Below, piece after piece: positions 1-64,000 of a stretch of DNA of 64,000 bases. The notes beneath the pieces were generated by a model. It ran no database searches, was not told the DNA's origin, and saw only the letters and a list, made by a program, of their open reading frames with translations. Source of the DNA: Actinomycetota bacterium (GTDB taxonomy: Bacteria; Actinomycetota; Geothermincolia; Fen-727; Anoxymicrobiaceae); assembly GCA_018831265.1 (NCBI GenBank), contig JAHJCO010000005.1, forward strand, positions 62,001 through 126,000, given 5' to 3'. The position numbers and the translations under genes were made by a program. How positions within the stretch are numbered: position 1 is the first letter of the stretch; every line of letters begins with the position of its first letter.

Positions 1-1169
1 CCGGGCTGGGCGAGACGGCGAGCGCCATCGCGGACACGGGCGCCGAGGTCGTGGCCTGCGACGTAGAGGTGTCTCACCTGCTGGCGGCCAACTTCTGGGC
101 GGAGGACCCCGTCTATGTCGAGGGCTGCTCGCTTCCCATCAGGAACCCCGTGGTCTACGGGTCCTACTTCACCAGGGTGATGGCGGACATACACCGCATC
201 CCCTTCGCAGATGCGACCTTCGACGTGGCGTTCTGCCGGAGCACCATCCACCACCTCGATGACGTGGCGCAGGCGATCAGGGAGATGGCCAGAGTCACCA
301 GACCGGGCGGCAGAGTGCTCCTGGTCAGCGAGCCCGTGCGCTCCAGGCTCGACCCCGAGATAGAGTACCTGCGCGGCATATTCGACTACGAGGAAGGCCT
401 GAACGAGAGGACGTGGCCAATAACGACGTACACCCTGGCGATGCGGCGGTACTGTCGCGGCGTCGAGGTCCGGTACTTCCAGCCGTCCGGGCGCGAGCGT
501 ACCCGACGGATGCTCGCCGCCCTCCGGGTGGATCCGCAGAAGCACTTCCACGACGGCGAGACGCTGGGGTTCGGTCGCTCGTTCAAGCTGCTGGTATCCG
601 GCGCCTCGGTCAACGTGTCCGGGACCCGCAAGAAGCGTTCGCCTCGTAAGCCCCGGCGCCTGAGCGAGAAGGAGATAGTCGCGAGCCCGGAGGAGCTCTG
701 GATCCGCGGAAAGGAAATGGAGGAGAGGCTGCGCGCGGTGTACCGCTCGTGCCTGAAGGCGAGGTCTCTGCCCGTCGCGGTAGAGCCCGCGGAGGTTGGC
801 AGGGATGTGCTCTCGAAGGGCTGGAGAGAGCCGGAGCGCTCACCGGTGGCGTCGTTCCGCTACACCCACAAGACCGCGCGGTGCTACATGAGGGACGATT
901 CCGCAAAGGGCATGGTAACCATCCGCATGCTGGGATACCCGCCCCCGGCCGGGGAGGCCGGCGGGTCGGTGCTGATGAACGGGATTGAGGCGGGCCGGTT
1001 CCTGCTGAAGGCGTCGGACTCCAACACCTCCTTCCCCAAGCCGCACGCGGGCGACGGGATCCTGGAGATCGAGATACGCAACGACTCCACCTTCATCCCC
1101 GACGAGGTGCTGGGCAACGGCGACGTGAGGGAGCTCGGTGTCGGGGTGGTGAGGATATGGCAGGAATGA
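1..1169 (+). CDS. SAM-dependent methyltransferase with C-terminal beta domain, 5' end cut by window
   Basis: The reading frame is open from base 3, so the true start lies before the window. The visible N-terminus (GLGETASAIADTGAEVVACD) is the tail of a class I methyltransferase glycine loop, and FCRSTIHHLDDVAQAIREM plus RPGGRVLLVSEP are motif II/III-like segments. The last ~100 residues form a separate predicted beta domain ending FIPDEVLGNGDVRELG. The downstream gene is a full-length paralogue with the same architecture, and the two overlap by 13 bases. The substrate is unknown; the glycan-locus context suggests a sugar or lipid-linked saccharide. Family confident, function not. Confidence 0.85.
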   Translation, partial: GLGETASAIADTGAEVVACDVEVSHLLAANFWAEDPVYVEGCSLPIRNPVVYGSYFTRVMADIHRIPFADATFDVAFCRSTIHHLDDVAQAIREMARVTRPGGRVLLVSEPVRSRLDPEIEYLRGIFDYEEGLNERTWPITTYTLAMRRYCRGVEVRYFQPSGRERTRRMLAALRVDPQKHFHDGETLGFGRSFKLLVSGASVNVSGTRKKRSPRKPRRLSEKEIVASPEELWIRGKEMEERLRAVYRSCLKARSLPVAVEPAEVGRDVLSKGWREPERSPVASFRYTHKTARCYMRDDSAKGMVTIRMLGYPPPAGEAGGSVLMNGIEAGRFLLKASDSNTSFPKPHAGDGILEIEIRNDSTFIPDEVLGNGDVRELGVGVVRIWQE

Positions 1170-1170
1170 G
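1080..1170 (+). repeat. 91-bp perfect direct repeat, copy 1
   Basis: Bases 1080-1170 are identical to 2600-2690. The repeat covers the last codons of one methyltransferase gene, its stop, and the overlapping start of the next gene. Flanking sequence upstream is clearly diverged between the paralogues. Confidence 0.95.
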
Positions 1171-2689
1171 CACCCGAGAGAGGCTCCCCGGCACCGGGGT
1201 GGCGGTGGATGAGATATCCCGTTGCCCGGCCTGCTTCGGCCTGCTCGAGGTCTCCGCCGGGTCCATGAGCTGTCAGTCGTGTGGCAGGGGCTTTCCGATC
1301 CTCTCGGGCGTACCCCTTCTCGTGACGGTGGACCGCTCCTGGAGGCCCATGATCGCAGAGACCATCGCGAAGGCCGAGATATTACGGCAGACCGGTGTCG
1401 GGGGGCATGTCGAGACAGACAGGCGGGAGAGAGCCGATGCCTACCACGAGGTCACTGCCGATCTCATGGACAGGCTCTTCGAGGACGCGTTCTCGGACCT
1501 CGGGATCGGAAGAGGTTCCATGGTACTGGATGTGGGCGCCGCGAACCTGTCGACCGCCCGTCGACTTGCGGAGAAGGGTGCCTCCGTCGTTGCGACAGAC
1601 GTGTTCATTCCAGATCTGCTGCAGGGGGCCCTGACCGGTGGCAGCCTCGCCGGTCCGGGGCGACTGAAGTCTCTCGAACCCGGTGAGGTGGTGCCCGTGA
1701 TGGCGGACGCCAGCCGCCTGCCTTTCGCCGACGGTGTTTTCGATTTGACCTACTGTCGGAGCACGATCCACCATCTCGACTCCCCGCGGCATGCCATTAG
1801 AGAGATGGCCCGGGTGACGAGGCCGGGTGGGAGGGTCGTCCTCACGAGTGAACCGATCAGGTCCATTCTCGACCGCCGTCAGGACTACCTGGACGGCATC
1901 TTCGACTATGAGGAGCGCCTGAACGAGAGGGTGTTACCCGTTACCACCTACACTATCCCGATGCGTCGCCACTGCAGGGACGTCTCGGTTACCTGCTACC
2001 TTCCCGGCGTTCTCGGGAGGGGTCAGAAGGTCTTACGGGCACTCCGTGTATCCCATGCCGCGCATTTCGCCGAAGGGGAGCGGTTGGATTTCCGCCACTC
2101 GTTCAAGCTGCTGTTCTCCGGCGCTTCCGCGAACATAACCGGCACCCGCATGCGACGCGTGGTGCCCAGACCGCGCCCGGTATCCACGGACGGTATCATT
2201 GCCCGCCCGGAGGAGCTCTATCTGAGAACTCCCCGGGAGGAGGAGCGGCTGCGGGCGCTCTACAGGACCCTGCTGAACCGCAGGCGCTTCGCGTCGAGTG
2301 CTGAAATGGGAGAGGTCGATTGCGGTCCGCCGCACAAGGGCTGGAGGGCTGCCCAGAACGAAACCGGCCTGGGTTTCCGTTACACCTGCGGCACCGCTAC
2401 CTACTACCTGCGCAACGATAGATCGGCCGAAAACGTCATGGTCCGGGTCCTGGCCTTTCCGCCCGAGGCCGGGCCGGCCACTGGATCGATAGTCGTCAAC
2501 GGTGAAAACGGGACGCGGTTTCGACTGACCGAATGGGACAGTGGCCTCAGGTGCGCCAAGCCGGCTCGATGTGGTGAGATCCTGGAGGTCCGGATCGAGA
2601 ACGACTCCACCTTCATCCCCGACGAGGTGCTGGGCAACGGCGACGTGAGGGAGCTCGGTGTCGGGGTGGTGAGGATATGGCAGGAATGA
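1157..2689 (+). CDS. SAM-dependent methyltransferase with N-terminal zinc ribbon and C-terminal beta domain
   Basis: The protein has 510 residues. A Trm112-like zinc ribbon carries Cys23, Cys26, Cys39 and Cys42. A class I methyltransferase core follows, with SAM loop VLDVGAANLSTA near residue 123 and YCRSTIHHLD downstream. A ~100-residue beta domain ends DSTFIPDEVLGNGDVRELG. It is a paralogue of the preceding gene and overlaps it by 13 bases; ATG 1166 is an alternative start. The C-terminal domain is shared with the next gene, which lacks the methyltransferase part, so this domain is a mobile module. Substrate unknown; a glycan or glycolipid acceptor is inferred from context. Confidence 0.88.
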   Translation: MAGMSTRERLPGTGVAVDEISRCPACFGLLEVSAGSMSCQSCGRGFPILSGVPLLVTVDRSWRPMIAETIAKAEILRQTGVGGHVETDRRERADAYHEVTADLMDRLFEDAFSDLGIGRGSMVLDVGAANLSTARRLAEKGASVVATDVFIPDLLQGALTGGSLAGPGRLKSLEPGEVVPVMADASRLPFADGVFDLTYCRSTIHHLDSPRHAIREMARVTRPGGRVVLTSEPIRSILDRRQDYLDGIFDYEERLNERVLPVTTYTIPMRRHCRDVSVTCYLPGVLGRGQKVLRALRVSHAAHFAEGERLDFRHSFKLLFSGASANITGTRMRRVVPRPRPVSTDGIIARPEELYLRTPREEERLRALYRTLLNRRRFASSAEMGEVDCGPPHKGWRAAQNETGLGFRYTCGTATYYLRNDRSAENVMVRVLAFPPEAGPATGSIVVNGENGTRFRLTEWDSGLRCAKPARCGEILEVRIENDSTFIPDEVLGNGDVRELGVGVVRIWQE

Positions 2690-2690
2690 G
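2600..2690 (+). repeat. 91-bp perfect direct repeat, copy 2
   Basis: This is identical to bases 1080-1170, including the stop-start overlap. The two copies lie 1520 bases apart. The junction where identity ends falls just after the second potential ATG of each downstream gene. Confidence 0.95.
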
Positions 2691-3507
2691 GAAGACCGCG
2701 ATACAGGTGTCGTTGGCCGTTGCGCTGCTGGCCGCCCTGGCCTCGGCGATGCTCGTCTCCTGGCGACTGGAAGGCATGAGCAAGGTCGACAACTCGGTGG
2801 AGATCAGGAACGCGCAGAGGGCCGAGGCGCGCTCGGCGGAGTGGGCGCTTGCCTTGATGCCGAAGCTGCAGGAGCTGGAGGGCAGGCGGGCGGCGCTGAG
2901 CCCCGGGACCGCCGAGTACGAGCGGGTCGACGGGCAGGTAACCGGACTCGGCAACCTGATAGCCAGCAAGGTGCCCTCGGTAGCGGAAGGACGTGACACC
3001 GAGGGCAACGCCGTCCTCAAGCCCACCGAGAGCATCTTCCACCAGCTGGTCGCCACCAGTTCCGCCGCCGCCGGGTTGCTGACACCGGCGGAGAGAATGG
3101 CCCGGATGCCGGCGCAGCTCTGGCTGTTCACCGCGCCGGCGGACTACCTGGACGACGGCTGGTGGGCGCCCGAGCTTTCGACGGGGAACCTGCGCTTCAC
3201 CAGGCGTGAGGCGTCCCTCGAGATAAAGAACGACCCCTCGAAGCCGAACCTGGCCGTCTCCATGCTGTGGCTGCCGCCGGGCTCGGGAGAGGGAAGGGGC
3301 AGCGTGTACATCAACGGCCGGCTCGCCGGCACCTTCCGGGTGACCGAGGCGGCGCCGGAGAAGTTCCTGTTCCCCAAGCCGACCGGGGATAGCGATACCC
3401 TGAAGGTCAGGATAGTGAACGAGAACACCGTCGTGCCCGACGAGGTCGTCGGCAACGGCGACAAGAGGAGGATAGGGGTGGCGGTCGAGATGGTGTGGCA
3501 GGAGTGA
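2677..3507 (+). CDS. Membrane-anchored protein with the same C-terminal beta domain
   Basis: The protein has 276 residues. An N-terminal hydrophobic helix (about residues 7-27) should anchor it to the membrane. A charged helical, possibly coiled-coil segment follows (about 30-85). The C-terminal ~110 residues match the terminal domain of the two preceding methyltransferases, ending NTVVPDEVVGNGDKRRIGV. There is no methyltransferase core. It overlaps the preceding gene by 13 bases and lies 7 bases before a glycosyltransferase, so it is in the same operon. I recognise no named family. A role in binding or displaying a saccharide is only an inference from the shared domain and neighbours. Confidence 0.75.
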   Translation: MAGMRKTAIQVSLAVALLAALASAMLVSWRLEGMSKVDNSVEIRNAQRAEARSAEWALALMPKLQELEGRRAALSPGTAEYERVDGQVTGLGNLIASKVPSVAEGRDTEGNAVLKPTESIFHQLVATSSAAAGLLTPAERMARMPAQLWLFTAPADYLDDGWWAPELSTGNLRFTRREASLEIKNDPSKPNLAVSMLWLPPGSGEGRGSVYINGRLAGTFRVTEAAPEKFLFPKPTGDSDTLKVRIVNENTVVPDEVVGNGDKRRIGVAVEMVWQE

Positions 3508-3514
3508 TGGCGCC

Positions 3515-4927
3515 ATGAGCAGGGTTGTCGTGCTGGGGCACTGCCCCCTTCCATACGAGGACCTCCAGCGATCCTACGGACCGGGCACCAGGACCTGGCA
3601 GTTCGCCGGCCCCCTCGTAGCCGACGGCCACGAGGTGACCGTGGTCGCCTCGCGCATCCCCTTCGTGTACCCCGATGACCGCGAGCCGGTGAAACGCTCG
3701 GAGGAGAACGGCTGCGTCGTCTATCGCGTCGAACAGACCGCCTTCGAGGTGGGAGGCCAGGCCGCCCGCATCATCGACGAGGTCGGCCCTGACTGCCTCG
3801 TGGGGGCCACCGCCTACCCGTCCTACATCGCGGCCATACTGGCGGGCGAGATACCGGTCTGGGCGGACGTGTTCGGCAGCCTGCTGGCCGAAGCCCAGGC
3901 CAAGGCCGCCGCCTACGGAGATGACTCGTTCATGGAGCACTTCGTGCGCATGAGCAAGTCCATCCTGGTGGTGGCCGACCGCTTCAGCACGGTGTCGGGA
4001 AGGCAGGCCTACGAGCTGGTGGGACAGCTCGGGATCATGGAGCGGCTCACCTCCGGGACCATCGGCTACGACTTCGTCTTCCCGATCCCCTGCGGCGTGG
4101 AGCCGATGGAGTTCCCAGCCCCGGCGGACCCGACAGGGGGGCGTGCGGGGCCGGACGGGTTCATCGTGCTGTGGAGCGGCGGGTTCAACACCTGGACCGA
4201 CGTGGACACGCTCTTCGCCGGGCTGGAGGCGGCGATGGAGAGATCGCCGGGGGTCCACTTCGTATCGACCGGTGGCACCATCGAGGGTCACGACGAACTG
4301 ACCTACCCGCGCTTCGAGGAGCTGGTCTCCTCGAGCCGCTTCCGGGACCGCTTCCACCTGAAGGGCTGGGTGAGGCGGAGCGAGGCGATGTCTTACTACG
4401 GGGCCGCCTCGGTTGGCATCAACCTGGACGCGCGGCACTACGAGGTCACCTTCGGGAGCCGCAACCGCCTGCTCGAGTGGGCACTCGCCGGCCTTCCTGC
4501 CATCAGCACGGACCTGTGCGAGCTTACCGGGGAGATGGCTTCGGAGGGGAAGCTCTTCACCATCCCGGTGGGAGATCCCACCGCCCTTGCGGAGCGCATC
4601 CTCGAGCTGGAATCGGACCGGGGGAAGCTGGCCCGCGTCTCCGACGGGCTTGCCGACATGGTCCTGGAGCGCTACTCGTTCGAGTGCACGGTGCCGCCCC
4701 TGCTCGAGTGGGTACGCGACCCCTCTCACTCTCCCGACTTCCCGGATCGAAGGGCGATGCGCGTGGAGGCCAGGGAGGCGACGCTGGCCGCCCTGAAGCC
4801 GGCACTCACCCCGGAATCGCCTCTCTCCCACAAGGTCAGGCATTACCTGAAGAGCGAAGGCGTCTCATCCACCGTGAGACGGGTAGCGCCTTACCTGAAG
4901 CGCAGGTCCGGGGGTGAGCGCCCGTGA
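3515..4927 (+). CDS. GT4-like glycosyltransferase
   Basis: The protein has 470 residues with a GT-B layout. The N-terminal half starts with the Rossmann strand SRVVVLGHCPLPYEDLQRS and contains DGHEVTVVASRIPF. The C-terminal half has LWSGGFNTWTDVDTLFAGLE and a nucleotide-sugar binding region around FGSRNRLLEWALAGLPAIST. A GT-B enzyme would transfer a sugar from an NDP donor to a lipid-linked or other acceptor at the cytoplasmic membrane face. The stop codon overlaps the GTG start of the next gene, so they are translationally coupled. Donor and acceptor cannot be read from the sequence. Confidence 0.85.
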   Translation: MSRVVVLGHCPLPYEDLQRSYGPGTRTWQFAGPLVADGHEVTVVASRIPFVYPDDREPVKRSEENGCVVYRVEQTAFEVGGQAARIIDEVGPDCLVGATAYPSYIAAILAGEIPVWADVFGSLLAEAQAKAAAYGDDSFMEHFVRMSKSILVVADRFSTVSGRQAYELVGQLGIMERLTSGTIGYDFVFPIPCGVEPMEFPAPADPTGGRAGPDGFIVLWSGGFNTWTDVDTLFAGLEAAMERSPGVHFVSTGGTIEGHDELTYPRFEELVSSSRFRDRFHLKGWVRRSEAMSYYGAASVGINLDARHYEVTFGSRNRLLEWALAGLPAISTDLCELTGEMASEGKLFTIPVGDPTALAERILELESDRGKLARVSDGLADMVLERYSFECTVPPLLEWVRDPSHSPDFPDRRAMRVEAREATLAALKPALTPESPLSHKVRHYLKSEGVSSTVRRVAPYLKRRSGGERP

Positions 4928-7026
4928 CGCTGAAGCTTCTCGGCGCGATCATATCGCTTCCCCTGATGCTCTTCCTGCCGGGGTTCTTCCTGTTGCGCGG
5001 CAGCCTGTTCGACGGGGTGGGCGAGTCCTGGGCCGAGCGGCTGCTGCTGGTCGTGGTGCTGAGCACCGCCATCACGTCCCTGCTCGCGCTGCTGCTGGCC
5101 GAGACGGGCTACCTTCGGATATGGCTGCTGGACCTCCTCCTGGCCGCCGTCGCGGTGCTCGCCCGCCTCATATCCGGGGGAAGCCGCCGGAGCGTGCTCC
5201 GGCCCCGGCCCGGCCGCCGGGAGCTGGTCGTGTTGGCCGTCCTGCTGGTGTTCACGGTGCTGATGTTCTTCCGGCCGGCCGAGTACGTGGTGGGGGAGGG
5301 GGACCCGGGTTACTACTTCAACATAGGGTACCACCTGGCGCACACGGGCGAGCTTACAGTCCACGACGCCTCCGTACCTCAGATGGGCGACACCGAGCTG
5401 CGCACCTTCTACGGGTCGAACATCGCGCAGTTCTTCCCGTTCCACCTGAGGGACCGCGCCACGGGGCGCATTCAGCCCCTGCTCTACCACCTCCTGCCGA
5501 CCTGGATCGGTACGTTCATAATGCTGTTCGGCACCTTCGGGGGGCTGTACCTGACGCCGCTGTTCGCCCTGCTGGGTATCTTTTCCATCTACGTGCTGAC
5601 CCGCAGGCTCTCCGGCGTGGCGGGCGCTTCGGCGGCCGCGTTTCTTGCGGCGGCCTTCACCCTGTCCATGTTGTTCGCACGCATCCCGCTCTCGGAGATA
5701 ATGGGACAGTTCTTCGTGATCTCGTCCCTGCTGCTCTTCCTGGACTTCACCCGGTCCGGCAGCACGCTGGAGGGGCTGGCCTGCGCGCTGGCGACCACCA
5801 GCGCCGCCGTGGTCCGGCCCGAGGCGGCCGTGCTCTTCGTGCCGCTGCTACTCGTCATGGCCGCGCGCATGATTGCGGCTCGATACCGCAGGGCCGACTA
5901 CGTGACCGCGAACGCCCTGCTGGCCGGCGCCGTCGTGGTGCTCCTCTACATCAAGCTCAGGGAGTTCGAGTACGTCAGCGCCAACTTCGGCAAGGTGGTC
6001 AAGGTCCTTGGAGCCAACCTGAACGCGCTGCTGCTGGCGTGCGCCGCCGTGCTCGCGCTGGGTTTCGTCTTCTTCAACCTGCGCCCCCTCCAACGCCGGC
6101 TGGCCGGGTTGGGGGAGGGGCTCCGGCGCCGATACGAGCCCCGAGGGGGCCTGATCTCCAGGTCCGCCCGCGGGCTGCTCGCGGCGCTGGTACTCGTGAC
6201 CTTCGTGTGGCTGTACAACTTCGGCCGCGGGCTTGCGGGCGCCCGCGCCCCCCAGAAGATGTTCATAAACACGGCCGCGCTGCTGGGTGGCCTGGCCGTC
6301 TTCGTCCTGGTCGCGGGTCTCTGCCTGCTGGTGTTCTCCTCCGAGCCGTCCTTCTCTTTCATCGTCGCTTTCCTGGTGATGGTCCTCAGCGTGGGGGTCC
6401 AGGAGTCCTCGCTCGCGCTGGGGCAGTACCCATGGGACTCTCGCAGGTTCGTCACCGTGACCATCCCCCTGCTGCTGGTGGGCTTCGGCTACATGGTCGG
6501 CCGGCTCTGGGAGCTGAAGGGGCCCGCTCCGAAGGCGGTTGCGGCGGCGGTTGCGGCGCTCTTCCTGGCGCTGTTCATCTTCTTCAGCGCGCCGCTCTAC
6601 GACCTGGTCGACTACAGGGGGGCGAACGCGCAGCTCGTCGAGCTGGCCGGCACCCTCGGTGACGACGTGGTCGCCTTCAGCGATCCGTACGTGGCTGAGC
6701 TCCTCGGCATCCCGCTGCGCTACCAGCACGGTGTGGACGCGAGGAAGGTGGCGCTGCTCAACGACCCCTGGGGCCTCTACACGCTGGTGCTCCACTACCA
6801 GGAGGAGGGCAGGAGGCTGCTCATCGACTCAAACGACCCGGCCGCCCACGGCGTGCGGTTCAGCCGGCGCATCCTGAGTTATGTCAAGTTCGTGCCGGCG
6901 TTCGATACCACCATCAGTTACCCGCACCTCGAGCCTGTCACGAGCGGGCGTCCGAAAGAGGCCGTGACCAGGAACGTGCCGCTCACGTTCTACACTGTGG
7001 AGCCCAGGGGCCGGTTCACCAGATAG
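4924..7026 (+). CDS. Polytopic membrane protein, GT-C/ArnT-like glycosyltransferase candidate
   Basis: The protein has 700 residues, with many hydrophobic segments across most of its length and a soluble C-terminal part. An acidic motif in the first extracellular loop (VVGEGDPGYYF, about residues 120-130) fits GT-C enzymes, which use a polyprenyl-phosphate sugar. The GTG start overlaps the preceding glycosyltransferase stop by 4 bases. The stop codon TAG runs directly into a palindromic repeat. It could instead be a polymerase-like glycan protein. The family assignment is moderate and the substrate is unknown. Confidence 0.7.
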   Translation: MTLKLLGAIISLPLMLFLPGFFLLRGSLFDGVGESWAERLLLVVVLSTAITSLLALLLAETGYLRIWLLDLLLAAVAVLARLISGGSRRSVLRPRPGRRELVVLAVLLVFTVLMFFRPAEYVVGEGDPGYYFNIGYHLAHTGELTVHDASVPQMGDTELRTFYGSNIAQFFPFHLRDRATGRIQPLLYHLLPTWIGTFIMLFGTFGGLYLTPLFALLGIFSIYVLTRRLSGVAGASAAAFLAAAFTLSMLFARIPLSEIMGQFFVISSLLLFLDFTRSGSTLEGLACALATTSAAVVRPEAAVLFVPLLLVMAARMIAARYRRADYVTANALLAGAVVVLLYIKLREFEYVSANFGKVVKVLGANLNALLLACAAVLALGFVFFNLRPLQRRLAGLGEGLRRRYEPRGGLISRSARGLLAALVLVTFVWLYNFGRGLAGARAPQKMFINTAALLGGLAVFVLVAGLCLLVFSSEPSFSFIVAFLVMVLSVGVQESSLALGQYPWDSRRFVTVTIPLLLVGFGYMVGRLWELKGPAPKAVAAAVAALFLALFIFFSAPLYDLVDYRGANAQLVELAGTLGDDVVAFSDPYVAELLGIPLRYQHGVDARKVALLNDPWGLYTLVLHYQEEGRRLLIDSNDPAAHGVRFSRRILSYVKFVPAFDTTISYPHLEPVTSGRPKEAVTRNVPLTFYTVEPRGRFTR

Positions 7027-7132
7027 GGGTCAAACCTGAGATCTTGCATTTCTTGCATATGGGGTCAAACCTAGGATTTTGCATTTTTTGCATAAACAAG
7101 TAAAAAACGACAAAATCCCCAGGTTTGACCCC
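7026..7132. repeat. Intergenic inverted repeat, GGGGTCAAACC type
   Basis: Bases 7061-7081 (GGGGTCAAACCTAGGATTTTG) pair with 7111-7132 in inverted orientation. A second partial left arm lies at 7026-7059, giving a tandem left end. The interior is A/T-rich, unlike the surrounding coding DNA. The first GGGGTC begins at the last base of the preceding stop codon. Confidence 0.85.
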
Positions 7133-7195
7133 ATGTCCTGTTCCGGCGGGCGGATGCGTATAACCGTGTGAGCGGACATGCCAGGGAGATGGCGT

Positions 7196-8389
7196 TTGAA
7201 GATTGCGTACTTCAGCCCGTTGAACCCGATCAAGTCCGGCGTCTCCGACTACTCGGAGGAGCTGCTGGAGTACCTCGCGGGATTCGGGCGAATAGACCTG
7301 TTCATAGACGATTACAGGCCGAGCAGCTCCTGGCTGTTCGACTGCTTCAGGATAAGGGGCTACCGCGAGATCTACGACAACCACGGCAGTAACGACCACG
7401 ACATACACGTCTACCACGTAGGTAACAACGACATCCACTCCTACATATACGGCGTGAGCCAGGAGTACCCCGGCCTGGTGGTGCTCCACGAGCCGATGCT
7501 CCACCACTTCGTCTTCTCCCAGACCGTGGGCAACAACAGGGTCCGCGAGTACCTGCGGGAGCTCGATTACTGCTACAAGACCGACCGGGCCCGCATCGTG
7601 AAGACCACGCTGGAGGACCGGGACGAGGGCTCCTGGTACGACTACCCGCTGCTCGACAGGATCGTTGACAGCAGCCTGGGGGTCATAGTGCACAGCGACT
7701 TCGCCGCGGCCAAGGTCCTGGAGGCGAACCCGCAGGCACGCCTGCGCAAGATACCGCACCACTATTCCCCGCCGGCCGCCAACCACATGCGCTCCCCGGA
7801 ACTGGTCCGTGAGATCCTCGGCTTCAGGCCGGACGACTTCCTGGTCGGCTCGCTGGGGTACATGACCTCGAGCAAGCGCATCGACATCCTTCTCGGGGCG
7901 GTGGCCTCGGTCAAGGGCATGGGGTACCCGATCAAGCTGCTCCTGGTGGGCAAGATGCTGCCGGGCTGCGAGGCTCCTCGCTGGATAGAGGAGCTGGACC
8001 TGGACGGTGACGTCCTGGTGACGGGGTTCGTGGACACGCGCACCTTCCGGGAGTACCTGAACGTGCCCGACATGTTCGTTGCGCTCAGGCACCCCAGCGC
8101 CGGGGAGACCAGCGGGAGCGTGATCAAGATGATGGGGGCCGGGAGCCCGGTGATGGTCTCGGACCACTACGCGTTCAGCGAGTTCCCGGACGACTGCTGC
8201 GTGAAGATAACAACCGGCGAGGCCGAGCAGGACCAGCTGGTCGAAAAGCTCGTCTACTACTGCGAGAACGCGGACGAGCGCAGGGAGCTGGGCGGGCGGA
8301 GCCGGCGATACATACTCGCGAACCACGACATCCAGGACTCGGCGCGCCAGTACGTGGAGTTCGCCACGGAGGTGCTTTCCTGCAAATGA
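7196..8389 (+). CDS. GT4-like glycosyltransferase
   Basis: From TTG 7196 the protein has 397 residues. I chose TTG 7196 because GGGAG at 7184-7188 is well spaced and the product then begins with the family-typical MKIAYFSPLNPIKSGVSDYS. ATG 7178, six codons upstream, has no clear ribosome site but is possible. The N-domain has VYHVGNNDIHSYIYG and VVLHEPMLHH. The C-domain has VGSLGYMTSSKRIDILLGA and RHPSAGETSGSVIKMMGAG, where the Glu fits the donor-ribose contact of GT4 enzymes. Repeats on both sides suggest it may be transcribed alone. Confidence 0.85.
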   Translation: MKIAYFSPLNPIKSGVSDYSEELLEYLAGFGRIDLFIDDYRPSSSWLFDCFRIRGYREIYDNHGSNDHDIHVYHVGNNDIHSYIYGVSQEYPGLVVLHEPMLHHFVFSQTVGNNRVREYLRELDYCYKTDRARIVKTTLEDRDEGSWYDYPLLDRIVDSSLGVIVHSDFAAAKVLEANPQARLRKIPHHYSPPAANHMRSPELVREILGFRPDDFLVGSLGYMTSSKRIDILLGAVASVKGMGYPIKLLLVGKMLPGCEAPRWIEELDLDGDVLVTGFVDTRTFREYLNVPDMFVALRHPSAGETSGSVIKMMGAGSPVMVSDHYAFSEFPDDCCVKITTGEAEQDQLVEKLVYYCENADERRELGGRSRRYILANHDIQDSARQYVEFATEVLSCK

Positions 8390-8394
8390 TGAGC

Positions 8395-8470
8395 GGCGTC
8401 GGACGTTTTCATTGCGTAATATCCTTATCGAAATTGACGTACTCCAACGGCACTGCAAACGTCCGACCCC
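8395..8470. repeat. Palindromic element, family A copy 1 (76 bp)
   Basis: The left arm GGCGTCGGACGTTT pairs with the right arm AAACGTCCGACCCC. Length and interior match 48255-48330. Similarity continues about 45 bases past the right arm. Relative to the other copy, one base differs in each arm and pairing is kept. Confidence 0.9.
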
Positions 8471-8624
8471 ACGGTCATCGACTTTAGGTAGCAGGTTGTC
8501 GGGGATGTAGCGAAGAAATACCCGCGGCGGTTTTTTGAGCCGTCGGCCGTATACTTGAAGGACAATCCGGCTGTAAGGCCAACAATTGCTTAGACGTCAT
8601 ACACCCAGAGAGTATGGAGGGACG

Positions 8625-11057
8625 ATGAAACCCCAGTCCGGCGGAATGAAATGGATCGCGCGGGCCGCGCTCGCGGCGGCGCTTTGCTCGGCTCTTATCG
8701 CGGCAGTAGCGATATCCCCCGCTCCGAAGGAGGGGTCGAAAGGGGGCGTCGTCTCGATACAGAAGGCCCTGGCGGGTGATTTTTCCGGCGCGGGACTGGC
8801 GGACCGCTATCTGTTGGGGCTGTTCTCAGGGGACTTCACGGACGACCTGAAGACGCATTACCCGGCCTCGGAGTGGCCCTGGGTGCGCAACGCGCGCCTG
8901 TTCGTCAACTGGAAGCTCATCGAGCAGGGTGGCAAGGGCCACTACGCCTGGTCGAGCCTCGACCAGGAGATAAACAGCGCGCTCTCCCTTGGCTTGAACA
9001 ACATCATGCTGACCATCAGCGGGCCCTGCCCCACCTGGGCGACCAACCCCAACAACCTCGACCCCAAGTTCATGGGCGTCCCCAAGAAGATGAGCGACTG
9101 GGCCGACTTCTGCGGAGCGGTGGCCGCGCGCTATCGCGACGTTGTGGATTTCTACCAGGTCTGGCAGGAGCCGGGTTGGGACAGCGACGCTCCGCCGGCC
9201 TCTTACGGGCTCATCTACTTCTCCGGGTACTGCGACTACCAGTACCTGGGGCTGCTCCGCTCGGCCTACCAGTCGATCAAGGCCGCCGACCCGGAGTCAT
9301 TCGTAAGCGCCGCCGCGATGATGAACGGGATAACCCGGTCGGCCAACGACTTCCACAACTACGACGTGCTCTTGAGCGGCGGCAACCTCGATGTCTCCAT
9401 GAAGGTCAGTGCGAACCGCGACATCGTCGCCGAGCGGCCGATGTACTTCAACTACCAGGGCACCTGGCCGGGGGGTAACGTGGAGCTGGGCGTCCAGACC
9501 CCGAACACCACATGGTACCTCGCCGAGGGTGCGACCCACCCCGGCTTCGAGGAGTGGATATCCATCCAGAACCCGCAGAACACCGACGCCACGGTCAACA
9601 TCACCTACATGTTCCCGGGCGGCGGCACGCAGCCCCAGACGGTGAGCGTGGGCGCCCACTCGCGCTACACGGTGGACGTGAACGCCGCGGTTGGACCGGA
9701 CAAGAACGTCTCGGCGAAGGTGGAGTCCTCCCAGCCGGTGGTGGTCGAGCGGCCTATGTACTTCATGTACCACGGGGTGTACCCCGGAGGTTCCATCGGG
9801 GCGGGCGTCACAGCGCTGTCCACCGAGTGGTTCCTCGCAGAGGGGGCGACCCACCCGGGGTTCGAGGAGTGGATATCCCTGATGAACCCGGGCGGCTCCT
9901 CCGCGAACGTGAAGATAACCTACATGTTCGACGGAGGAGGCACGCAGGTGCAGAACGTGACCATGCCTCCGACATCGCGAGAGACGGTCCTGGTAAACGA
10001 CATCATCGGTCCCAACAGGGACGTCTCGGCCATGGTGGAGTCGAGCCAGCCGATAATCGCCGAGCGGCCCGTGTACTTCAACTACCAGGGCAAGTGGCCC
10101 GGGGGCTCGACCCAGTTCGGCGCCACCCAGGCCGACAGCTCGTGGTTCCTGTCGGAGGGGACGACACGTAACAACGGTGTCGACGGGCAGTTCGACGAGT
10201 GGATCTGCATCCAGAACCCCGGCAACGCCACGGCCGAGGTGGACCTTACATACATGTTCACCGGGGGAGGCACCCAGGCCGGTCACGTGTCGGTTCCTGC
10301 TCACTCCAGGGAGACTGTGAACGTTGACGAAGAGGTGGGGGACAACCAGGATGTCTCCGTCCAGCTGGATAGCAGCCAGGACATAGTGGTCGAGCGGGCA
10401 ACCTACTACGACTACCACAACACCCACTCCGGCGGCGACGCCGAGCTTGGCTGCACCGCGGCCGGTAAGGAGTGGTACTTTGCCGAGGGCACGACCAGAT
10501 CCGGGTTCGAGGAGTGGCTCACCCTCCAGAACCCCAACGCCGCGGATACCGCGGTCACCATCACCTACATGTTCACCGACGGGACGACCCAGGAGCAGAG
10601 CGTGAACCTCCCGCCCAACAGCCGGACCACGGTCGGTGTCAACAGGTCGCTTTCCATGGTGAACATCTGTGACAGCCTGGCCATACACCCCTACGACTAC
10701 CCGGACTACTGGGCCTGGTACTACAACGTGCTGAAGGACATGTGCGCGGCAAAGGGGTTCGCCGGCAAGGAGATAATCGTCTCCGAGATAGGGTGGCCCT
10801 GGGGCACCATGCAGGAGTTCAGCCCCGAGGGGCAGCGCCAGGCGATAGGCGAGGTCGGCCTCGGCGGCCTGTGGGGCGCCGGGTGCAGGAAGATCTGGGT
10901 CTTCGAGGACATCGACATCGCGCCGGGAACCTCACCGGGCAACGACTACTACGGGCTCTACGACTACTACGGTAATCCGCACCCGGCCTGGGGCGAGTAC
11001 AAGAACTGGCAGACGCAGCTCCCCGACTACGGGAACAAACCGAACCATTTTCCTTGA
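8625..11057 (+). CDS. Secreted glycoside-hydrolase-like protein with four DUF5719-like repeats inserted in the catalytic domain
   Basis: The protein has 810 residues. ATG 8625 is preceded by GGAGGG; upstream in-frame codons are not needed. An N-terminal signal or anchor helix lies at about residues 9-30. A TIM-barrel-like glycosidase half follows, with WQEPGW and Glu182 as candidate acid/base. Residues about 262-680 are four ~105-residue repeats with motifs such as WYLAEGATHPGFEEWI and ERPMYF. The barrel then resumes at NICDSLAIHPYDYP, with EIIVSEIGWPWG and Glu721 as candidate nucleophile, followed by a WGAGCRKIWVFEDID strand. It probably acts outside the cell on a polysaccharide. Catalytic roles are inferred from clan A patterns. 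Confidence 0.8.
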   Translation: MKPQSGGMKWIARAALAAALCSALIAAVAISPAPKEGSKGGVVSIQKALAGDFSGAGLADRYLLGLFSGDFTDDLKTHYPASEWPWVRNARLFVNWKLIEQGGKGHYAWSSLDQEINSALSLGLNNIMLTISGPCPTWATNPNNLDPKFMGVPKKMSDWADFCGAVAARYRDVVDFYQVWQEPGWDSDAPPASYGLIYFSGYCDYQYLGLLRSAYQSIKAADPESFVSAAAMMNGITRSANDFHNYDVLLSGGNLDVSMKVSANRDIVAERPMYFNYQGTWPGGNVELGVQTPNTTWYLAEGATHPGFEEWISIQNPQNTDATVNITYMFPGGGTQPQTVSVGAHSRYTVDVNAAVGPDKNVSAKVESSQPVVVERPMYFMYHGVYPGGSIGAGVTALSTEWFLAEGATHPGFEEWISLMNPGGSSANVKITYMFDGGGTQVQNVTMPPTSRETVLVNDIIGPNRDVSAMVESSQPIIAERPVYFNYQGKWPGGSTQFGATQADSSWFLSEGTTRNNGVDGQFDEWICIQNPGNATAEVDLTYMFTGGGTQAGHVSVPAHSRETVNVDEEVGDNQDVSVQLDSSQDIVVERATYYDYHNTHSGGDAELGCTAAGKEWYFAEGTTRSGFEEWLTLQNPNAADTAVTITYMFTDGTTQEQSVNLPPNSRTTVGVNRSLSMVNICDSLAIHPYDYPDYWAWYYNVLKDMCAAKGFAGKEIIVSEIGWPWGTMQEFSPEGQRQAIGEVGLGGLWGAGCRKIWVFEDIDIAPGTSPGNDYYGLYDYYGNPHPAWGEYKNWQTQLPDYGNKPNHFP

Positions 11058-11094
11058 GGGAGGGCGGGCCGGCATGGGCAACGGGGGAGTTCTA

Positions 11095-11139
11095 CCCCGG
11101 TGACCGGCACCCCTGACCCGGTATGGGGTCTGACCGGGG
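11095..11139. repeat. Palindromic element between convergent genes
   Basis: CCCCGGT pairs with ACCGGGG around an inner GGGGTCTGACC-like segment. It sits between two converging genes and could work as a bidirectional terminator. The arms are imperfect. Confidence 0.55.
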
Positions 11140-11152
11140 CGTCGCGTGTGAG

Positions 11153-12655
11153 CTAGTAGTATCGCGCCAGGATCATGTAGAAGGCGGTGAACGCGAACAG
11201 CGTACCCAGGCCGCTCACGACCAGGTAGAAGAACCTCGATTTCCGGTAGATGATGCTCCTGTTGTAGAAGGGAACGAACAACAACGGGAGCGCCGGAATG
11301 AAGTACCTCCCGTGTATCGGGACCATCGCGGATCCCACGGTGCTTATCGTCGCGTACAGGGAGGTTATCACCGCCGCTTCCACCACCAGGAAGACGGCGA
11401 AGCTGCAGGCCTTCTGCCAGGCCGTGACCTTCAGCTCATCCTTGTCCAGCGCGGTCACCGATATCGCGGAGAACAGGAACAACCAGGGGACCCATGTCGG
11501 GAACGTGGTCGTCCCCCAGCTCATGCCCGCGATGACGTTGAGGGAGTTCTCGTAGTAGCCGATATAGAGATCGCGGCGCAACAGGTCCGACGCGACCGTC
11601 CGGACATACGACCACGGATGGCCGATGATATGCTTCAGCTGCCCGAACGGAGAGACCCCGGGCGCGATCATGGTCGTGATGTGGCGTCCCGCCAGGAACT
11701 GCCACAGGCCGACGATCAGGATCATCCCCAGCAGCATCGTCCCGAAGGTCAGGGCGTACCTCTTCAGGCCGCCGAACCTCTTCGGCGGGATGATCAGGAA
11801 CCCCAGGAAGACGAGGAAGTAGGGCGCCTTGACCAGGCTCAGCGCGAGGGCTATCAAGCCGAGGAAGACCAGCTCCCGCCTGCCGACCTCCAGGTCCGGC
11901 TGGAGTGCCAGCTTCAGGAAGTACGCCACCGCCAGGAACGAGAATGCTATCGTCAACGCGTCCGCGGAACTCGAGGAGATGAGGAACAACGTCGAGGGCA
12001 TCAGAAACAGCAGGAAGAAGGTCCACTTCATGATCGGCGCGACCCTTACTGCCATGAACGCCAGGATGAGCACTGCCAGCAGCGTGAACAGCCTGGCCAG
12101 GTACATCAGCAGAATCGGCGGTGCGCCGAAGAGCCGGCCGACGGCCATCGCGATCGCCTGCGGGACGTAGCATCCGGGAGGGTACTGCTGGTAGGAACGG
12201 ATGAACACGGTATCACCCGCTCTCAGCGGGATCTTGAACGCCTCGAGCGTGAGGTCCACGTCCTGTTTATCCCCGGTCTGCGCGATCAGCTCCCTCGAGC
12301 CGGTGACCTTGAAGGTCCCGGGGAAGCTCGCCGGGACGTAGTTGCCGGCTATGCCCTTGATCTCGGGGGGCAGCAGGCGTCCCTGCGAAAGCCTGTATGA
12401 GTTGTACAGGTGCATGGGCTCGTCGCACACCAGTGAAGGTGGAGTCGTCACCAGCAGAAGCACCCCGAAGACGAGCCCTACGATGACGACCATGTACTCG
12501 GGCCGCTGGAGGGTCTTCCAGAATCCGGTCTGTACCTTCTTCAGTACGGATACCGCCCTCTGACGGACCGACGGCCGGCCGGTCGTCCGGAGCTCGTCAT
12601 CCGATCCCGGGCGATCTGCCTCGGCTGTATGCTCTTCGGAGTCCTCGTCGATCAT
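11153..12655 (-). CDS. DUF2142-like polytopic membrane protein
   Basis: The protein has 500 residues. A charged cytoplasmic N-terminus (about 45 residues) precedes roughly ten or more membrane helices. The motif CDEPMHLYNSYRLSQGRLLP after the first helix is typical of DUF2142 proteins found in polysaccharide loci of Actinobacteria and Firmicutes. The acidic DEP motif is consistent with a GT-C-like active loop. It is the last gene of a three-gene minus-strand set, 13 bases after a methyltransferase. The biochemical role of DUF2142 is not established. Confidence 0.78.
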   Translation of the reverse strand: MIDEDSEEHTAEADRPGSDDELRTTGRPSVRQRAVSVLKKVQTGFWKTLQRPEYMVVIVGLVFGVLLLVTTPPSLVCDEPMHLYNSYRLSQGRLLPPEIKGIAGNYVPASFPGTFKVTGSRELIAQTGDKQDVDLTLEAFKIPLRAGDTVFIRSYQQYPPGCYVPQAIAMAVGRLFGAPPILLMYLARLFTLLAVLILAFMAVRVAPIMKWTFFLLFLMPSTLFLISSSSADALTIAFSFLAVAYFLKLALQPDLEVGRRELVFLGLIALALSLVKAPYFLVFLGFLIIPPKRFGGLKRYALTFGTMLLGMILIVGLWQFLAGRHITTMIAPGVSPFGQLKHIIGHPWSYVRTVASDLLRRDLYIGYYENSLNVIAGMSWGTTTFPTWVPWLFLFSAISVTALDKDELKVTAWQKACSFAVFLVVEAAVITSLYATISTVGSAMVPIHGRYFIPALPLLFVPFYNRSIIYRKSRFFYLVVSGLGTLFAFTAFYMILARYY

Positions 12656-12668
12656 GGTCTTCTCACGG

Positions 12669-13424
12669 TCATGTCAAGGGCTTCCTCGCCCTGTATCCGA
12701 TCCTCATTCCAAGGAACTTCAGCCGCCTGCTCGAGTTGAACAGCCTGAGAAGAACCACCAGGGGCCGGAAGAACGCCATGGGGACGGAGCGCAGCCAGGG
12801 AAACCGGGTCCGTACGAGTCTCTCGTCGATGGTGTAGAGGGACTCCGCATCGAACCGCTCGACGTCCAGCCCGCTGGAGGTGAGCATGCGCTTGAGCTCC
12901 CAGGGCGTGTACCTGTGCTCGAACTGCTTGACCCTGCGGAAGAACAGCCTGGAGAGCAACGTGACCGGAAGGGGGAGGAAGTTCGGGCCCGTGAGCACGA
13001 CCACGCCCCCGCGCTTGACCACCCGGCTCATCTCCCTCACGGCGGCCAGCCTGTCCGCTCCGGATGGCATGTGCTCGATCGCGGAGAAGCTGGTCACCAC
13101 GTCGAAGGTGCAGTCGTCGAAGTCCAGGTGCCTTCCGTCACCCGTCTCGATCCTTATCGCCAGGCCGTCGATGAGCCCTCGTCCGTCGGCCTCCTTCAAC
13201 CTCTCTCCGGCGGCCCGGATCATCTCCACGTCGTAGTCGATACCCGTCACGTCCGCGCCCCGAAGGGCCATCCAGACGTCGTCGTAGAGGTGGATGCCGC
13301 AGCCCACGTCGAGGACCTTCAGGCCTGGTAGATCGATGCCGTCCAGCAGCCTGCGGTCGACGCCGGAGACCTGCAGGTAGTAAGCGGGGATCTCCCTGGA
13401 GAACCACTCGAGCGCTTCGACCAT
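12669..13424 (-). CDS. Class I SAM-dependent methyltransferase
   Basis: The protein has 251 residues. Motif I is VLDVGCGIHLYD (near residue 37), the acidic adenosine contact is GIDYD, and motif II/III is FDVVTSFSAIEHMPSGADRL followed by RVVKRGGVVVLTGPNF. This is the ordinary layout of Methyltransf_11/25 enzymes. It lies 13 bases upstream of the DUF2142 gene and downstream of another methyltransferase on the same strand. It may modify a sugar or lipid in the surrounding pathway; the substrate cannot be deduced. Confidence 0.85.
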   Translation of the reverse strand: MVEALEWFSREIPAYYLQVSGVDRRLLDGIDLPGLKVLDVGCGIHLYDDVWMALRGADVTGIDYDVEMIRAAGERLKEADGRGLIDGLAIRIETGDGRHLDFDDCTFDVVTSFSAIEHMPSGADRLAAVREMSRVVKRGGVVVLTGPNFLPLPVTLLSRLFFRRVKQFEHRYTPWELKRMLTSSGLDVERFDAESLYTIDERLVRTRFPWLRSVPMAFFRPLVVLLRLFNSSRRLKFLGMRIGYRARKPLT

Positions 13425-13443
13425 CTTTCAGCTTTCATGTTCC

Positions 13444-13512
13444 GTAGCGCCTGGTAGCGCCGCCTTCCAGGCGGCATAATATCACGTCGTGCCGGCGGGA
13501 TGACGGCGCTAC
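13444..13512. repeat. Inverted repeat with internal hairpin at a gene end
   Basis: GTAGCGCC at 13444-13451 and 13454-13461 pairs with GGCGCTAC at 13505-13512. An inner hairpin GCCGCC-TTCCA-GGCGGC occupies 13459-13475. The stop codon TAG of the methyltransferase gene (13511-13509, minus strand) is part of the right arm. Confidence 0.7.
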
Positions 13513-14699
13513 GACCTGCGCGCCTTGAGGAAGCGCACGTACTTCAGCGGGCCGCGGCTCTTGAGGGCCTCGTTCTCGGCGAGGAGCCTGTGGCCGTGCT
13601 CACGAAGCCTCTCGATCTCCTCCTGCTGGGTCGCTACCCCTTCGGCGAGCTCCCGGTTGCGCTCGTCCGCTTCGCCCAGGCGGCGGCCCAGCTCCAGAAT
13701 CTCTTCCTCCTGGCGGTGGATGATATCCATCTTCCTCGCGCCCTCCCACGCCAGCGGCGCGCCCGGCACAGGCTCGCGCCGTCTTCTCATGACCTGGACA
13801 ATGAAATCGGCGGGCAGGCTCCCGCCCCGGGTGAGGCCCTCGTCGAGGGCCAGTACAAGGTCCAGGTAGGCCCTGTCGACCTCGTCGTCCTCGTCGAAGT
13901 TGCCGATAATGCCTTCCAGCAGGGGGTGCAGCAGCCCGGCGCCCAGCGGCCTGGCCTCCAGGGTCTCGAAGTACAGGTCTGCCAGCGGCAGCAGCTCGGA
14001 TGAGCGTACCGACTCGCTGGGGTCCGCCTCGATCATGTGCGCCAGCGGCTTGCGCTCGATGCGGTTCCGGGTCCTCTCAGTGAGGTGGTTGAACCGGTAG
14101 CGGCGGGGTAACCGCGAGTAGACCCTGTTCACCAGCGCCATCCTGGCGTCGTCCCACTGGAATCGGTCGGGGCCGACGTACTCGTAGATTACGAGCAGGC
14201 CGTCCGCCTTGAGCGCTCCATGGAGCTGCTCCAGGCAGTGCTCCAGGTTGGTGAGGTGGTGCAGGGCGGCTGCGCTCACCGCGAAGTCGTAGCGCCCCGG
14301 GTCGAGGTCATCGGCGTTCAGGTCGCGGACCAGGTAGTCTATGGTGCGCTCCCCACGGCCTTCGACGGCGACTGAGAGGGCCTCGGTGGAAATGTCGACA
14401 CCTTCCATCGCGGCCGCGAGGCCGTGGTCGATGATGAGCCGTTCCAGGTAGCCGGAGCCGCTGCCGATGCTCAGTCCCAGGTCGGGCGGGCTGTCGAAGA
14501 AGGTGGAGAGCGCCCAGTCGATGTAGCCGGTGTCCGGGTCGCCGGAGACCAGCCGGTTTATGTGGCGCTCGGTCTGCGGGTGCTCGGCCCACCCGAGCAG
14601 GCGGAGCCTCTCACGGTCGCGGCAGTACAGTCCCCAGTGGGACCCGACCTTCCCTGACCTCATCGACCGGTAGGAATCCGACCGCTCAGCTACCGACAA
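13509..14699 (-). CDS. SAM-dependent methyltransferase with C-terminal coiled coil
   Basis: The protein has 396 residues from TTG 14699, which has GGAGGAG just upstream. The SAM loop is LGLSIGSGSGYLERLI, the acidic residue is in EGVDIS, and AVSAAALHHLTNLEHCLEQL is the core motif. The region 180-310 looks like an insert or acceptor domain. The last ~75 residues (EEEILELGRRLGEADERNRE onward) are a clear coiled coil, then a basic tail. Such tails are common in methyltransferases that join surface-polysaccharide complexes. It is the first gene of the minus-strand trio. Confidence 0.82.
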   Translation of the reverse strand: MSVAERSDSYRSMRSGKVGSHWGLYCRDRERLRLLGWAEHPQTERHINRLVSGDPDTGYIDWALSTFFDSPPDLGLSIGSGSGYLERLIIDHGLAAAMEGVDISTEALSVAVEGRGERTIDYLVRDLNADDLDPGRYDFAVSAAALHHLTNLEHCLEQLHGALKADGLLVIYEYVGPDRFQWDDARMALVNRVYSRLPRRYRFNHLTERTRNRIERKPLAHMIEADPSESVRSSELLPLADLYFETLEARPLGAGLLHPLLEGIIGNFDEDDEVDRAYLDLVLALDEGLTRGGSLPADFIVQVMRRRREPVPGAPLAWEGARKMDIIHRQEEEILELGRRLGEADERNRELAEGVATQQEEIERLREHGHRLLAENEALKSRGPLKYVRFLKARRS

Positions 14700-14810
14700 T
14701 AACTCCTCCCGCTGTTCGACCTCCCGCGGCTCACCGGCGCGGTTTCTCTATAATGTATTCGGGCGGGCGGTACGTCTCGCCTTGTTGGCATGCAAGCGGG
14801 GGGAGAGGCA

Positions 14811-15782
14811 TTGGAGGGTAAGACGGACGAGGGCACCGGGAGCGCGGAGCCGCTGGTCTCGGTGATCATCGTGCTGTACAACTCCGGCGAGTTCATAGGG
14901 TCCTGCCTGAAGGCGCTGGCGGCATCGCGCTACCGGGAGTTCGAGGTCATCATGGTTGACAACGGCTCCACGGACGGCTCGGCTCGCACCGCCCGGCGGG
15001 CGGCGGAGGAGGCGGGCATCGAGAGGGTGCTCGTGAGCCGCCTCGCGCGCAACGCCGGGTTCGCGGCGGCCAACAACCGGGGGGCCGGGCTCGCGGACGG
15101 GGAGATACTGCTGCTGCTGAACCCCGACACCGAGGTCTACGAGGACGCTATAGGCGAGTTCGTGGAGGCGTGCCGGCCGAGCGACGTGGGCGTGGTGGGC
15201 TGCAAGGTCTACTACCCGGACGGCAGGACCATTCAGCACGCCGGAGGCTACATCCGGGACAACGGGCTGACCATGCACTACGGCGTGGACGAGGAGGACA
15301 CAGGGCAGTACGACCGGCCCGCCGACGTGGCCTACGTGACCGGCGCGGCGTTCGCGGTCCGGCGGGACGTGTTCTTCCGGGCGGGAGGTCTGGACGAGGG
15401 TTACTTCCCCGCCTACTTCGAGGAGACGGACCTGTGCCTGAAGGTGAGGCGGATGGGATGCCGGGTGCTGTACCACCCGGGGCCGCGCGTGATCCACCAC
15501 GAGTCGGTGACCACGGGCAAGTTCACCCGGCGCTACTACTACCTGTACCACCGGAACCGCGTACGCTTCATGCTCAAGAACTTCTCGGTCGATTTCCTGC
15601 TGAACCGCGCCTGGCCGATGGAGCAGCGCTGGCTGGGTATGATAGAGATGGAGGACCAGGCGATCCCGCTGAACAAGGCCTACCTGGTGAACCTGGTCAA
15701 CCTCCCACGTACCCTGCTTGCCCGGCGGCGCACCGACCGGCTCGTCGGGCCCAGGATCGAGGACACGGTCTCCAGCCTGTGA
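14811..15782 (+). CDS. GT2 family glycosyltransferase, rhamnosyltransferase-like
   Basis: From TTG 14811 the protein has 323 residues. A run GGGGGGAG at 14798-14804 favours TTG 14811 over ATG 14790. The GT-A fold is shown by VSVIIVLYNSGEFIGSCLKA, the DNGSTDGS motif, NAGFAAANNRG and a DxD-like LLNPDTEV. VTGAAFAVRRDVFFRAGGLDE and EETDLCLKVRRMG are typical of WbbL-like rhamnosyltransferases. The stop TGA is the first three bases of the 29-bp repeat that follows. Confidence 0.87.
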   Translation: MEGKTDEGTGSAEPLVSVIIVLYNSGEFIGSCLKALAASRYREFEVIMVDNGSTDGSARTARRAAEEAGIERVLVSRLARNAGFAAANNRGAGLADGEILLLLNPDTEVYEDAIGEFVEACRPSDVGVVGCKVYYPDGRTIQHAGGYIRDNGLTMHYGVDEEDTGQYDRPADVAYVTGAAFAVRRDVFFRAGGLDEGYFPAYFEETDLCLKVRRMGCRVLYHPGPRVIHHESVTTGKFTRRYYYLYHRNRVRFMLKNFSVDFLLNRAWPMEQRWLGMIEMEDQAIPLNKAYLVNLVNLPRTLLARRRTDRLVGPRIEDTVSSL

Positions 15783-15940
15783 AAGAATACCTCAGACCAA
15801 AAGTTTCACCGGATGTGGATTTCTGAACGGCCGCTGATGATGAAAGAAATGGTCGGAGGTATTCTTTCACGCTGATGAAAGAAATGGTCTGAGGTATTCT
15901 TTTACGCTGATGAAAGAAATGGTCTGAGGTATTCTTTCAC
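15780..15940. repeat. Cluster of 29-bp palindromic repeats
   Basis: A half unit TGAAAGAATACCTCAGACCA lies at 15780-15799. Three inverted full units follow at 15841-15869, 15876-15904 and 15911-15939, the last two in 35-bp tandem periods joined by a GCTGA linker. The third is the exact reverse complement of the units at 60238-60295. Each unit also has an internal TGAAAGAA/TTCTTTCA palindrome. The cluster starts at one gene's stop codon and ends one base before the next start codon region. Confidence 0.93.
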
Positions 15941-15941
15941 T

Positions 15942-16976
15942 ATGATGGATGGATCGATCGACATAGGAATGGTCGGGCTGGGCAAGATGGGCATCGCCCA
16001 CATGGCTATACTGAACGCCCTGGACGGCGCCCGGGTCACTTGTGCCGCGGAGAAGCAGGGCATTACAAAGAAGGGCATAACTACCGTGCTGCCCTCGGTC
16101 CGGCTCTTCGACGACTACCGGGAGATGCTCGAGCGGGAGCCCCTGGACGCGGTGTTCATCACTTCGCCAACGGCGCTGCACGTGCCGGTGGCCGCCAGAT
16201 GTCTCGAGAGGGGCCTGCCCTTCTTCGTGGAGAAGCCCCTTGGCCTCTCGGCGGGCGAGTGTGAGGGACTGGTCGCCACGGCGTCGGACCAGGCCATACC
16301 CACCATGGTCGGCTATTGCAAGCACTTCGTGGAGACCTTCGAAAGGGCGCGTGAGATACTCTGCTCCGGCGAGCTGGGCACCCCCGTGTACTTCTCCTCG
16401 CACATGTACGTATCGCAGCTGTTCCGCGCCGGGTCCGGATGGCGCTACAAGAAGGAGTCCAGCGGGGGTGGGGTCCTGAACATCCTGGCCACCCACCTCG
16501 TGGATGTGCTGGTCTGGTTCTTCGGCGGCATCGACAAGGTCTTCTGCGCCACCGGGGCGCACTACTCGAAGGAGGTCGAGGACTTCGTCAACGCCTACCT
16601 CACGTTTTCGTCCGGGCTGGCCGGTAGCCTGGACGCCTCCTGGAGCATCAGGGGCTACCGCCTCCCGGAGATCGACGTGACCGTGCAGTGCGAGGGTGGG
16701 ATGCTCCAGGTCACCGAGGACTACGTCCGATACATGCTGGACTCCGACGAGCGTTACCGGGTCCTGTACAGGCAGGACCTGTTCGAGGGGGTGCCCGTCT
16801 ACGTGGGCGGCTCCGAGTACACCAGGGAGGACCTTTACTTCCTGGACTGCCTGAGGGATGGCCGCACCCCGGCCCTCGACGTGGCCTACGGATACCGCCT
16901 CCAGCAGGTCACGGACGCAATGTACCGCTCGGCGGCGTCGGGTCGCGAGGAAACGGTCGGCGGGGGGAAGGCATGA
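15942..16976 (+). CDS. Gfo/Idh/MocA family oxidoreductase
   Basis: The protein has 344 residues. The NAD(P)-binding motif is GMVGLGKMGIAH, and the family EKP motif (FVEKPLGLS) is present. The C-domain has SSGGGVLNILATHLVDVLVWFFGG, with the His expected near the active site. Start ATG 15942 or 15945 lies directly after the 29-bp repeat cluster, whose GAGGT may serve as the ribosome site at a long spacing of about 11 bases. The stop overlaps the next gene (ATGA). It probably oxidises a nucleotide sugar or free polyol; the substrate is unknown. Confidence 0.87.
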   Translation: MMDGSIDIGMVGLGKMGIAHMAILNALDGARVTCAAEKQGITKKGITTVLPSVRLFDDYREMLEREPLDAVFITSPTALHVPVAARCLERGLPFFVEKPLGLSAGECEGLVATASDQAIPTMVGYCKHFVETFERAREILCSGELGTPVYFSSHMYVSQLFRAGSGWRYKKESSGGGVLNILATHLVDVLVWFFGGIDKVFCATGAHYSKEVEDFVNAYLTFSSGLAGSLDASWSIRGYRLPEIDVTVQCEGGMLQVTEDYVRYMLDSDERYRVLYRQDLFEGVPVYVGGSEYTREDLYFLDCLRDGRTPALDVAYGYRLQQVTDAMYRSAASGREETVGGGKA

Positions 16977-17881
16977 CCGTGGCCATCGACCGGATAATAC
17001 TCGGGCACAACCAGTTCATCGGGGTCAGCCACCTCTCCCAGGACGCCGCGCGCAGCAGGGTCGAGCGCTTCAGCGAGATGGGCAGGGTCGGGGAGCTGGT
17101 CCGTTTCTGCATCGAGTCCGGTGTCAGGGGCATGATGCTCTCCACCCACCCCCGGGCCAGGGACATACTCGATTACCTCGAGGCCGAGGGGCTGGCGGGT
17201 GAGCTGACCTTCTACCCCCTCATCCCGTACGCCCAGGGATACGTGAGGAGGATGAACGCGGTGGGCATGACGGGGATGGTCCGCGAGATCTTCAGGGCGG
17301 CCCCGCTCTCGACCAAGGCCGACATCGCGTGGGAGGGGTCGCTTGGTTACCTGCGCAAGGACTTCACCAGGCTGCTGGGGGCCTTCACCGATATCGAGAT
17401 GCTGACCTTCCGGGGTTTCAAGGTCGGCGCCGTCTTCCTGCACGACGCCTTCGTAGACCTCGCCCTGGCCCTGGGAGCCGCAGAGCAGGTCCGCTTCTTC
17501 GCCGAGCACGTGGAGGGGCGCCACGGAGTGCGCCCCGCCTTCGTCACCATGAACTTCCCCCTGCTGGTCGACTCGTTCCAGCGCTGGGGGATTCCCAAGC
17601 CGCTGGTCATGACCACCTTCAACAGGGCGGGCTTCCAGATGAATCCCTCGCGGGAGGCCTGCGAGGAGGCGCTCGGGCGGGACCTGGCGGACGTGGTGGC
17701 CATGAGCACCCTGGCCGCGGGGTACCTTGGGCCGCGCGAGGCGTACGGGTACCTGGCGTCGCTGCCCGGTATCCGCTCGATCGCGGTCGGGGTCTCCACC
17801 CCCGAGCACGCCCGGGAGACGTTCGGGCTCATCAGGGAGAAGGTGGGGTTCGGACCGGACCCGGGGGCTGAGGGCGCTTGA
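16973..17881 (+). CDS. Protein of unknown function, TIM-barrel-like
   Basis: The protein has 302 residues; ATG 16973 overlaps the oxidoreductase stop. I do not recognise a named family. It begins AIDRIILGHNQFIGVSHLSQ and has alternating strand-helix segments ending in residues suited to a barrel (GVRGMMLST, LTFYPLIPY, VFLHDAFVDLAL, KPLVMTTFNRAGFQMNPS). A C-terminal ADVVAMSTLAAGYLGPREA-like strand and SIAVGVSTPEHA resemble aldo-keto-reductase or aldolase barrels. It sits between a sugar oxidoreductase and a glycosyltransferase with overlapping codons, so a role in sugar precursor metabolism is inferred. Confidence 0.72.
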   Translation: MTVAIDRIILGHNQFIGVSHLSQDAARSRVERFSEMGRVGELVRFCIESGVRGMMLSTHPRARDILDYLEAEGLAGELTFYPLIPYAQGYVRRMNAVGMTGMVREIFRAAPLSTKADIAWEGSLGYLRKDFTRLLGAFTDIEMLTFRGFKVGAVFLHDAFVDLALALGAAEQVRFFAEHVEGRHGVRPAFVTMNFPLLVDSFQRWGIPKPLVMTTFNRAGFQMNPSREACEEALGRDLADVVAMSTLAAGYLGPREAYGYLASLPGIRSIAVGVSTPEHARETFGLIREKVGFGPDPGAEGA

Positions 17882-19044
17882 GGGTCGCCGTGCTCGGGCC
17901 GACCTACCCGTTCCGTGGGGCCACCGGCCACTACGTAGCCCCCATGGTCGAGCACCTCAAGAAGAGGCACGAGGTGCTGTTCATCTCCTACACAAGGCAG
18001 TACCCCGACTTCCTCTACCCGGGCAGGACCCAGAAGGACGACTCGAGGTTCTACCAGCCGACCGAGAGCGTTCCCGCGTTCTCCTTCCTGAACCCCCTGT
18101 CGTGGAGGAGGAGCGCCAGGATGGTGGCGGAGTTCGGGGCGGACGCGGTCGTGCTCCAGTGGGTCTACAGCCAGATGGCGCTGCAGTTCCGGGGCTTCAC
18201 CCACTGGGTCAGGAAGTACTCGCCCCGCACCATGGTCATCTTCGTCTGCCACAACGTGGTGCCTCACGAGCACAGGTTCATGGACAGGGCCCTGACGCGG
18301 GCGGCCTTCCACGGCGCGGACGCCCTCATCGTCCATGACGAGTCGTCGCGCAAGGCGGCGCTCGGCCTCCGGCCGGGGGCCGAGGTGCGAAGGGCGGACC
18401 TGCCGACCTTCGAGTTCTTCAACCGCGGCGACTACGACCGCGAGAAGGCAAGGCGCGAGCTGGGCCTGGATGAAAGGGCGAGGGTCGCGCTCTACTTCGG
18501 TCACGTCCGCCCGTACAAGGGGCTCTCGCACCTGGTGGAGGCGCTCCCCGCGTTGTTGGAGACCGTGGACGGGTTCCACCTCCTGGTCGTGGGGGAGTTC
18601 TGGGAGGACCGCCGGGGCTACGAGGAGCGCATCGAAGCGCTGGGCATGCGCGACCGCGTGACCATCGTCGATCGGTACGTCCGCAACGAGGAGGTGGGGC
18701 GTTACTTCGGCGCGGCCGACCTGGTCGTTCTGCCGTACGTCACGGCCAGCGCCAGCGGGATACTGCAGATAGCGTACGCTTTCTCGAAGCCCGTGGTGAC
18801 CACGAGGGTGGGCGGGCTGCCCGAGGTGGTGGAGGAGGGGCGCACGGGCTTCCTGGTGCCCCCCGGGGACCCTTCGGCGCTGGCGGATGCCATCGCCGGG
18901 TTCTTCGCGCGTGACGACGCGGCCGGGTTCGCCGCCGCGATCGAGAGGTACCGCGAGCGCTTCTCCTGGGACGCCCTGGTGGACGTCCTCGAGGAGGTCG
19001 CGTCAGGTGATGCAAAAGGGCCAGGCCCTCATGCAACTTTCTGA
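17878..19044 (+). CDS. GT4 family glycosyltransferase
   Basis: The protein has 388 residues. TTG 17878 overlaps the preceding stop (TTGA). The N-domain starts MRVAVLGPTYPFRGATGHYV. The C-domain has LYFGHVRPYKGLSHLVEAL, and TASASGILQIAYAFSKPVVT followed by VGGLPEVVEEGRTGFLVPPG, the usual GT4 donor site. The last residues (SGDAKGPGPHATF) are encoded by a 25-bp palindromic repeat and probably replaced the native C-terminus. It is the last gene of a unit with the oxidoreductase and the barrel protein. Confidence 0.9.
   Translation: MRVAVLGPTYPFRGATGHYVAPMVEHLKKRHEVLFISYTRQYPDFLYPGRTQKDDSRFYQPTESVPAFSFLNPLSWRRSARMVAEFGADAVVLQWVYSQMALQFRGFTHWVRKYSPRTMVIFVCHNVVPHEHRFMDRALTRAAFHGADALIVHDESSRKAALGLRPGAEVRRADLPTFEFFNRGDYDREKARRELGLDERARVALYFGHVRPYKGLSHLVEALPALLETVDGFHLLVVGEFWEDRRGYEERIEALGMRDRVTIVDRYVRNEEVGRYFGAADLVVLPYVTASASGILQIAYAFSKPVVTTRVGGLPEVVEEGRTGFLVPPGDPSALADAIAGFFARDDAAGFAAAIERYRERFSWDALVDVLEEVASGDAKGPGPHATF
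19011..19035. repeat. 25-bp palindromic element, family C, inside a gene end
   Basis: TGCAAAAGGGCC pairs with GGCCCTCATGCA around one central base. It has the same length and tips as the elements at 37712, 55049 and 56158. This copy lies within the last codons of the glycosyltransferase gene. Confidence 0.85.
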
Positions 19045-19170
19045 CACGCTCGTATTCGAGCGCCGCTGCATTCAGTCAGCTGCGTTGGTGTCAAAGGCTT
19101 GAATAACATCCTCAACAACAGTTATCAGGTGGATCAGAAACAACAGAACTAGCACGGAAACTGCATGAAA

Positions 19171-19190
19171 ACAGGTTCTGCCCGACCTGT
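19171..19190 (+). terminator. Possible intrinsic terminator after the glycosyltransferase unit
   Basis: ACAGGT (19171-19176) pairs with ACCTGT (19185-19190), followed by GCTGTTTCTTTT. The stem is short, but the T-rich tail and position after an operon end fit a terminator. Confidence 0.45.
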
Positions 19191-19246
19191 GCTGTTTCTT
19201 TTACACCGAGGCCGACGTGGTGGGCTATGAGACACCCTGACTTCAC

Positions 19247-19296
19247 TGTATATTACGAATTATTATCCATCTTGCTATAATTGATGTATATTACGA
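19247..19296 (+). promoter_or_regulatory. Promoter with paired direct-repeat operators for the toxin-antitoxin genes
   Basis: TATAAT at 19276-19281 is a perfect -10. TTACGA at 19253-19258, 17 bases upstream, is a weak -35. The 12-mer TGTATATTACGA occurs twice, at 19247-19258 (over the -35) and 19285-19296 (over the likely start site), 38 bases apart. This layout fits autorepression by the HTH antitoxin encoded next. The region is much more A/T-rich than its surroundings. Confidence 0.75.
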
Positions 19297-19329
19297 TATC
19301 TGCTAACTTGCACGCATAAGGAGGTAGCC

Positions 19330-19671
19330 ATGGAGGAAGGAGCCCTGGCGGCGGACGAGTTACTAGACACGAGGCAGGTCGCCGAGTTCCTGCATGTGAG
19401 CCAGGCTACGGTCCGGCTGTGGTTCAGAACCGGACGGCTCAAGGCCTTCAAGGTAGGCGCCCAGTATCGGATCACCGTCTCGGAACTCAGTAACTACCTC
19501 GAGGAGAACGGGTGGGAGGGCTGTACCCTAGCGCTCGAACGCTCCTTGAGCCCCGGCCGCGGTAAGACGCAGTCTCGCGAGTACTCGCGCGAGGAGCTGG
19601 ATGACATGGCACGCCTTGACGAGCTCCCTGAGGATCTCCGTCGCGAGCTAGACGGGGTGCTCGGCGAGTGA
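19330..19671 (+). CDS. Excisionase-type HTH protein, probable antitoxin
   Basis: The protein has 113 residues; AAGGAGG lies upstream of ATG 19330. The segment LLDTRQVAEFLHVSQATVRL to RITVSELSNYLEEN is a MerR/excisionase-type helix-turn-helix (HTH_17), about residues 12-57. The acidic C-terminus (EELDDMARLDELPEDLRREL) is the sort of tail that wraps a toxin. The gene overlaps the PIN-domain gene by 4 bases. It likely binds the 12-bp repeats in its own promoter and neutralises the toxin. A phage-type excisionase is less likely because no integrase is present. Confidence 0.82.
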   Translation: MEEGALAADELLDTRQVAEFLHVSQATVRLWFRTGRLKAFKVGAQYRITVSELSNYLEENGWEGCTLALERSLSPGRGKTQSREYSREELDDMARLDELPEDLRRELDGVLGE

Positions 19672-20144
19672 GGGAATCGCAGCGTGTCTTCCTGGACACA
19701 TGCTGCCTGATAAGGGCGGCGATCTCCGAGTCTGGGGGCTCCCGCTACATCTTCGAGCTCGCCCGCGCGGGGAAACTGGAGCTGGTCCTCACGCGCCGCG
19801 TAGTGGAGAGCGCGACACAACATCTCCACTCCCGCTACGGGAGAGAGGCGGCCAAGTCCTTCATCAAGCTGATGAGCGAGACTCCACACGTTCAGTGTGA
19901 GAACCCGACCCGATACGAGGAAGAGCGCTGGCAGGGTATCATACACCCGGCGGACCTGCACGTCCTGGCCGGTGCCGCAAAAGCCGGAGCGGACGTACTT
20001 GTCTCCACGGACGAGAAGCACCTGCTCACGCCCGAAGTGGCACTCCACTTCCCTGTCCCGGCGATGGGGCCCAAGGCCTTCTGCGACTGGTTCATGGAGA
20101 GATACCAGCCCGACGCCGGACAGCTAGGCCTTCCTGCAGAGTAA
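19668..20144 (+). CDS. PIN-domain ribonuclease, probable toxin
   Basis: The protein has 158 residues; GTG 19668 overlaps the antitoxin stop. The PIN fold is shown by the first acidic residue in VFLDTCCLIRA (Asp10), a middle acidic helix, and IHPADLHVLAGAAKAGADVL followed by VSTDEKH, which supplies the conserved later aspartates. Known PIN toxins (VapC-like) are Mg-dependent RNases that cleave tRNA or rRNA. The length is slightly longer than classical VapC (about 130), and the antitoxin is HTH_17 rather than AbrB or RHH type. Confidence 0.85.
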   Translation: MRESQRVFLDTCCLIRAAISESGGSRYIFELARAGKLELVLTRRVVESATQHLHSRYGREAAKSFIKLMSETPHVQCENPTRYEEERWQGIIHPADLHVLAGAAKAGADVLVSTDEKHLLTPEVALHFPVPAMGPKAFCDWFMERYQPDAGQLGLPAE

Positions 20145-20232
20145 CGCCTGTCCAGCCCACGGGGTACCAGGCTCGCTTGCCCGGTATGGGTCGATGAGAT
20201 AAGGTTTCTATCGAGTTCCAGGGGGCGTCCCA

Positions 20233-21105
20233 GTGAAGATCGATTTCGTGAGCATCGTAGTTCCCGTCTATAACGAGGAGGAGGCCATCGCCGGTGACCT
20301 CGAGGTCATCGAGCGCGCCATGTCGGCCTCCCACCGGGACTACGAGATCATCGTCGTCGATGACGCCTCCACGGACCGTTCCGCCGAGATCGTGGAGGGC
20401 ATCGAGGGCGTCAAGCTCCTCAAGCACCGTGCCAACCGGGGAGGGGGCTTCGCGCGCAACACCGGTATCAAGGCCGCGCGCGGTGACGTGGTAGTGGTGA
20501 CGGACGGCGATGGGACCTACCCGAACCAGGAGATCCCGCGGATGCTCGACCTCATGGAAGAGCACGGCCTGGACATGATCGTGGGGGCCCGGAGCAAGGA
20601 GGCCGGCACCCTCAAGGTGCTGCGCACCCCGGCGAAGTGGTTCATCCGCAAGCTGGCCATGTGGATGAGCGGCTTCAACATTCCCGATCTCAACTCCGGG
20701 CTGCGTGCATTGCGCAAGGACGTTTTCATGGAGTTCATGGAGATACTCCCGTGGGGCCATTCCTGGGTCTCGACCATAACGCTGGCGATGCTGTCGAGCG
20801 CGTACCAGGTGGAGTGGGTGGACATAGACTACTACCCGCGGAAGGGCACGAGCACCTTCCATCCCATCAAGGACACCTACGGCTACCTGACGCTGGTCAT
20901 ACGCACGGTAACCTGGTTCAACCCCCTGAAGATATTCATGCCGCTCGCCCTGGTGCTTTTCCTGATAGGGTTCGGCAAGGCCATCTTCGACATGATCAAC
21001 CACCCCTTCTACTTCACCAGCAACACGGTGATACTGCTGATGGCGTTCATCCAGGTGCTGGTGCTGGGGCTGCTGGCCGACCTGATCGCCAAGCGCAGGA
21101 AGTAA
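20233..21105 (+). CDS. GT2 glycosyltransferase, DPM1/polyprenyl-phosphate type
   Basis: The protein has 290 residues from GTG 20233. The GT-A domain has VSIVVPVYNEEEAIAGDLE, IIVVDDASTDRS and the DxD motif in VVTDGDGTYP. IPDLNSGLRALRKDVFMEF is typical of dolichol/polyprenyl-phosphate mannosyl- or glucosyltransferase-like enzymes. Two C-terminal membrane helices (about residues 230-285) anchor it. Such enzymes make the lipid-phosphate sugar used by GT-C proteins such as the polytopic proteins in this locus. It converges on the next gene across a palindromic element. Confidence 0.88.
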   Translation: MKIDFVSIVVPVYNEEEAIAGDLEVIERAMSASHRDYEIIVVDDASTDRSAEIVEGIEGVKLLKHRANRGGGFARNTGIKAARGDVVVVTDGDGTYPNQEIPRMLDLMEEHGLDMIVGARSKEAGTLKVLRTPAKWFIRKLAMWMSGFNIPDLNSGLRALRKDVFMEFMEILPWGHSWVSTITLAMLSSAYQVEWVDIDYYPRKGTSTFHPIKDTYGYLTLVIRTVTWFNPLKIFMPLALVLFLIGFGKAIFDMINHPFYFTSNTVILLMAFIQVLVLGLLADLIAKRRK

Positions 21106-21121
21106 TCGCTGGTGCCAAGCC

Positions 21122-21240
21122 ACTAATAACGGTGCCAGGCACATAAGTAATAAAGTATTAACCCCTTCGTCCCTAGCTGTAGGAATCGCAGTCGAGAGCT
21201 AGTAATTGGGGGCTAATGTGCCTGGCACCGTCGTATTAGT
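21122..21240. repeat. Large fold-back element, GGTGCCAGGC type
   Basis: GGTGCCAGGCACAT (21131-21144) pairs with ATGTGCCTGGCACC (21216-21229). Outer ACTAATAAC and GTCGTATTAGT extend the match, and an inner CTAGCT/AGCTAG stem lies in the A/T-rich centre. It separates two convergent genes and overlaps the 3' end of the minus-strand one. Confidence 0.9.
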
Positions 21241-22331
21241 TTGGCGTGGAGGATGTAGGAGGGGGCGAGGAGGAGCGCGGTGCGTTCCCTGAGCCTGCTG
21301 ATGGACCAGTTCAGCGGGCCTGCCAGGGCTTTGACCAACGGCTGGGAGGAGGCGTAGTAGCCAGGCAGCACGTCCGTAACGAACCCGAGGTCCGCCATTC
21401 GTCCCGCCAGGCGGTAGGGGTTCATGAGGCGCTCCATCCAGTTGCCGGACGTGGGATCGCATGTGTTCGTGCGGTGCCCGGGCCGCGGAAGCGCCCCGGA
21501 GCGGAGGTACTCGACCGCGGCGGCCTCGACGTCACGCCCTGCCAAGCCGCGCATGGCGGCGGCCAGCCGGTTCAGCTCGTTCGTGGTCAGGTGCCCGCCC
21601 TCGTCCTCGATACGGCGCGATATGATGCCCCGCCTGGCCCCGACGTACGACTCCAGCGTGTCGGTCCCCTTGTGGCCGGGGGCCGGCCGCCTGTCGCTAT
21701 GCTCGTACCGGTGGTGCTTCCAGCGGAGCTGCACCTGCCGCGCGGGGTTGAAGGGGTTGGCCGTAGTGGCGAGCACCGCCGCCAACCGTTCGCCGGGAAG
21801 CGCCGCGAGGCCGACCAGGAGCGCGTCGATATCGTACACGTGCTCGATGACGTTCACCGAGACCACGGCGTCGCACCGCCCGGGCCCCGACTCGACGCAT
21901 CCCAGAAGCTCCGCCATCTCCCCGTGGACGTACCGGTCGGCCGTGCAGCCCAGCTCTCCCGCGATGACGGCGGCGTCGCGGCACGATACGTCGTAGACGT
22001 CCAGGTATATCACGGTGCCGACCCCCACCTCCCTGGCCAGCATGGACAGGGTCCCCACGCCGCCTCCGTAGTCGACCAGGACGAAATCCTCCAGGGGGAC
22101 GCCGGAGCCCGAGAGCGCCAGCATGAGCAGGTAGGAGTCCTTCTGGAGGGTATAGCGAAGCTTCGCCTGGTGCCTCGCCAGGTACCCGCGTATATAGTCC
22201 GATATCTCGATCGAACACCCGTCCAGCCGCGCGAGCCTCGTCTCCAGTCGGGCCGCCGCCGCCGCGACCTCGTTGGAGAAGCGGCACTCGGCGGGCACCC
22301 GGGCGTGACGCGGGAGCGTCTCCGGGTCCAT
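21213..22331 (-). CDS. Class I SAM-dependent methyltransferase
   Basis: The protein has 372 residues; ATG 22331 has CAGGAGGT upstream. The SAM loop is VLVDYGGGVGTLSMLAREVG, the acidic residue is in IYLDVYD, and CDAVVSVNVIEHVYDIDALL is the core motif. A long N-terminal helical part and a C-terminal ~130 residues are lineage-specific. The last residues (RRCQAH) and the TAG stop are encoded inside the palindromic element at 21122-21240, so the original C-terminus may have been changed. The substrate is unknown; the glycan locus suggests saccharide methylation. Confidence 0.83.
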   Translation of the reverse strand: MDPETLPRHARVPAECRFSNEVAAAAARLETRLARLDGCSIEISDYIRGYLARHQAKLRYTLQKDSYLLMLALSGSGVPLEDFVLVDYGGGVGTLSMLAREVGVGTVIYLDVYDVSCRDAAVIAGELGCTADRYVHGEMAELLGCVESGPGRCDAVVSVNVIEHVYDIDALLVGLAALPGERLAAVLATTANPFNPARQVQLRWKHHRYEHSDRRPAPGHKGTDTLESYVGARRGIISRRIEDEGGHLTTNELNRLAAAMRGLAGRDVEAAAVEYLRSGALPRPGHRTNTCDPTSGNWMERLMNPYRLAGRMADLGFVTDVLPGYYASSQPLVKALAGPLNWSISRLRERTALLLAPSYILHAKLIRRCQAH

Positions 22332-22473
22332 AGCACCTCCTGTCCCCGGCCGGCGTCGGTATGAAATGCGCCCTGCAGGTTCGAGTATACTATCAAGGAA
22401 AATCGAGCGGCCCCGACCGGGGGGGGCGTACGGCCGCGAATCGAGCCGCCGGCCGTTGGTGAAGGGATATCAT

Positions 22474-23493
22474 TTGACCGCGACGGAACCGGCCCTGGGG
22501 GTCATCGGCTACGGGTACTGGGGTCCCAACCTGGTACGAGACCTCGACGGCCTGGAAGGCGTCAGGCTGGCGCGCATCTGCGATCCGGACGAACGGAAGT
22601 TGAAGGCCGCCCGTGAAGCGCACCCCGGGGTGGACCTGACCGGTGACACCGGGGCGGTGACGGGCGCACCGGACCTGGACGCGGTCGTGATCGCCGCCCC
22701 CGCGGTCACCCACTACTCCCTGGCGAAGGAAGCGCTGCTCGCCGGCAAGCACGTGTTCGTTGAGAAGCCCCTGGCGCTGGACGTCACGGAAGGGCACGAG
22801 CTGGTGGAGCTCTCGGAGCGGACGGGCCTGACCCTCATGGTCGGCCACATCTTCCTCTACCACCCGGCGGTTCGGTTCATGAAGCGTTTCCTGGAGGAGG
22901 GGAGGGCCGGCGAGGTCCGCTACGCCTACTCGCAGCGCCTGAACCTCGGCCGCGTCCGGCACGACGAGAACTGCCTGTGGAGCCTCGCGCCCCACGACGT
23001 GTCGCTGATGCTCCACCTGCTGGGGAGGCGGCCGGTCTCGGTCACCTCGCTGGGCGCCTCGTACCTCCGGCCGGGGATCGAGGACGTCGTCTTCTTCACC
23101 ATGACATTTCCCGGGGATCTTCTCGGCAACGTGCACGTATCGTGGCTCGACCCGAGGAAGGTCAGGATGTTCACGGTGGTGGGCAGCGAGAAGATGCTGG
23201 TCTTCGACGACATGACCGAGGGCAAGGTGAAGATCTTCGACAGGCGGGTGTACCCGGCCACGGAGCGCGAGGTGATGGGGTACGGCGAGGAGCTCCGCAT
23301 CCACTTCGGTGAGGAGGAGACCCCCGACATCGAGATGGAGGAGCCCCTGCTGGCGGAATGCCGGGCGTTCAGGGACTCGATGCTGGGAGGCCCGCCTCCG
23401 CTCTCGGCGGGCCGACAGGGGCTGGAGGTCCTCGAGGTCCTGGATGCGGCGAGCAGGTCTATGGCCGACGGCGGGCAGCCGGCGGCCGTCTAG
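22474..23493 (+). CDS. Gfo/Idh/MocA oxidoreductase, WbpB-like
   Basis: From TTG 22474 the protein has 339 residues. AAGGGA at 22462-22467 sets the start, and the product then begins close to the Rossmann motif GVIGYGYWGPNLVRDL; in-frame codons further upstream look non-coding. The family motif VEKPLALDVTEG is present, as is SLAPHDVSLMLHLLG. The next two genes are a hexapeptide acetyltransferase and a DegT aminotransferase, the set that in Pseudomonas (WbpB, WbpE, WbpD) turns C3 of UDP-GlcNAc-uronate into an acetamido group. The role is inferred from family plus order. GnnA-type 3-dehydrogenase is an alternative. Confidence 0.85.
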   Translation: MTATEPALGVIGYGYWGPNLVRDLDGLEGVRLARICDPDERKLKAAREAHPGVDLTGDTGAVTGAPDLDAVVIAAPAVTHYSLAKEALLAGKHVFVEKPLALDVTEGHELVELSERTGLTLMVGHIFLYHPAVRFMKRFLEEGRAGEVRYAYSQRLNLGRVRHDENCLWSLAPHDVSLMLHLLGRRPVSVTSLGASYLRPGIEDVVFFTMTFPGDLLGNVHVSWLDPRKVRMFTVVGSEKMLVFDDMTEGKVKIFDRRVYPATEREVMGYGEELRIHFGEEETPDIEMEEPLLAECRAFRDSMLGGPPPLSAGRQGLEVLEVLDAASRSMADGGQPAAV

Positions 23494-23505
23494 GGACTGG
23501 TGGAT

Positions 23506-24234
23506 ATGGACGGCGGTCATATCAGCCCGGAGGCGAGCGTGGGAAGAGGCTGCGTCTTCGGCCACGGGGTGGTCGTCGAGGCGGGTGCCCGGCTCGGCGA
23601 CGGGGTGACACTCGGACATGGCGCGGTGGTGCTGGGCGACGCGCACCTCGGCGAGGGGGTGACCGTCGGCCCCGGCTCGGTCCTCGGAAAGCGTCCTCGA
23701 GCCGCCGCATCCAGCACCCGGGGAGCAGGCCCCGGAGGTCCTCTCCTGATAGGGGAGGGCTCTGTCATCGGGGCCGGGACGGTCCTTCACTCCGGGTCGC
23801 ACTTCGAGCCCGAGTGCTTCGTCGGCGACCTGGCGGCGATACGGGAGGGCTGCGAGTTCGGCCGGGCCGCCCTCGTGGGCCGGATGGTCGCTGTGGAGTC
23901 CGACGTGGTGGTGGGCGCCCGCGCGCGCATACAGACCGCCGCCTATATCACCGACCTCACCGTCATCGACGACGAGGTCTTCATAGGGCCGAGGGTCGTA
24001 ACCACCAATGACCGTTACATGAGCATGTGGACGAGCAAGACCTACCTCGGGCCGATACTCAGGCATGGCGCCGCCATCGGGGCGGGGGCGTGCCTGCTGT
24101 CGGGCGTGACGGTGGGGGAGAAAGCGGTGGTGGGGATGGGCGCTGTGGTGGTCACGGACGTACCCGCAGGCAGGATCTACGTGGGAGTCCCGGCGCGGGA
24201 TGCCGGGCCGGTGGGGAGCAGGGATGGGCGCTGA
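23506..24234 (+). CDS. Left-handed beta-helix N-acetyltransferase, WbpD-like
   Basis: From ATG 23506 the protein has 242 residues; AGGGA at 23492-23496 is well spaced, while GTG 23500 is possible. Hexapeptide repeats run throughout (SVGRGCVFGHGVVVEAGARL, GEGSVIGAGTVLHSG). The C-terminal part FIGPRVVTTNDRYM and GRIYVGVPAR matches WbpD/WlbB-type UDP-3-amino-sugar acetyltransferases using acetyl-CoA. It is longer than typical WbpD (about 190), with an arginine-rich insert near residue 65. The last codons overlap the start of the aminotransferase gene. Confidence 0.83.
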   Translation: MDGGHISPEASVGRGCVFGHGVVVEAGARLGDGVTLGHGAVVLGDAHLGEGVTVGPGSVLGKRPRAAASSTRGAGPGGPLLIGEGSVIGAGTVLHSGSHFEPECFVGDLAAIREGCEFGRAALVGRMVAVESDVVVGARARIQTAAYITDLTVIDDEVFIGPRVVTTNDRYMSMWTSKTYLGPILRHGAAIGAGACLLSGVTVGEKAVVGMGAVVVTDVPAGRIYVGVPARDAGPVGSRDGR

Positions 24235-25327
24235 GAAAGTCCCCATGGTCGACCTGGCCCGCCAGTGGAGCGAGGTAGAGGACGAGGCCGGCGAGGCGGT
24301 GCTGACGGTCCTGCGGAGCGGTCGCTATATCAAGGGTCCGGAGGTCGAGGCGTTCGAGAGGGAGTTCTCCGCGTACCTGGGTCGCGCCCACGGCGTGGGC
24401 GTGGCGAACGGCACGGACGCGCTCTATCTGGTGATGCGCGCCCTCGGACTGGGCCCGGGAGACGAAGTCATCACCACGCCATTCACCTTCATCGCAACCG
24501 CTGAGACCGTGGCCGCCTGCGGCGCTACCCCGGTCTTCGCCGACATCGACCCGGCGACGTTCAACCTGGACCCCTCGAAAGCCGCGGAGAAGGTGACCGA
24601 GAGGACGAAGGCGCTGGTGGTGGTGCACCTGTTCGGGCAGCCGGCGCAGATGGACGAGCTCACGGCACTCTGCGAGGAGCGTGGCATGGCACTGGTCGAG
24701 GATTGCGCCCAGGCCCACGGAGCCTCGCTCGACGGCAGGATGGCGGGCTCGTTCGGCCGCGCCGCCACGTTCAGCTTCTTTCCCACCAAGCCACTGGGCG
24801 CCGCGGGCGACGGGGGGTTCGTGGCGACCGACCACGCCGACGTCGCGGAGAAGGTGCGCGTTCTGGCCGCCCACGGGGCGAAGAAGAAGTACCACAGCGA
24901 GGCGCCGGGGATAAACAGCAGGCTGGACGCCGTGCAGGCCGCAATCCTTCGCATAAAGCTTCGGATGCTCGACCGCTGGAACGACCAGCGCAGGGCGGTC
25001 GCGGCCGCCTACGACGCGCGGCTCGAAGGGGTCCGCACCCCGTTCGTGATACACGGGGCCAGGCACGTCTACCACCAGTACACCGTGCGACACCGGCACA
25101 GGGACTCGCTGGCGGCAACCCTGGCGGAAGCCGGAGTGCCCTCCAACGTCTACTTCCCCCTGCCGCTCCACCTCCAGCCCTGCTTCGCCCGCCTTGGGTA
25201 CCGCGAGGGCGACCTGCCGGCCGCCGAGCGGGTCTCGACCGAGGTCCTCTCCCTGCCGGTGTTCAGCGGGATGACGCGGCCGGAGGTGGACGCGGTCGTC
25301 GAGGCCGTGAACGGCGCGGCGGGTTGA
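24224..25327 (+). CDS. DegT/DnrJ/EryC1/StrS aminotransferase, WbpE-like
   Basis: From ATG 24224 the protein has 367 residues; GGAGCAGGG lies just upstream and the gene overlaps the acetyltransferase by 11 bases. The fold-I PLP enzyme signature is present: GVANGTDALYLVMRALGLG, EDCAQAHGA, and FSFFPTKPLGAAGDGG with Lys189 as the Schiff-base lysine. It would aminate a 3-keto nucleotide sugar made by the upstream oxidoreductase, using glutamate. The assignment to a diacetamido-sugar pathway comes from gene order. No WbpA dehydrogenase or WbpI epimerase is in the window. Confidence 0.9.
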   Translation: MGAEKVPMVDLARQWSEVEDEAGEAVLTVLRSGRYIKGPEVEAFEREFSAYLGRAHGVGVANGTDALYLVMRALGLGPGDEVITTPFTFIATAETVAACGATPVFADIDPATFNLDPSKAAEKVTERTKALVVVHLFGQPAQMDELTALCEERGMALVEDCAQAHGASLDGRMAGSFGRAATFSFFPTKPLGAAGDGGFVATDHADVAEKVRVLAAHGAKKKYHSEAPGINSRLDAVQAAILRIKLRMLDRWNDQRRAVAAAYDARLEGVRTPFVIHGARHVYHQYTVRHRHRDSLAATLAEAGVPSNVYFPLPLHLQPCFARLGYREGDLPAAERVSTEVLSLPVFSGMTRPEVDAVVEAVNGAAG

Positions 25328-25355
25328 ACCAGGCGACGGGCTCGGGGGCGGTGGC

Positions 25356-26933
25356 TTGAAGGACAAGCTGATACAGATAGGCAGGGACTCCGCCTGGTAC
25401 CTTTCTGCAAACATCGCGGTCGCGCTCATAGGATTCGCGGCATTTCCGATGCTGACCAGGCTGCTGGGCCCCTCGCAGTACGGGGTCTTCTCACTGATCA
25501 ACACCGCCATCGTGCTCGGCAGCCCAATCTTCTACGTCTTCCTCACCTCGTCAACGCTCAGGTTCTACCCCGTGTACGAGAAGGACGACAGGCTGGACGT
25601 TTTCTACTCGACGGTCTTACACTTCCTGCCACATTTCCTGGCCATCTGCTTCTGCGTGCTACTGCCGGTGGCGTCTTTCGTGCTGCCGCTGGGCCGCTAC
25701 CGCAGCGCGATCACCGTGGGGGTGGCGGTCTTCGCCCTGTACACGGTCTTCAACGTGACGCAGGTCTTGCTCCGCGTCCGGCAGGAGAGCCTGCGGTACT
25801 CCGCGATGGCCATCTTCACCACCTTCGCGAGGTACCTGGTGGGGGTGGCCCTGGTAGCCTGGACGGAAGCGGGCGTGGCGGGGCCGTTCTGGGCCTGGGC
25901 GGGCGGGCTGCTCATCGCCATCCCCTTGGAGCTGGTGTGGCTGAAGACCAGGAAGTACTTCCAATGGAAGCTGTACTCGAAAGGCCTGTTCCGCGAGTTC
26001 TTCCATTTCGGGTTCGTGCTGATCTTCGTCACCTTCTCGGTCGAGATCATGACGGCGGCGGACCGCTACATGGTGCAGATCTTCAAGGGCTCATACCAGG
26101 TCGGCCTGTACTCGGCCGTCTATATCCTGGTCATGACCATCGAGAACCTGATGGCGACCTTCATCATGATGGGTACCGTCCCGGTCATGATGCGGGTTTT
26201 CGAGCACGATGGAAAAGCGGCCGCCGAGGTCCTGCTGGGAAAGATAACGCGATACCTGCTGATGATGCTGACGCCCTCGATGGTGGCGGCATGGGTCCTG
26301 CGAGAGCCGCTGATCCGGGTCGTGGCGGGGGCAAGGTACGCTCCGGCGGAGCCCGCGGTGTTGCCGCTCGTCATCGGGGTCTTCCTGTCCATCCTGGCGT
26401 GGCCGACGCTGCAGGTGTTCTACATGGAGAAGCGGACGAGCCTGACCCTGGTCCCGATCGGCACGGCGGCGTTGAGCAACATACTGATAAACCTGGTCCT
26501 GATTCCGCGGTACGGGTTTCCGGGAGCGGCGTGGGCCACCATGATCAGCTATGCTCTGTACCTGGTCATCGCCGTGGTCCTCTCGTCCCGTTATATGCGC
26601 TGGCAGTTTCCCTGGGGAGCATCGGCCCGTATCGGTCTCGCCTCGGCTGTCATGGGCGCGGGTCTCTGGGGCATGGAACGCGCGGGCCTCTCCGGGCCGG
26701 CGGGCCTCCTCGCGATGATAGCCGCCGGGGCGCTGATCTACGTGGTGGTCATCCTGCTGGTGGGAGGGATATCGAGGCCGGAGCGGCGCTTCGCCATGGA
26801 GCTCGTCGCGAAGATACCGTTGGTCGGGCGCGCCGTCCCGGCGCGCTGGCACCTGGAGCCGAAGGTGGATGAGCTTTTCGAGATCGAGGAGAAGGAAGCG
26901 GAACGAGGGGGTGACGAAGGCGCGGCGGAGTGA
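25356..26933 (+). CDS. Polysaccharide flippase, Wzx/MATE-like
   Basis: The protein has 525 residues from TTG 25356. About 12-14 hydrophobic helices fill the protein. The N-terminal SAWYLSANIAVALIGFAAFP and MLTRLLGPSQYGVFSLI are typical of Polysacc_synt/RfbX proteins, followed by FVTFSVEIMTAADRYMVQ near the middle. The last ~45 residues are charged. It would move lipid-linked saccharide units across the membrane. It follows the three sugar-precursor genes and overlaps the next glycosyltransferase gene by 23 bases. Confidence 0.88.
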   Translation: MKDKLIQIGRDSAWYLSANIAVALIGFAAFPMLTRLLGPSQYGVFSLINTAIVLGSPIFYVFLTSSTLRFYPVYEKDDRLDVFYSTVLHFLPHFLAICFCVLLPVASFVLPLGRYRSAITVGVAVFALYTVFNVTQVLLRVRQESLRYSAMAIFTTFARYLVGVALVAWTEAGVAGPFWAWAGGLLIAIPLELVWLKTRKYFQWKLYSKGLFREFFHFGFVLIFVTFSVEIMTAADRYMVQIFKGSYQVGLYSAVYILVMTIENLMATFIMMGTVPVMMRVFEHDGKAAAEVLLGKITRYLLMMLTPSMVAAWVLREPLIRVVAGARYAPAEPAVLPLVIGVFLSILAWPTLQVFYMEKRTSLTLVPIGTAALSNILINLVLIPRYGFPGAAWATMISYALYLVIAVVLSSRYMRWQFPWGASARIGLASAVMGAGLWGMERAGLSGPAGLLAMIAAGALIYVVVILLVGGISRPERRFAMELVAKIPLVGRAVPARWHLEPKVDELFEIEEKEAERGGDEGAAE

Positions 26934-28269
26934 GGACAAGAGGGTGCTCATGGTTTCCTACAACTACCCGCCGGTGGGGGCCATCGGGGCGGTGCGGACG
27001 TCCAAGCTGGCCCGTTACCTGCCCGACTCGGGATGGCGGCCGACCGTCCTGACCGTCTCCAGGGACCGCACGAAGTGGAGCGGGGGGGAGCTCGAGGAGG
27101 GAGCCCTGAGGCGGGTCAGGGTCATAAAGGCCCCGTTTCCGGACATCCTCACGATGGCGAAGGAGGCGCTCACCCGACTGGGCCTGGTGAAGGATACGGG
27201 CAGGCCTGACGAGCCGGCGGCCCCGGGTGGCGCCACGCGGGGCGGCACGGCGCGCAGGCTGTTCTCGGCGACACGCCGTTGGGCGGCGTTCCCCGACCGC
27301 TACCTCCTGTGGGTGCCCTTCGCTGTAGTCAGGGGCCTCATCGAGCTGCGAAAGGCGGAGTACGGCGCGATCTACAGCACCTCGCCCCCCGTGTCGGGTC
27401 ACATCGTGGCAGCCGCATTGAGCCGCCTGTCGGGCGTACCCTGGGTCGCCGACCTGCGCGATCCATGGCGGCACCCCTACATCGATTTCTCGCCGCTCCA
27501 GGACCGGATCGACGCCCGGCTGGAGAGGCTCGTGCTCCGGAGGGCTTCGGCCCTGGTGACGGTCTCCGAGCCGCTTGCCGACGAGCTTCTGGCGAGAAAC
27601 GGTCGGCGGCCCTGCGGGGTCGCCTGCGTCACCAACGGCTTCGACCCGGTCGATGCCTCAGAGGGCGCCCCGCCGTCATCCGACCGGTTCGTCCTCACCT
27701 ACACGGGAGCGCTGTTCGGGCTCAGGCAGGACCCGGCCCCGCTGCTCCAGACGCTGGACGGCCTCGCGTCGGAGGGGTCGGTCGATCCGGGGAGGGTGCT
27801 GGTCAGGTTCTTCGGGCCGAGGGAGCCGGGGTTGGACGCGCTAATCGGCGGCCTGGCATACCCCGGGATGGTCGAGGTGTGCGGGGTGGTGCCCCGCGGG
27901 CGCGCGCTCGAGGCACAGCGCGAGTCCACCGCTGTGCTGGTACTCCTCTGGGACGAGCCCTACACGGCAAAGATCTACGGGGGAAAGGCACTCGAGTACC
28001 TCGGAGCAGGCAGGCCCATACTGGCCTGGAATCCCTCCGGGGGGATAATCGGCGACCTGCTGCGGCGGACCGGCGCCGGGAAAGCGGTGTGTGACCGGGA
28101 GGAGCTTCACCGGGTACTTCTCGAGTGGTACGGCGAGTTCGAGCGCACCGGCACGGTCGCTTTCCACGGCACGGAGCCCGAGATCGAACGCTACTCGTGG
28201 GAGTCGCTGGCCGGGGAGATGTCCTCCATCATCGACTGCGTGGCCGGGGTAGAGCACCCGGGTTCATGA
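26911..28269 (+). CDS. GT4-like glycosyltransferase
   Basis: From GTG 26911 the protein has 452 residues; ATG 26950 is an alternative. The N-domain begins VLMVSYNYPPVGAIGAVRTS, as in WcaI-type and related GT4 enzymes. WVADLRDPWRHPYI and the C-domain TYTGALFGLRQDPAPLLQTL and KIYGGKALEYLGAGRPILAW complete the GT-B layout. The 5' end overlaps the flippase and the 3' end overlaps the convergent cytidylyltransferase gene by 6 bases, so this region is very compact. Donor and acceptor are unknown. Confidence 0.86.
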   Translation: MTKARRSEDKRVLMVSYNYPPVGAIGAVRTSKLARYLPDSGWRPTVLTVSRDRTKWSGGELEEGALRRVRVIKAPFPDILTMAKEALTRLGLVKDTGRPDEPAAPGGATRGGTARRLFSATRRWAAFPDRYLLWVPFAVVRGLIELRKAEYGAIYSTSPPVSGHIVAAALSRLSGVPWVADLRDPWRHPYIDFSPLQDRIDARLERLVLRRASALVTVSEPLADELLARNGRRPCGVACVTNGFDPVDASEGAPPSSDRFVLTYTGALFGLRQDPAPLLQTLDGLASEGSVDPGRVLVRFFGPREPGLDALIGGLAYPGMVEVCGVVPRGRALEAQRESTAVLVLLWDEPYTAKIYGGKALEYLGAGRPILAWNPSGGIIGDLLRRTGAGKAVCDREELHRVLLEWYGEFERTGTVAFHGTEPEIERYSWESLAGEMSSIIDCVAGVEHPGS

Positions 28270-28956
28270 GCCCTCCATCGCCGACTCGGCGAGCATCCAG
28301 TCGGTCTCGTCATCGATGTCGAGGGACAGCCGCGCCTCCATGCGGTAGACCAGCAGACGCTCCGGAAGAGACCGAAGCCCCTTCAGCAGCTCCCCGTCGA
28401 GGATGTAGATGGCCCCGTTCAGCCGGTAGAGCTCCGGGAGCGACTGGCGGGTCGTCCTCTCCCAGCCCCCGCCCACGAACGGCGTTCCCACGTCTCCCTG
28501 GACGGTGACCATCCAGTATGGGGATTCCCTGACCTCACAGACACTCGCCAGCACGCCCTGATCGCCGGCGGCGAACAGCTCTATGGCCTCGTCGATGTGT
28601 CTCGAGGTCCGAAGGGGCGAGGTCGGCTGCAGGCAGACCGCGTTCTCGTATACCCGCCCGGCGGCCTCCAGCTCGTCGAGTGAGTGCTCCAGGACACGCA
28701 TCATGGGAGAGTCGTCGAGGGCCAGTTCGGCGGGGCGGATGAACGGGACTTCTGCGCCGTACTCCCTGGCGACGGAGGCGATCTCCTCGTCGTCGGTAGA
28801 TACTACAACGGCATCGAGCAGCCTGGATCCCAGCGCCTGGGTGATGGCGTGTGCGATCAGGGGCTTCCCCGACAGCGGCCGCAGGTTCTTGCCGGGAATA
28901 CCCCGCGAGCCGGCGCGGGCGGGGATGATACCCAGGAACTTGTCCGAGATGATCAA
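28264..28956 (-). CDS. CMP-nonulosonate (N-acylneuraminate) cytidylyltransferase
   Basis: From TTG 28956 the protein has 230 residues, the normal size for NeuA/LegF/PseF. The start overlaps the synthase stop (TTGA) and GGAAGGA lies upstream. The motif LGIIPARAGSRGIPGKNLRP is the CTP-binding loop. VVVSTDDEEIASVAREYGA and LQPTSPLRTSRHIDEA are also conserved. It would activate the nonulosonic acid as the CMP sugar. It is the last gene of the operon. Legionaminic rather than sialic acid is suggested by the dehydratase and aminotransferase in the same operon. Confidence 0.92.
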   Translation of the reverse strand: MIISDKFLGIIPARAGSRGIPGKNLRPLSGKPLIAHAITQALGSRLLDAVVVSTDDEEIASVAREYGAEVPFIRPAELALDDSPMMRVLEHSLDELEAAGRVYENAVCLQPTSPLRTSRHIDEAIELFAAGDQGVLASVCEVRESPYWMVTVQGDVGTPFVGGGWERTTRQSLPELYRLNGAIYILDGELLKGLRSLPERLLVYRMEARLSLDIDDETDWMLAESAMEGS

Positions 28957-30044
28957 CTTGACGATTCCTTCCTGCCTTTCAGGAGGTCTGCCGAGAGCTG
29001 CTGGTCTCTGGACACGCTCACCGCGAGCACACGACCCATGTACTGCTCGAGCTCCCCGGGCGGTACGCCCCCGGAGGGCCGCTTGGCCGCCAGGTGCGCG
29101 GCCTCCAGGAGTGTTCCCGCGGGCAGATCGGTCGCAAATACCAGGCTCCTCTTCATAAGCCCGGCATTCGCCGCCTCCTGGTCCGTCAGCTCCTTCACGG
29201 GGCGGCCGAGCATGAGCTCGGCGGCGCGCACCCTTCGCACAAGCTCGGCCATTTCCGCGGGGTCGAGCGATGAGCGATGGTCGGGACCCTCCATCCCGCG
29301 GTCCAGCGTGAAGTGCTTCTCGATGATACACGCCCCGGCCGCAACCGCGAGGGGCGCCGCATCCGTCCCCAGTGTATGGTCCGAGAAGCCCACGGGACGC
29401 ATGAAAGCCTCCTCGAGGGCGTGAATGTATCTCAGGTTCAGGTCACAGGGATCGGCGGGATACTTCGAGACGCAGTGGAGCAGGGCGATCTCACACGCCC
29501 CCGTGCCGGTGAGGCGCTCGACGGCCCCGCCAACCTCGGCCAGGGTAGCCAGGCCCGTCGACAGGATTATCGGCAGTCCCGTCGCCGCCGCCTCATCGAG
29601 GAGCAGTGCGTCAGAGAGGTCGGCTGACCCGATCTTGATGGCCGCCACGCCGATCTCCGCCAGGGCGCGGGCACTCGAAGGACTGTAGGGGGTGCAGATG
29701 AAGGCGAGCCCCAGGCCCGTAGCGTGACGCTTCAGGGCATCGAGCTCCTCCGCCCCCAGCTCCAGCGCCCTGAGCATCTCGAGCTGGTCTTCCGCCCCGC
29801 CCGTGGTCTCGAGCTGATACCCTGTCTTGGGGGTGCCCCGCAGCACCAGGGCCTCGGCCTCGAACAGCTGGAACTTCACCGCATCGAGGCCCGCCCCGGC
29901 GGCGGCGTCTATCAGCCGGCGCGCGAGCTCGAGATCGCCGTTGTGGTTGACCCCGATCTCGCCTACCAGGAAGGCCGGCTCGTCACCGGAGACCGCCCTT
30001 CCACCGATGGACACCCCATGGTGTGGGGGGGTTGCCGACATCAC
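28953..30044 (-). CDS. Nonulosonic acid synthase, NeuB/LegI-like
   Basis: The protein has 363 residues from GTG 30044 (ATG 30041 also possible; GGGAGG upstream). The NeuB TIM barrel has FLVGEIGVNHNGDLELARRL, DAVKFQLFEAEAL and GFSDHTLGTDAAPLAVAAGA. The C-terminal SAF antifreeze-like domain (DLPAGTLLEAAHLAAKRPSG) completes the family layout. It condenses PEP with a 6-carbon N-acyl sugar to a 9-carbon keto acid. It overlaps both neighbours by 4 bases. With the hydrolysing epimerase in this operon the substrate is probably 2,4-diacetamido-2,4,6-trideoxymannose. Confidence 0.93.
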   Translation of the reverse strand: MMSATPPHHGVSIGGRAVSGDEPAFLVGEIGVNHNGDLELARRLIDAAAGAGLDAVKFQLFEAEALVLRGTPKTGYQLETTGGAEDQLEMLRALELGAEELDALKRHATGLGLAFICTPYSPSSARALAEIGVAAIKIGSADLSDALLLDEAAATGLPIILSTGLATLAEVGGAVERLTGTGACEIALLHCVSKYPADPCDLNLRYIHALEEAFMRPVGFSDHTLGTDAAPLAVAAGACIIEKHFTLDRGMEGPDHRSSLDPAEMAELVRRVRAAELMLGRPVKELTDQEAANAGLMKRSLVFATDLPAGTLLEAAHLAAKRPSGGVPPGELEQYMGRVLAVSVSRDQQLSADLLKGRKESSS

Positions 30045-31081
30045 CTGCCGCCTCCCGGCGCCTCATCCGGCTCTTCGACCAGGGCGGCTATCTGTTCCCT
30101 GGACAGCATCCTGGCGTACTTCGAACTGCGGGTCGCGCCGTCGACGTGAAAAAACCCCCCCCCGGGAGGAGCCTGTACCTCGCCTGCCGGGGTCCGGGAC
30201 AGGACGACGAACATCTCGTCGCTCTCGTAAGCGGTCTGGAGGTCCTCCTCGGTCAGCAGATCCTCGTGGAGCTTCTCACCCGCCCTGGGCCCGATGATCT
30301 TCACCTCTATGTCCTGAGGCCTGAACCCGTATCTCGGAGCCAGCTTCTCCACCATGACATCCGCGAGGTCGCCGAGCCTCACCGCCGGGAGCTTGAAGAT
30401 GAAGATCTCGCCGCCATGTGACAGCTCGGCGGCCTTCAGCATCAAGCTGACCGCCTCGGAGATGTCCATGAGGTACCTGGTCATGTCGGGATCGGTCACG
30501 GTCAGCGGGCCGCCTCGCATTATCTGTTCCTTGAACAGCGGGATGGCCGACCCGCGCGTATCGGTCACGTTGCCGAACCTCACACACGAGAAAGCCGTCC
30601 TGCGCTTACCCTTGTAGAGGTTCGCGCTCACCGTCAACCTCTCCGCAAGCAGCTTGGTGGCGCCGATGACGTTCGCGGGGCTCACCGCTTTATCCGTGCT
30701 CACCGTTATGACCTTGTCGACCTCCTCGTCGACGGCGGAGTTGAGAAGGTTCTGTGTGCCCAGCACGTTGGTCTTGACCGCCTCGAAGGGGTTGTACTCG
30801 CACAGGGGGACGTGCTTGAGCGCCGCCGCGTGGAAGACGATATCGACCCCCTCCATGGCCCTCCTCAGGCGGCTCTCCTCGCGGATGTCGCCCACGAACG
30901 GCCTGATCCTGTTCCCCAGCTCCTGCTCCAGGTGGAAGAGCCCCGTCTCGTTGTTGTCCAGCACCCTGACCGCGGCCGGCCCGTGGATGAGCAGCTTCCT
31001 GGTTATCTCGCTGCCGATCGAACCGACGCCCCCGGTGACCAGGACCACCTTGCCCCTGTAGTAGTCTTTGGAACCTGTCAT
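30041..31081 (-). CDS. UDP-GlcNAc 4,6-dehydratase-like SDR, LegB/PseB type
   Basis: The protein has 346 residues. The motif VVLVTGGVGSIGSEITRKLL is the NAD-binding loop, and FHAAALKHVPLCEYNPFEAV matches the short soluble CapD/PseB dehydratase family. STDKAVSPANVIGATKLLAE replaces the usual YxxxK tyrosine by Met/Val-type residues, as in this subfamily. PRAGEKLHEDLLTEED is the family C-terminal motif. It makes the 4-keto-6-deoxy sugar that starts nonulosonate synthesis. Inverting (PseB) and retaining (LegB) forms cannot be separated here; the LegG-like hydrolase favours LegB. Confidence 0.9.
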   Translation of the reverse strand: MTGSKDYYRGKVVLVTGGVGSIGSEITRKLLIHGPAAVRVLDNNETGLFHLEQELGNRIRPFVGDIREESRLRRAMEGVDIVFHAAALKHVPLCEYNPFEAVKTNVLGTQNLLNSAVDEEVDKVITVSTDKAVSPANVIGATKLLAERLTVSANLYKGKRRTAFSCVRFGNVTDTRGSAIPLFKEQIMRGGPLTVTDPDMTRYLMDISEAVSLMLKAAELSHGGEIFIFKLPAVRLGDLADVMVEKLAPRYGFRPQDIEVKIIGPRAGEKLHEDLLTEEDLQTAYESDEMFVVLSRTPAGEVQAPPGGGFFHVDGATRSSKYARMLSREQIAALVEEPDEAPGGGR

Positions 31082-32226
31082 GCGTCCACCCCGAAAAAGT
31101 CGCGTACCTTGCTGCAGATGAAGTCGATCTCTCCTTCAGAGAGGCCGGGGTACATGGGGAGGGTCAGGACCCTCGACGATACCGCCTCCGTGACCGGCAG
31201 GTCCGTGTCGTATGCCAACTTCTCCTTGAACAGGACCGTCCGGTGAACGGGCTCGAAGTAGTTCTTGGTCATGATCCCCTCGGAGTTCAGGTGCGAGGCC
31301 AGCCGGTCCCTCACATCGCCCCCGTCCGTCACCTCTACAGTGTACATCTGGTATACATGGCGCGAGCCGGCGGGCTCGCTGCCTGTCCTCAATCCCTCGA
31401 TACCGGCCAGGCGGGCATCGTAGATACCCGCCTTCTCCCTCCGCATCGAGATCATCTTCTCGATCTTCTGGAGCTGTGTCACGGCCAGGGCGGCGGTGAT
31501 GTTCGACATCCTGAAGTTATAGCCTACCTCGACGTACTCCTGGCGGTCGGGGGTGTCGAAGTACGAGGTCGCCTCCCGGCGGCCGTGAGACCTTATCAGC
31601 CTGAGGTGCTCGAAGATATCACGGGAAGCCGTGACGACCGCGCCTCCCTCTCCGCTGGTGATCACCTTGGGCCCGCAGAGGCTGTACATCCCCGTGTCTC
31701 CGAAGGTGCCGGTGTGTCTTCCCTCGAGGGTCGCGCCCAGCGACTCCGCCGCGTCCTCTACCAGCAGCAGCCCATGCTCGTCGGCCACCTGCCGCAGCTC
31801 CTCGATCCTGCAGGGGCACCCGCCGTAGTGTACAGGCATTACGACCTTCGTCGAATCGGTTATCCTGGACCGCACGTCCGAGGGGTCGAGCCCGCGGGTC
31901 TGCTCTTCGATATCGGCGAACACGGGCCGCGCCCCGACGAACAGCGGCGCGTTCGCGGTGGAGATGAAGGTGAAGGACGGCACTATGACCTCGTCCCCCG
32001 GCCCGATCCCGTGCGCTATCATCAGGGCGTGCAGCGCGGAGGTACCCGAGTTGAAGGAAAGCGCGTGGGGCGCTCCCACATATTCGGCCAGCTGTCGTTC
32101 GAAGCGCTCGACGTTAGGACCGATGGCCCAGTCGCGGCCTGCTTCTACGGCCTCTCTCACCGAGTCCACATCATCGGAGTCCCAGTAGATCTTGAAGAGG
32201 GGGACCCTCCAGTCGGTGGTTCCCAT
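31078..32226 (-). CDS. DegT family aminotransferase, LegC-like
   Basis: The protein has 382 residues from ATG 32226. SFNSGTSALHALMIAHGIGP binds PLP phosphate, LLVEDAAESLGA is the Asp region, and SLCGPKVITSGEGGAVV carries the Schiff-base lysine. The enzyme would aminate C4 of the 4-keto sugar from the dehydratase, with which it overlaps by 4 bases. The N-terminus (VPLFKIYWDSDDVDSVREAV) is typical of the 4-amino-sugar branch. It lies 6 bases after the acetyltransferase gene. Confidence 0.9.
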   Translation of the reverse strand: MGTTDWRVPLFKIYWDSDDVDSVREAVEAGRDWAIGPNVERFERQLAEYVGAPHALSFNSGTSALHALMIAHGIGPGDEVIVPSFTFISTANAPLFVGARPVFADIEEQTRGLDPSDVRSRITDSTKVVMPVHYGGCPCRIEELRQVADEHGLLLVEDAAESLGATLEGRHTGTFGDTGMYSLCGPKVITSGEGGAVVTASRDIFEHLRLIRSHGRREATSYFDTPDRQEYVEVGYNFRMSNITAALAVTQLQKIEKMISMRREKAGIYDARLAGIEGLRTGSEPAGSRHVYQMYTVEVTDGGDVRDRLASHLNSEGIMTKNYFEPVHRTVLFKEKLAYDTDLPVTEAVSSRVLTLPMYPGLSEGEIDFICSKVRDFFGVDA

Positions 32227-32232
32227 ATCCCT

Positions 32233-32652
32233 TCAGGCCTCGCCTTCCGGCGGTTCGGCGGTGCTCGTCTCACCCCTGACCTCGGCGGGCACCCCCCACG
32301 CGACGGCGTTGTCGGGAACGTCCCGTGTCACGAAGCTGAAGGCGCCGATGATGGAGTTCTCGCCGACGGTCACTCCGGGCATCACCAGCGAATGGCTGCC
32401 TATCCTGCAGTTCCGTTTGAGCAGAACCGGGCCCGCCTTGTCATCTATCGTGGACACGGAGTACACGGAGCAGTGAGAGCCCAGCTGGACGTGGTCCTCG
32501 ATGATAACGCCGTGCAGCGCGTTTATGTAGGTGAAGGCGCCGATGTCGGTCATGTAACCCAGTTCGAGCTTCTCCGGGTGTCGGACCACCCAGTTGTACT
32601 CGTTGAGCTTGTTGTCCTCGTATTCGGGGCGTTTCCAGTCCTTGAATCTCAA
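32233..32652 (-). CDS. Hexapeptide-repeat N-acetyltransferase, LegH-like candidate
   Basis: The protein has 139 residues from TTG 32652, preceded by AGGTGTAGG. Left-handed beta-helix repeats (GAFTYINALHGVIIEDHVQL, RIGSHSLVMPGVTVGENSII) end in the usual AWGVPAEV loop. It lies between the hydrolase and the aminotransferase genes, so acetylation of the C4 amino group is the natural role. It is shorter than NeuD-type acetyltransferases (about 210) because the N-terminal Rossmann part is missing. An O-acetyltransferase is the main alternative. Confidence 0.8.
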   Translation of the reverse strand: MRFKDWKRPEYEDNKLNEYNWVVRHPEKLELGYMTDIGAFTYINALHGVIIEDHVQLGSHCSVYSVSTIDDKAGPVLLKRNCRIGSHSLVMPGVTVGENSIIGAFSFVTRDVPDNAVAWGVPAEVRGETSTAEPPEGEA

Positions 32653-32655
32653 TAC

Positions 32656-33801
32656 CTACACCTGCCTCTTGTCGAGAAGCCTCTCATCGATCTCTACCCC
32701 GGCCAGTATCTCAGCCGTCCGCTCGCCCGCCCGCCCGTCTCCGTAAGGGCTCCTGCGCCGCCTTACCTTGCGCCTGAACTCCCGGTCGAACAGGGCGGTG
32801 CGGATGGCGCCGGCTATCCGCCCGCGGTCGTAGCCGACGTCGATCAGGTTGCCCGCAGTCTCCCTGCCCGCCTGCCTCGTGCCCACGTTCACGGCGGGCA
32901 GATGGAAGGAAGGCGCCTCTATCACGGCGCTCGAGGAGTTCCCGACCATGGCCCCCGCGACGCTCATCAGGCCCAGGTAGAACGGGTAAGGGACGGTGCG
33001 CAGCGCCGTCACCGAACCGCGTCGCTCGTACTCCTTGATCACCTCGATCATCTCGCGGCCGCCCGCGTCGGCGTTGGGGTAGATGACGAGCGCCTGGACG
33101 CCCACCGCGACCACGGCTTCCAAGGTCTCGCGCATCTGGGCGCCCGCCCGCTGGACCTCCAGCGTCACCGGGTGCTGGATGACCAGGAGGCTCGGCCCGT
33201 CGGGATCCAGTGAGAACCGGTCGCGCACCTCCCCGGGGGAGGGCAGGTCTCCCTCGAATATGCGGTCCAGCCCCGGCGCTCCGACCAGGTGGATCCGCCA
33301 GGGCTCCTCTCCCATCCGCCCGATCCGCCTCGCGCTCAGCCTGGTCGCCGGCAGGTGGAGGCTGGCCAGCTTGGTGATGGCATGCCTCGAGGCGTCGTCG
33401 ACGGTCGAGGAGACGTCCCCCCCGTGCAGATGGGCCACCGGCAGGCCCAGGTAAGCGCCCACTATCGCTCCCCCGAGCATCTCCGCCCTGTCCCCGAGGA
33501 GCAGGATGATATCGGGCTTCACCGCCCTCAGCCGGTCCGCCAGCAGCCCGATGAACCTGCCCAGGAACAGGACCATGGATTCCCTGTCGTCCCGTTCGTA
33601 GGACGCGTCGATGGTATGGAACTCGAACCCCGAAGCCTCGATCTCCCCGATGGTGCTCCCGAACTCCGGCATGGTGTGCATCCCGGTGACCGCTATCCGC
33701 AGCTCGAGCCGCGGGTGGTCGTTGATTCTCCGCAGCGCCGAAGACATCAGGCCGAAGTCCGCCCTGGTACCGCTGATATAGAGCACTTTTCTGCGAGGCA
33801 T
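32656..33801 (-). CDS. UDP-sugar 2-epimerase (hydrolysing), NeuC/LegG-like
   Basis: From ATG 33801 the protein has 381 residues. GGAAGG five bases upstream decides this start over GTG 33840. The N-terminus RRKVLYISGTRADFGLMSSA is diagnostic of NeuC/LegG. DIILLLGDRAEMLGGAIVGA, VAHLHGGDVSSTVDDASRH and GNSSSAVIEAPSF are the family motifs. It releases UDP and epimerises C2 to give the free manno sugar for the synthase. Its presence distinguishes the legionaminic or sialic route from the pseudaminic route, which uses unrelated PseG. Confidence 0.92.
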   Translation of the reverse strand: MPRRKVLYISGTRADFGLMSSALRRINDHPRLELRIAVTGMHTMPEFGSTIGEIEASGFEFHTIDASYERDDRESMVLFLGRFIGLLADRLRAVKPDIILLLGDRAEMLGGAIVGAYLGLPVAHLHGGDVSSTVDDASRHAITKLASLHLPATRLSARRIGRMGEEPWRIHLVGAPGLDRIFEGDLPSPGEVRDRFSLDPDGPSLLVIQHPVTLEVQRAGAQMRETLEAVVAVGVQALVIYPNADAGGREMIEVIKEYERRGSVTALRTVPYPFYLGLMSVAGAMVGNSSSAVIEAPSFHLPAVNVGTRQAGRETAGNLIDVGYDRGRIAGAIRTALFDREFRRKVRRRRSPYGDGRAGERTAEILAGVEIDERLLDKRQV

Positions 33802-33862
33802 ACAGTCCTTCCGACCCGGATCCGTCTTGACTGCCGTCACCCTGAACCGCTCGTACCTGCAA

Positions 33863-35407
33863 TTATACTGAGAAAGAGCGGGTAGACGGCCCCCCGGGGC
33901 CCGGTTCGACCACCCCGCCGAGGAGGGCGGCGGCCCGCCGGTGCTCGAACGGGGTGAAGAACCTGTTGCTCGAGGAAGCCGTCCTCCCGGCCCATTCCGA
34001 GTGGAACGCCGGGTCCTGAAGGCACCGCCGGGCGAGTGCGGCGAGCTGTCCGGGGGTCTCGGCCGTCACCGCGGCGCCCTCATCCACGAGCGCCTGGACG
34101 CCGCGCCAGCCGGGCAGCGCAAGGACCACGGTCGGGATCCCCAGCCCCGCGGTCTCGAACAGGGTCGTGGAGTACGCCGAGCAGTGCACGTCGATCTCTC
34201 CGGCGCGTGAGTACAGGGAGTCCCCGGGGTCCATTACTTCGACTCGCGCCCCCGCCATCGACCTGTACCGCGAGAGCGCCTCATCGTGATATCGCGGGTG
34301 TGGATTGACGACCACCCTGACCCCGGGCGGCATCGCCGAGACGAACTCCTCGATGAAGCGCCGGTACTCCTCCTCTATGGTCCACTGCGTCGAGAACATG
34401 ACTGTCAGCGTGCCCGGGTGGGCAAGACCCCCGCTTCGCCTCGCTCGACGCCTGTAGTGGTCGAGTCGCGGGAACCCGAGCTCAACAAGCCGGCCCGCTT
34501 CCCAGTACCCGCACGAGGCCAGCTCATCGGTGAAGTAGGGCCCGAAGGTGAGTACACGGTCCGGCAGGGGCATGGCCGCCGCGTGCGGGAGGGTCTCCTC
34601 CCCGTAGTTGTATCCGAAGTGCAGCCTGCTGATAACCCCGTGCTGTAGCTCCCATGCCGGGATCCCGAGGGCCCGGGCCGCTGCTATCAGAGGCACCATC
34701 TCCAGGCTGTAAGAGCACACCAGCACGACCAGGCGCGGACGCAGGGCCCCGAGCAATCGCCTGTAGTAGTGGAAGTCCGAGATGTGCCTGGCCAGGATCC
34801 CGCTCTGGCGAGGTGGTGGCGCGGGCCCGAACTCCCTCTCCATGTCGCTTCCGGCGAACCAGTCGGAGAGGTCGGCCACCAGGGCCATTTCCAGACTCCT
34901 TGCGCGGGAGCGTGACAGGGGAGCCGCCAGCGACCGGCGGGCACCGGCGTACTCGTCAAGCACGACCGGGTACGAGCCCGCGCGCGGCGCCGATACGCTC
35001 TGACCCAGGATGAGGCCCGGCATCGCGTCCGTCACGTAGTCGAAGAAGGCATCCAACCCTTCGGGATCGCCCATCCTGGCCGTGCTGACCGTCTTGCCGA
35101 GGATGCACCCGCCCGGATACCGGCGGGCCAGGAGCAGGTAACGAACCTGGCGGGGGAGCCCCGTGACGAGCCCGAGCATCTCGGGGCCTTTCCCGGCCCG
35201 GTGGGGCGGCATGGCGAAAGGCTCTCCCCGCATCTGTGCCATGTACCGCAGGCAGAAGACGGTCCGGAACAGGGGCCAGACGCAGATGTCGGCGTACTTG
35301 AACCCGAACGGGCGACCGCTCTTCTCGTATGCCCTTATCGACGCGAGGAGGCGCTCGGCGGGCTCGAGCCCTTCTCGATCGTCCCGTGAAGGTGGACCGG
35401 CGGCCAT
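33863..35407 (-). CDS. GT-B-like protein, candidate nonulosonate transferase
   Basis: The protein has 514 residues. The N-terminal ~200 residues are helical and lineage-specific. The middle has RPRLVVLVCSYSLEMVPLIA and IPAWELQHGVISRLHFGYNY, where QHG is typical of capsule-type GT-B enzymes. The C-part has LTVMFSTQWTIEEEYRRFIE, VVVNPHPRYHDEALSRYRSM and SAYSTTLFETAGLGIPTVVL, a donor-site pattern. It starts 2 bases after the upstream acetyltransferase gene and precedes the CMP-nonulosonate genes by 61 bases. Transfer of the nonulosonic acid is an inference; no close family is recognised. Confidence 0.7.
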   Translation of the reverse strand: MAAGPPSRDDREGLEPAERLLASIRAYEKSGRPFGFKYADICVWPLFRTVFCLRYMAQMRGEPFAMPPHRAGKGPEMLGLVTGLPRQVRYLLLARRYPGGCILGKTVSTARMGDPEGLDAFFDYVTDAMPGLILGQSVSAPRAGSYPVVLDEYAGARRSLAAPLSRSRARSLEMALVADLSDWFAGSDMEREFGPAPPPRQSGILARHISDFHYYRRLLGALRPRLVVLVCSYSLEMVPLIAAARALGIPAWELQHGVISRLHFGYNYGEETLPHAAAMPLPDRVLTFGPYFTDELASCGYWEAGRLVELGFPRLDHYRRRARRSGGLAHPGTLTVMFSTQWTIEEEYRRFIEEFVSAMPPGVRVVVNPHPRYHDEALSRYRSMAGARVEVMDPGDSLYSRAGEIDVHCSAYSTTLFETAGLGIPTVVLALPGWRGVQALVDEGAAVTAETPGQLAALARRCLQDPAFHSEWAGRTASSSNRFFTPFEHRRAAALLGGVVEPGPGGPSTRSFSV

Positions 35408-35409
35408 GG

Positions 35410-35907
35410 CTACGAGCCCTGTTTGCGGCCGAGACGGTGACCCACGCGAACCGCGGGGTTGCCGGCCCAGATCTCTCCGGGCCCCACCGGCTTGGTCACC
35501 ACCGCGCGTATGCCGATTACCGCGTCCCGCTCGATCCTGCCCGCCTGGGGCATGATTATCGCGCCCTCACCCACGAACACGTTGTCGCCGATCTCGACGC
35601 GGTAGGTCAGGCACCCACGCTCGGCGGTGATGTCGGGCACCTCGCCCGAGAACCGGTGATGGGAGTGCGAGATGACCTTCGCGTTATGCGACAATATGCA
35701 GCTGCGGCCGATCACGACTTCCCCGGAGCCGTCCAGCCGCACCCCTCGCTCCATGACGGTCCCGGGACCGATGCTGACGGTACCCTTCAGATCCGGGTGG
35801 GGGTAGTATACGCGCGGCCGTTCCAGGTACCTCTGGATGCGACCGGCGGTACTGTCCAACAGCGTGTCGAAGACGCGCTGTAGCCGCGTTCTCGGGGTCA
35901 TCTGCAT
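35410..35907 (-). CDS. Hexapeptide-repeat acyltransferase
   Basis: From ATG 35907 the protein has 165 residues; GGAGGCGG lies just upstream, while the open frame further 5' looks non-coding. Left-handed beta-helix repeats (GTVMERGVRLDGSGEVVIGR, VEIGDNVFVGEGAIIMPQAG) end in GEIWAGNPAVRVG, as in maltose/galactoside O-acetyltransferase-like proteins. The His in SHSHHRFSG may be catalytic. It is the first gene of the eight-gene minus-strand operon and may O-acetylate a sugar of the repeat unit. N-acetylation cannot be excluded. Confidence 0.8.
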   Translation of the reverse strand: MQMTPRTRLQRVFDTLLDSTAGRIQRYLERPRVYYPHPDLKGTVSIGPGTVMERGVRLDGSGEVVIGRSCILSHNAKVISHSHHRFSGEVPDITAERGCLTYRVEIGDNVFVGEGAIIMPQAGRIERDAVIGIRAVVTKPVGPGEIWAGNPAVRVGHRLGRKQGS

Positions 35908-36011
35908 GCTCCGCCTCCGATAAACTCTGATCTCTACCACATGCGGCCGTCCGGGGATCGACAGCCCATCCAGCGGCGGCCTGGCCGTCGCGAAAACGAT
36001 GATAACAGAAC

Positions 36012-36039
36012 GACAGGGCCCCTCGCGGGGGGCCCTGTC
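36012..36039 (-). terminator. Strong hairpin, probable terminator for the CrtI-like operon
   Basis: GACAGGGCCCC (36012-36022) pairs perfectly with GGGGCCCTGTC (36029-36039). It lies downstream of the minus-strand oxidoreductase gene ending at 36189 and before the next minus-strand gene. The T-run after it is weak on both strands. Confidence 0.65.
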
Positions 36040-36188
36040 TCTTCTCGATGCAGCGGCGGCGGCCTGCGGCGGCCGCGGAGCTGTCCGCCGCATAGTTCTA
36101 TGATGAGGCCGGAGGCTCCTTGAGCACGGGGGCGGACGGTCGAAACCTCCGGTCGAGCGGGCTCCTGCCCTGACCGAGCGCGGTCCGC

Positions 36189-37691
36189 TCAGGCCCCGGC
36201 ATCCTCCAGCACGAGCCCACTCGCAGCTATCCCGGAGCCGATGGTGGGGGGCACGCCGCCGCCGAAGTGGGTGGAGGCACCGGTGAGGTAGAGCCCCTTG
36301 ATCGCCCTCGAGCGGAGCCTGGGCCGGAAGAACGCGCTCGCCGTGATGTCATTCTGCAGGGCGTACACCGCCCCGCGCGGGTGGAGGTACATGCGTTCGA
36401 AGTCGCTGGGCGTGTTGACCTTCGCCACCGTGACGTGGTCGCGGATATCGAGGCCGAACTTCTTTTCCATAAGGTCGAGCTGGCTGTCGAGGTACCACTC
36501 CTTGAGCTCGTCCCAGTCCCCCTGAGCGAGCTCGTACGGCGCGAAGGTGACCAGGTTGAGGCAGTGGTGTCCCTCGGGCGCCATCGAGGGGTCCGCGTGA
36601 GTAGGCCAGGAGATGAGCATGAAGCCGCGGTCGGGGAGCCTCTTCGCCAGGTAATCCTCGAACCAGATGGCGTTCATCTCTTCCAGCGTCGTGTGGCAGA
36701 ACGTGTGGTGGGCGTCCAGGTTGGGCTCGCTGTCCAGCCCGAGCATTATCATCGGCGCCGGTATGGAGACCTCGTAGCTGCTGATGGCCTTGACCGCCCA
36801 GCCCGGCAGGTAGTCGGGCCCGATGTGCTCCAGGTAGAGCGTCTTCGCGTTTATGTTCGAGATGACCCTGTCGCTGCGGATGACCGTGCCGTCGGCCAGC
36901 TCCACCCCGGCCGCGCGTCCGCCTTCCACCAGGACCCTCTTCACCCTGGCGTCGAAACGTATCTCGCCCCCGCACTCCTCGAGCACCTTCGCCATGGCCT
37001 TCGGTATCTCGATCATCCCGCCCCTCGGGTAGAAGATGCCCTCGTGCTCGCTGTAGGCGAGGAACGCGATGTAGCCGGGGCAGAGCGCGGGAGGCAGGCC
37101 GACGAAGTACGACTGCAGGCTCATGCTGGCGCGAACCCTGTCGCTGGAGAAGAAGCTGCACAGCGTGCTCTCGAAGTTCATCAGCATGTAGCACATGTAG
37201 GCGGCCATCTTCGGGTTGGCCAGGGCCAGCTTCATCGCGTCGGTGAAGGTCATGAAGGGCCTGGTCATTATCGGCCCGAACGCTCCGGTGATTATCTCTG
37301 AGCCGATCGCCGCGAACCGGTCCCAGGCCCGGGCGTCCTCCTCGCTGAAGGTGGCCAGGACCGCCCGGGTGGCATCGGGGTCCACGGGGTAGCTGAAGCG
37401 GGTCCCGTCCTCGGTCACGAACCCGTATATGGGATCGACCGGTATGAAGTCTATGTAGTCAGCGGTCCTGCGCCCGGTCGAGGTGAAGAACTCGTCGATT
37501 ATCCAGGCCAGCTCGACGACACTGGCCCCTATGTCGAAGCGGTAGTCTCCAAGGTCCATCGAGGAGCAGCAGCCGCCCACCCAGCCGGTGTTCTCACACA
37601 CGAGCACGCGCATGCCCTTGCTCGCTAGGATGGCCGCCGAGGACAGCCCTCCCATGCCCGCTCCTATGACGACGGCGTCGTAGTCACTCAT
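36189..37691 (-). CDS. CrtI-like FAD-dependent oxidoreductase
   Basis: The protein has 500 residues. The FAD dinucleotide motif is AVVIGAGMGGLSSAAILASK, then GGCCSSMDLGDYRFDIGASV, the phytoene-desaturase N-terminal pattern. The C-terminal FAD motif is KGLYLTGASTHFGGGVPPTI. It belongs to the phytoene desaturase/carotenoid isomerase/retinol saturase superfamily, which acts on polyisoprenoid or lipid substrates at the membrane. It is a paralogue of the gene at 37901. No phytoene synthase or other carotenoid gene is in the window, so a carotenoid role is not shown. Confidence 0.85.
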   Translation of the reverse strand: MSDYDAVVIGAGMGGLSSAAILASKGMRVLVCENTGWVGGCCSSMDLGDYRFDIGASVVELAWIIDEFFTSTGRRTADYIDFIPVDPIYGFVTEDGTRFSYPVDPDATRAVLATFSEEDARAWDRFAAIGSEIITGAFGPIMTRPFMTFTDAMKLALANPKMAAYMCYMLMNFESTLCSFFSSDRVRASMSLQSYFVGLPPALCPGYIAFLAYSEHEGIFYPRGGMIEIPKAMAKVLEECGGEIRFDARVKRVLVEGGRAAGVELADGTVIRSDRVISNINAKTLYLEHIGPDYLPGWAVKAISSYEVSIPAPMIMLGLDSEPNLDAHHTFCHTTLEEMNAIWFEDYLAKRLPDRGFMLISWPTHADPSMAPEGHHCLNLVTFAPYELAQGDWDELKEWYLDSQLDLMEKKFGLDIRDHVTVAKVNTPSDFERMYLHPRGAVYALQNDITASAFFRPRLRSRAIKGLYLTGASTHFGGGVPPTIGSGIAASGLVLEDAGA

Positions 37692-37710
37692 CTCAACCCC
37701 CCTCGTCGAT

Positions 37711-37737
37711 GTGCAGAAGGGTCAGACCCTTTTGCAC
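37711..37737. repeat. Palindromic element, family C
   Basis: TGCAGAAGGGTC pairs with GACCCTTTTGCA around a central A. The 25-bp core matches the elements at 19011, 55049 and 56158. It separates the small membrane-peptide gene from the downstream oxidoreductase. Confidence 0.85.
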
Positions 37738-37746
37738 AAGCGATCT

Positions 37747-37890
37747 TCAGATGAAGTAGCGGTAGGGCAGGTACGGCACCTGCCTGCCCAGGTGCTTCAG
37801 GTACCGCCTGGTGCTCTCACCGGCGGAGAACCAGGCGACGACGAGGCCGGCCAGCGCCAGCAGCGCAAGCAGTCTCTTCAAGCTCCCCAT
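37747..37890 (-). CDS. Small single-pass membrane peptide (47 residues)
   Basis: ATG 37890 opens a 47-codon frame. GGAGGG is ideally spaced upstream, stronger than many sites in this window. The product has a basic start (MGSLKRLLALLALAGLVVAW), one hydrophobic helix (about residues 5-22), and a basic/aromatic tail ending LPYRYFI. It lies 10 bases after the stop of one CrtI-like gene and upstream of its paralogue, on the same strand. I know no family for it. An accessory subunit or membrane anchor for the oxidoreductases is an inference. Confidence 0.72.
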   Translation of the reverse strand: MGSLKRLLALLALAGLVVAWFSAGESTRRYLKHLGRQVPYLPYRYFI

Positions 37891-37900
37891 GAGGTCCCTC

Positions 37901-39406
37901 CTATCCGTGGTCCTGGATCACGTACCTCGAGGTGATGATCCCGGAGGCGATCGTGGTGGGCACCCCGCCCCCCAGGTGCGTCGAGCTCCCCGTCAGATAC
38001 AGGTTCTTCACGACCTTCGACCGGGAGCGCGGCCTGAACATGGCGAGCGAGGTCATGTCGCTGAACAGACCGTAGATGCCCCCCCGCGGGTGCAGGAGCC
38101 GCCGCTCGAAGTCCAGCGGGGTCGAGACCTGGAGGTACTCGATATGGTCCCTGACGTCGGGCAGCACGTACTTCTCCAGCTCCCTGATCGCCTGCTCCCT
38201 GTACCAGGGCTTGAGCCTGTCCCAGTTGTCGCCCAGGGGGGCGTATGGGGCGGGCGCGTTGCAGAGGAAGTTGAGTATGTGTTTTCCCTCCGGCGCGAGA
38301 GTCGGATCTGCCTCGGTGGGCCAGCATACGAGGCTCATGGCCGTGTCCGGGATGAGGTCGAGCTTGTAGTAGTTGTTCCAGACGTCGTTCATCGACTCCA
38401 GCGAGGAGGTGACCACCGTGTGATGCGCCTCCAGCTCGGGAGCCCGGTCCAGCCCGACGTACACCATCGGGCAGGGCATGGAGTTCTCGTAACTTGCTAT
38501 CCCCCTGACGGCCCAGCGCGGGAGCCGCTCCGGCCCCACCAGCTTGAGATAGGTCACCTGGGCGTTCAGGTTCGACACGACGATCGTGGCCGTCACCACG
38601 CTCTCGTCCTCGAGCAGGACCCCGCCGGCGGTCCCGTTCTCGACCAGGACCTTCTCCACCTTGGTGCCGGTCCTCACCTCGAGCCCGTGCTCCCGTCCGG
38701 CCGCGAGAATGCCCTCAGGGATAGCGATCATGCCGCCCCTGGGATAGTAGATGCCCAGGTGCTCCGAGAGCGCGATGTAACCGAAGACGCCGCTTCCGAG
38801 CTCCGGCGGCGCGCCCGCGAAGTACGACTGGAACGCCACGGACTGGAGCATCACAGGGTCCCTGTAGAACGACCTCACGACGCCCTGGTGGCTGCGAAGG
38901 AAGGTCGGGGCGAACTTGAGGACCCGCGGGTTCTCGAGGACGACCCGCATCGCCTCGCCGAACCTGTTCATGGGAGAGAGCATAACGGTGTCCATCATCT
39001 CTTCCATCATCGCCAGGCCGGTGTCGCAGAAGCTCTCCCACCCCCGGACGTCACCCGGCGCGACCCGCCTGATCACCTCGGTGCAGGCGTCTATGTCGGT
39101 GGGGTAGGAGAACCGGCGGCCGTCCTCGGTAATGAAGGAATAGATGGGATCGCAGGGGATGAGATCCATGTAGTCGGCCCTGCTGCGACCCATGAGCTCG
39201 AACAGGGCGTCCAGCGGTCTGGTGACCTCGACTATCGAGGCTCCCACGTCGAACCTGTAACCGTCCGCCTCGAACGTCGAGCAGCAGCCTCCGACGATGT
39301 CGGACTGCTCGATGACCAGGGTCCTGAAGCCGTGCCTAGCGCACAGCGCGGCAGTGCTCAAGCCCCCCAGGCCCGCTCCGATGACGATAACGTCGTAGTC
39401 GGGCAT
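37901..39406 (-). CDS. CrtI-like FAD-dependent oxidoreductase, paralogue
   Basis: The protein has 501 residues. The N-terminal FAD motif is VIVIGAGLGGLSTAALCARH, then GGCCSTFEADGYRFDVGASI. The C-terminal motif is KNLYLTGSSTHLGGGVPTTI. Length and motif order match the gene at 36189 throughout, so the two arose by duplication. It is the first gene of the operon and has its own promoter at 39454-39482. Two related enzymes could form a heterodimer or act in sequence, as seen with paired carotenoid desaturases. The substrate is unknown. Confidence 0.85.
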   Translation of the reverse strand: MPDYDVIVIGAGLGGLSTAALCARHGFRTLVIEQSDIVGGCCSTFEADGYRFDVGASIVEVTRPLDALFELMGRSRADYMDLIPCDPIYSFITEDGRRFSYPTDIDACTEVIRRVAPGDVRGWESFCDTGLAMMEEMMDTVMLSPMNRFGEAMRVVLENPRVLKFAPTFLRSHQGVVRSFYRDPVMLQSVAFQSYFAGAPPELGSGVFGYIALSEHLGIYYPRGGMIAIPEGILAAGREHGLEVRTGTKVEKVLVENGTAGGVLLEDESVVTATIVVSNLNAQVTYLKLVGPERLPRWAVRGIASYENSMPCPMVYVGLDRAPELEAHHTVVTSSLESMNDVWNNYYKLDLIPDTAMSLVCWPTEADPTLAPEGKHILNFLCNAPAPYAPLGDNWDRLKPWYREQAIRELEKYVLPDVRDHIEYLQVSTPLDFERRLLHPRGGIYGLFSDMTSLAMFRPRSRSKVVKNLYLTGSSTHLGGGVPTTIASGIITSRYVIQDHG

Positions 39407-39453
39407 GTCGTCCTACCCCTCGTAATAGATAGTTATTGTGACTATGAGGTCGC

Positions 39454-39497
39454 ATTATACTTTCTATCGTGATATTGCACAAGTCCGTCAATATCAC
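39454..39497 (-). promoter_or_regulatory. Sigma-70 promoter with inverted-repeat operator over the -35
   Basis: On the minus strand TTGTGC (39482-39477) and TATAAT (39459-39454) are separated by exactly 17 bases, reading into the CrtI-like operon. A perfect 9-bp inverted repeat, GTGATATTG (39469-39477) and CAATATCAC (39489-39497), overlaps the -35. This is where a repressor would act. The MerR-TetR regulator gene lies just upstream. Confidence 0.75.
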
Positions 39498-39610
39498 TAT
39501 CCATTTTGTGTCAGGAGGTGAAAGTACTACCTCTTGAGGGTCGGGGGGGGCTTTGTATGGAGTCGATCAAGGAGGGAGAACGGCGGAAGGGCGTGGGTGT
39601 TCTGGGGCGA

Positions 39611-40552
39611 TCAGCCTTTCTGCCCCCAGGCGCGCGAGGGATCACCCATGAGGCCGAACTGCATGAACTCGGTCAGTTTCAGCAGGAAACCGGGCACGTC
39701 GAAGTCATCCTCGGTGAGGTCGCGGTTGCCGATGGAGGTCGCGATGCCGATGAGGGCGTAGGCCACGGTTATGCTGTCCATCTTCCGGAACACCTTCTGC
39801 TCTATGCCCACGTCGATGTCCTCGGCCAGGAAGGTGGCGATTCGGTGGAAGAGGTCCGCGGACTTCTTCCTGAGCCGCTCGTTGCCCCCCACTATCTCGC
39901 TGTACAGGCCGATGAACATGAACTGGACGTCCTTGAACTTGCTGATGAAGGTGAGCCCCTTGATGCCCATCCGGGCGACCACGTCATAGGTGTCCTCGAC
40001 GGCGGCGTTCGCATCGGCTATCAGCTTGTCCATGGTCCGGTCCATGCAGGCGACGAATATCTCCTCCTTGCCTGAGAAGTACTGGTAGCAGGTCCCCTTG
40101 CTCACACCGGCCTGCCGAGCGATATCGTCCACGGTCGCGTTGTTGTATCCCTTCGCGGAGAACACCTGGAAAGCGGCGTCGAGGATGGCGTCCGTGCGCC
40201 GTTCCTCGCCGCTGAGGGTTGCCAGCCGCTCCTCCTCCTCGAGCTCGCGCGCGTCCTTCTCCCTGGCGGTCCTCTTGAAGGCCTCCCAGTCGGCGATCTT
40301 CTCGAACGGGTAGCGGTCCAGGATGCTCTTGATGCTCTTGACCGACAGGCCCTCGTCCCGCATCTTCTTGATGACCTGGAGCCGCTTCAGGAAGCCGTCG
40401 TCGTAGTACGCTACGTTTGGCTTGGTCTTCTCGGGGCGGGGTAGGAGACCCTGGCTGATGTAGAACTTGATGGTGCTTACGGTAAGCCCGCTGGCCGCCG
40501 AGAGCTGGCTCATCTTCATGGGTCTTACCGACGTCCTGGCGTCTTCGCTCAT
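39611..40552 (-). CDS. Transcription regulator fusing MerR-type and TetR-type DNA-binding domains
   Basis: From ATG 40552 the protein has 313 residues; GGAGAGG upstream sets the start. Residues about 11-80 are a MerR-type winged helix (MSQLSAASGLTVSTIKFYIS, then RLQVIKKMRDEGLSVKSIKS). Residues about 113-165 are a TetR N-terminal domain (AILDAAFQVFSAKGYNNATV, DDIARQAGVSKGTCYQYFSG). The remainder is a helical TetR-like ligand domain. The protein therefore has two DNA-binding heads. It lies upstream of the CrtI-like operon on the same strand and probably controls it and itself. The ligand is unknown, perhaps a lipid or isoprenoid. Confidence 0.87.
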   Translation of the reverse strand: MSEDARTSVRPMKMSQLSAASGLTVSTIKFYISQGLLPRPEKTKPNVAYYDDGFLKRLQVIKKMRDEGLSVKSIKSILDRYPFEKIADWEAFKRTAREKDARELEEEERLATLSGEERRTDAILDAAFQVFSAKGYNNATVDDIARQAGVSKGTCYQYFSGKEEIFVACMDRTMDKLIADANAAVEDTYDVVARMGIKGLTFISKFKDVQFMFIGLYSEIVGGNERLRKKSADLFHRIATFLAEDIDVGIEQKVFRKMDSITVAYALIGIATSIGNRDLTEDDFDVPGFLLKLTEFMQFGLMGDPSRAWGQKG

Positions 40553-40600
40553 GCCTCTCCTACCCGCTTTTCGGTCTATAAAACAGGATTTGGTCATTGA

Positions 40601-40650
40601 TGTCAAACCGACCGGTCAATATTGGTTACGGTAACATACGGACGACCGGT
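40601..40650. promoter_or_regulatory. Candidate regulator promoter and operator cluster
   Basis: On the minus strand a perfect TTGACA (40606-40601) lies about 50 bases before the regulator start, with a poor TTTATA-like -10. Next to it are GACCGGTC (40610-40617, perfect palindrome), GTTACGGTAAC (40625-40635) and another GACCGGT (40644-40650). These sites also lie upstream of the divergent secreted-protein gene. TetR-family operators often have such ACCGGT palindromes. Confidence 0.5.
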
Positions 40651-40791
40651 AACGCGTTTTTAACAGTCCGCGGACATCGGGTTAACCGGCGCGACGTTAT
40701 TCAATGCGGGGTCCGAAAGAGCGATCCTTCCGATTGGCGAAGTCGAGCGAGTACCGATAGAATCGGGTCACCTGACGAGGGGGAGGTTGTC

Positions 40792-43404
40792 ATGAAGAAG
40801 TGTTTTACATCCGTCGTAGCGGTGGTCGCTCTCCTTGCGGCTCTGCTGGTGCTGGGGGGCGCCGCACCGGCCGCCTACGCTTGGACGGACACGGGTGGAC
40901 CCGGAGGCGCAGGTGGTGTCACCTCAATGGTCTATGACGGAACGCGGGACGTCCTCTACGCCGGAACCGTCACCGGCGGTGTCCTGCGCTGCAAGAGCGC
41001 TTCCACCGCTCCGGTCTGGGAGGTCGTCGGGGGCAGTCCGTACCTTACCGACGTGGAGGCGCTTGCCTATGACCCGGTACGGAACATCCTCTACGCGGGC
41101 GGAGCCCCGGGAGACGGCATGAGCGTTTGGCGAAGGCCTGCCCCTCACTCCGCCGGCACCTGGGCCGATATCTCGCAGGGCTCCTGGGTGACCGACCCCG
41201 ATCCTCAGCACTATGACATGACCACGCTGTCCTTCGCGAACGATACACTCTTCGCGGGTACGAGGACAGACGACGTGTGGAAAGTGCAGGACCCCCACCT
41301 GGTGGCTCCGCCACCGCCGGCGATCACTGACTGGGTCCGGATGAACGTTGCCTGGGTCTCGACGACCTGGGTTAACTGCCTTTGCGCGGACACCACCAAC
41401 ACGGCGCTCTTCTGCGGTCTCCCCGGCAACACCGGTATCTGGCGTTGCGACAACGCGTTCAACGCCACGCCGCCGTACGTCTGGGTACAGATGGGGAACG
41501 ACGCGGGCCTCCTGGGCGGCATATCCCTCGAGATGAATGCCGCCAGGAACAGGCTCTATGCCTCCACCCGGAACTCGACCAACGGCAAGTACCAGGTCTG
41601 GCGCACAGACGCCCCCAACGCGGCGACGCCGACCTGGACGGATCTCAACTACCCGGCCGCCGACTCGTGGAAGACACTTAACCTGAACGCCCTGTCCTAC
41701 GACGAGACCGACGGGATACTCTACGTGGGCGGGCAGCAGGGCGTCTACAGGGTCCAGGATGTCAACGGAACTCCTTCATGGACCAACATCGGCAGTGCCA
41801 TAGCGTCCAAGGATGTGGATCCCGTGACCTACGGTGCCACCGGGGACACGGTATTCGCGGGGACAGGCACGGATGGCGTCTGGTCCGCCGCGGTCCCCGC
41901 ACCCACGATATCGAGCATCTCCCCGACAATCGGGGATGTCGGGACCGAGGTAACGATCAACGGGTCGAACTTCGGGAGCGCCCGGGGCACCTCCTTCGTC
42001 TCCTACGGCTCGACGGCGGCGACTGACTACTCGTCCTGGGGCGACACCCAGGTGAAGTGCGATGTCCCTGTCGGTGTCTCAGGGGAGGTCGATGTGACGT
42101 TGACGACTTACTTCGGCGGGGAGTCGAACGCCAAGACCTTCACCGTGACCCACCCCACCTGGTACCTCGCTGAGGGCTCGACCGACTGGGGATTCGCGAC
42201 CTACATCTCCATGGAGAACCCGAACTCCACGGACGTGACCGCCCGCATAACCTACAATACCCGGACCGGCACCCAGGACGGCGGGGACCACGTGCTGCCG
42301 GCCGAGTCCCAGACCACGATCTACCCGGCGGACATCATCGGCGCCACCGACTTCTCGACGAAGGTGGAGTGCCTGGAGGGCGAGACCATCGCGGTGGACC
42401 GGACCATGAAGTGGACCGGACCGGGCGCCGCTTCAGAGGAAGGCCACGCGGCCGTTGGTGTCACGGCCCCGGACACCACATGGTACCTGCCCGAGGGCTC
42501 GTCCGCGTGGGGCTTCGAGTGCTGGCTGCTCATCCAGAACCCGGGCGCCACCGAGGCGACCTGTACCGTGACCTACATGATCGAGGGGGAGGGGCCCGCG
42601 CCGGTCACCAAGACCGTGGCGGCGGGGACGCGCGCAACCTTCAACATGGCGGACGACATCGGGGCGCGCGACGCCTCCATCCAGGTCGAGTCCAACGTAC
42701 CTGTAATCCCCGAGCGGGCCATGTACCGGAACAACCGCAGGGAGGGACACGACTCGACCGGCACGACCGCGGCGGCCAACAACTATTTTCTTGCCGAGGG
42801 CTCTACCAACTGGGGCTTCACGACCTACGTGCTGGTGCAGAACCCCAACGCGACCGATACAACGGTCACCATCACCTACATGACATCGGACTTCGGCCCG
42901 CAGCCGCAGACCCCGTTCGTAATGGCCCCCGGTACGCGTACCACCATCAGGGCCAACGACTACCTGGCCGGCCACGACCTGTCCACGCTGGTGACCGGCA
43001 CCCAGCCGATAATCGCGGAGCGCGCGATGTACTGGGACGCCGGGCTCGGTGAGGCGTGCCACGATTCCATCGGCATGGATGCCGCGCACAAGACGTTCTA
43101 CCTGCCTGACGGAGAGACCATAAACGGCCGCGAGACCTGGACCCTGGTCCAGAACCCCGGCGTCGCGGCGGTGAACATCACCGTTACCTACTTCCCCGAG
43201 GGCGGGGGCACGCCGGTCACCTTCACGGACTCGGTGGATGCCAACTCGCGCAAGACCTACAACATGGCCGATTCGGGGGTATTCGGGCGGGCGGCCGTCC
43301 AGGTGACCTGCGACACCGCGGGCGGCAACATAATGTGCGAGCGCGCCATGTACTGGAACAACCGCGGAGCGGGCACGGACACGATCGGCGGCTTCAGCGA
43401 TTGA
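40792..43404 (+). CDS. Secreted multidomain protein: propeller-like, IPT/TIG and DUF5719-like repeats
   Basis: From ATG 40792 (GGGGGAGG upstream) the protein has 870 residues. A signal peptide ends at AAYA-WTDTGG. Residues about 30-365 have repeated strands with YAGT-like motifs (VLYAGTVTGG, ILYAGGAPGD, ILYVGGQQG), suggesting a beta-propeller. An IPT/TIG domain follows (TISSISPTIGDVGTEVTING, about 369-450). Four DUF5719-like units with WYLAEGSTDWGF and ERAMYW motifs occupy about 453-870. The end RGAGTDTIGGFSD is shared with the next large gene. It is probably an extracellular adhesion or envelope protein; no anchor is seen. Confidence 0.82.
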   Translation: MKKCFTSVVAVVALLAALLVLGGAAPAAYAWTDTGGPGGAGGVTSMVYDGTRDVLYAGTVTGGVLRCKSASTAPVWEVVGGSPYLTDVEALAYDPVRNILYAGGAPGDGMSVWRRPAPHSAGTWADISQGSWVTDPDPQHYDMTTLSFANDTLFAGTRTDDVWKVQDPHLVAPPPPAITDWVRMNVAWVSTTWVNCLCADTTNTALFCGLPGNTGIWRCDNAFNATPPYVWVQMGNDAGLLGGISLEMNAARNRLYASTRNSTNGKYQVWRTDAPNAATPTWTDLNYPAADSWKTLNLNALSYDETDGILYVGGQQGVYRVQDVNGTPSWTNIGSAIASKDVDPVTYGATGDTVFAGTGTDGVWSAAVPAPTISSISPTIGDVGTEVTINGSNFGSARGTSFVSYGSTAATDYSSWGDTQVKCDVPVGVSGEVDVTLTTYFGGESNAKTFTVTHPTWYLAEGSTDWGFATYISMENPNSTDVTARITYNTRTGTQDGGDHVLPAESQTTIYPADIIGATDFSTKVECLEGETIAVDRTMKWTGPGAASEEGHAAVGVTAPDTTWYLPEGSSAWGFECWLLIQNPGATEATCTVTYMIEGEGPAPVTKTVAAGTRATFNMADDIGARDASIQVESNVPVIPERAMYRNNRREGHDSTGTTAAANNYFLAEGSTNWGFTTYVLVQNPNATDTTVTITYMTSDFGPQPQTPFVMAPGTRTTIRANDYLAGHDLSTLVTGTQPIIAERAMYWDAGLGEACHDSIGMDAAHKTFYLPDGETINGRETWTLVQNPGVAAVNITVTYFPEGGGTPVTFTDSVDANSRKTYNMADSGVFGRAAVQVTCDTAGGNIMCERAMYWNNRGAGTDTIGGFSD

Positions 43405-43454
43405 TACCCCCTCACCCCGATCCTCGCCCCCCGGGGAAGAGGGAGGAATAATAC

Positions 43455-43502
43455 GGTGCCAGGCAGGATCCAAGTCAAATGACTTAAATCCTGCCTGGCA
43501 CC
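43455..43502. repeat. Perfect 48-bp hairpin element, GGTGCCAGGC type
   Basis: GGTGCCAGGCAGGAT pairs with ATCCTGCCTGGCACC, with an inner AAGTCA/TGACTT stem. It shares its first ten bases with the element at 21131 but has a different interior. Confidence 0.92.
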
Positions 43503-43547
43503 CATTTGAGTCTGATCGCACCTGTTTGAATCGGGGTCGGGTCCCGC

Positions 43548-43567
43548 AGAGGGGCCCGGCCCCTCTT
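43548..43567 (+). terminator. Intrinsic terminator candidate after the first secreted-protein gene
   Basis: AGAGGGGC pairs with GCCCCTCT around CCG, followed by TCTCGCCTTT. It lies 144 bases after the stop at 43404 and before the next gene. Confidence 0.6.
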
Positions 43568-43655
43568 CTCGCCTTTCAGCGGTTCAGCGGTAAGACCTCG
43601 CGGCCGATAAAGAACGTGTAGGGTGAGGGTGGCGGTCCAACCAGGAGGTATTCCC

Positions 43656-46600
43656 GTGAGCGGCCGTGGGGTATCCGCGTTCCTGTCCGGAAGATCGAGG
43701 TCCATTCCCGCCCTGGCCCTGGTCACGGTCATTCTCCTGTGCCTGCTTTCACCGACGGCCTTTTCCGGTGTCCGCTGGGGCTCGCCCCTGGTGATGTGCG
43801 ATCAGGCCGCGTCGCAGAACGTGGAGATGGTAACAGACGGCGACGGCGGGTTCTACGCCGCCTGGGCGGACAACCGGGCAGGGAACATGAACCTGTACGC
43901 GTTGAAGGTGGACAGGGACGGCAACCGGGCCGCGGGCTGGAGCCTCAACGGGAATGTCGTCTGTGACAACGCCGCCTTGCAGTCCACCTGCTCGGTGTGC
44001 TACGAAAGTGCCGCGGGTGGCCTGGTCGTCTCCTGGAGCGACAGCCGTTCGGGTACCGAGGACGTCTACGCGCAGAAGCTGGACTCGAGCGGGAACCGGC
44101 TCTGGGAGAACCCGACCGTGCCGGGGGACTACAACGGCGTCCCCGTTTCCGCGGCGTCTGGAAGCCAGACTTCGCCACGGATAGCGGAGGATGGCGCCGG
44201 GGGCGCGATAGTGGGCTGGCAGGATTCCCGGACCGCCGCCTGGGACCTATATGCGCAGAGGGTCCAATCGAGCGGCCTCGTGGCCTGGACCGCGAACGGG
44301 ATCGTTGTCTGCGATCAGCCGAACTACCAGATAGAGATGCAGGCGGTGAAGGACGGGGCGGGGGGAGCGATATTCGTCTGGCAGGACTACCGCAGCATCG
44401 ATACCTACGACATCTACGCGGAGAGGCTCGATTCGTCCGGCAGCCGACCATCCGGGTGGAACGAGGACGGAAACCGCGTCTGCCTCAACACCGACGCGAA
44501 CCAGACCTACCCGAACCTCGTCTCCGACGGGGTGCAGGGGGCCTCGATAGCCTTCATCGACGAGCGGGACGGCTTCAGCGTCTACGCCAACAGGATCCTG
44601 CAGAACGGTTCGATCGACGGCGACTGGAACCTCGATGGGAACCTCCTGGCCACAACCACCGCCCAGCAGGACTACCCCCCGGGCGTTGTCGCCGACGGTA
44701 CGGGCGGCCTGATAGTGGCATGGCGCAGGAACAACGTCGGGAGCTACGACCTCAGTGCCCAGAGGATAGACGGTGATGCCGCGTTTCCGTCCGGTTGGGG
44801 CGCTGCCACGGGCGTGGCGATCGCCGATGCGACCGGCGACCAGGCCTGGCCTGTGGTGACCACCGACGGCGCGGGGGGCGCCACGATCGGCTGGACAGAC
44901 TCGAGGTCGGGCAACCAGGACATCTACGCCACCAGGATAGGCGCGGACGCCGTCTTCCCCGCGGGCTGGGCCAAGAACGGGATCCCGGTCTACGAGGGCC
45001 CCAACAGCCAGCTGAAGCCGAGGATGACAAGTGACGAGAAGGGCGGCGCGTTCGTCGGCTGGCAGGACTTCACCACCTGGTACGTGTACGCTCAGCGGAT
45101 CTCCAACCCGGCGCCGACAGCTGACTCGATCGTTCCGGCGAGCGGCGATAACTCCGGTCCGGTCTCGATAACCGACCTGGCCGGCACGGGGTTCAGCACC
45201 ATCGGTGGCACGCCGACAGTCGAGCTGACCAGAGGGGTGGACGTCCTGACGGCGACCGGCGTATCGGTGAATCCGACCGGCACCTCGATCACCTGCGATT
45301 TCGACCTCACCGGCGCGGAGGCCGGCCCCTGGACCGTCATCGTGACAAACCCGGACGACCAGGATACCGAACTGATGGACGGCTTCACCGTGGATGAAGC
45401 CGTGGTCCCGCCTACCATGCAGACCGATCAGGCTACAAACGTCACGTACAACGGCGCTACGTTGAACGGGAACATCCTCGACACCGGGGGTGAGAACTGC
45501 ACCAGGGGCGTCCTTTACCGTCAGGTCGGCGCGGGCGCCTGGTCAAACAGATACCAGTTGGGGTTATTCGGGCCCGGCGCTTACGGTATCCCTATCTCCG
45601 GGACGCTGACCCCTGGTACGACTTATGAGTTCAAGGCGAGCGCCTTCAACTCGGCCGGTGGGGATGAGGGGGCGACGCTGCAGTTCACGACTACGGCGGC
45701 GCCCCAACCCGCCCCGACCGTCATTTCCATCACCCCTTCGTCAGGCACTCAAGGGTCCACCGTGAACGTGACCAACCTGGCGGGCACAGACTTCTACGGA
45801 ACCCCCGCCGTCAAGCTCAAGAGGACCGGGCAGACAGACATCACCGCAACCAATGTCGTCGTGGCCTCACCCACGAAGATCACCTGCCGCTTCGTCCTTC
45901 CCGCGAACGCGGCCCCCGGAGCCTGGAACCTGTTCGTACAGAACCCCGACGGCCAGTCAGCCACGAAGAACAGCGCCTTCACCATGAACGCCTCACAGGC
46001 CACCTATCCCACCTGGTATCTGGCGGAGGGAACGACCGCCTGGGGGTTCTCCACCTACATATCGGTGGTGAATCCCAACGACACCTCCGTGACCGTGGAC
46101 CTGACCTACATGCCATCAGGAGAGCCCAACGAGGTGCAGACCGTGGTGATGCCCCCCGACTCGAGAGCCACCGTCTTCCCGGCGGACACCCTGGGGCAGA
46201 AGGACTTCAGCACCAAGGTGGAGTGCCGCGAGGGAAAGACCATAGCCGCCGACCGCACCATGGAGTGGACGGGAGAAGGCTCGGCCACCCCGGAGTGCCA
46301 CGGCTCGGTGGGCGTGACCTCCCCGGCGAAGACCTGGTACCTGCCCGAGGGCTCCACCAACTGGGGCTTCGAGTGCTGGCTTCTCATTCAGAACCCGAAC
46401 TCCGCCACCGCCCACTGCACGGTTACCTACATGATAGAGGGCTCCGGCGCGCAAGAGGTCTCACACGAGGTTGAGCCCAACTCACGCGCCACCTTCAACA
46501 TGCAGACCGACATAGGCAACAAGGACGCCTCCATCAAGGTGACGAGTGACGTTCCCGTCATCCCCGAGCGGGCCATGTACCGCAACGACCGCAGAGAGGG

Positions 46601-47264
46601 CCACGACTCCATCGGCACCACCACGCCCGCGCTCGACTACTACCTGGCGGAAGGCACAAGCGCCTGGGGCTTCACCACCTTCGTGCTGGTTCAGAACCCG
46701 AACCCGACCGATACATCAGTGAACGTCACCTACATGACGGGAGAAGGCCCCGTGCCCCACCCCGAGAACCCCATCACCATGAGCGCGAACTCACGGCGCA
46801 CCATAAGGGTGAACGACTACCTGCCCGACCGGGACTTCTCCACCCGGGTGACCGGAGACCAGCCCATAATCGCGGAACGAGCCATGTACTGGGACTCAGG
46901 AACAGGAGAGGCCTGCCACGACTCCATCGGGATGGACTCACCGCATGCCACCTTCTACCTCCCCGACGGGGAAGCGGGTTCCGAGGTGGAGACCTGGACG
47001 CTGGTGCAGAACCCCAACGCAACAGACGCTATGGTCACCATCACCTACATGACGGAAGACGGCACGGGCAACGTGGTCAAGACAGAGACCATTGGGGCCA
47101 GCTCCCGCTCCACCTTCAACCTGGCGCAGCACTCCGGGCTTTCGGGAAGGGCAGCCATCGTGGTGGAGAGCAATGATGCGGCAAAGCCCGTCATGGTGGA
47201 GAGGGCCATGTACTGGTACTCCCGGGGAGCGGGCACGGACACCATCGGGGGCTGTAGCGATTAG
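43656..47264 (+). CDS. Large secreted protein: propeller-like, two IPT/TIG, Fn3-like and DUF5719-like repeats
   Basis: From GTG 43656 the protein has 1202 residues; AGGAGG at 43643-43648 decides the start. A signal helix precedes AFSG. Residues about 40-480 hold repeats of the form DGAGGAIVGWQDSR, typical of a WD-like propeller of secreted bacterial proteins. IPT/TIG-like domains lie at about 485-580 and 685-780, with an Fn3-like domain between. Four DUF5719-like units fill about 785-1202, ending RGAGTDTIGGCSD. Its last ~420 residues match the organisation of the preceding gene. Role inferred as cell-surface or matrix protein. Confidence 0.82.
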   Translation: MSGRGVSAFLSGRSRSIPALALVTVILLCLLSPTAFSGVRWGSPLVMCDQAASQNVEMVTDGDGGFYAAWADNRAGNMNLYALKVDRDGNRAAGWSLNGNVVCDNAALQSTCSVCYESAAGGLVVSWSDSRSGTEDVYAQKLDSSGNRLWENPTVPGDYNGVPVSAASGSQTSPRIAEDGAGGAIVGWQDSRTAAWDLYAQRVQSSGLVAWTANGIVVCDQPNYQIEMQAVKDGAGGAIFVWQDYRSIDTYDIYAERLDSSGSRPSGWNEDGNRVCLNTDANQTYPNLVSDGVQGASIAFIDERDGFSVYANRILQNGSIDGDWNLDGNLLATTTAQQDYPPGVVADGTGGLIVAWRRNNVGSYDLSAQRIDGDAAFPSGWGAATGVAIADATGDQAWPVVTTDGAGGATIGWTDSRSGNQDIYATRIGADAVFPAGWAKNGIPVYEGPNSQLKPRMTSDEKGGAFVGWQDFTTWYVYAQRISNPAPTADSIVPASGDNSGPVSITDLAGTGFSTIGGTPTVELTRGVDVLTATGVSVNPTGTSITCDFDLTGAEAGPWTVIVTNPDDQDTELMDGFTVDEAVVPPTMQTDQATNVTYNGATLNGNILDTGGENCTRGVLYRQVGAGAWSNRYQLGLFGPGAYGIPISGTLTPGTTYEFKASAFNSAGGDEGATLQFTTTAAPQPAPTVISITPSSGTQGSTVNVTNLAGTDFYGTPAVKLKRTGQTDITATNVVVASPTKITCRFVLPANAAPGAWNLFVQNPDGQSATKNSAFTMNASQATYPTWYLAEGTTAWGFSTYISVVNPNDTSVTVDLTYMPSGEPNEVQTVVMPPDSRATVFPADTLGQKDFSTKVECREGKTIAADRTMEWTGEGSATPECHGSVGVTSPAKTWYLPEGSTNWGFECWLLIQNPNSATAHCTVTYMIEGSGAQEVSHEVEPNSRATFNMQTDIGNKDASIKVTSDVPVIPERAMYRNDRREGHDSIGTTTPALDYYLAEGTSAWGFTTFVLVQNPNPTDTSVNVTYMTGEGPVPHPENPITMSANSRRTIRVNDYLPDRDFSTRVTGDQPIIAERAMYWDSGTGEACHDSIGMDSPHATFYLPDGEAGSEVETWTLVQNPNATDAMVTITYMTEDGTGNVVKTETIGASSRSTFNLAQHSGLSGRAAIVVESNDAAKPVMVERAMYWYSRGAGTDTIGGCSD

Positions 47265-47269
47265 CCAAT

Positions 47270-47351
47270 GGGGTCAGGCGGCACCTTCAATGCGCACACA
47301 CACCGCCTCAGCGCGTTGGCGCCGCGCGTGAATTGAATGCCGCCTGACCCC
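47270..47351. repeat. Palindromic element, GGGGTCAGGC type
   Basis: GGGGTCAGGCGGCA (47270-47283) pairs with TGCCGCCTGACCCC (47338-47351); TTCAAT/ATTGAA-like inner bases extend the stem. A further right end GTGCCTGACCCC at 47395-47406 suggests a second, partial element. Confidence 0.88.
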
Positions 47352-47483
47352 TGGCGTAGTCACAGCGACGCTGCCCAAGACATGTGACTTGAATTGTGCC
47401 TGACCCCAATCCTAGTCAGGGTAGTCCGACCCCACTTCGCCTATAATCTGACCTGTCGGTCGTGAACGGAGAATGGAGAGATA

Positions 47484-48113
47484 TTGAGCAAGGTCATACT
47501 GGTCAGGCACGGGCGCACCGCGTGGCACGCAGAGGGGCGCTACTGCGGAACGGCGGACGTGCCCCTGGACGAGATCGGCAGGCAGCAGGCGGAGCGCGTG
47601 TCCGGAGCACTGGCGCGCAGGAACATCGTGGCCGTGTACTCCAGTCCCCTGTCCCGCTGCTCGGAGCTTGCCGAAGGGGTCGCGGCGGCGAAGGGCCTCG
47701 AGGTGATCGTCGACCCGCGCCTGCGGGAGATAGACCTCGGCCGCTGGGACGGCCAGACCTACAAGGAGATAGTGGAGCGCGACGGCGAGATGCTGGGCCG
47801 CTGGACCCGGGATCCGACATCGGTGACCATCCCCGGCGGGGAGTCGCTCGGCGACGTGCAGGATCGCGCGATGGACTGGTTCCATGAAGCGACCTCTGCC
47901 TACCCGGACTCCACCATAGTCGCCTCGAGTCACGGCGGTCCGATCAGAGCCGTTCTGGCGGCGGTGATCGGCATGCCGCTCGCGAACATATTCAGGCTCA
48001 CAGTGGACCTGGCCGGCATCTGCGTCGTGAATTACCAGGGCGAGTTCTCCAACGTCAAGGTCCTCAACGACACCAGCCACCTGGACGGGATAGAGGACAA
48101 GAGCGTCTTTTAA
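47484..48113 (+). CDS. Histidine phosphatase family protein (phosphoglycerate mutase/CobC-like)
   Basis: The protein has 209 residues from TTG 47484, with GGAGAG upstream. The catalytic motif LVRHGRTAWHAEGRYCGTAD carries the phosphohistidine in RHG. VYSSPLSRCSELAEG supplies the second Arg, the LREIDLGRWDGQ Glu is the acid, and SSHGGPIRAVLAAV the second His. The layout resembles alpha-ribazole phosphatase (CobC) and acid phosphatases of this family. No cobalamin gene is nearby, so the substrate is open. A TATAAT at 47442-47447 may be its -10. Confidence 0.88.
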   Translation: MSKVILVRHGRTAWHAEGRYCGTADVPLDEIGRQQAERVSGALARRNIVAVYSSPLSRCSELAEGVAAAKGLEVIVDPRLREIDLGRWDGQTYKEIVERDGEMLGRWTRDPTSVTIPGGESLGDVQDRAMDWFHEATSAYPDSTIVASSHGGPIRAVLAAVIGMPLANIFRLTVDLAGICVVNYQGEFSNVKVLNDTSHLDGIEDKSVF

Positions 48114-48121
48114 CCTGGAGT

Positions 48122-48196
48122 GGCGTCGGACAATTTCGCACGTTGACCCCAATCGAACTGTGGATGGGAATTGAGCGCGCGCAAATGTCCGACCCC
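48122..48196. repeat. Palindromic element, family B copy 1 (75 bp)
   Basis: GGCGTCGGACA pairs with TGTCCGACCCC. The interior (CAATCGAA, GGGAATTGAGCGCG) matches 49593-49667, but the arm tip changes G to A and C to T together in that copy. Confidence 0.9.
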
Positions 48197-48254
48197 ACGG
48201 TTATAGACGTTTGGTTGCTGGGAGGCGGGGATGTGGCGGTTTGTAATATGGAGT

Positions 48255-48330
48255 GGCGTCGGAGGTTTTCATTGCGTAATAACATTGTCGAAATAAGCGT
48301 ATTCCAACGGCACTGCAAACCTCCGACCCC
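48255..48330. repeat. Palindromic element, family A copy 2 (76 bp)
   Basis: GGCGTCGGAGGTTT pairs with AAACCTCCGACCCC. The interior (TTCATTGCGTAATA, CCAACGGCACTGC) matches 8395-8470. The 53 bases starting at its right-arm end (48322-48374) duplicate 48188-48240. Confidence 0.92.
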
Positions 48331-48373
48331 ACGGTTATAGACGTTTGGTTGCTGGGAGGCGGGGATGTGGCGG

Positions 48374-48379
48374 TATAAT
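48374..48379 (+). promoter_or_regulatory. -10 element of rnpB
   Basis: TATAAT lies 5 bases before the first base of the RNase P RNA. TTGCTG at 48349-48354 is a possible -35 with a long 19-base spacer. The -10's first base is the last base of a 53-bp duplication also present at 48188-48240, where the -10 has become TTGTAA-like. Confidence 0.65.
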
Positions 48380-48384
48380 CTTAT

Positions 48385-48746
48385 GGGGACAGTCATCCGG
48401 GTGGTCGCGGGGCCTCATCGCCTCGAGGAAAGTCCGGACTCCACAGGGCAGGGTGCTGGGTAACGCCCAGGCGGGGTGACCCGACGGAAAGCGCCACAGA
48501 AAAGAAAAGGCCGCCCGCTTGCGCGGGAGGTTGAGCTGAAACGGTGGTGTAAGAGACCACCAGCGGCCCGGTGACGGGTCGGCTTGGCAAGCCCCACCCG
48601 GAGCGATGCCGAATAGGGGAGGAGCGGTGGCCCGCCGCGCTCGACTCCCGGGTTGGCAGCATGAGGCGCGCGGTGACGCGCGTCCCAGATAGATGGCCAC
48701 CACCGCTTTCGCGGTACAGAATCCGGCTTACAGGATGTCTGTCCCC
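48385..48746 (+). ncRNA. rnpB: RNase P RNA, bacterial type A
   Basis: The RNA is about 362 bases. The 5' GGGGACAGTCATCC pairs with the 3' GGATGTCTGTCCCC as P1. The conserved GAGGAAAGTCCGGACTCC, the GCCACAGAAA segment, the GGTAA-type loop regions, and near the 3' end the CCCAGATAGATGGCC and CAGAATCCGGCTTACAG blocks are all in order. It matures the 5' ends of tRNAs. A TATAAT lies just upstream. Confidence 0.97.
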
Positions 48747-48827
48747 GCGTGCGAACATGTCAATACGGAAGAATGAGACGGAGCGCCCGGCGTCGAATTA
48801 CGACTAAACGGGGATAGGGGGATTCAG

Positions 48828-49583
48828 GTGGAACCGGAGATACAGCCCGGCGACGTGTGCGAGCTCAGGGGCGAGGTGACCGTCGCGGACTCCATCGCGT
48901 TCGCGCGCGGCGAGCTGGTCACGGTCGAGGAGATAAAGCTCAACCCCCAGCGCCCCGAGTACCGCTACGTCGTCTACTCCACTATGACGGGCAAGCGGTT
49001 CCAGCTCTCCGACCGCGAGCTCAAGATGCGTGAGAAGGCGTTCGCACCCGAGTATCACAGTGCGGCCGAACCATGGTCGAGCCCTCCGATAGGACCGGGG
49101 GGCTCGGCGGATCATGGCCTGACCCATACTCGCGAGCTGGAGGACTCCATAAAGGACATGGCCCACCGGAAGTGGGTCATATACCTGGTCATCGCCGTGG
49201 TGCTTGTTGTCGGAGCGGTGGTCGCGGTCCGGCTGATCACCGCGAAGAGCGGCCCGGAGGGCACCCTGCACGGGTTCTTCGCGGCCGCCCAGCGCAACGA
49301 CGTGCCGGCGATGATGGAGCGCTGGGACCCCGACGCCCTGGCCGCCGACCCCGGCACCCGGGAGTTTATCACCACGAAGTTCACCTCGTCGGCGAGTAAG
49401 GGCACGATCACGCCGGGGTCCTGGAACGTTGCCCTGTCCGGCAAGATGCACTACAAGACCACCGCGAAGGATGACGGGGCGGTCGTGGTCATAACCAACG
49501 ACGAGGTGGACGGCAGCGTTTCGGCCAGGATGGTCGAGAAGGACGGGACCTGGTACATCGCGGAGATGACGATCGGCCCGTAG
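48828..49583 (+). CDS. Membrane-anchored protein, DUF4878/lumazine-binding-like C-domain
   Basis: The protein has 251 residues from GTG 48828. An N-terminal soluble domain (about residues 1-70, PGDVCELRGEVTVADSIAFA) looks SH3-like. A single helix lies at about residues 117-137 (WVIYLVIAVVLVVGAVVAV). The C-terminal domain after GPEGTLHGFFAAAQRNDVPA ends KDGTWYIAEMTIG, the pattern of secreted NTF2-like DUF4878 proteins. No enzyme motif is seen. It follows rnpB by 81 bases; function unknown. Confidence 0.75.
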   Translation: MEPEIQPGDVCELRGEVTVADSIAFARGELVTVEEIKLNPQRPEYRYVVYSTMTGKRFQLSDRELKMREKAFAPEYHSAAEPWSSPPIGPGGSADHGLTHTRELEDSIKDMAHRKWVIYLVIAVVLVVGAVVAVRLITAKSGPEGTLHGFFAAAQRNDVPAMMERWDPDALAADPGTREFITTKFTSSASKGTITPGSWNVALSGKMHYKTTAKDDGAVVVITNDEVDGSVSARMVEKDGTWYIAEMTIGP

Positions 49584-49592
49584 ATGATGAGG

Positions 49593-49667
49593 GGCGTCAG
49601 ACAATTGCACGCGTTGACTCCAATCGAAGTGTTGACGGGAATTGAGCGCGTGCAAGTGTCTGACCCC
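49593..49667. repeat. Palindromic element, family B copy 2 (75 bp)
   Basis: GGCGTCAGACA pairs with TGTCTGACCCC, and inner bases ATTGCACGCG and CGCGTGCAAG pair further. Same length and interior as 48122-48196. It begins 10 bases after a stop codon. Confidence 0.92.
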
Positions 49668-49720
49668 CCGGATCGTCCAGGGGTTGATCCACGGATTACT
49701 CGAGCAGGTTTGCAGGAATG

Positions 49721-50275
49721 TTAGATGATGGTCCAGCGCGCTCCGAGCATGAGCGCGTAGAGTGCCACCACCGTCGCCAGGACGTTTATCCACAGACCGC
49801 CGTAGCGGCCGCGATGCCTGATGAACCTGTGGTACCCGTACACCGCGGCCACCAGGGCGCAGCCGGCCAGGACCACGCCCAGGTTCGGGACCCAGAAGAA
49901 ACCGGCCGCGGCGATGGCCAGCACGAGCGCCACCAGGTAGGCGGGATCCGTCAGTCTCAGCGCCTCGAGCCTCCAGGATCCCCTGATGACCCGCCTGTGG
50001 GCAAGGCCGCTTCCGAGGCGCCACGCCGCCGGGGAGTCCCCGTGCGCGAGGGCGAGCGGGGGCTGTGACTGGAAGACGTCACCGTAGGCGAACTGCCTCT
50101 GGCCCTCATAGACAGGTGAATACGAGTACCCGCAGTACATGCAGGAGTGCTCACCGGGCTGGATCATCCGACCACATCGGTCGCATACCAGGCGGGGCAT
50201 GATGATACTTCCGCAGCCGGGGCAGGTGGTGACCGATTCCGGCACCTGGTGCCCGCACTTCTCACAAGTGCTCAT
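49721..50275 (-). CDS. Zinc-ribbon membrane protein
   Basis: From ATG 50275 the protein has 184 residues; GGAGG upstream sets the start. Two zinc-ribbon pairs are present at the N-terminus (CEKCGHQVPESVTTCPGC and CDRCGRMIQPGEHSCMYC). Three hydrophobic helices fill the C-terminal half (PAYLVALVLAIAAAGFFW, VLAGCALVAAVYGYH, NVLATVVALYALML). This layout is common in small uncharacterised bacterial membrane proteins. The function is unknown. Confidence 0.78.
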   Translation of the reverse strand: MSTCEKCGHQVPESVTTCPGCGSIIMPRLVCDRCGRMIQPGEHSCMYCGYSYSPVYEGQRQFAYGDVFQSQPPLALAHGDSPAAWRLGSGLAHRRVIRGSWRLEALRLTDPAYLVALVLAIAAAGFFWVPNLGVVLAGCALVAAVYGYHRFIRHRGRYGGLWINVLATVVALYALMLGARWTII

Positions 50276-50487
50276 TACGTCCTCCAGGCGTACGAGCCCC
50301 CCGGTGCCCTGCATCAGCCATATGGAACTCTCATTACTGTATTCGGCTCCGGCCGGCCCCCGACTTGATGGATTGTGGAGAAATCAACCGTATGGGTGGT
50401 GCCCGCATGGCCTTATTGGAGGAGGGATCCGGCTCAAACGCTGCATCCGTCCCCCGCGCGCGGGCTCGGGCGCGGTCCGGGCCGGCT

Positions 50488-51291
50488 TCAGGTGATGTCC
50501 GTGCGGGCGCCGATGCGCGCGAGCAGGAGCCCCATGGTGTCCACCGACGGGTCCAGGCGGATGCGTATGTTGTTCCTGGGGCATGCGTCGGCGCAGCGGC
50601 CGCATCCCTTGCAGAACTCCTCGAACACGGGGCCTTCCCCCGTCACGCGGACCGCTCCCAGGAAGCACGCGCGGGCGCATTTCTCGCACAGGGCGCAGTC
50701 GCCCACGCTGCACATGGTAAGCCCTGGGAGCCTGATCATGCGGTCACGGTAGTGGACCGGGCCGCCCTTCATGTCTGTCCGGAAGGTACAGCAGCAGTTG
50801 CAGCAGAAGCAGACCGCGAGCATCCTGCGGTACTCGATGTCCAGCAGCGAAGCGTCGAACGAGGAGTGGATCACGCACGGCAGCAGCCCGCGTTCGCGCG
50901 CCCGTCGTACGTGCTCCAGCGCCTCGGCCGGGGTCGCGGACCTGCCTCGCTCGGGGCTGATCTCGCCCGCGGCGTCGCCCAGGAAGACGCAACCGATATC
51001 GACGGGGTACTCGCGGCAACGATTGCCGGTGCGGCAGAGGCACCCTCCGAGTATGAACCGGTGCGAGGCACGCCCGATCAGGTCCTCGATGATACGGTAG
51101 GGGACCGCGCTTCCGGGCCCCACCTCCACGGCCTCTCCGACGGGAACGTAGGTGGCATCCAGGTTCTCCTCGTTCCACAGCCGGGGTCCGACAAGCCGGC
51201 CGAGCCCGGGCAGGCGTGCGACCTTCTTTCCCAGGTTGCCAAGAGGCCAGAGGCGCACTGTCAGCTTGAATCGGATGTTCTTGAAGCTCAT
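50488..51291 (-). CDS. Ferredoxin-type iron-sulfur protein with extra cysteine clusters
   Basis: From ATG 51291 the protein has 267 residues; the codon shares its A with the stop of the upstream CDF gene. The C-terminus has two 4Fe-4S motifs, CALCEKCARAC and CKGCGRCADACP. Before them lie LGGCLCRTGNRCREYPVDIG with CVFLG, and the dense AVCFCCNCCCTFRTDMKGGP. These extra cysteines could bind further clusters or a metal. No membrane helix or signal is seen. Coupling to a metal exporter suggests electron transfer or metal handling, but the function is unknown. Confidence 0.82.
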   Translation of the reverse strand: MSFKNIRFKLTVRLWPLGNLGKKVARLPGLGRLVGPRLWNEENLDATYVPVGEAVEVGPGSAVPYRIIEDLIGRASHRFILGGCLCRTGNRCREYPVDIGCVFLGDAAGEISPERGRSATPAEALEHVRRARERGLLPCVIHSSFDASLLDIEYRRMLAVCFCCNCCCTFRTDMKGGPVHYRDRMIRLPGLTMCSVGDCALCEKCARACFLGAVRVTGEGPVFEEFCKGCGRCADACPRNNIRIRLDPSVDTMGLLLARIGARTDIT

Positions 51292-52217
51292 CAATGGGAT
51301 TCCTCGGGTGGTGTGGTCGGGCAGGCCTCCGCGCACTCCACCTGCAGGGTGGGGTGGATGATGTTGAACTCCTCCCTGAGGCGGTCCTGGAGGTCCGCAA
51401 GGATACAGGAGCACGCGCTCACCATCCGGTCCTCGACCTCTACGTGCCCGGAGAGCGCGTACACGCCCGAGCCCAGCTCCCAGATGTGCAGGTGGTGAAC
51501 CACTTCGACCCCCGGGACCGACTCCATGACCTCGCGGACCTTTGCCACGTCCAGGTGCCTCGGCACCGACTCGAGCAGCACGTCGGTCGCGTCCCGGACG
51601 ATGCCCCAGGCCGCGTGGAAAATGGCCACGCTGATGACCAGGGCGATAATGGGGTCCGCGTAGTACCAGTCGGACAGCCAGATGATGAAGCCCGCCAGCA
51701 GAACGCCCAGCGACACGGCGGCGTCGGTGACCTGGTGCACGAATGCGGCTTTGATGCTCAGGTCGTGCCGGTGCTCGAAGAGCGTGATGGCGACGATGCT
51801 GTTGATGAAGACAGCCACCACCGAGACGATCATCATCGCCGGACCGCTCACCGGTTTGATGTGCCCTATCCGGTAGACGGCCTCGTAGACCAGCACGCCT
51901 CCCACGGCGATCAGGGCGACGGCGTTGACCAGGGCGGTGAGGATGCCGACGCGGCCGAACCCGTAGCTGCGCCGCTCTGTTGCGGGCCTGGCCGCCATGA
52001 AGACGGCGAAGAGCGCCAGGCCGACCGCGAAGATGTCGGCGGCGTTGTGCCCCGCGTCCGACACCAGGGCGAGGCTGTGTATCAGGATTCCGGCGACCGC
52101 CTCGGCGGCGACCAGCACCACGCCCAGCACGATCCCCAGCTCCAGGCGCCTGGTCTTGGAGCGGAACTCCTTCTCGTCGTGGCCCAGCCGCTCGCCCGCC
52201 AACCTTTCCTCCTGCAC
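51291..52217 (-). CDS. Cation diffusion facilitator family transporter
   Basis: The protein has 308 residues. Six predicted helices are present. The metal site HSLALVSDAGHNAADIFAVG in helix II and the matching FVHQVTDAAVSLGV in helix V are the HxxxD-type residues of Zn/Co/Cd exporters (CzcD/ZitB). The C-terminal cytoplasmic domain has VVHHLHIWELGSGVYALSGH, the regulatory metal-binding fold. It would export a divalent metal using the proton gradient. It is translationally coupled to the ferredoxin-type gene. Confidence 0.92.
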   Translation of the reverse strand: MQEERLAGERLGHDEKEFRSKTRRLELGIVLGVVLVAAEAVAGILIHSLALVSDAGHNAADIFAVGLALFAVFMAARPATERRSYGFGRVGILTALVNAVALIAVGGVLVYEAVYRIGHIKPVSGPAMMIVSVVAVFINSIVAITLFEHRHDLSIKAAFVHQVTDAAVSLGVLLAGFIIWLSDWYYADPIIALVISVAIFHAAWGIVRDATDVLLESVPRHLDVAKVREVMESVPGVEVVHHLHIWELGSGVYALSGHVEVEDRMVSACSCILADLQDRLREEFNIIHPTLQVECAEACPTTPPEESH

Positions 52218-52320
52218 CGTCCTTGAGCCCGGCCTCTCAGGCCGGGATCGCGGGCTCGAACTCGCGAGGCTGAGAGCCTCACCTCAAGCAGTCCAGCCTC
52301 TCACCCGCCAACCGGTCCCC

Positions 52321-53304
52321 CTATATGTCGCCGAAGGTCTCGCGCACGTACCGCGCGACGGACTCCATGGCCTCATCGTACGGGATTCTGGTGGACCATC
52401 CCAGCTCCTCCCGTGCGCGCGTCGTGTCGGCGTCGAAGTCGTGCCCCATGATGGACACAGCGTGCCGCGTAAGGGGCGGCCTGGCCGGATAGAACGGGGC
52501 GTAGATCGCCTCGACCAGCCATCCGAGGTAGAAGAGGAGCCAGGTGGGCATCGAGGGCCCGGGTTTCTTGCCCACCATGGCACCCAGCGCACTGAGGTAC
52601 TCCCGCCAGGTGACCCGGTAGTCGTCCCGGAGGATGTAGACCCTGTCGCGTGCACGCGGGCTGTCGGCGGCGAGCAGTATGCCGTCGACCAGGTTCTCCA
52701 CGTAGACGAGGCTCGCCGAGTGCCTTCCCCCGTCGCACAGGGGGAGCGGCCCGCGGCCGAAGGCCTCGATGATGTCCCGTACCCATATGCTCCCCGGGCC
52801 GAACACGTTGGTGGGCCGGATGATGGTGTATGACGTATCGGTGCCGAAGGTGTAACCGCGGACGAGCGCCTCGGCCTCGATCTTGGCGTCGTTGTACGGC
52901 AGCCCGGTGAGGACCGGCGCCGTGTCCTCCGTGAACCCGGCACAGTGCCGGGTGGTGCCGAAGTAGGCGATGGAGCTCATGTACACGAAGCGCTCGACCT
53001 TTCCGGCGGACCGCTCCAGGAGGTTCGCCGTGCCGCAGACGGAGACGTCCCGGTAGGCCTCGACGGGGCCCCAGTCGGCAACCCTGGCCGCAAGGTGGAA
53101 CACCGTGTCGATCCCCCGCTCGATACCCTCGAGGGTGGAAGGCTCGGTGACGTCCCCCCGGACCATCTCGAGGCCCTTCTCCTCGAGGCCTCGAGTGTCC
53201 TCGCCGTGCATGAACAGGCCGCGGACAGCATCACCCCGCTCCAGCAACCTCGCCGCCAGCCTCGAGCCTATGAACCCACCCGCGCCGGTGATCAGAGCGT
53301 TCAT
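52321..53304 (-). CDS. NAD-dependent epimerase/dehydratase (extended SDR)
   Basis: The protein has 327 residues. NALITGAGGFIGSRLAARLL is the NAD-binding loop, DTVFHLAARVADWGPVEAYR is typical of 3-beta-HSD/dihydroflavonol-reductase-like SDRs, and the usual YxxxK is replaced near GLPYNDAKIEAEALVRGY with Tyr and Lys kept. The C-terminal part (LLFYLGWLVEAIYAPFYPAR) is hydrophobic, as in sterol-dehydrogenase-like members. The substrate is unknown. A GC-rich hairpin (52228-52246) separates it from the transporter gene. Confidence 0.87.
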   Translation of the reverse strand: MNALITGAGGFIGSRLAARLLERGDAVRGLFMHGEDTRGLEEKGLEMVRGDVTEPSTLEGIERGIDTVFHLAARVADWGPVEAYRDVSVCGTANLLERSAGKVERFVYMSSIAYFGTTRHCAGFTEDTAPVLTGLPYNDAKIEAEALVRGYTFGTDTSYTIIRPTNVFGPGSIWVRDIIEAFGRGPLPLCDGGRHSASLVYVENLVDGILLAADSPRARDRVYILRDDYRVTWREYLSALGAMVGKKPGPSMPTWLLFYLGWLVEAIYAPFYPARPPLTRHAVSIMGHDFDADTTRAREELGWSTRIPYDEAMESVARYVRETFGDI

Positions 53305-53386
53305 CGCACCCCCTTCCGCCGTCCCAACCTATTCTACAGCGCTGGGAGCAACCGCCGCGTGCCGTCGCAACGGCGGGGCCAGTCTT

Positions 53387-53550
53387 GGTGTCAGACGTTT
53401 GAATCAGTAATTAACTATATTAATCAATAAATGATTCTAGCAACTTATATGACAGTCAGAGCGGCGCCGAGACCGCCAAAAGGGTGATTTCCGTGGTTTA
53501 TGAGTCATATATCAACTATTGTTGAAGCTGTTATTCAAACGTCTGACACC
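53387..53550. repeat. 164-bp fold-back element with perfect 18-bp ends, A/T-rich
   Basis: GGTGTCAGACGTTTGAAT (53387-53404) pairs perfectly with ATTCAAACGTCTGACACC (53533-53550). Inside, TATATGAC and GTCATATA form a second stem. The interior is strongly A/T-rich against a GC-rich genome. No open frame was found in it. It looks like a MITE. Confidence 0.92.
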
Positions 53551-53590
53551 CGGTGGTTCCACATATAATTAGCCATGGAGGTGCGTTTCG

Positions 53591-55027
53591 ATGAGCTCTA
53601 AGGTCAAGCTCGGATTTGTCCCGGCGAGCAGGGGGATGTTCGACCAGGCGCTGGCGGTGAGCGCGAGGGACCGCTGCGTGGACGCGTTCAGGAGGGCCGG
53701 GGTGGAGCCAGTGGTCCCGCCCGGGGACCTTACACCCAACGGCCTGGTCGGGACCGCTGCGGACGCGGCGGCCGCCGCGAGGATGTTCCGCGAGGAGGGC
53801 GTCGACGGAGTGGTCGTAGGGGCACTGAACTTCGGGAACGAGGTGCCGGCCGCGCTGGCGGCAGTCGACGCGGGAGAGGGCCTGCCGGTCATGCTGTTCG
53901 GGCTTGAGGAGGAGGGTGTCCTCACCCGGGAAGCCCCCCGGCGTGACGCCTTTTGCGGCCTCATATCCATCGCGACCGCCCTCAGGCACAGGGAGGCCGG
54001 GTTCGTCTTCCCGAAAAAGGCGGTGGGCCTTGCCGACGATTCCCTGGTTGATGCGCTCTCACGGTTCGGTGCCGTGTGCGGAGCGGTGAGCGGGGTGCGA
54101 GGGGCGGTGTACGGCCAGATCGGGCCGAGGCCCGCCGAGTTTGAGACCTGCGCGTATGACGAGCTTTCCCTGATGCGGAAGTTCGGGATACGGGTGGTGC
54201 CGCTGCCGCTCTCGACGATCTACGCCCGCGCCGCCGCGACGCCGGAGAAGCGCAACAGGAAGGTCTACGCTGCGATGGAGTCGTCCGTGGACCGCTCGCG
54301 GGTTTCCGACATGGACCTGGCGAAGATGGCGCGGCTGGAGGTCGTGCTCGACGAGTTGGTCGAGGAGCACGGGCTGTCCGGCATGGGGATCCAGTGCTGG
54401 ACCTCCATGCAGGAGGACTACGGCATCAGCCCCTGCTTCGTCATGTCCAGGCTCGCGGAGCGAGGGATCCCCTGCGCGTGCGAGGCGGACATCCACGGCA
54501 CGCTCTCCATGCACCTGCTGTCGCTGGTCGCGGGCTCGCCAGCGGGGCTCGCGGACTGGAACAACAGCCACGTCGAGCGTGAGAACGTGTTCTCGGCGTG
54601 GCACTGCGGGGTCTTCCCCGCCTCGTTCAGCAGCTCGGGGACGAAGCTGGGGCTCCACGATATCCTGGAGCAGTCGACCGGAACCGACGAGGGAAAGTAC
54701 GGGACCATCGAGCTGAGCATCGACGAGGGGCCGGTGACCATGGCCCGGGTGACCGAGCACCCGTGGGACGCCTGGCCGCTGCTGCTGGCCGAGGGTCGGG
54801 TGGTAGACGCTCCGGGCGAGCCCCCGGGGAGCCACGGCTGGGTGGAGGTGGCCGACCTTGACGCGCTATACGCCGACATACTCCGGGGATTCCCGCACCA
54901 CACGGCCATCGCGCGCGGCAGCCACGGCTCGACCCTGGCGGCGGCGGCGTACTTCCTGGGGCTGGACGTGGTGGTCCCGCTGGAGCTCAAGGCCGGAGCG
55001 CTGGAGATCGGTCCGGAGCCACACTGA
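53591..55027 (+). CDS. L-fucose/L-arabinose isomerase family protein
   Basis: The protein has 478 residues; GGAGGTGCG lies upstream of ATG 53591. The N-terminal domain has LGFVPASRGMFDQALAVSAR and GVDGVVVGALNFGNEVPAAL. The central GLSGMGIQCWTSMQEDYGIS and IPCACEADIHGTLSMHLLSL carry the Glu and Asp expected to bind the catalytic metal in FucI-like enzymes. DWNNSHVERENVFSAWHCGV is also family-typical. The real substrate may be a sugar other than fucose. A cupin gene follows 90 bases downstream. Confidence 0.83.
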   Translation: MSSKVKLGFVPASRGMFDQALAVSARDRCVDAFRRAGVEPVVPPGDLTPNGLVGTAADAAAAARMFREEGVDGVVVGALNFGNEVPAALAAVDAGEGLPVMLFGLEEEGVLTREAPRRDAFCGLISIATALRHREAGFVFPKKAVGLADDSLVDALSRFGAVCGAVSGVRGAVYGQIGPRPAEFETCAYDELSLMRKFGIRVVPLPLSTIYARAAATPEKRNRKVYAAMESSVDRSRVSDMDLAKMARLEVVLDELVEEHGLSGMGIQCWTSMQEDYGISPCFVMSRLAERGIPCACEADIHGTLSMHLLSLVAGSPAGLADWNNSHVERENVFSAWHCGVFPASFSSSGTKLGLHDILEQSTGTDEGKYGTIELSIDEGPVTMARVTEHPWDAWPLLLAEGRVVDAPGEPPGSHGWVEVADLDALYADILRGFPHHTAIARGSHGSTLAAAAYFLGLDVVVPLELKAGALEIGPEPH

Positions 55028-55101
55028 TTGGGCGCGGACTTCACTCCGTGCAAAGGGGTCAGGCACTTTTGCACACGGATTGGGCGCGGACTTCAGTCCG
55101 C
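55026..55101. repeat. Family C palindrome flanked by a direct repeat
   Basis: The 25-bp palindrome at 55049-55073 (TGCAAAGGGGTC, then AGGCACTTTTGCA) is flanked on each side by GATTGGGCGCGGACTTCA followed by C/G TCCG (55025-55047 and 55078-55100). The two flanks differ at one base. Confidence 0.88.
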
Positions 55102-55117
55102 GGACCGGGGAGGAAAC

Positions 55118-55480
55118 ATGACGGAATCGATATTCAAGGTGGTAGCGTACCGGGACGTGGAGGCGTCCGTCTTCGGGGACGAGGCGCCCGGGGTCACCAT
55201 CCGGCAGTTGATAAGCGGGGAGGCCGACGGCGCCCCAATCTACAACATGAGGATGATCGAGATCGAGCCGGGTGGTAACACGCCCGACCACGACCACCCG
55301 TTCGAGCACGAGAACTTCATAGTCTCCGGGAGCGGCGAGGTGACGTACGAGGGGGCCGCCTACCCGGTCTCGGCGGGGGACGTCGTCTTCCTGCCACCAG
55401 GGGCGCGCCACCAGTACCGCAACACCGGTGAGGAGCCGCTGGTGTTCCTCTGCGGCATCCCGGTCAGCAGGGGTTGCTAA
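55118..55480 (+). CDS. Small cupin-domain protein
   Basis: From ATG 55118 the protein has 120 residues; GGGGAGGAAAC upstream sets the start. The cupin motif 1 is GGNTPDHDHPFEHENFIVSG, with three His and one Glu as metal ligands, and motif 2 is PVSAGDVVFLPPGARHQYRN. The typical single-domain size suggests a sugar-binding, isomerase or dioxygenase-like role. It could act with the isomerase-like gene upstream. The TAA stop is immediately followed by a palindromic element. Confidence 0.87.
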   Translation: MTESIFKVVAYRDVEASVFGDEAPGVTIRQLISGEADGAPIYNMRMIEIEPGGNTPDHDHPFEHENFIVSGSGEVTYEGAAYPVSAGDVVFLPPGARHQYRNTGEEPLVFLCGIPVSRGC

Positions 55481-55643
55481 GTACCTCATTCCATAGATAC
55501 GGTTGCATTCGAACGTCGATGCATCCGCACCTGCTGCGTTCCGCTCCCTCCGAGTACGACAGGCGTACGCGTCGGTCGCGCGCCTTGCATCTGCGGCGCC
55601 TCGCCGTTCTCGGTGCTACACCGTACCTATGGAATGAGGCACT
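55480..55643. repeat. 164-bp inverted-repeat element exactly between two converging stop codons
   Basis: AGTACCTCATTCCATAG and ATACGGT at 55480-55503 pair, with two mismatches, with ACCGTACCTATGGAATGAGG at 55620-55639 and CACT. The left arm begins at the last base of the cupin stop; the right arm contains the first two bases of the flavodoxin stop (minus strand). Length equals that of the element at 53387, but the sequence differs. Confidence 0.88.
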
Positions 55644-56121
55644 AAATACCAGCCAACCGTGCCACCTTCCTGCCGAACTCCTCGCAGGCCGTGGTGTCTG
55701 CCGGCTTCGCGTCGGGGCCTTTCCAGAGGCTCAACGGCGCTCCCGCCTTGACCGCGGGGCCTCCGCCGACGACCTTGCCGCCAAGACCGGCCAGCGACCC
55801 TTCCATGTTAGTCACCAGCTTTCCCCCGCCGTAGCCCGCGAAAACGGTGAAGGCGCCGACCGTCTTGCCCTCGAGGCCGCCCGGCGCCAGTGACTTCATC
55901 AGGTCGTCGACGGGCTTGGCCGGCAGGTTGTAGCGCCTGTTCCCGTAAGTCGGGGTCCCGAACAGCACGATGTCGTACCCGTCCAGGGCGCCCTTCCCCG
56001 ACAGGCCGTCCGCGGCCTTCACGTCGGCCTCTACCCCCTCGGAGACGAGCCCCCTGGCTATGTCGTCGGCGGCCTGCCGCGTATGACCCGTCTTGCTGTG
56101 ATAGACGATGAGAGCATTCAT
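55642..56121 (-). CDS. Flavodoxin-like protein
   Basis: From ATG 56121 the protein has 159 residues; GGAGGAG lies upstream. The FMN phosphate loop is IVYHSKTGHTRQAADDIARG, then DIVLFGTPTYGNRRYNLPAK and FTVFAGYGGGKLV contact the flavin. The protein is of short-chain flavodoxin/WrbA-like size and would carry electrons in the cytoplasm. Its partner is unknown. The stop codon TAG overlaps the repeat at 55480-55643. Confidence 0.9.
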   Translation of the reverse strand: MNALIVYHSKTGHTRQAADDIARGLVSEGVEADVKAADGLSGKGALDGYDIVLFGTPTYGNRRYNLPAKPVDDLMKSLAPGGLEGKTVGAFTVFAGYGGGKLVTNMEGSLAGLGGKVVGGGPAVKAGAPLSLWKGPDAKPADTTACEEFGRKVARLAGI

Positions 56122-56154
56122 GGCAACTCCTCCCTGCCTTGTCACGACGTCATG

Positions 56155-56185
56155 TGTAGCAAAAGTGCCTGACCCTTTTACTACA
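56155..56185. repeat. Palindromic element, family C
   Basis: TGTAGCAAAAG pairs with CTTTTACTACA around TGCCTGACC. The core at 56158-56182 is a family C unit in the opposite orientation to the one at 55049. It lies upstream of the flavodoxin gene. Confidence 0.85.
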
Positions 56186-56222
56186 TCCCTGTAATCCCGT
56201 ATGTCCATCGGACCACCCCTCC

Positions 56223-56999
56223 TCAGGAGCCACCGGGGGCCGGGGGCTCCGTCCCGTCCAGCCAGTGCCTGATGAGAGCGCCGTAGTTCCGTCCCGCGAC
56301 CATGGAGACGTCGTTGTGTCCAGCGCCTTCGACCTCCATGAACTCCTTCGGCTCGTTGGCCGCCTTGAACAGCGCGACCCCCTCCTCGAATGGGATCAGG
56401 GCGTCCTCGGTGCCGTGGATGACCAGCACCGGGCAGGTTATGCCGGGCAGCCTGGAGAGCGAGTCGTAGGCGCCCGGCGCGAGCGTGTAGCCCGGCGCTA
56501 CAGGTAAGAGCCTGCGCGCCACCGAGGCCAGCGAGGTGAACGTGGACTCCAGCACAAGGCCCTTGAACGGCCCGCCCCCGGCGATCTCACAGGCCACGGC
56601 GCCGCCCAGCGACTTTCCGAAGAGCACCGTCTCCGGGGGGCCGATCCCCCGCTCCGAAAGCCACTCGAGCGCCGCCCGACCGTCCGCGTACAGGCCCGCC
56701 TCGTGCGGCGTGCCGCCGCTCTTCCCGTACCCGTGGTAGTCGATGAGCAGCATCCCGCAATCCAGGGCCTCGAGGTCCTCCCTGACCGGCGACCAGGAGT
56801 AGACCTCCTGGGCGTTGCCGTGCAGGAACAGCACGGCGGGCCGCCCTTCCGGCCGGCCCCACCACAGCCCGTGGACCGCGACTCCGTCGTCGGCCTCCAT
56901 CCACACCTCTTCGGCGCCTGGCGCCCACCGCGGCGGAGGCATGCCCGGCGGCAGCCTGTCCGGGTAGTACAGGTACCTTTCGATGTCCTCTTCCTCCAT
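56223..56999 (-). CDS. Alpha/beta hydrolase family protein
   Basis: The protein has 258 residues. The oxyanion loop is AVLFLHGNAQEVYSW, the nucleophile elbow VLFGKSLGGAVACEI has Ser in GKSLGG, the Asp is in LVIHGTEDALIP and the His in EGAGHNDVS. DYHGYGKSGG is also typical of BEM46/ABHD13-like hydrolases. No signal peptide or membrane helix is seen, so it is cytoplasmic. The substrate is unknown. It is divergent from the sigma factor gene. Confidence 0.9.
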   Translation of the reverse strand: MEEEDIERYLYYPDRLPPGMPPPRWAPGAEEVWMEADDGVAVHGLWWGRPEGRPAVLFLHGNAQEVYSWSPVREDLEALDCGMLLIDYHGYGKSGGTPHEAGLYADGRAALEWLSERGIGPPETVLFGKSLGGAVACEIAGGGPFKGLVLESTFTSLASVARRLLPVAPGYTLAPGAYDSLSRLPGITCPVLVIHGTEDALIPFEEGVALFKAANEPKEFMEVEGAGHNDVSMVAGRNYGALIRHWLDGTEPPAPGGS

Positions 57000-57145
57000 C
57001 GACCCGCCTTTCGGTCCGCTCCGGGGGAGCCGCTCCGCGTACTGCGCACCCGCCCACCAGCGCCAAACGTTAGTATAATCATTATCGCCGCAGGGAGCGC
57101 TCAGCGGCCGGGCGCCGGACGACCGGGCGGAGCCTGGGAGATTTA

Positions 57146-57757
57146 GTGGTCCACGAGCGTATAGAAAAAGCGAACAGGAGAAGGGGACGGCTACGGGTCG
57201 TTGACGGCACGACGCCGTCGGATGCGCTCGTGGTCGATGCCCTGGACAGTCCGGAGGCCCTGGAGGAGCTGTGCGACCACTACGCGCCGAGGATCTACCG
57301 GTTCATACTCAAGCGTGTGGGGAACGTGCACGACGCGGAAGACCTTACCTCCATCGTCTTCGAAAAGGTCCTGGTGAACCTGGACTCGTACGACTCGACC
57401 CGGGCCTCCTTCTCGACTTGGATATACAGGATCACGCTGAACTGCATCACCGACCACTACCGTCGGCGGGGCAGGAGGAAAGAGACATCGCTGGAGGAGC
57501 ACGTGGCCGGCGCAGCGCCGGTCGGGGACTGCGGGCTGGAGGTGCTGGAACGGCAGAGAGTTCTGCTGGACCTGATGGACCGGCTGCCCCCCAAGTACCA
57601 GCAGGCGCTGGCCTTGAGGTACTTCGCCGGGATGAGGGTCTCGGAGGTCGCCGAGACGCTGGGCATAACGGAGACCGCGGCGTCGAAGCGGGTGCTGCGG
57701 GGATTGGACGAGCTGCGGGGGATCGCGAGCGGGAGCCTGCTCGACGAGTACCTGTAA
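57146..57757 (+). CDS. ECF-type RNA polymerase sigma factor
   Basis: The protein has 203 residues from GTG 57146, with GGGAG five bases upstream. Region 2 is LCDHYAPRIYRFILKRVGNV followed by HDAEDLTSIVFEKVL. STWIYRITLNCITDHYRRRG is region 2.4-like. Region 4 is LPPKYQQALALRYFAGMRVS and EVAETLGITETAASKRVLRG. There is no region 3, as expected for ECF factors. It directs transcription of a small regulon. A FecR-domain membrane protein gene lies 38 bases downstream and may act with it. TATAAT at 57074-57079 is a possible -10. Confidence 0.92.
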   Translation: MVHERIEKANRRRGRLRVVDGTTPSDALVVDALDSPEALEELCDHYAPRIYRFILKRVGNVHDAEDLTSIVFEKVLVNLDSYDSTRASFSTWIYRITLNCITDHYRRRGRRKETSLEEHVAGAAPVGDCGLEVLERQRVLLDLMDRLPPKYQQALALRYFAGMRVSEVAETLGITETAASKRVLRGLDELRGIASGSLLDEYL

Positions 57758-57795
57758 GGCAATAGCGGCGGCAGGGCGCCGCGAGAGACGGGAAC

Positions 57796-59325
57796 ATGGC
57801 AAGTCGACGTGACCGCAACAGGATAGAGGTGGACGAGGGGTTCGACGCCGGGTATCCGGTCGCCGAGCTCCTGCGCACCCTGCCTCCCGACGCCGAGATG
57901 AGCGACGAGGCGCGCGAGCGGCTCCTCGTCCACATGCAGTCGGTCCGCAGGCGCGTCCTCAGGGGAGGGCTCAAGGCTCCGCACTCCACCGCTCGAAAGG
58001 CCCTGGTCCCGGCCATGGCGGTCCTGGTGATTTTGGCGGTCGTAGCCGCGGTCCTCATCCCGCTGCTGCTGATCGGCGGCGGAAACGCGCCCGGGCCGGG
58101 CGGCGCCACGGCGCTGCTCGACGGCCCGCTGGGTAAGGTGACCGTGCGGGTGGGAGACGAGGGGTGGCGCAAGGCCCGCAACGGCGAGAAGCTGATCGGG
58201 GGGGACCAGGTACGCACCGGGCCAGACTCCTCCGTCTCGGTGCTCTTCGGAGACGGGAGCATCATGAGGGTGACCGACGACTCGGAGGCGAAGCTGGTAT
58301 CGCTGGGAGAGCAGTCCGTCTCGGTGGAGCACGTGGTAGGGGGCACATACCATAGGGTGAAGAAGGGGTCGAGCTACGCGGTCGCGGTCGGCGAGGTACA
58401 GTCCAGGGCGGTCGGGACCGCCTTCAACGTGGACTGCAGGACGCCCGGTTTCGTCGAGGTGCTCTCGGTCGAGAGCGCGGTGAGCGTGGAGATCGGCGAG
58501 CACGATCCCATCAAGGTCGGCGAGGGTGAGGTCATAACCGTGTCGACCTCGGGGGACAAGAAGGCCGAGAAGCAGTCGGTGACCCGCGAGAGGCTCAACG
58601 AGCCCAGGCTTCTCGAGAGCGTGCGCAAGGACAAGGACCAGGGGTTCTCCACCGGGATATACCAGGCGGTCGGGGAGACGCTGACCGGCGACCAGCAGTC
58701 CGTTCCGGCCCCCGAACCGGCGTCGTCCGAGCTCACCCTCCGGGGTACGGGCTCGACCAGCGGGGTCAGGCTGAACTGGTCGGTGCCTTCGAGCGACGAG
58801 TACCACTCCATCAAGCTGCTTCGCTGCGAGTCCGGAGAGCCGGTCTACCCCGACAACGTCATCTCCTCCTACGAGGATACCGACATCACCTCGGCCGAGG
58901 ACAACAACGTCGAGCCGGGCCACACCTACCAGTACCGGCTGTGCGCGCTGCTCGAGGGTGGCCAGGCCATCTACTCCAACACGGTGCTGGTCAGCCTGCC
59001 GGGAAGCGCGCAGCCGCCCGAGCCCGTGAAGGTCAACCTCGTGGCCGATCGCACCCCCAACGGCGTCCGGCTCGAATGGACCGTGGCCGGGGCCTCGGAC
59101 TTCGACGGGTTCGTGGTGGAGCGGACCGTGACCGCGGCGCCCGCCGGATCGGAGACACCCGCTGGAAGCTCCATGATCGAACCTGTGGACTCGCGCGACG
59201 TGCTCCTGACCTGGCTCGACACCTCCGCGACGTCGGGCCACACCTACACCTACAGGGTGGGTTTGACGGTGGGAGACGCGGTGATGGTCTACTCGGACCC
59301 GGTTACCATCGAGGTCAGCAGGTAA
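57796..59325 (+). CDS. Membrane protein with FecR domain and Fn3-like domains
   Basis: The protein has 509 residues. A cytoplasmic N-terminus of about 70 residues precedes one helix (about 73-95, ALVPAMAVLVILAVVAAVLI). The extracellular part starts with a FecR-type domain (GDQVRTGPDSSVSVLFGDGS, VEVLSVESAVSV). Two Fn3-like domains follow (SGVRLNWSVPSSDEYHSIKL; NGVRLEWTVAGASDFDGFVV). No zinc-finger anti-sigma motif is seen in the N-terminus. Being encoded just after an ECF factor, it may transmit an envelope signal to it. It overlaps the convergent GT2 gene by 11 bases. Confidence 0.83.
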   Translation: MASRRDRNRIEVDEGFDAGYPVAELLRTLPPDAEMSDEARERLLVHMQSVRRRVLRGGLKAPHSTARKALVPAMAVLVILAVVAAVLIPLLLIGGGNAPGPGGATALLDGPLGKVTVRVGDEGWRKARNGEKLIGGDQVRTGPDSSVSVLFGDGSIMRVTDDSEAKLVSLGEQSVSVEHVVGGTYHRVKKGSSYAVAVGEVQSRAVGTAFNVDCRTPGFVEVLSVESAVSVEIGEHDPIKVGEGEVITVSTSGDKKAEKQSVTRERLNEPRLLESVRKDKDQGFSTGIYQAVGETLTGDQQSVPAPEPASSELTLRGTGSTSGVRLNWSVPSSDEYHSIKLLRCESGEPVYPDNVISSYEDTDITSAEDNNVEPGHTYQYRLCALLEGGQAIYSNTVLVSLPGSAQPPEPVKVNLVADRTPNGVRLEWTVAGASDFDGFVVERTVTAAPAGSETPAGSSMIEPVDSRDVLLTWLDTSATSGHTYTYRVGLTVGDAVMVYSDPVTIEVSR

Positions 59326-60208
59326 CCGACCGCCGAAGAGCTCCGTACGCTCCTCTGGCAAACCCGAGGCCGTAGGCCAGGCCCCCCAGCATCACCAGCG
59401 GCGATACCTTCAGGAATTCCATCCGCGCGCCCCGGTTCCTCATCACCCGTGCGGTGGTACGGGCGAAGCGCGCGGCCGGGACCAGCGGCCAGGCTACGGG
59501 GTTCCTGGCCACGGCGCTGCCTTTCATGTCGTGGAGCACGCGGTTGGTCCCCGCCCCGAGGCCGAGCCTCTCCTGGTTTCGCAGGAACCGGCCCATGCTC
59601 GTTCGGTTGTTGTGGCGTACCGTGACGCGTGGATCGAAGACCAGCCGCACCCCCGCCGAGCGGCAGGCGGCGCCGAACACCACGTCCGAGCCCTTCTCCA
59701 GGTCCTCGAACCCCCCCACCTGCTGGAAGACGTCCCTTCCCAGCGCGAGGTTCGCGGTCGGGAAGAAATCGACACAGCGCGCCGGTCCCTCCATGAAGCC
59801 GCTCATCTCGGAGAGGTACTCCGCGGTGCCCACCAGGCTTTCGGGGGTGCCGTTCAGGATCGGTCCGCCCAGCACGGTCCCGTGCTCGTCCGGCCTGGCC
59901 GCCCATATGTTGCGCAGCCAGTCGGCCGACGGGACGCAGTCCGCGTCGGTGAAGCAGATCAGCGGCCCGGTGGAGCGCTCGACCCCCAGGTTCCGCCCGG
60001 TTCCGGGGAACAGGCGTCGGTCGCAGCGGACCACCGCGACCCCCGGCCAGCCTGCCAGCCTCTCCGCGGTACCGTCGGACCCGCTGTCCACGACCACGAC
60101 CTCGAAAGCGACCCCGGGGTCCTGCGCCTCCAGGGCGTCCAGGCACGAGTCTATCGCCGCACCGGGGTCGTACGTCGGTATCACCACTGAGATCGCGATA
60201 ACGCTCAT
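59315..60208 (-). CDS. GT2 family glycosyltransferase
   Basis: The protein has 297 residues. The GT-A motifs are ISVVIPTYDPGAAIDSCLDA, VEVVVVDSGSDGTAERLAG-like VVVDSGSDGT, and CFTDADCVPSADWLRNI with the DxD. VDFFPTANLALGRDVFQQVG and FDPRVTVRHNNRTSMGRFLR are typical of mycofactocin/MftF-like and other membrane-linked GT2 enzymes. Two weak C-terminal hydrophobic segments may associate it with the membrane. It is not near other glycan genes, so its role is open. Confidence 0.85.
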   Translation of the reverse strand: MSVIAISVVIPTYDPGAAIDSCLDALEAQDPGVAFEVVVVDSGSDGTAERLAGWPGVAVVRCDRRLFPGTGRNLGVERSTGPLICFTDADCVPSADWLRNIWAARPDEHGTVLGGPILNGTPESLVGTAEYLSEMSGFMEGPARCVDFFPTANLALGRDVFQQVGGFEDLEKGSDVVFGAACRSAGVRLVFDPRVTVRHNNRTSMGRFLRNQERLGLGAGTNRVLHDMKGSAVARNPVAWPLVPAARFARTTARVMRNRGARMEFLKVSPLVMLGGLAYGLGFARGAYGALRRSVTC

Positions 60209-60237
60209 ATCGCGACTATTCTAGACGACGATACCTG

Positions 60238-60295
60238 TGAAAGAATACCTCAGACCATTTCTTTCATGAAAGAATACCTCAGACCATTTCTTTCA
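60238..60295. repeat. Two exact tandem copies of the 29-bp palindromic repeat
   Basis: Units at 60238-60266 and 60267-60295 are identical, each beginning TGAAAGAATACCTCAGACCA and ending TTTCTTTCA. They are the exact reverse complement of 15911-15939. They lie about 40 bases before the PEP-synthase-like gene. Confidence 0.95.
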
Positions 60296-60336
60296 TACAT
60301 GGCCCGTTGAGAACCGAACGAAGGGACGGATGGCCG

Positions 60337-63060
60337 GTGAAGTACGTGGCGTTTCTGGACGAGATCGGCCTCGAGGACCTGCGGCAGGTGGGTGGGAAGG
60401 CGGCCAACCTCGGGCGCCTGACGGCGGCGGGTTACAGGGTCCCGCCCGGCTTCTCGGTCAAGGCCGACGCCTTCGACCTGTTCCTCGAGTCGGGCGGCCT
60501 CAAAGATTCGCTCGCCGAGGTGCTGCGAGGGCTGAACTTCGGTGACCTCGAGTCGGTAGACGGCGCCATGGCGGAGGCACGCTCCCGCATGGAGGAGGCC
60601 CCCATTCCCTCGGGGGTCGCCGAGGAGATCCTCACCGCCTACGGGCGGCTCACCGGCGGAGGGGGGACGCTGGTGGCGGTGCGCTCCTCGGTCGGGACGC
60701 GGGATCTGACCGCGAGTTCGTTCCCCGGCCAGATGGACACCTATCACAACATCGCCGACGCTGAGGAACTGCTGCGCCTGGTGAAGAGTTGCTGGGCCTC
60801 GTGCTTTTCCTACAGGGCGACCGTCAGCAGGCACGCCGGGGGGATAGACCACTTCGACGTTTTCGTGGCGCCCCTGGTGCAGGTCATGGTCCCCTCCGAG
60901 GTCGCGGGGGTCGTGTTCTCTGCAAACCCCCTCAACGGCCGGGAGGACCAGGTGGTGATCAACGCCTGCTTCGGCCTGGGTGAGGGCGTAGTATCCGGGG
61001 AGGTAAACGCGGACCACTACGTGGTCGACGGCGACACGCTCGTCATCCTCGAGGAGAACGTGGGCGACAAGCGCGTGATGTTCACCCTGGACTCCGACGC
61101 CGGAAGGGGCACGGTGAAGACGGACCTGGAGCCCGGGCGCTCGTGGCTCCCGTGCCTCATCTCCGGCCAGGTAGAGGAGCTGGCCCGCACCGCCCAAGAG
61201 ATAGAGGAGCTCTACGGCTGCCCCCAGGATATCGAATGGGCGTACCACGATGGTACGCTCCACGTGCTGCAGTCGCGCAGGATCACGACGCTCGAGAAGA
61301 CGGCGCAGGCGGCGGCCGGCGAGTGGGACAGCGAGTTCGACACGCGGATCGACCCGCGGTTCCCCTGCTATACCCTCAGCAACATCAGCGAGGTCCTCTG
61401 CGGAGTGCTCACCCCGCTGACGATCTCCGGCATCGACTCGCTCGACTACGGGTTCGTCCAGACCAACACGCAGTTCGGCCTGATGAAGGACATAAGCCCC
61501 GACTCCGAGCACACCTTCCTGGGCATCTTCTACAACCGTGCCCACCTCAACCTGTCGGTGGTCAAGGCCATCACGGCCAAGCTCCCCGGGGCCAGCGCCC
61601 AGGAGTTCGAGCGCATGCTCCCCGAGGGCGCATCGGAGTTCGATGAGAAGTTCCGTCTCACCCCGCGCTCCGCCCTCACGCTGGTGTCCTCCCCGTTCCG
61701 CATCATCAACAGGATGGTCCGGGTTCCCCGCGAGGTGGTCCGGATGCGCGCCGAGATGCAGGAACGCATCGAGCGCGCGCGCCTGCTCGACGTGGAGACG
61801 ATGCCGTACGGGTCTTACCTGGGGTGGATGGACGAGAGCCGCGACTACCGGTTCAGGGTGATAACCCACCACATCACGGTCAGCCAGTTCGCGGTGGTCT
61901 TCTACGACCTGCTTCGCAAGCTGACCGAGCGCTGGCTGGACGACGGGCGGGGCACGGTGGCCTCCCGCCTGGTGACCGGCCTGCAGAACATCGAGAGCGC
62001 TCAACCCAGCATCGAGATCTGGGACCTGTCCAGGCTGGTGGCGGGGTCGGACACCCTGCGCGGGCTCTTCGAGACGAAGGAGCCCGATGAGCTCCTGGAG
62101 TCGCTACGCTCAGAGGGCTCGGCGGATGCCGCGGAGTTCATACGCGAGCTCGACGGGTTCCTCGACCGCTTCGGGTACAGGAGCGTCTTCGAGGCGGAGC
62201 TGATGCTGCCCAACTGGTCGGACGACCCGTCCTACGTCTTCGCGATGATCCAGAACTACCTCCCCACGGACCCCGAGGACAGCCCCAGGGAGCTCTCGGT
62301 CAGGCAGGAGCGGGAGCGCGAGGAGACGTGTCGCAGGGTCCGGGGTGAGCTGAAGGGCCCCCGGCGGTTGTTGTTCGACCTCGTGCTGTCGGGCGCGCAG
62401 AAGTTCATCGCGATGCGGGAGTACACCAAGGCGTCCCTGGTCATGGGGATCGCCCAGATAAAGAACGAGTACCACGCCCTCTCGCGCAGGTTCGCGCGAG
62501 AAGGATTCCTGGCCGAGCCCTCCGACATGTTCTTCCTGACCATGGAGGAGGTGAGGGCGCTGGCGCGGGGCGAGGGAAGCGGCCCGGACGTGGCCGGGAC
62601 GGTCTCGCGCCGCAGGGCTGAGTACGAGCGGAACAGGACGGTTGTGCTGCCGGAGTACAGCAGGGGAAAGCCGAGGCCGCTCGAGCCCGCGGAGCTGGCG
62701 GCCGGCGGCGCCTCGGAGGTCCTGGAGGGGATCGCGGTGAGCCCGGGGAAGGTCACGGGCAGGGCCAGGGTCATAACCGACCCGCGCAGCAACGCGCGCA
62801 TCGAGCCCGGCGAGATACTGGTGGCGCCGGTGACGGACGCCGCCTGGACTCCCCTGTTCGTGACCGCCGCCGCGATCGTGGTAGATGTCGGCGGACCGCT
62901 GTCGCACGGCTCCATCGTAGCGCGGGAGTACGGGATCCCGGGGGTCCTGAACGTGGGTACCGCGACCAGGATGATAAGGAACGGGCAGCTGGTGACCGTG
63001 GACGGCGACGAGGGCAGGGTCTACATACACGCGACGGAGGGGGACCATGGTTGCGAGTGA
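60337..63060 (+). CDS. PEP-synthase-like phosphotransferase (rifampin-phosphotransferase-like architecture)
   Basis: From GTG 60337 the protein has 907 residues and begins MKYVAFLDEIG, as the family does; TTG 60307 is an alternative. The N-terminal ATP-grasp domain has GGKAANLGRLTAAGYRVPPG, AVRSSVGTRDLTASSFPGQM and CPQDIEWAYHDGTLHVLQSR. A long middle region is not conserved with PpsA. The C-terminal swivelling domain has VGGPLSHGSIVAREYGIPGV with His857. The PEP-binding barrel of true PEP synthase is absent, so it probably passes phosphate to another acceptor, as RPH does. The substrate is unknown. Confidence 0.85.
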   Translation: MKYVAFLDEIGLEDLRQVGGKAANLGRLTAAGYRVPPGFSVKADAFDLFLESGGLKDSLAEVLRGLNFGDLESVDGAMAEARSRMEEAPIPSGVAEEILTAYGRLTGGGGTLVAVRSSVGTRDLTASSFPGQMDTYHNIADAEELLRLVKSCWASCFSYRATVSRHAGGIDHFDVFVAPLVQVMVPSEVAGVVFSANPLNGREDQVVINACFGLGEGVVSGEVNADHYVVDGDTLVILEENVGDKRVMFTLDSDAGRGTVKTDLEPGRSWLPCLISGQVEELARTAQEIEELYGCPQDIEWAYHDGTLHVLQSRRITTLEKTAQAAAGEWDSEFDTRIDPRFPCYTLSNISEVLCGVLTPLTISGIDSLDYGFVQTNTQFGLMKDISPDSEHTFLGIFYNRAHLNLSVVKAITAKLPGASAQEFERMLPEGASEFDEKFRLTPRSALTLVSSPFRIINRMVRVPREVVRMRAEMQERIERARLLDVETMPYGSYLGWMDESRDYRFRVITHHITVSQFAVVFYDLLRKLTERWLDDGRGTVASRLVTGLQNIESAQPSIEIWDLSRLVAGSDTLRGLFETKEPDELLESLRSEGSADAAEFIRELDGFLDRFGYRSVFEAELMLPNWSDDPSYVFAMIQNYLPTDPEDSPRELSVRQEREREETCRRVRGELKGPRRLLFDLVLSGAQKFIAMREYTKASLVMGIAQIKNEYHALSRRFAREGFLAEPSDMFFLTMEEVRALARGEGSGPDVAGTVSRRRAEYERNRTVVLPEYSRGKPRPLEPAELAAGGASEVLEGIAVSPGKVTGRARVITDPRSNARIEPGEILVAPVTDAAWTPLFVTAAAIVVDVGGPLSHGSIVAREYGIPGVLNVGTATRMIRNGQLVTVDGDEGRVYIHATEGDHGCE

Positions 63061-64000
63061 GAGAAGCCTGGCGGACAGGGTCAAGATCGCCTCGTTGAGC
63101 GCGCTCTACTCCGCGTACAAGAGGGCGAAGGGGGCCTCGAGGCCGCTGTCACCGGCGTCCGAGTTCCCGCACGAGCGGGGGGCGGACAGGGAGTGGAACG
63201 AGAGCCTGTACTTCAACTTCACCGACCCGGCGTCCGGTATCGGCGGGTATACCCGGATCGGGATGCTGCCGAACCAGGAGAGCGACATCGGCGTGATGAT
63301 GCTCTTCGCGGGGGGCTCGAGGCTGCTGGTGACCCAGCAGGGGGGCCGGACGGACACCTCCGCCGGTTTCAGGCTCGATGACCTGGCCTACGAGAGGCTC
63401 GGGCCGCTCGAGCGCTGGAGGCTGGCCTTCAGCGGGGAGATGGGCGACCTGTCCGACGCGCGGAAGCTCAACGATGTGGAACCAGACAGGGTGCCCCGCC
63501 TGCCCGTGGAGGTCGACCTGGTGTGGGAGGGGATCGCCCCGCCGTTCAACTTCAAGGACGCGGACGCCCGGGCGCTGGCCGGGATGCTGGTGTCGGCCGG
63601 AACGAGGCTCTCCGACCTGCGCTCCGTATCCCGGGTCTCCAGCGAGCACTACGAGCAGGCGGGGAAGGTGACGGGAGTCATCCGTGCCGGCGGTGAGGAG
63701 TGGGCGGTGGCGGGAGGCGGACACAGGGACCACTCCTGGGGAGTCCGGGACTGGTCGGCGCCCCGCGCCTGGACCTGGCTGACCTGCCAGTTCGGCGACG
63801 AGCTGGCGTTCAACCTCAGCCGGGTCGCCATAAAGAGCGTGGACGTCTTCAACGGGTTCCTCTGCTACGGTGGACGCAACCACCCCGTCCGCAGGGCCGA
63901 CCTCCACACCGAGTTCGAGGACGACGGGCGCACCCAGAGGTCGCTGCGCTTCAGCTTCGAGGACGTGGAGGGCCGGACCGTCGAGGTGGAAGGCCAGGTC
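63047..64000 (+). CDS. AttH/CrtC-like lipocalin-fold protein, 3' end cut by window
   Basis: ATG 63047 opens a frame that stays open to base 64000; 318 residues are visible. It overlaps the preceding gene by 14 bases. WNESLYFNFTDPASGIGGYT and RIGMLPNQ near residues 48-75 and GGGHRDHSWGVRDW near residue 225 fit the AttH/CrtC (hydroxyneurosporene-synthase-like) or DUF7064/7065 domains, which handle lipids or isoprenoids. No signal peptide is obvious. Coupling to the phosphotransferase suggests the two act on the same compound. The family call is moderate. Confidence 0.72.
   Translation, partial: MVASERSLADRVKIASLSALYSAYKRAKGASRPLSPASEFPHERGADREWNESLYFNFTDPASGIGGYTRIGMLPNQESDIGVMMLFAGGSRLLVTQQGGRTDTSAGFRLDDLAYERLGPLERWRLAFSGEMGDLSDARKLNDVEPDRVPRLPVEVDLVWEGIAPPFNFKDADARALAGMLVSAGTRLSDLRSVSRVSSEHYEQAGKVTGVIRAGGEEWAVAGGGHRDHSWGVRDWSAPRAWTWLTCQFGDELAFNLSRVAIKSVDVFNGFLCYGGRNHPVRRADLHTEFEDDGRTQRSLRFSFEDVEGRTVEVEGQV

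Follow-up and report, generated by a model that had tools for sequence, protein, structure and literature searches.

A PslG-like barrel protein of an Anoxymicrobiaceae bacterium with a half-unit-permuted ASRAH tetrad placed by modelling in a single barrel loop

The window analysed in this study is a stretch of 64,000 nucleotides from the genome of an Actinomycetota bacterium of the Anoxymicrobiaceae, referred to below as the source genome. The gene of interest encodes a protein of 810 residues (Table 1), and a longer open reading frame of the same gene, with a TTG start, opens at 8586. It lies among genes for glycosyltransferases, a flippase, methyltransferases, an aminotransferase and sugar oxidoreductases, and glycosyltransferase families also dominate the 57 neighbouring proteins collected from seven relatives. 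The window protein is very probably a single glycosidase barrel interrupted by an ASRAH tetrad. An earlier reading of the DNA alone (the sequence-only reading) had placed Glu182 in WQEPGW and Glu721 in SEIGW as the catalytic pair, and both residues were found there in the translation.

Table 1. Features of the interrupted barrel gene and of conserved neighbouring genes in the window.
Feature	Position	Strand	Basis or remark
Second glycosyltransferase, conserved neighbourhood	3515..4927	+	51-65% identity in G001, G006, G011
Glycosyltransferase (group 1), directly upstream	7178..8389	+	orthologue, 65-78% identity, directly upstream in G001, G006, G011
Whole gene, 810 aa	8625..11057	+	GGAGGG just 5' of ATG at 8625
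Residues 1-32, basic then hydrophobic; putative signal peptide or membrane anchor	8625..8720	+	sequence reading
Barrel N-half, beta1 to alpha5, residues 61-255	8805..9389	+	
Glu182, predicted acid/base, WQEPGW; pairs with PslG Glu165	9168..9170	+	alignment
Insert, residues 256-681: four ASRAH/DUF5719 units, permuted (half 2 first, half 1 last)	9390..10667	+	
Opening half-unit h2, residues 256-284; predicted partner is the closing h1	9390..9476	+	
Complete sandwich 1: h1 297-353 and h2 361-389	9513..9791	+	
Complete sandwich 2: h1 402-458 and h2 466-494	9828..10106	+	
Complete sandwich 3: h1 507-568 and h2 576-604	10143..10436	+	
Closing half-unit h1, residues 617-673; predicted to finish a fourth sandwich with the opening h2	10473..10643	+	
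Barrel C-half, beta6 to alpha8, residues 682-810	10668..11054	+	
Glu721, predicted nucleophile, SEIGW; pairs with PslG Glu276	10785..10787	+	alignment
Family-2 glycosyltransferase, conserved neighbourhood	14790..15782	+	61-66% identity in G001, G006, G010, G011

About 420 residues of beta repeats had been noted between the two halves, and the insert was found to be 426 residues long, with four units spaced at 105-110 residues (315, 330 and 315 nucleotides). DUF5719 (PF18986) matched it in four stretches with 74.9 bits (cut-off 26.2), and ASRT (PF07100) scored 33.8 (cut-off 25). Each unit was divided into a first half (h1), from the Trp strand to SRxTVxVN, and a second half (h2), from DVSxKV to ERPMYFNY. 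The insert opens with DVSMKVSANRDIVAERP and closes with SRTTVGVNRSLS, confirming that it starts and ends in one repeat phase, and the natural boundary of an ASRT/ASRAH sandwich lies half a unit off the start of this insert. According to De Souza et al. (2009, PMC2739507), the ASRAH sandwich is built of two four-strand repeats, and multidomain proteins carry it in dyads or tetrads. Foldseek searches with the AlphaFold2 model described below recovered the same eight-stranded beta-sandwich of two four-strand repeats in the insert units, with TM 0.77 by target length over about 113 residues against 1NC7 (TM1070) and TM up to 0.84 by target length against the ASRT structures 2ii7/2ii8. In all four units strand 1 begins with a Trp preceded by a polar residue (TTWYLAEG, TEWFLAEG, SSWFLSEG, KEWYFAEG), which is a described ASRAH feature (PMC2739507), and strand 2 ends with the conserved Asn in each of them (ISIQNP, ISLMNP, ICIQNP, LTLQNP). 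The pocket His and Cys of the SHEshChhN motif are absent from the units (FEEWISIQN and similar), as they are from ASRAH families other than the ASRT-like ones (PMC2739507). A phmmer search of the PDB with a single repeat unit gave no match.

For the barrel, the flanks (residues 61-255 and 682-810), used alone or joined, matched no Pfam family significantly, including any glycoside hydrolase family, and the joined window barrel alone gave no relevant match in the PDB, so that a family profile was needed. Such a profile was built from eleven barrels, the window protein included, with the inserts left out. Against the PDB it matched PslG with an E value of 2.8e-12 over profile positions 22-310 of 326. 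The sequence-only reading had proposed a search of the joined halves against glycoside hydrolase families; the eleven-barrel profile led to PslG, and the window barrel by itself to no family. In the profile alignment both Glu residues are in register with PslG at 4zn2 chain positions 139 and 250, which a constant offset of 26 turns into Glu165 and Glu276, the acid/base and the nucleophile of PslG (PMC11912335). Foldseek of the model also found PslG, over about 185 residues (E 1.4e-6). The cut-off of PF01229 (Glyco_hydro_39) was not reached by the window barrel; two of the eleven members matched this family weakly (best E 0.0032), and some fit GH42 and GH5 better. The barrel is named PslG-like here and is not filed as GH39, because the Pfam GH39 family was not reached. 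From homology and the model, the window protein is predicted to be a secreted or membrane-anchored PslG-like retaining endoglycosidase, GH39-type, with a clan GH-A fold.

In clan A (GH-A), an Asn usually precedes the acid/base Glu. The window protein has Gln181 at this position, while class-level relatives keep the Asn (WNEPGW). One barrel homologue (L083) carries Gly there (VWGEPGW). Such variation (N, Q, G and D across the barrel family) could suit a non-catalytic, carbohydrate-binding pseudoenzyme, in which barrel and tetrad together would form a structural component of the surface, and the nucleophile Glu is replaced by Ser in three paralogues of the source genome with the same insertion (L125-L127). 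Against such a component stands the invariance of both catalytic Glu in the eleven-member alignment, where they match the PslG pair, and we consider it improbable for the window protein.

An alignment of 13 sequences was the basis of the AlphaFold2 model of the full protein, which reached a mean pLDDT of 77 and a pTM of 0.79; single-sequence AlphaFold of the full protein gave a pLDDT of only 36. In the array, pLDDT was mostly >90. Ten-residue blocks of the barrel ranged from about 35 to 88, a moderate confidence explained by the fact that only four aligned rows cover the barrel. The modelled strands of the N-half are beta1 (65-68), beta2 (89-94), beta3 (126-132), beta4 (176-180) and beta5 (226-234). 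These are followed by alpha5 (240-250), the insert, and then beta6 (684-689), beta7 (716-719) and beta8 (760-762) of the C-half, which places the insert in the alpha5-beta6 loop. The beta/alpha order expected of a barrel was thus obtained, while the confident barrel that had been hoped for came out at moderate confidence and the shared pocket of the two Glu residues rests on the alignment. Together with the PslG profile match, this order supports the proposal that whole permuted units interrupt one clan-A-like barrel between the two catalytic Glu residues. In a beta/alpha barrel the alpha-to-beta loops lie on the face opposite the catalytic strand ends, and therefore the array would exit from the bottom of the barrel. 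The insert is accordingly predicted, from homology and a model of moderate confidence in which the barrel fold and active-site residues are likewise inferred, to sit opposite the active site. The suggestion that the active site is placed at the tip of a surface stalk found no support, since the modelled insert leaves from the opposite face, and the loop position led us to reject the stalk as the leading idea.

Matches were obtained in 35 of the 98 related genomes searched, and many of them were split identically. The split point and the phase are shared by about twenty relatives from across the class, a recurrence that rules out chance. Their insert lengths are near 106, 218, 320-332, 424-442 and 529 residues, corresponding to one to five whole units. 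Within the same class, the two insert-free homologues L108 (385 aa) and L104 (505 aa) have a contiguous barrel with a short linker at the join. The sequence-only reading had allowed that the joined halves might not form a barrel, or that two different proteins had been fused by misassembly. In L104 and L108 both halves form one contiguous barrel, and about twenty relatives drawn from different genomes, named public MAG contigs among them, show the same fusion. Nothing spoke in favour of misassembly or accidental fusion, which was rejected on these grounds and has a practically negligible chance of being correct.

The number of units differs between barrels of one genome (one in L105 and five in L106; in another genome one in L115 and four in L114) and between close relatives (two in L117 and three in L111 and L112; elsewhere three and four). 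At least seven changes of unit number are required on the barrel tree. When the tree was rooted on L125-L127, the insert-free L104/L108 branched first in the main group; when it was rooted on insert-free outgroups, L104/L108 joined L125-L127 (89/81, long branches). The insert may thus have been gained once and then lost again, or gained several times. Since relatives carry one, two, three or five units, a four-fold ring cannot be obligatory.

About 60 source-genome stretches chosen around matches were surveyed for arrays in complete open reading frames (n = 66), and 64 of the 66 arrays had four units. By phase, 57 arrays were natural and terminal, three natural and internal, and one irregular; the remaining five were permuted, and all of these were internal. 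The association of permuted phase with internal position gave a Fisher p of 7e-6, although the five permuted arrays are not independent of each other. Four of them belong to the window protein and its three paralogues. The fifth is in L147, a host unrelated to the barrel, with helical-looking flanks that gave no Pfam or barrel match. L147 (L147:2210-5836, source genome C21) has a C-terminal TIG domain, and its four-unit array has the same permuted phase. A separate catalytic domain follows two of the three natural internal arrays (L158 and L160; AstE/AspA, GH114), the third being L192. Related PslG-like barrels without an insert (L242, L244 and L246, from G001, G023 and G020) carry a natural-phase tetrad at the C-terminus. 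In another genome from the same family all 17 complete natural arrays again had four units, three of these arrays also bearing a short additional stub; in a genome from a different family, 14 of 18 arrays had four. In donor tracing, the nearest neighbours of the inserted half-units were spread over all four positions of terminal arrays. Taken together, these sequence comparisons establish the insertion and its conservation in relatives, the phase pattern, the four-unit number of the source genome and the whole-unit differences among relatives. They reveal an apparent rule, with natural phase outside domains and half-domain-permuted phase inside them.

To explain the permutation, we propose that an ASRAH tetrad, the usual module on dozens of wall and surface proteins, was inserted into the alpha5-beta6 loop of the barrel. 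At a protein end or between domains the order of such a tetrad is h1-h2 four times. Inside the barrel it is circularly permuted to h2-(h1-h2)x3-h1, and the opening and closing halves would complete one sandwich. This pairing would bring both ends of the insert together at the base of the barrel, and a cut between h1 and h2 would put them in a short intra-sandwich loop, which has about seven residues in ordinary units. With such a cut the ends could meet at any unit number, and the variation from one to five units would therefore fit. The closure of one composite domain by the opening h2 and the closing h1 is predicted from the half-unit order. That the permutation serves as a means of end-joining is in our judgement fairly probable. 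For the whole explanation, a PslG-like endoglycosidase with a permuted, end-joined tetrad in one loop, we estimate a probability of about 0.68. As an extension, a closed tetrad with paired terminal halves may be able to dock, in the permuted form, in single loops of folds as unrelated as a barrel and a helical domain, giving the lineage a portable surface anchor that is independent of position and nearly constant in its number of units; the chances for and against this extension seem balanced.

The array could instead be a linear stalk of repeats that entered through inter-repeat recombination, in which case its phase would be an accident of crossover and the insert a mere spacer lifting the active site off the surface. 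The whole-unit changes between close relatives given above suit unequal crossing-over. However, the permuted phase is common to two unrelated host domains while terminal arrays are natural, 64 of the 66 arrays keep four units, the modelled insertion face points away from the active site, and the whole-chain pTM of 0.79 speaks against a floppy string. A linear stalk is therefore unlikely, and the constant four units in the source genome, the permuted phase and the pTM fit a compact module better.

Tandem modules within a TIM barrel and the ASRAH tetrad are both already known. The closest barrel is PslG (PDB 4zn2, 5bx9), an endo-beta-glucosidase classified in GH39 (PMC11912335), which resembles the window protein in its position among polysaccharide-synthesis genes, in the whole-barrel profile match and in the register of both catalytic Glu. 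Unlike the window protein, PslG shows no comparable insert in the alignment between the catalytic residues, where the window protein has its 426-residue tetrad, and the Gln before the acid/base Glu is a further difference from PslG. All four units of the insert share the sandwich fold, the strand-1 Trp and the strand-2 Asn with ASRT/ASRAH (PF07100, TM1070 1NC7) and DUF5719 (PF18986), whereas the pocket residues of ASRT are missing. ASRAH tetrads have been reported with amidases (PMC2739507), and the source genome also has a tetrad-amidase (L140). The known tetrads are described apart from the catalytic domain (PMC2739507), while the present one is shifted by half a domain and embedded in another domain.

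Insertion of a repeat array into a TIM barrel had been called unusual. A precedent exists in the GH10|CBM4 insertional xylanases (Xyn10C-like, Pm25; PMC7848910), which likewise hold tandem beta-sandwich modules inside a retaining TIM-barrel glycosidase, and the ASRAH insertion is a different variant. In those enzymes two CBM4 modules occupy the beta3/alpha3 loop, before both catalytic Glu (PMC7848910). The window protein lacks the combination of a CBM4 pair, the beta3/alpha3 position and a GH10 barrel that defines the group. It has four ASRAH units, permuted, in the alpha5/beta6 loop between the catalytic Glu, and its relatives have zero to five units. In the open-licence papers searched, we did not find a tetrad permuted by half a domain within a host domain, nor the phase pattern or the zero-to-five series of units. 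Inserting a tandem array into one loop without tearing the host is a topological problem, and the phase rule can be tested within a small protein family, since homologues with 0, 1, 2, 3, 4 and 5 units share the insertion point. A permuted tetrad could also serve as a grafting scaffold.

The same tetrads occur on SpoIID, M23, C39, amidase, deacetylase, GH17 and GH114 proteins, a host range that points to the cell wall or surface, and this lineage-wide surface module decorates many peptidoglycan and polysaccharide enzymes. PslG itself is encoded in the psl cluster (PMC11912335). From the content of the locus, the conserved glycosyltransferase, the parallel with PslG and psl, and the hosts of the tetrad, we infer that the protein is an anchored endoglycosidase with the surface polysaccharide of this locus as its substrate. 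Such an enzyme would trim or release the polysaccharide that the glycosyltransferases encoded around it produce. Sugar binding by ASRAH domains is a prediction from context (PMC2739507), and here the tetrad may bind a surface or wall glycan as an anchor. Even odds can be given to this combined role, an anchored PslG-like endoglycosidase of a surface-polysaccharide locus with the tetrad as its glycan-binding anchor.

Exactly four ASRAH/DUF5719 units are present in dozens of secreted-type proteins of the source genome (L133-L192; window 40597-43404 and 43623-47264). Most of these tetrads end a few residues from the C-terminus; some are N-terminal and stand before an amidase, M23, deacetylase or GH17 domain. 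Some C-terminal arrays (e.g. L142, L198 and L213) finish, at the extreme C-terminus, with a short stub resembling the start of a fifth h1. The three paralogues of the window protein (L125, L126 and L127, on C60 and twice on C15) are diverged but carry the same permuted tetrad insertion, and besides the Ser at the nucleophile position they have Asp before the acid/base Glu; from these residues they are probably pseudoenzymes. Each of them lies between other array genes, so that this cassette is present three times in the source genome.
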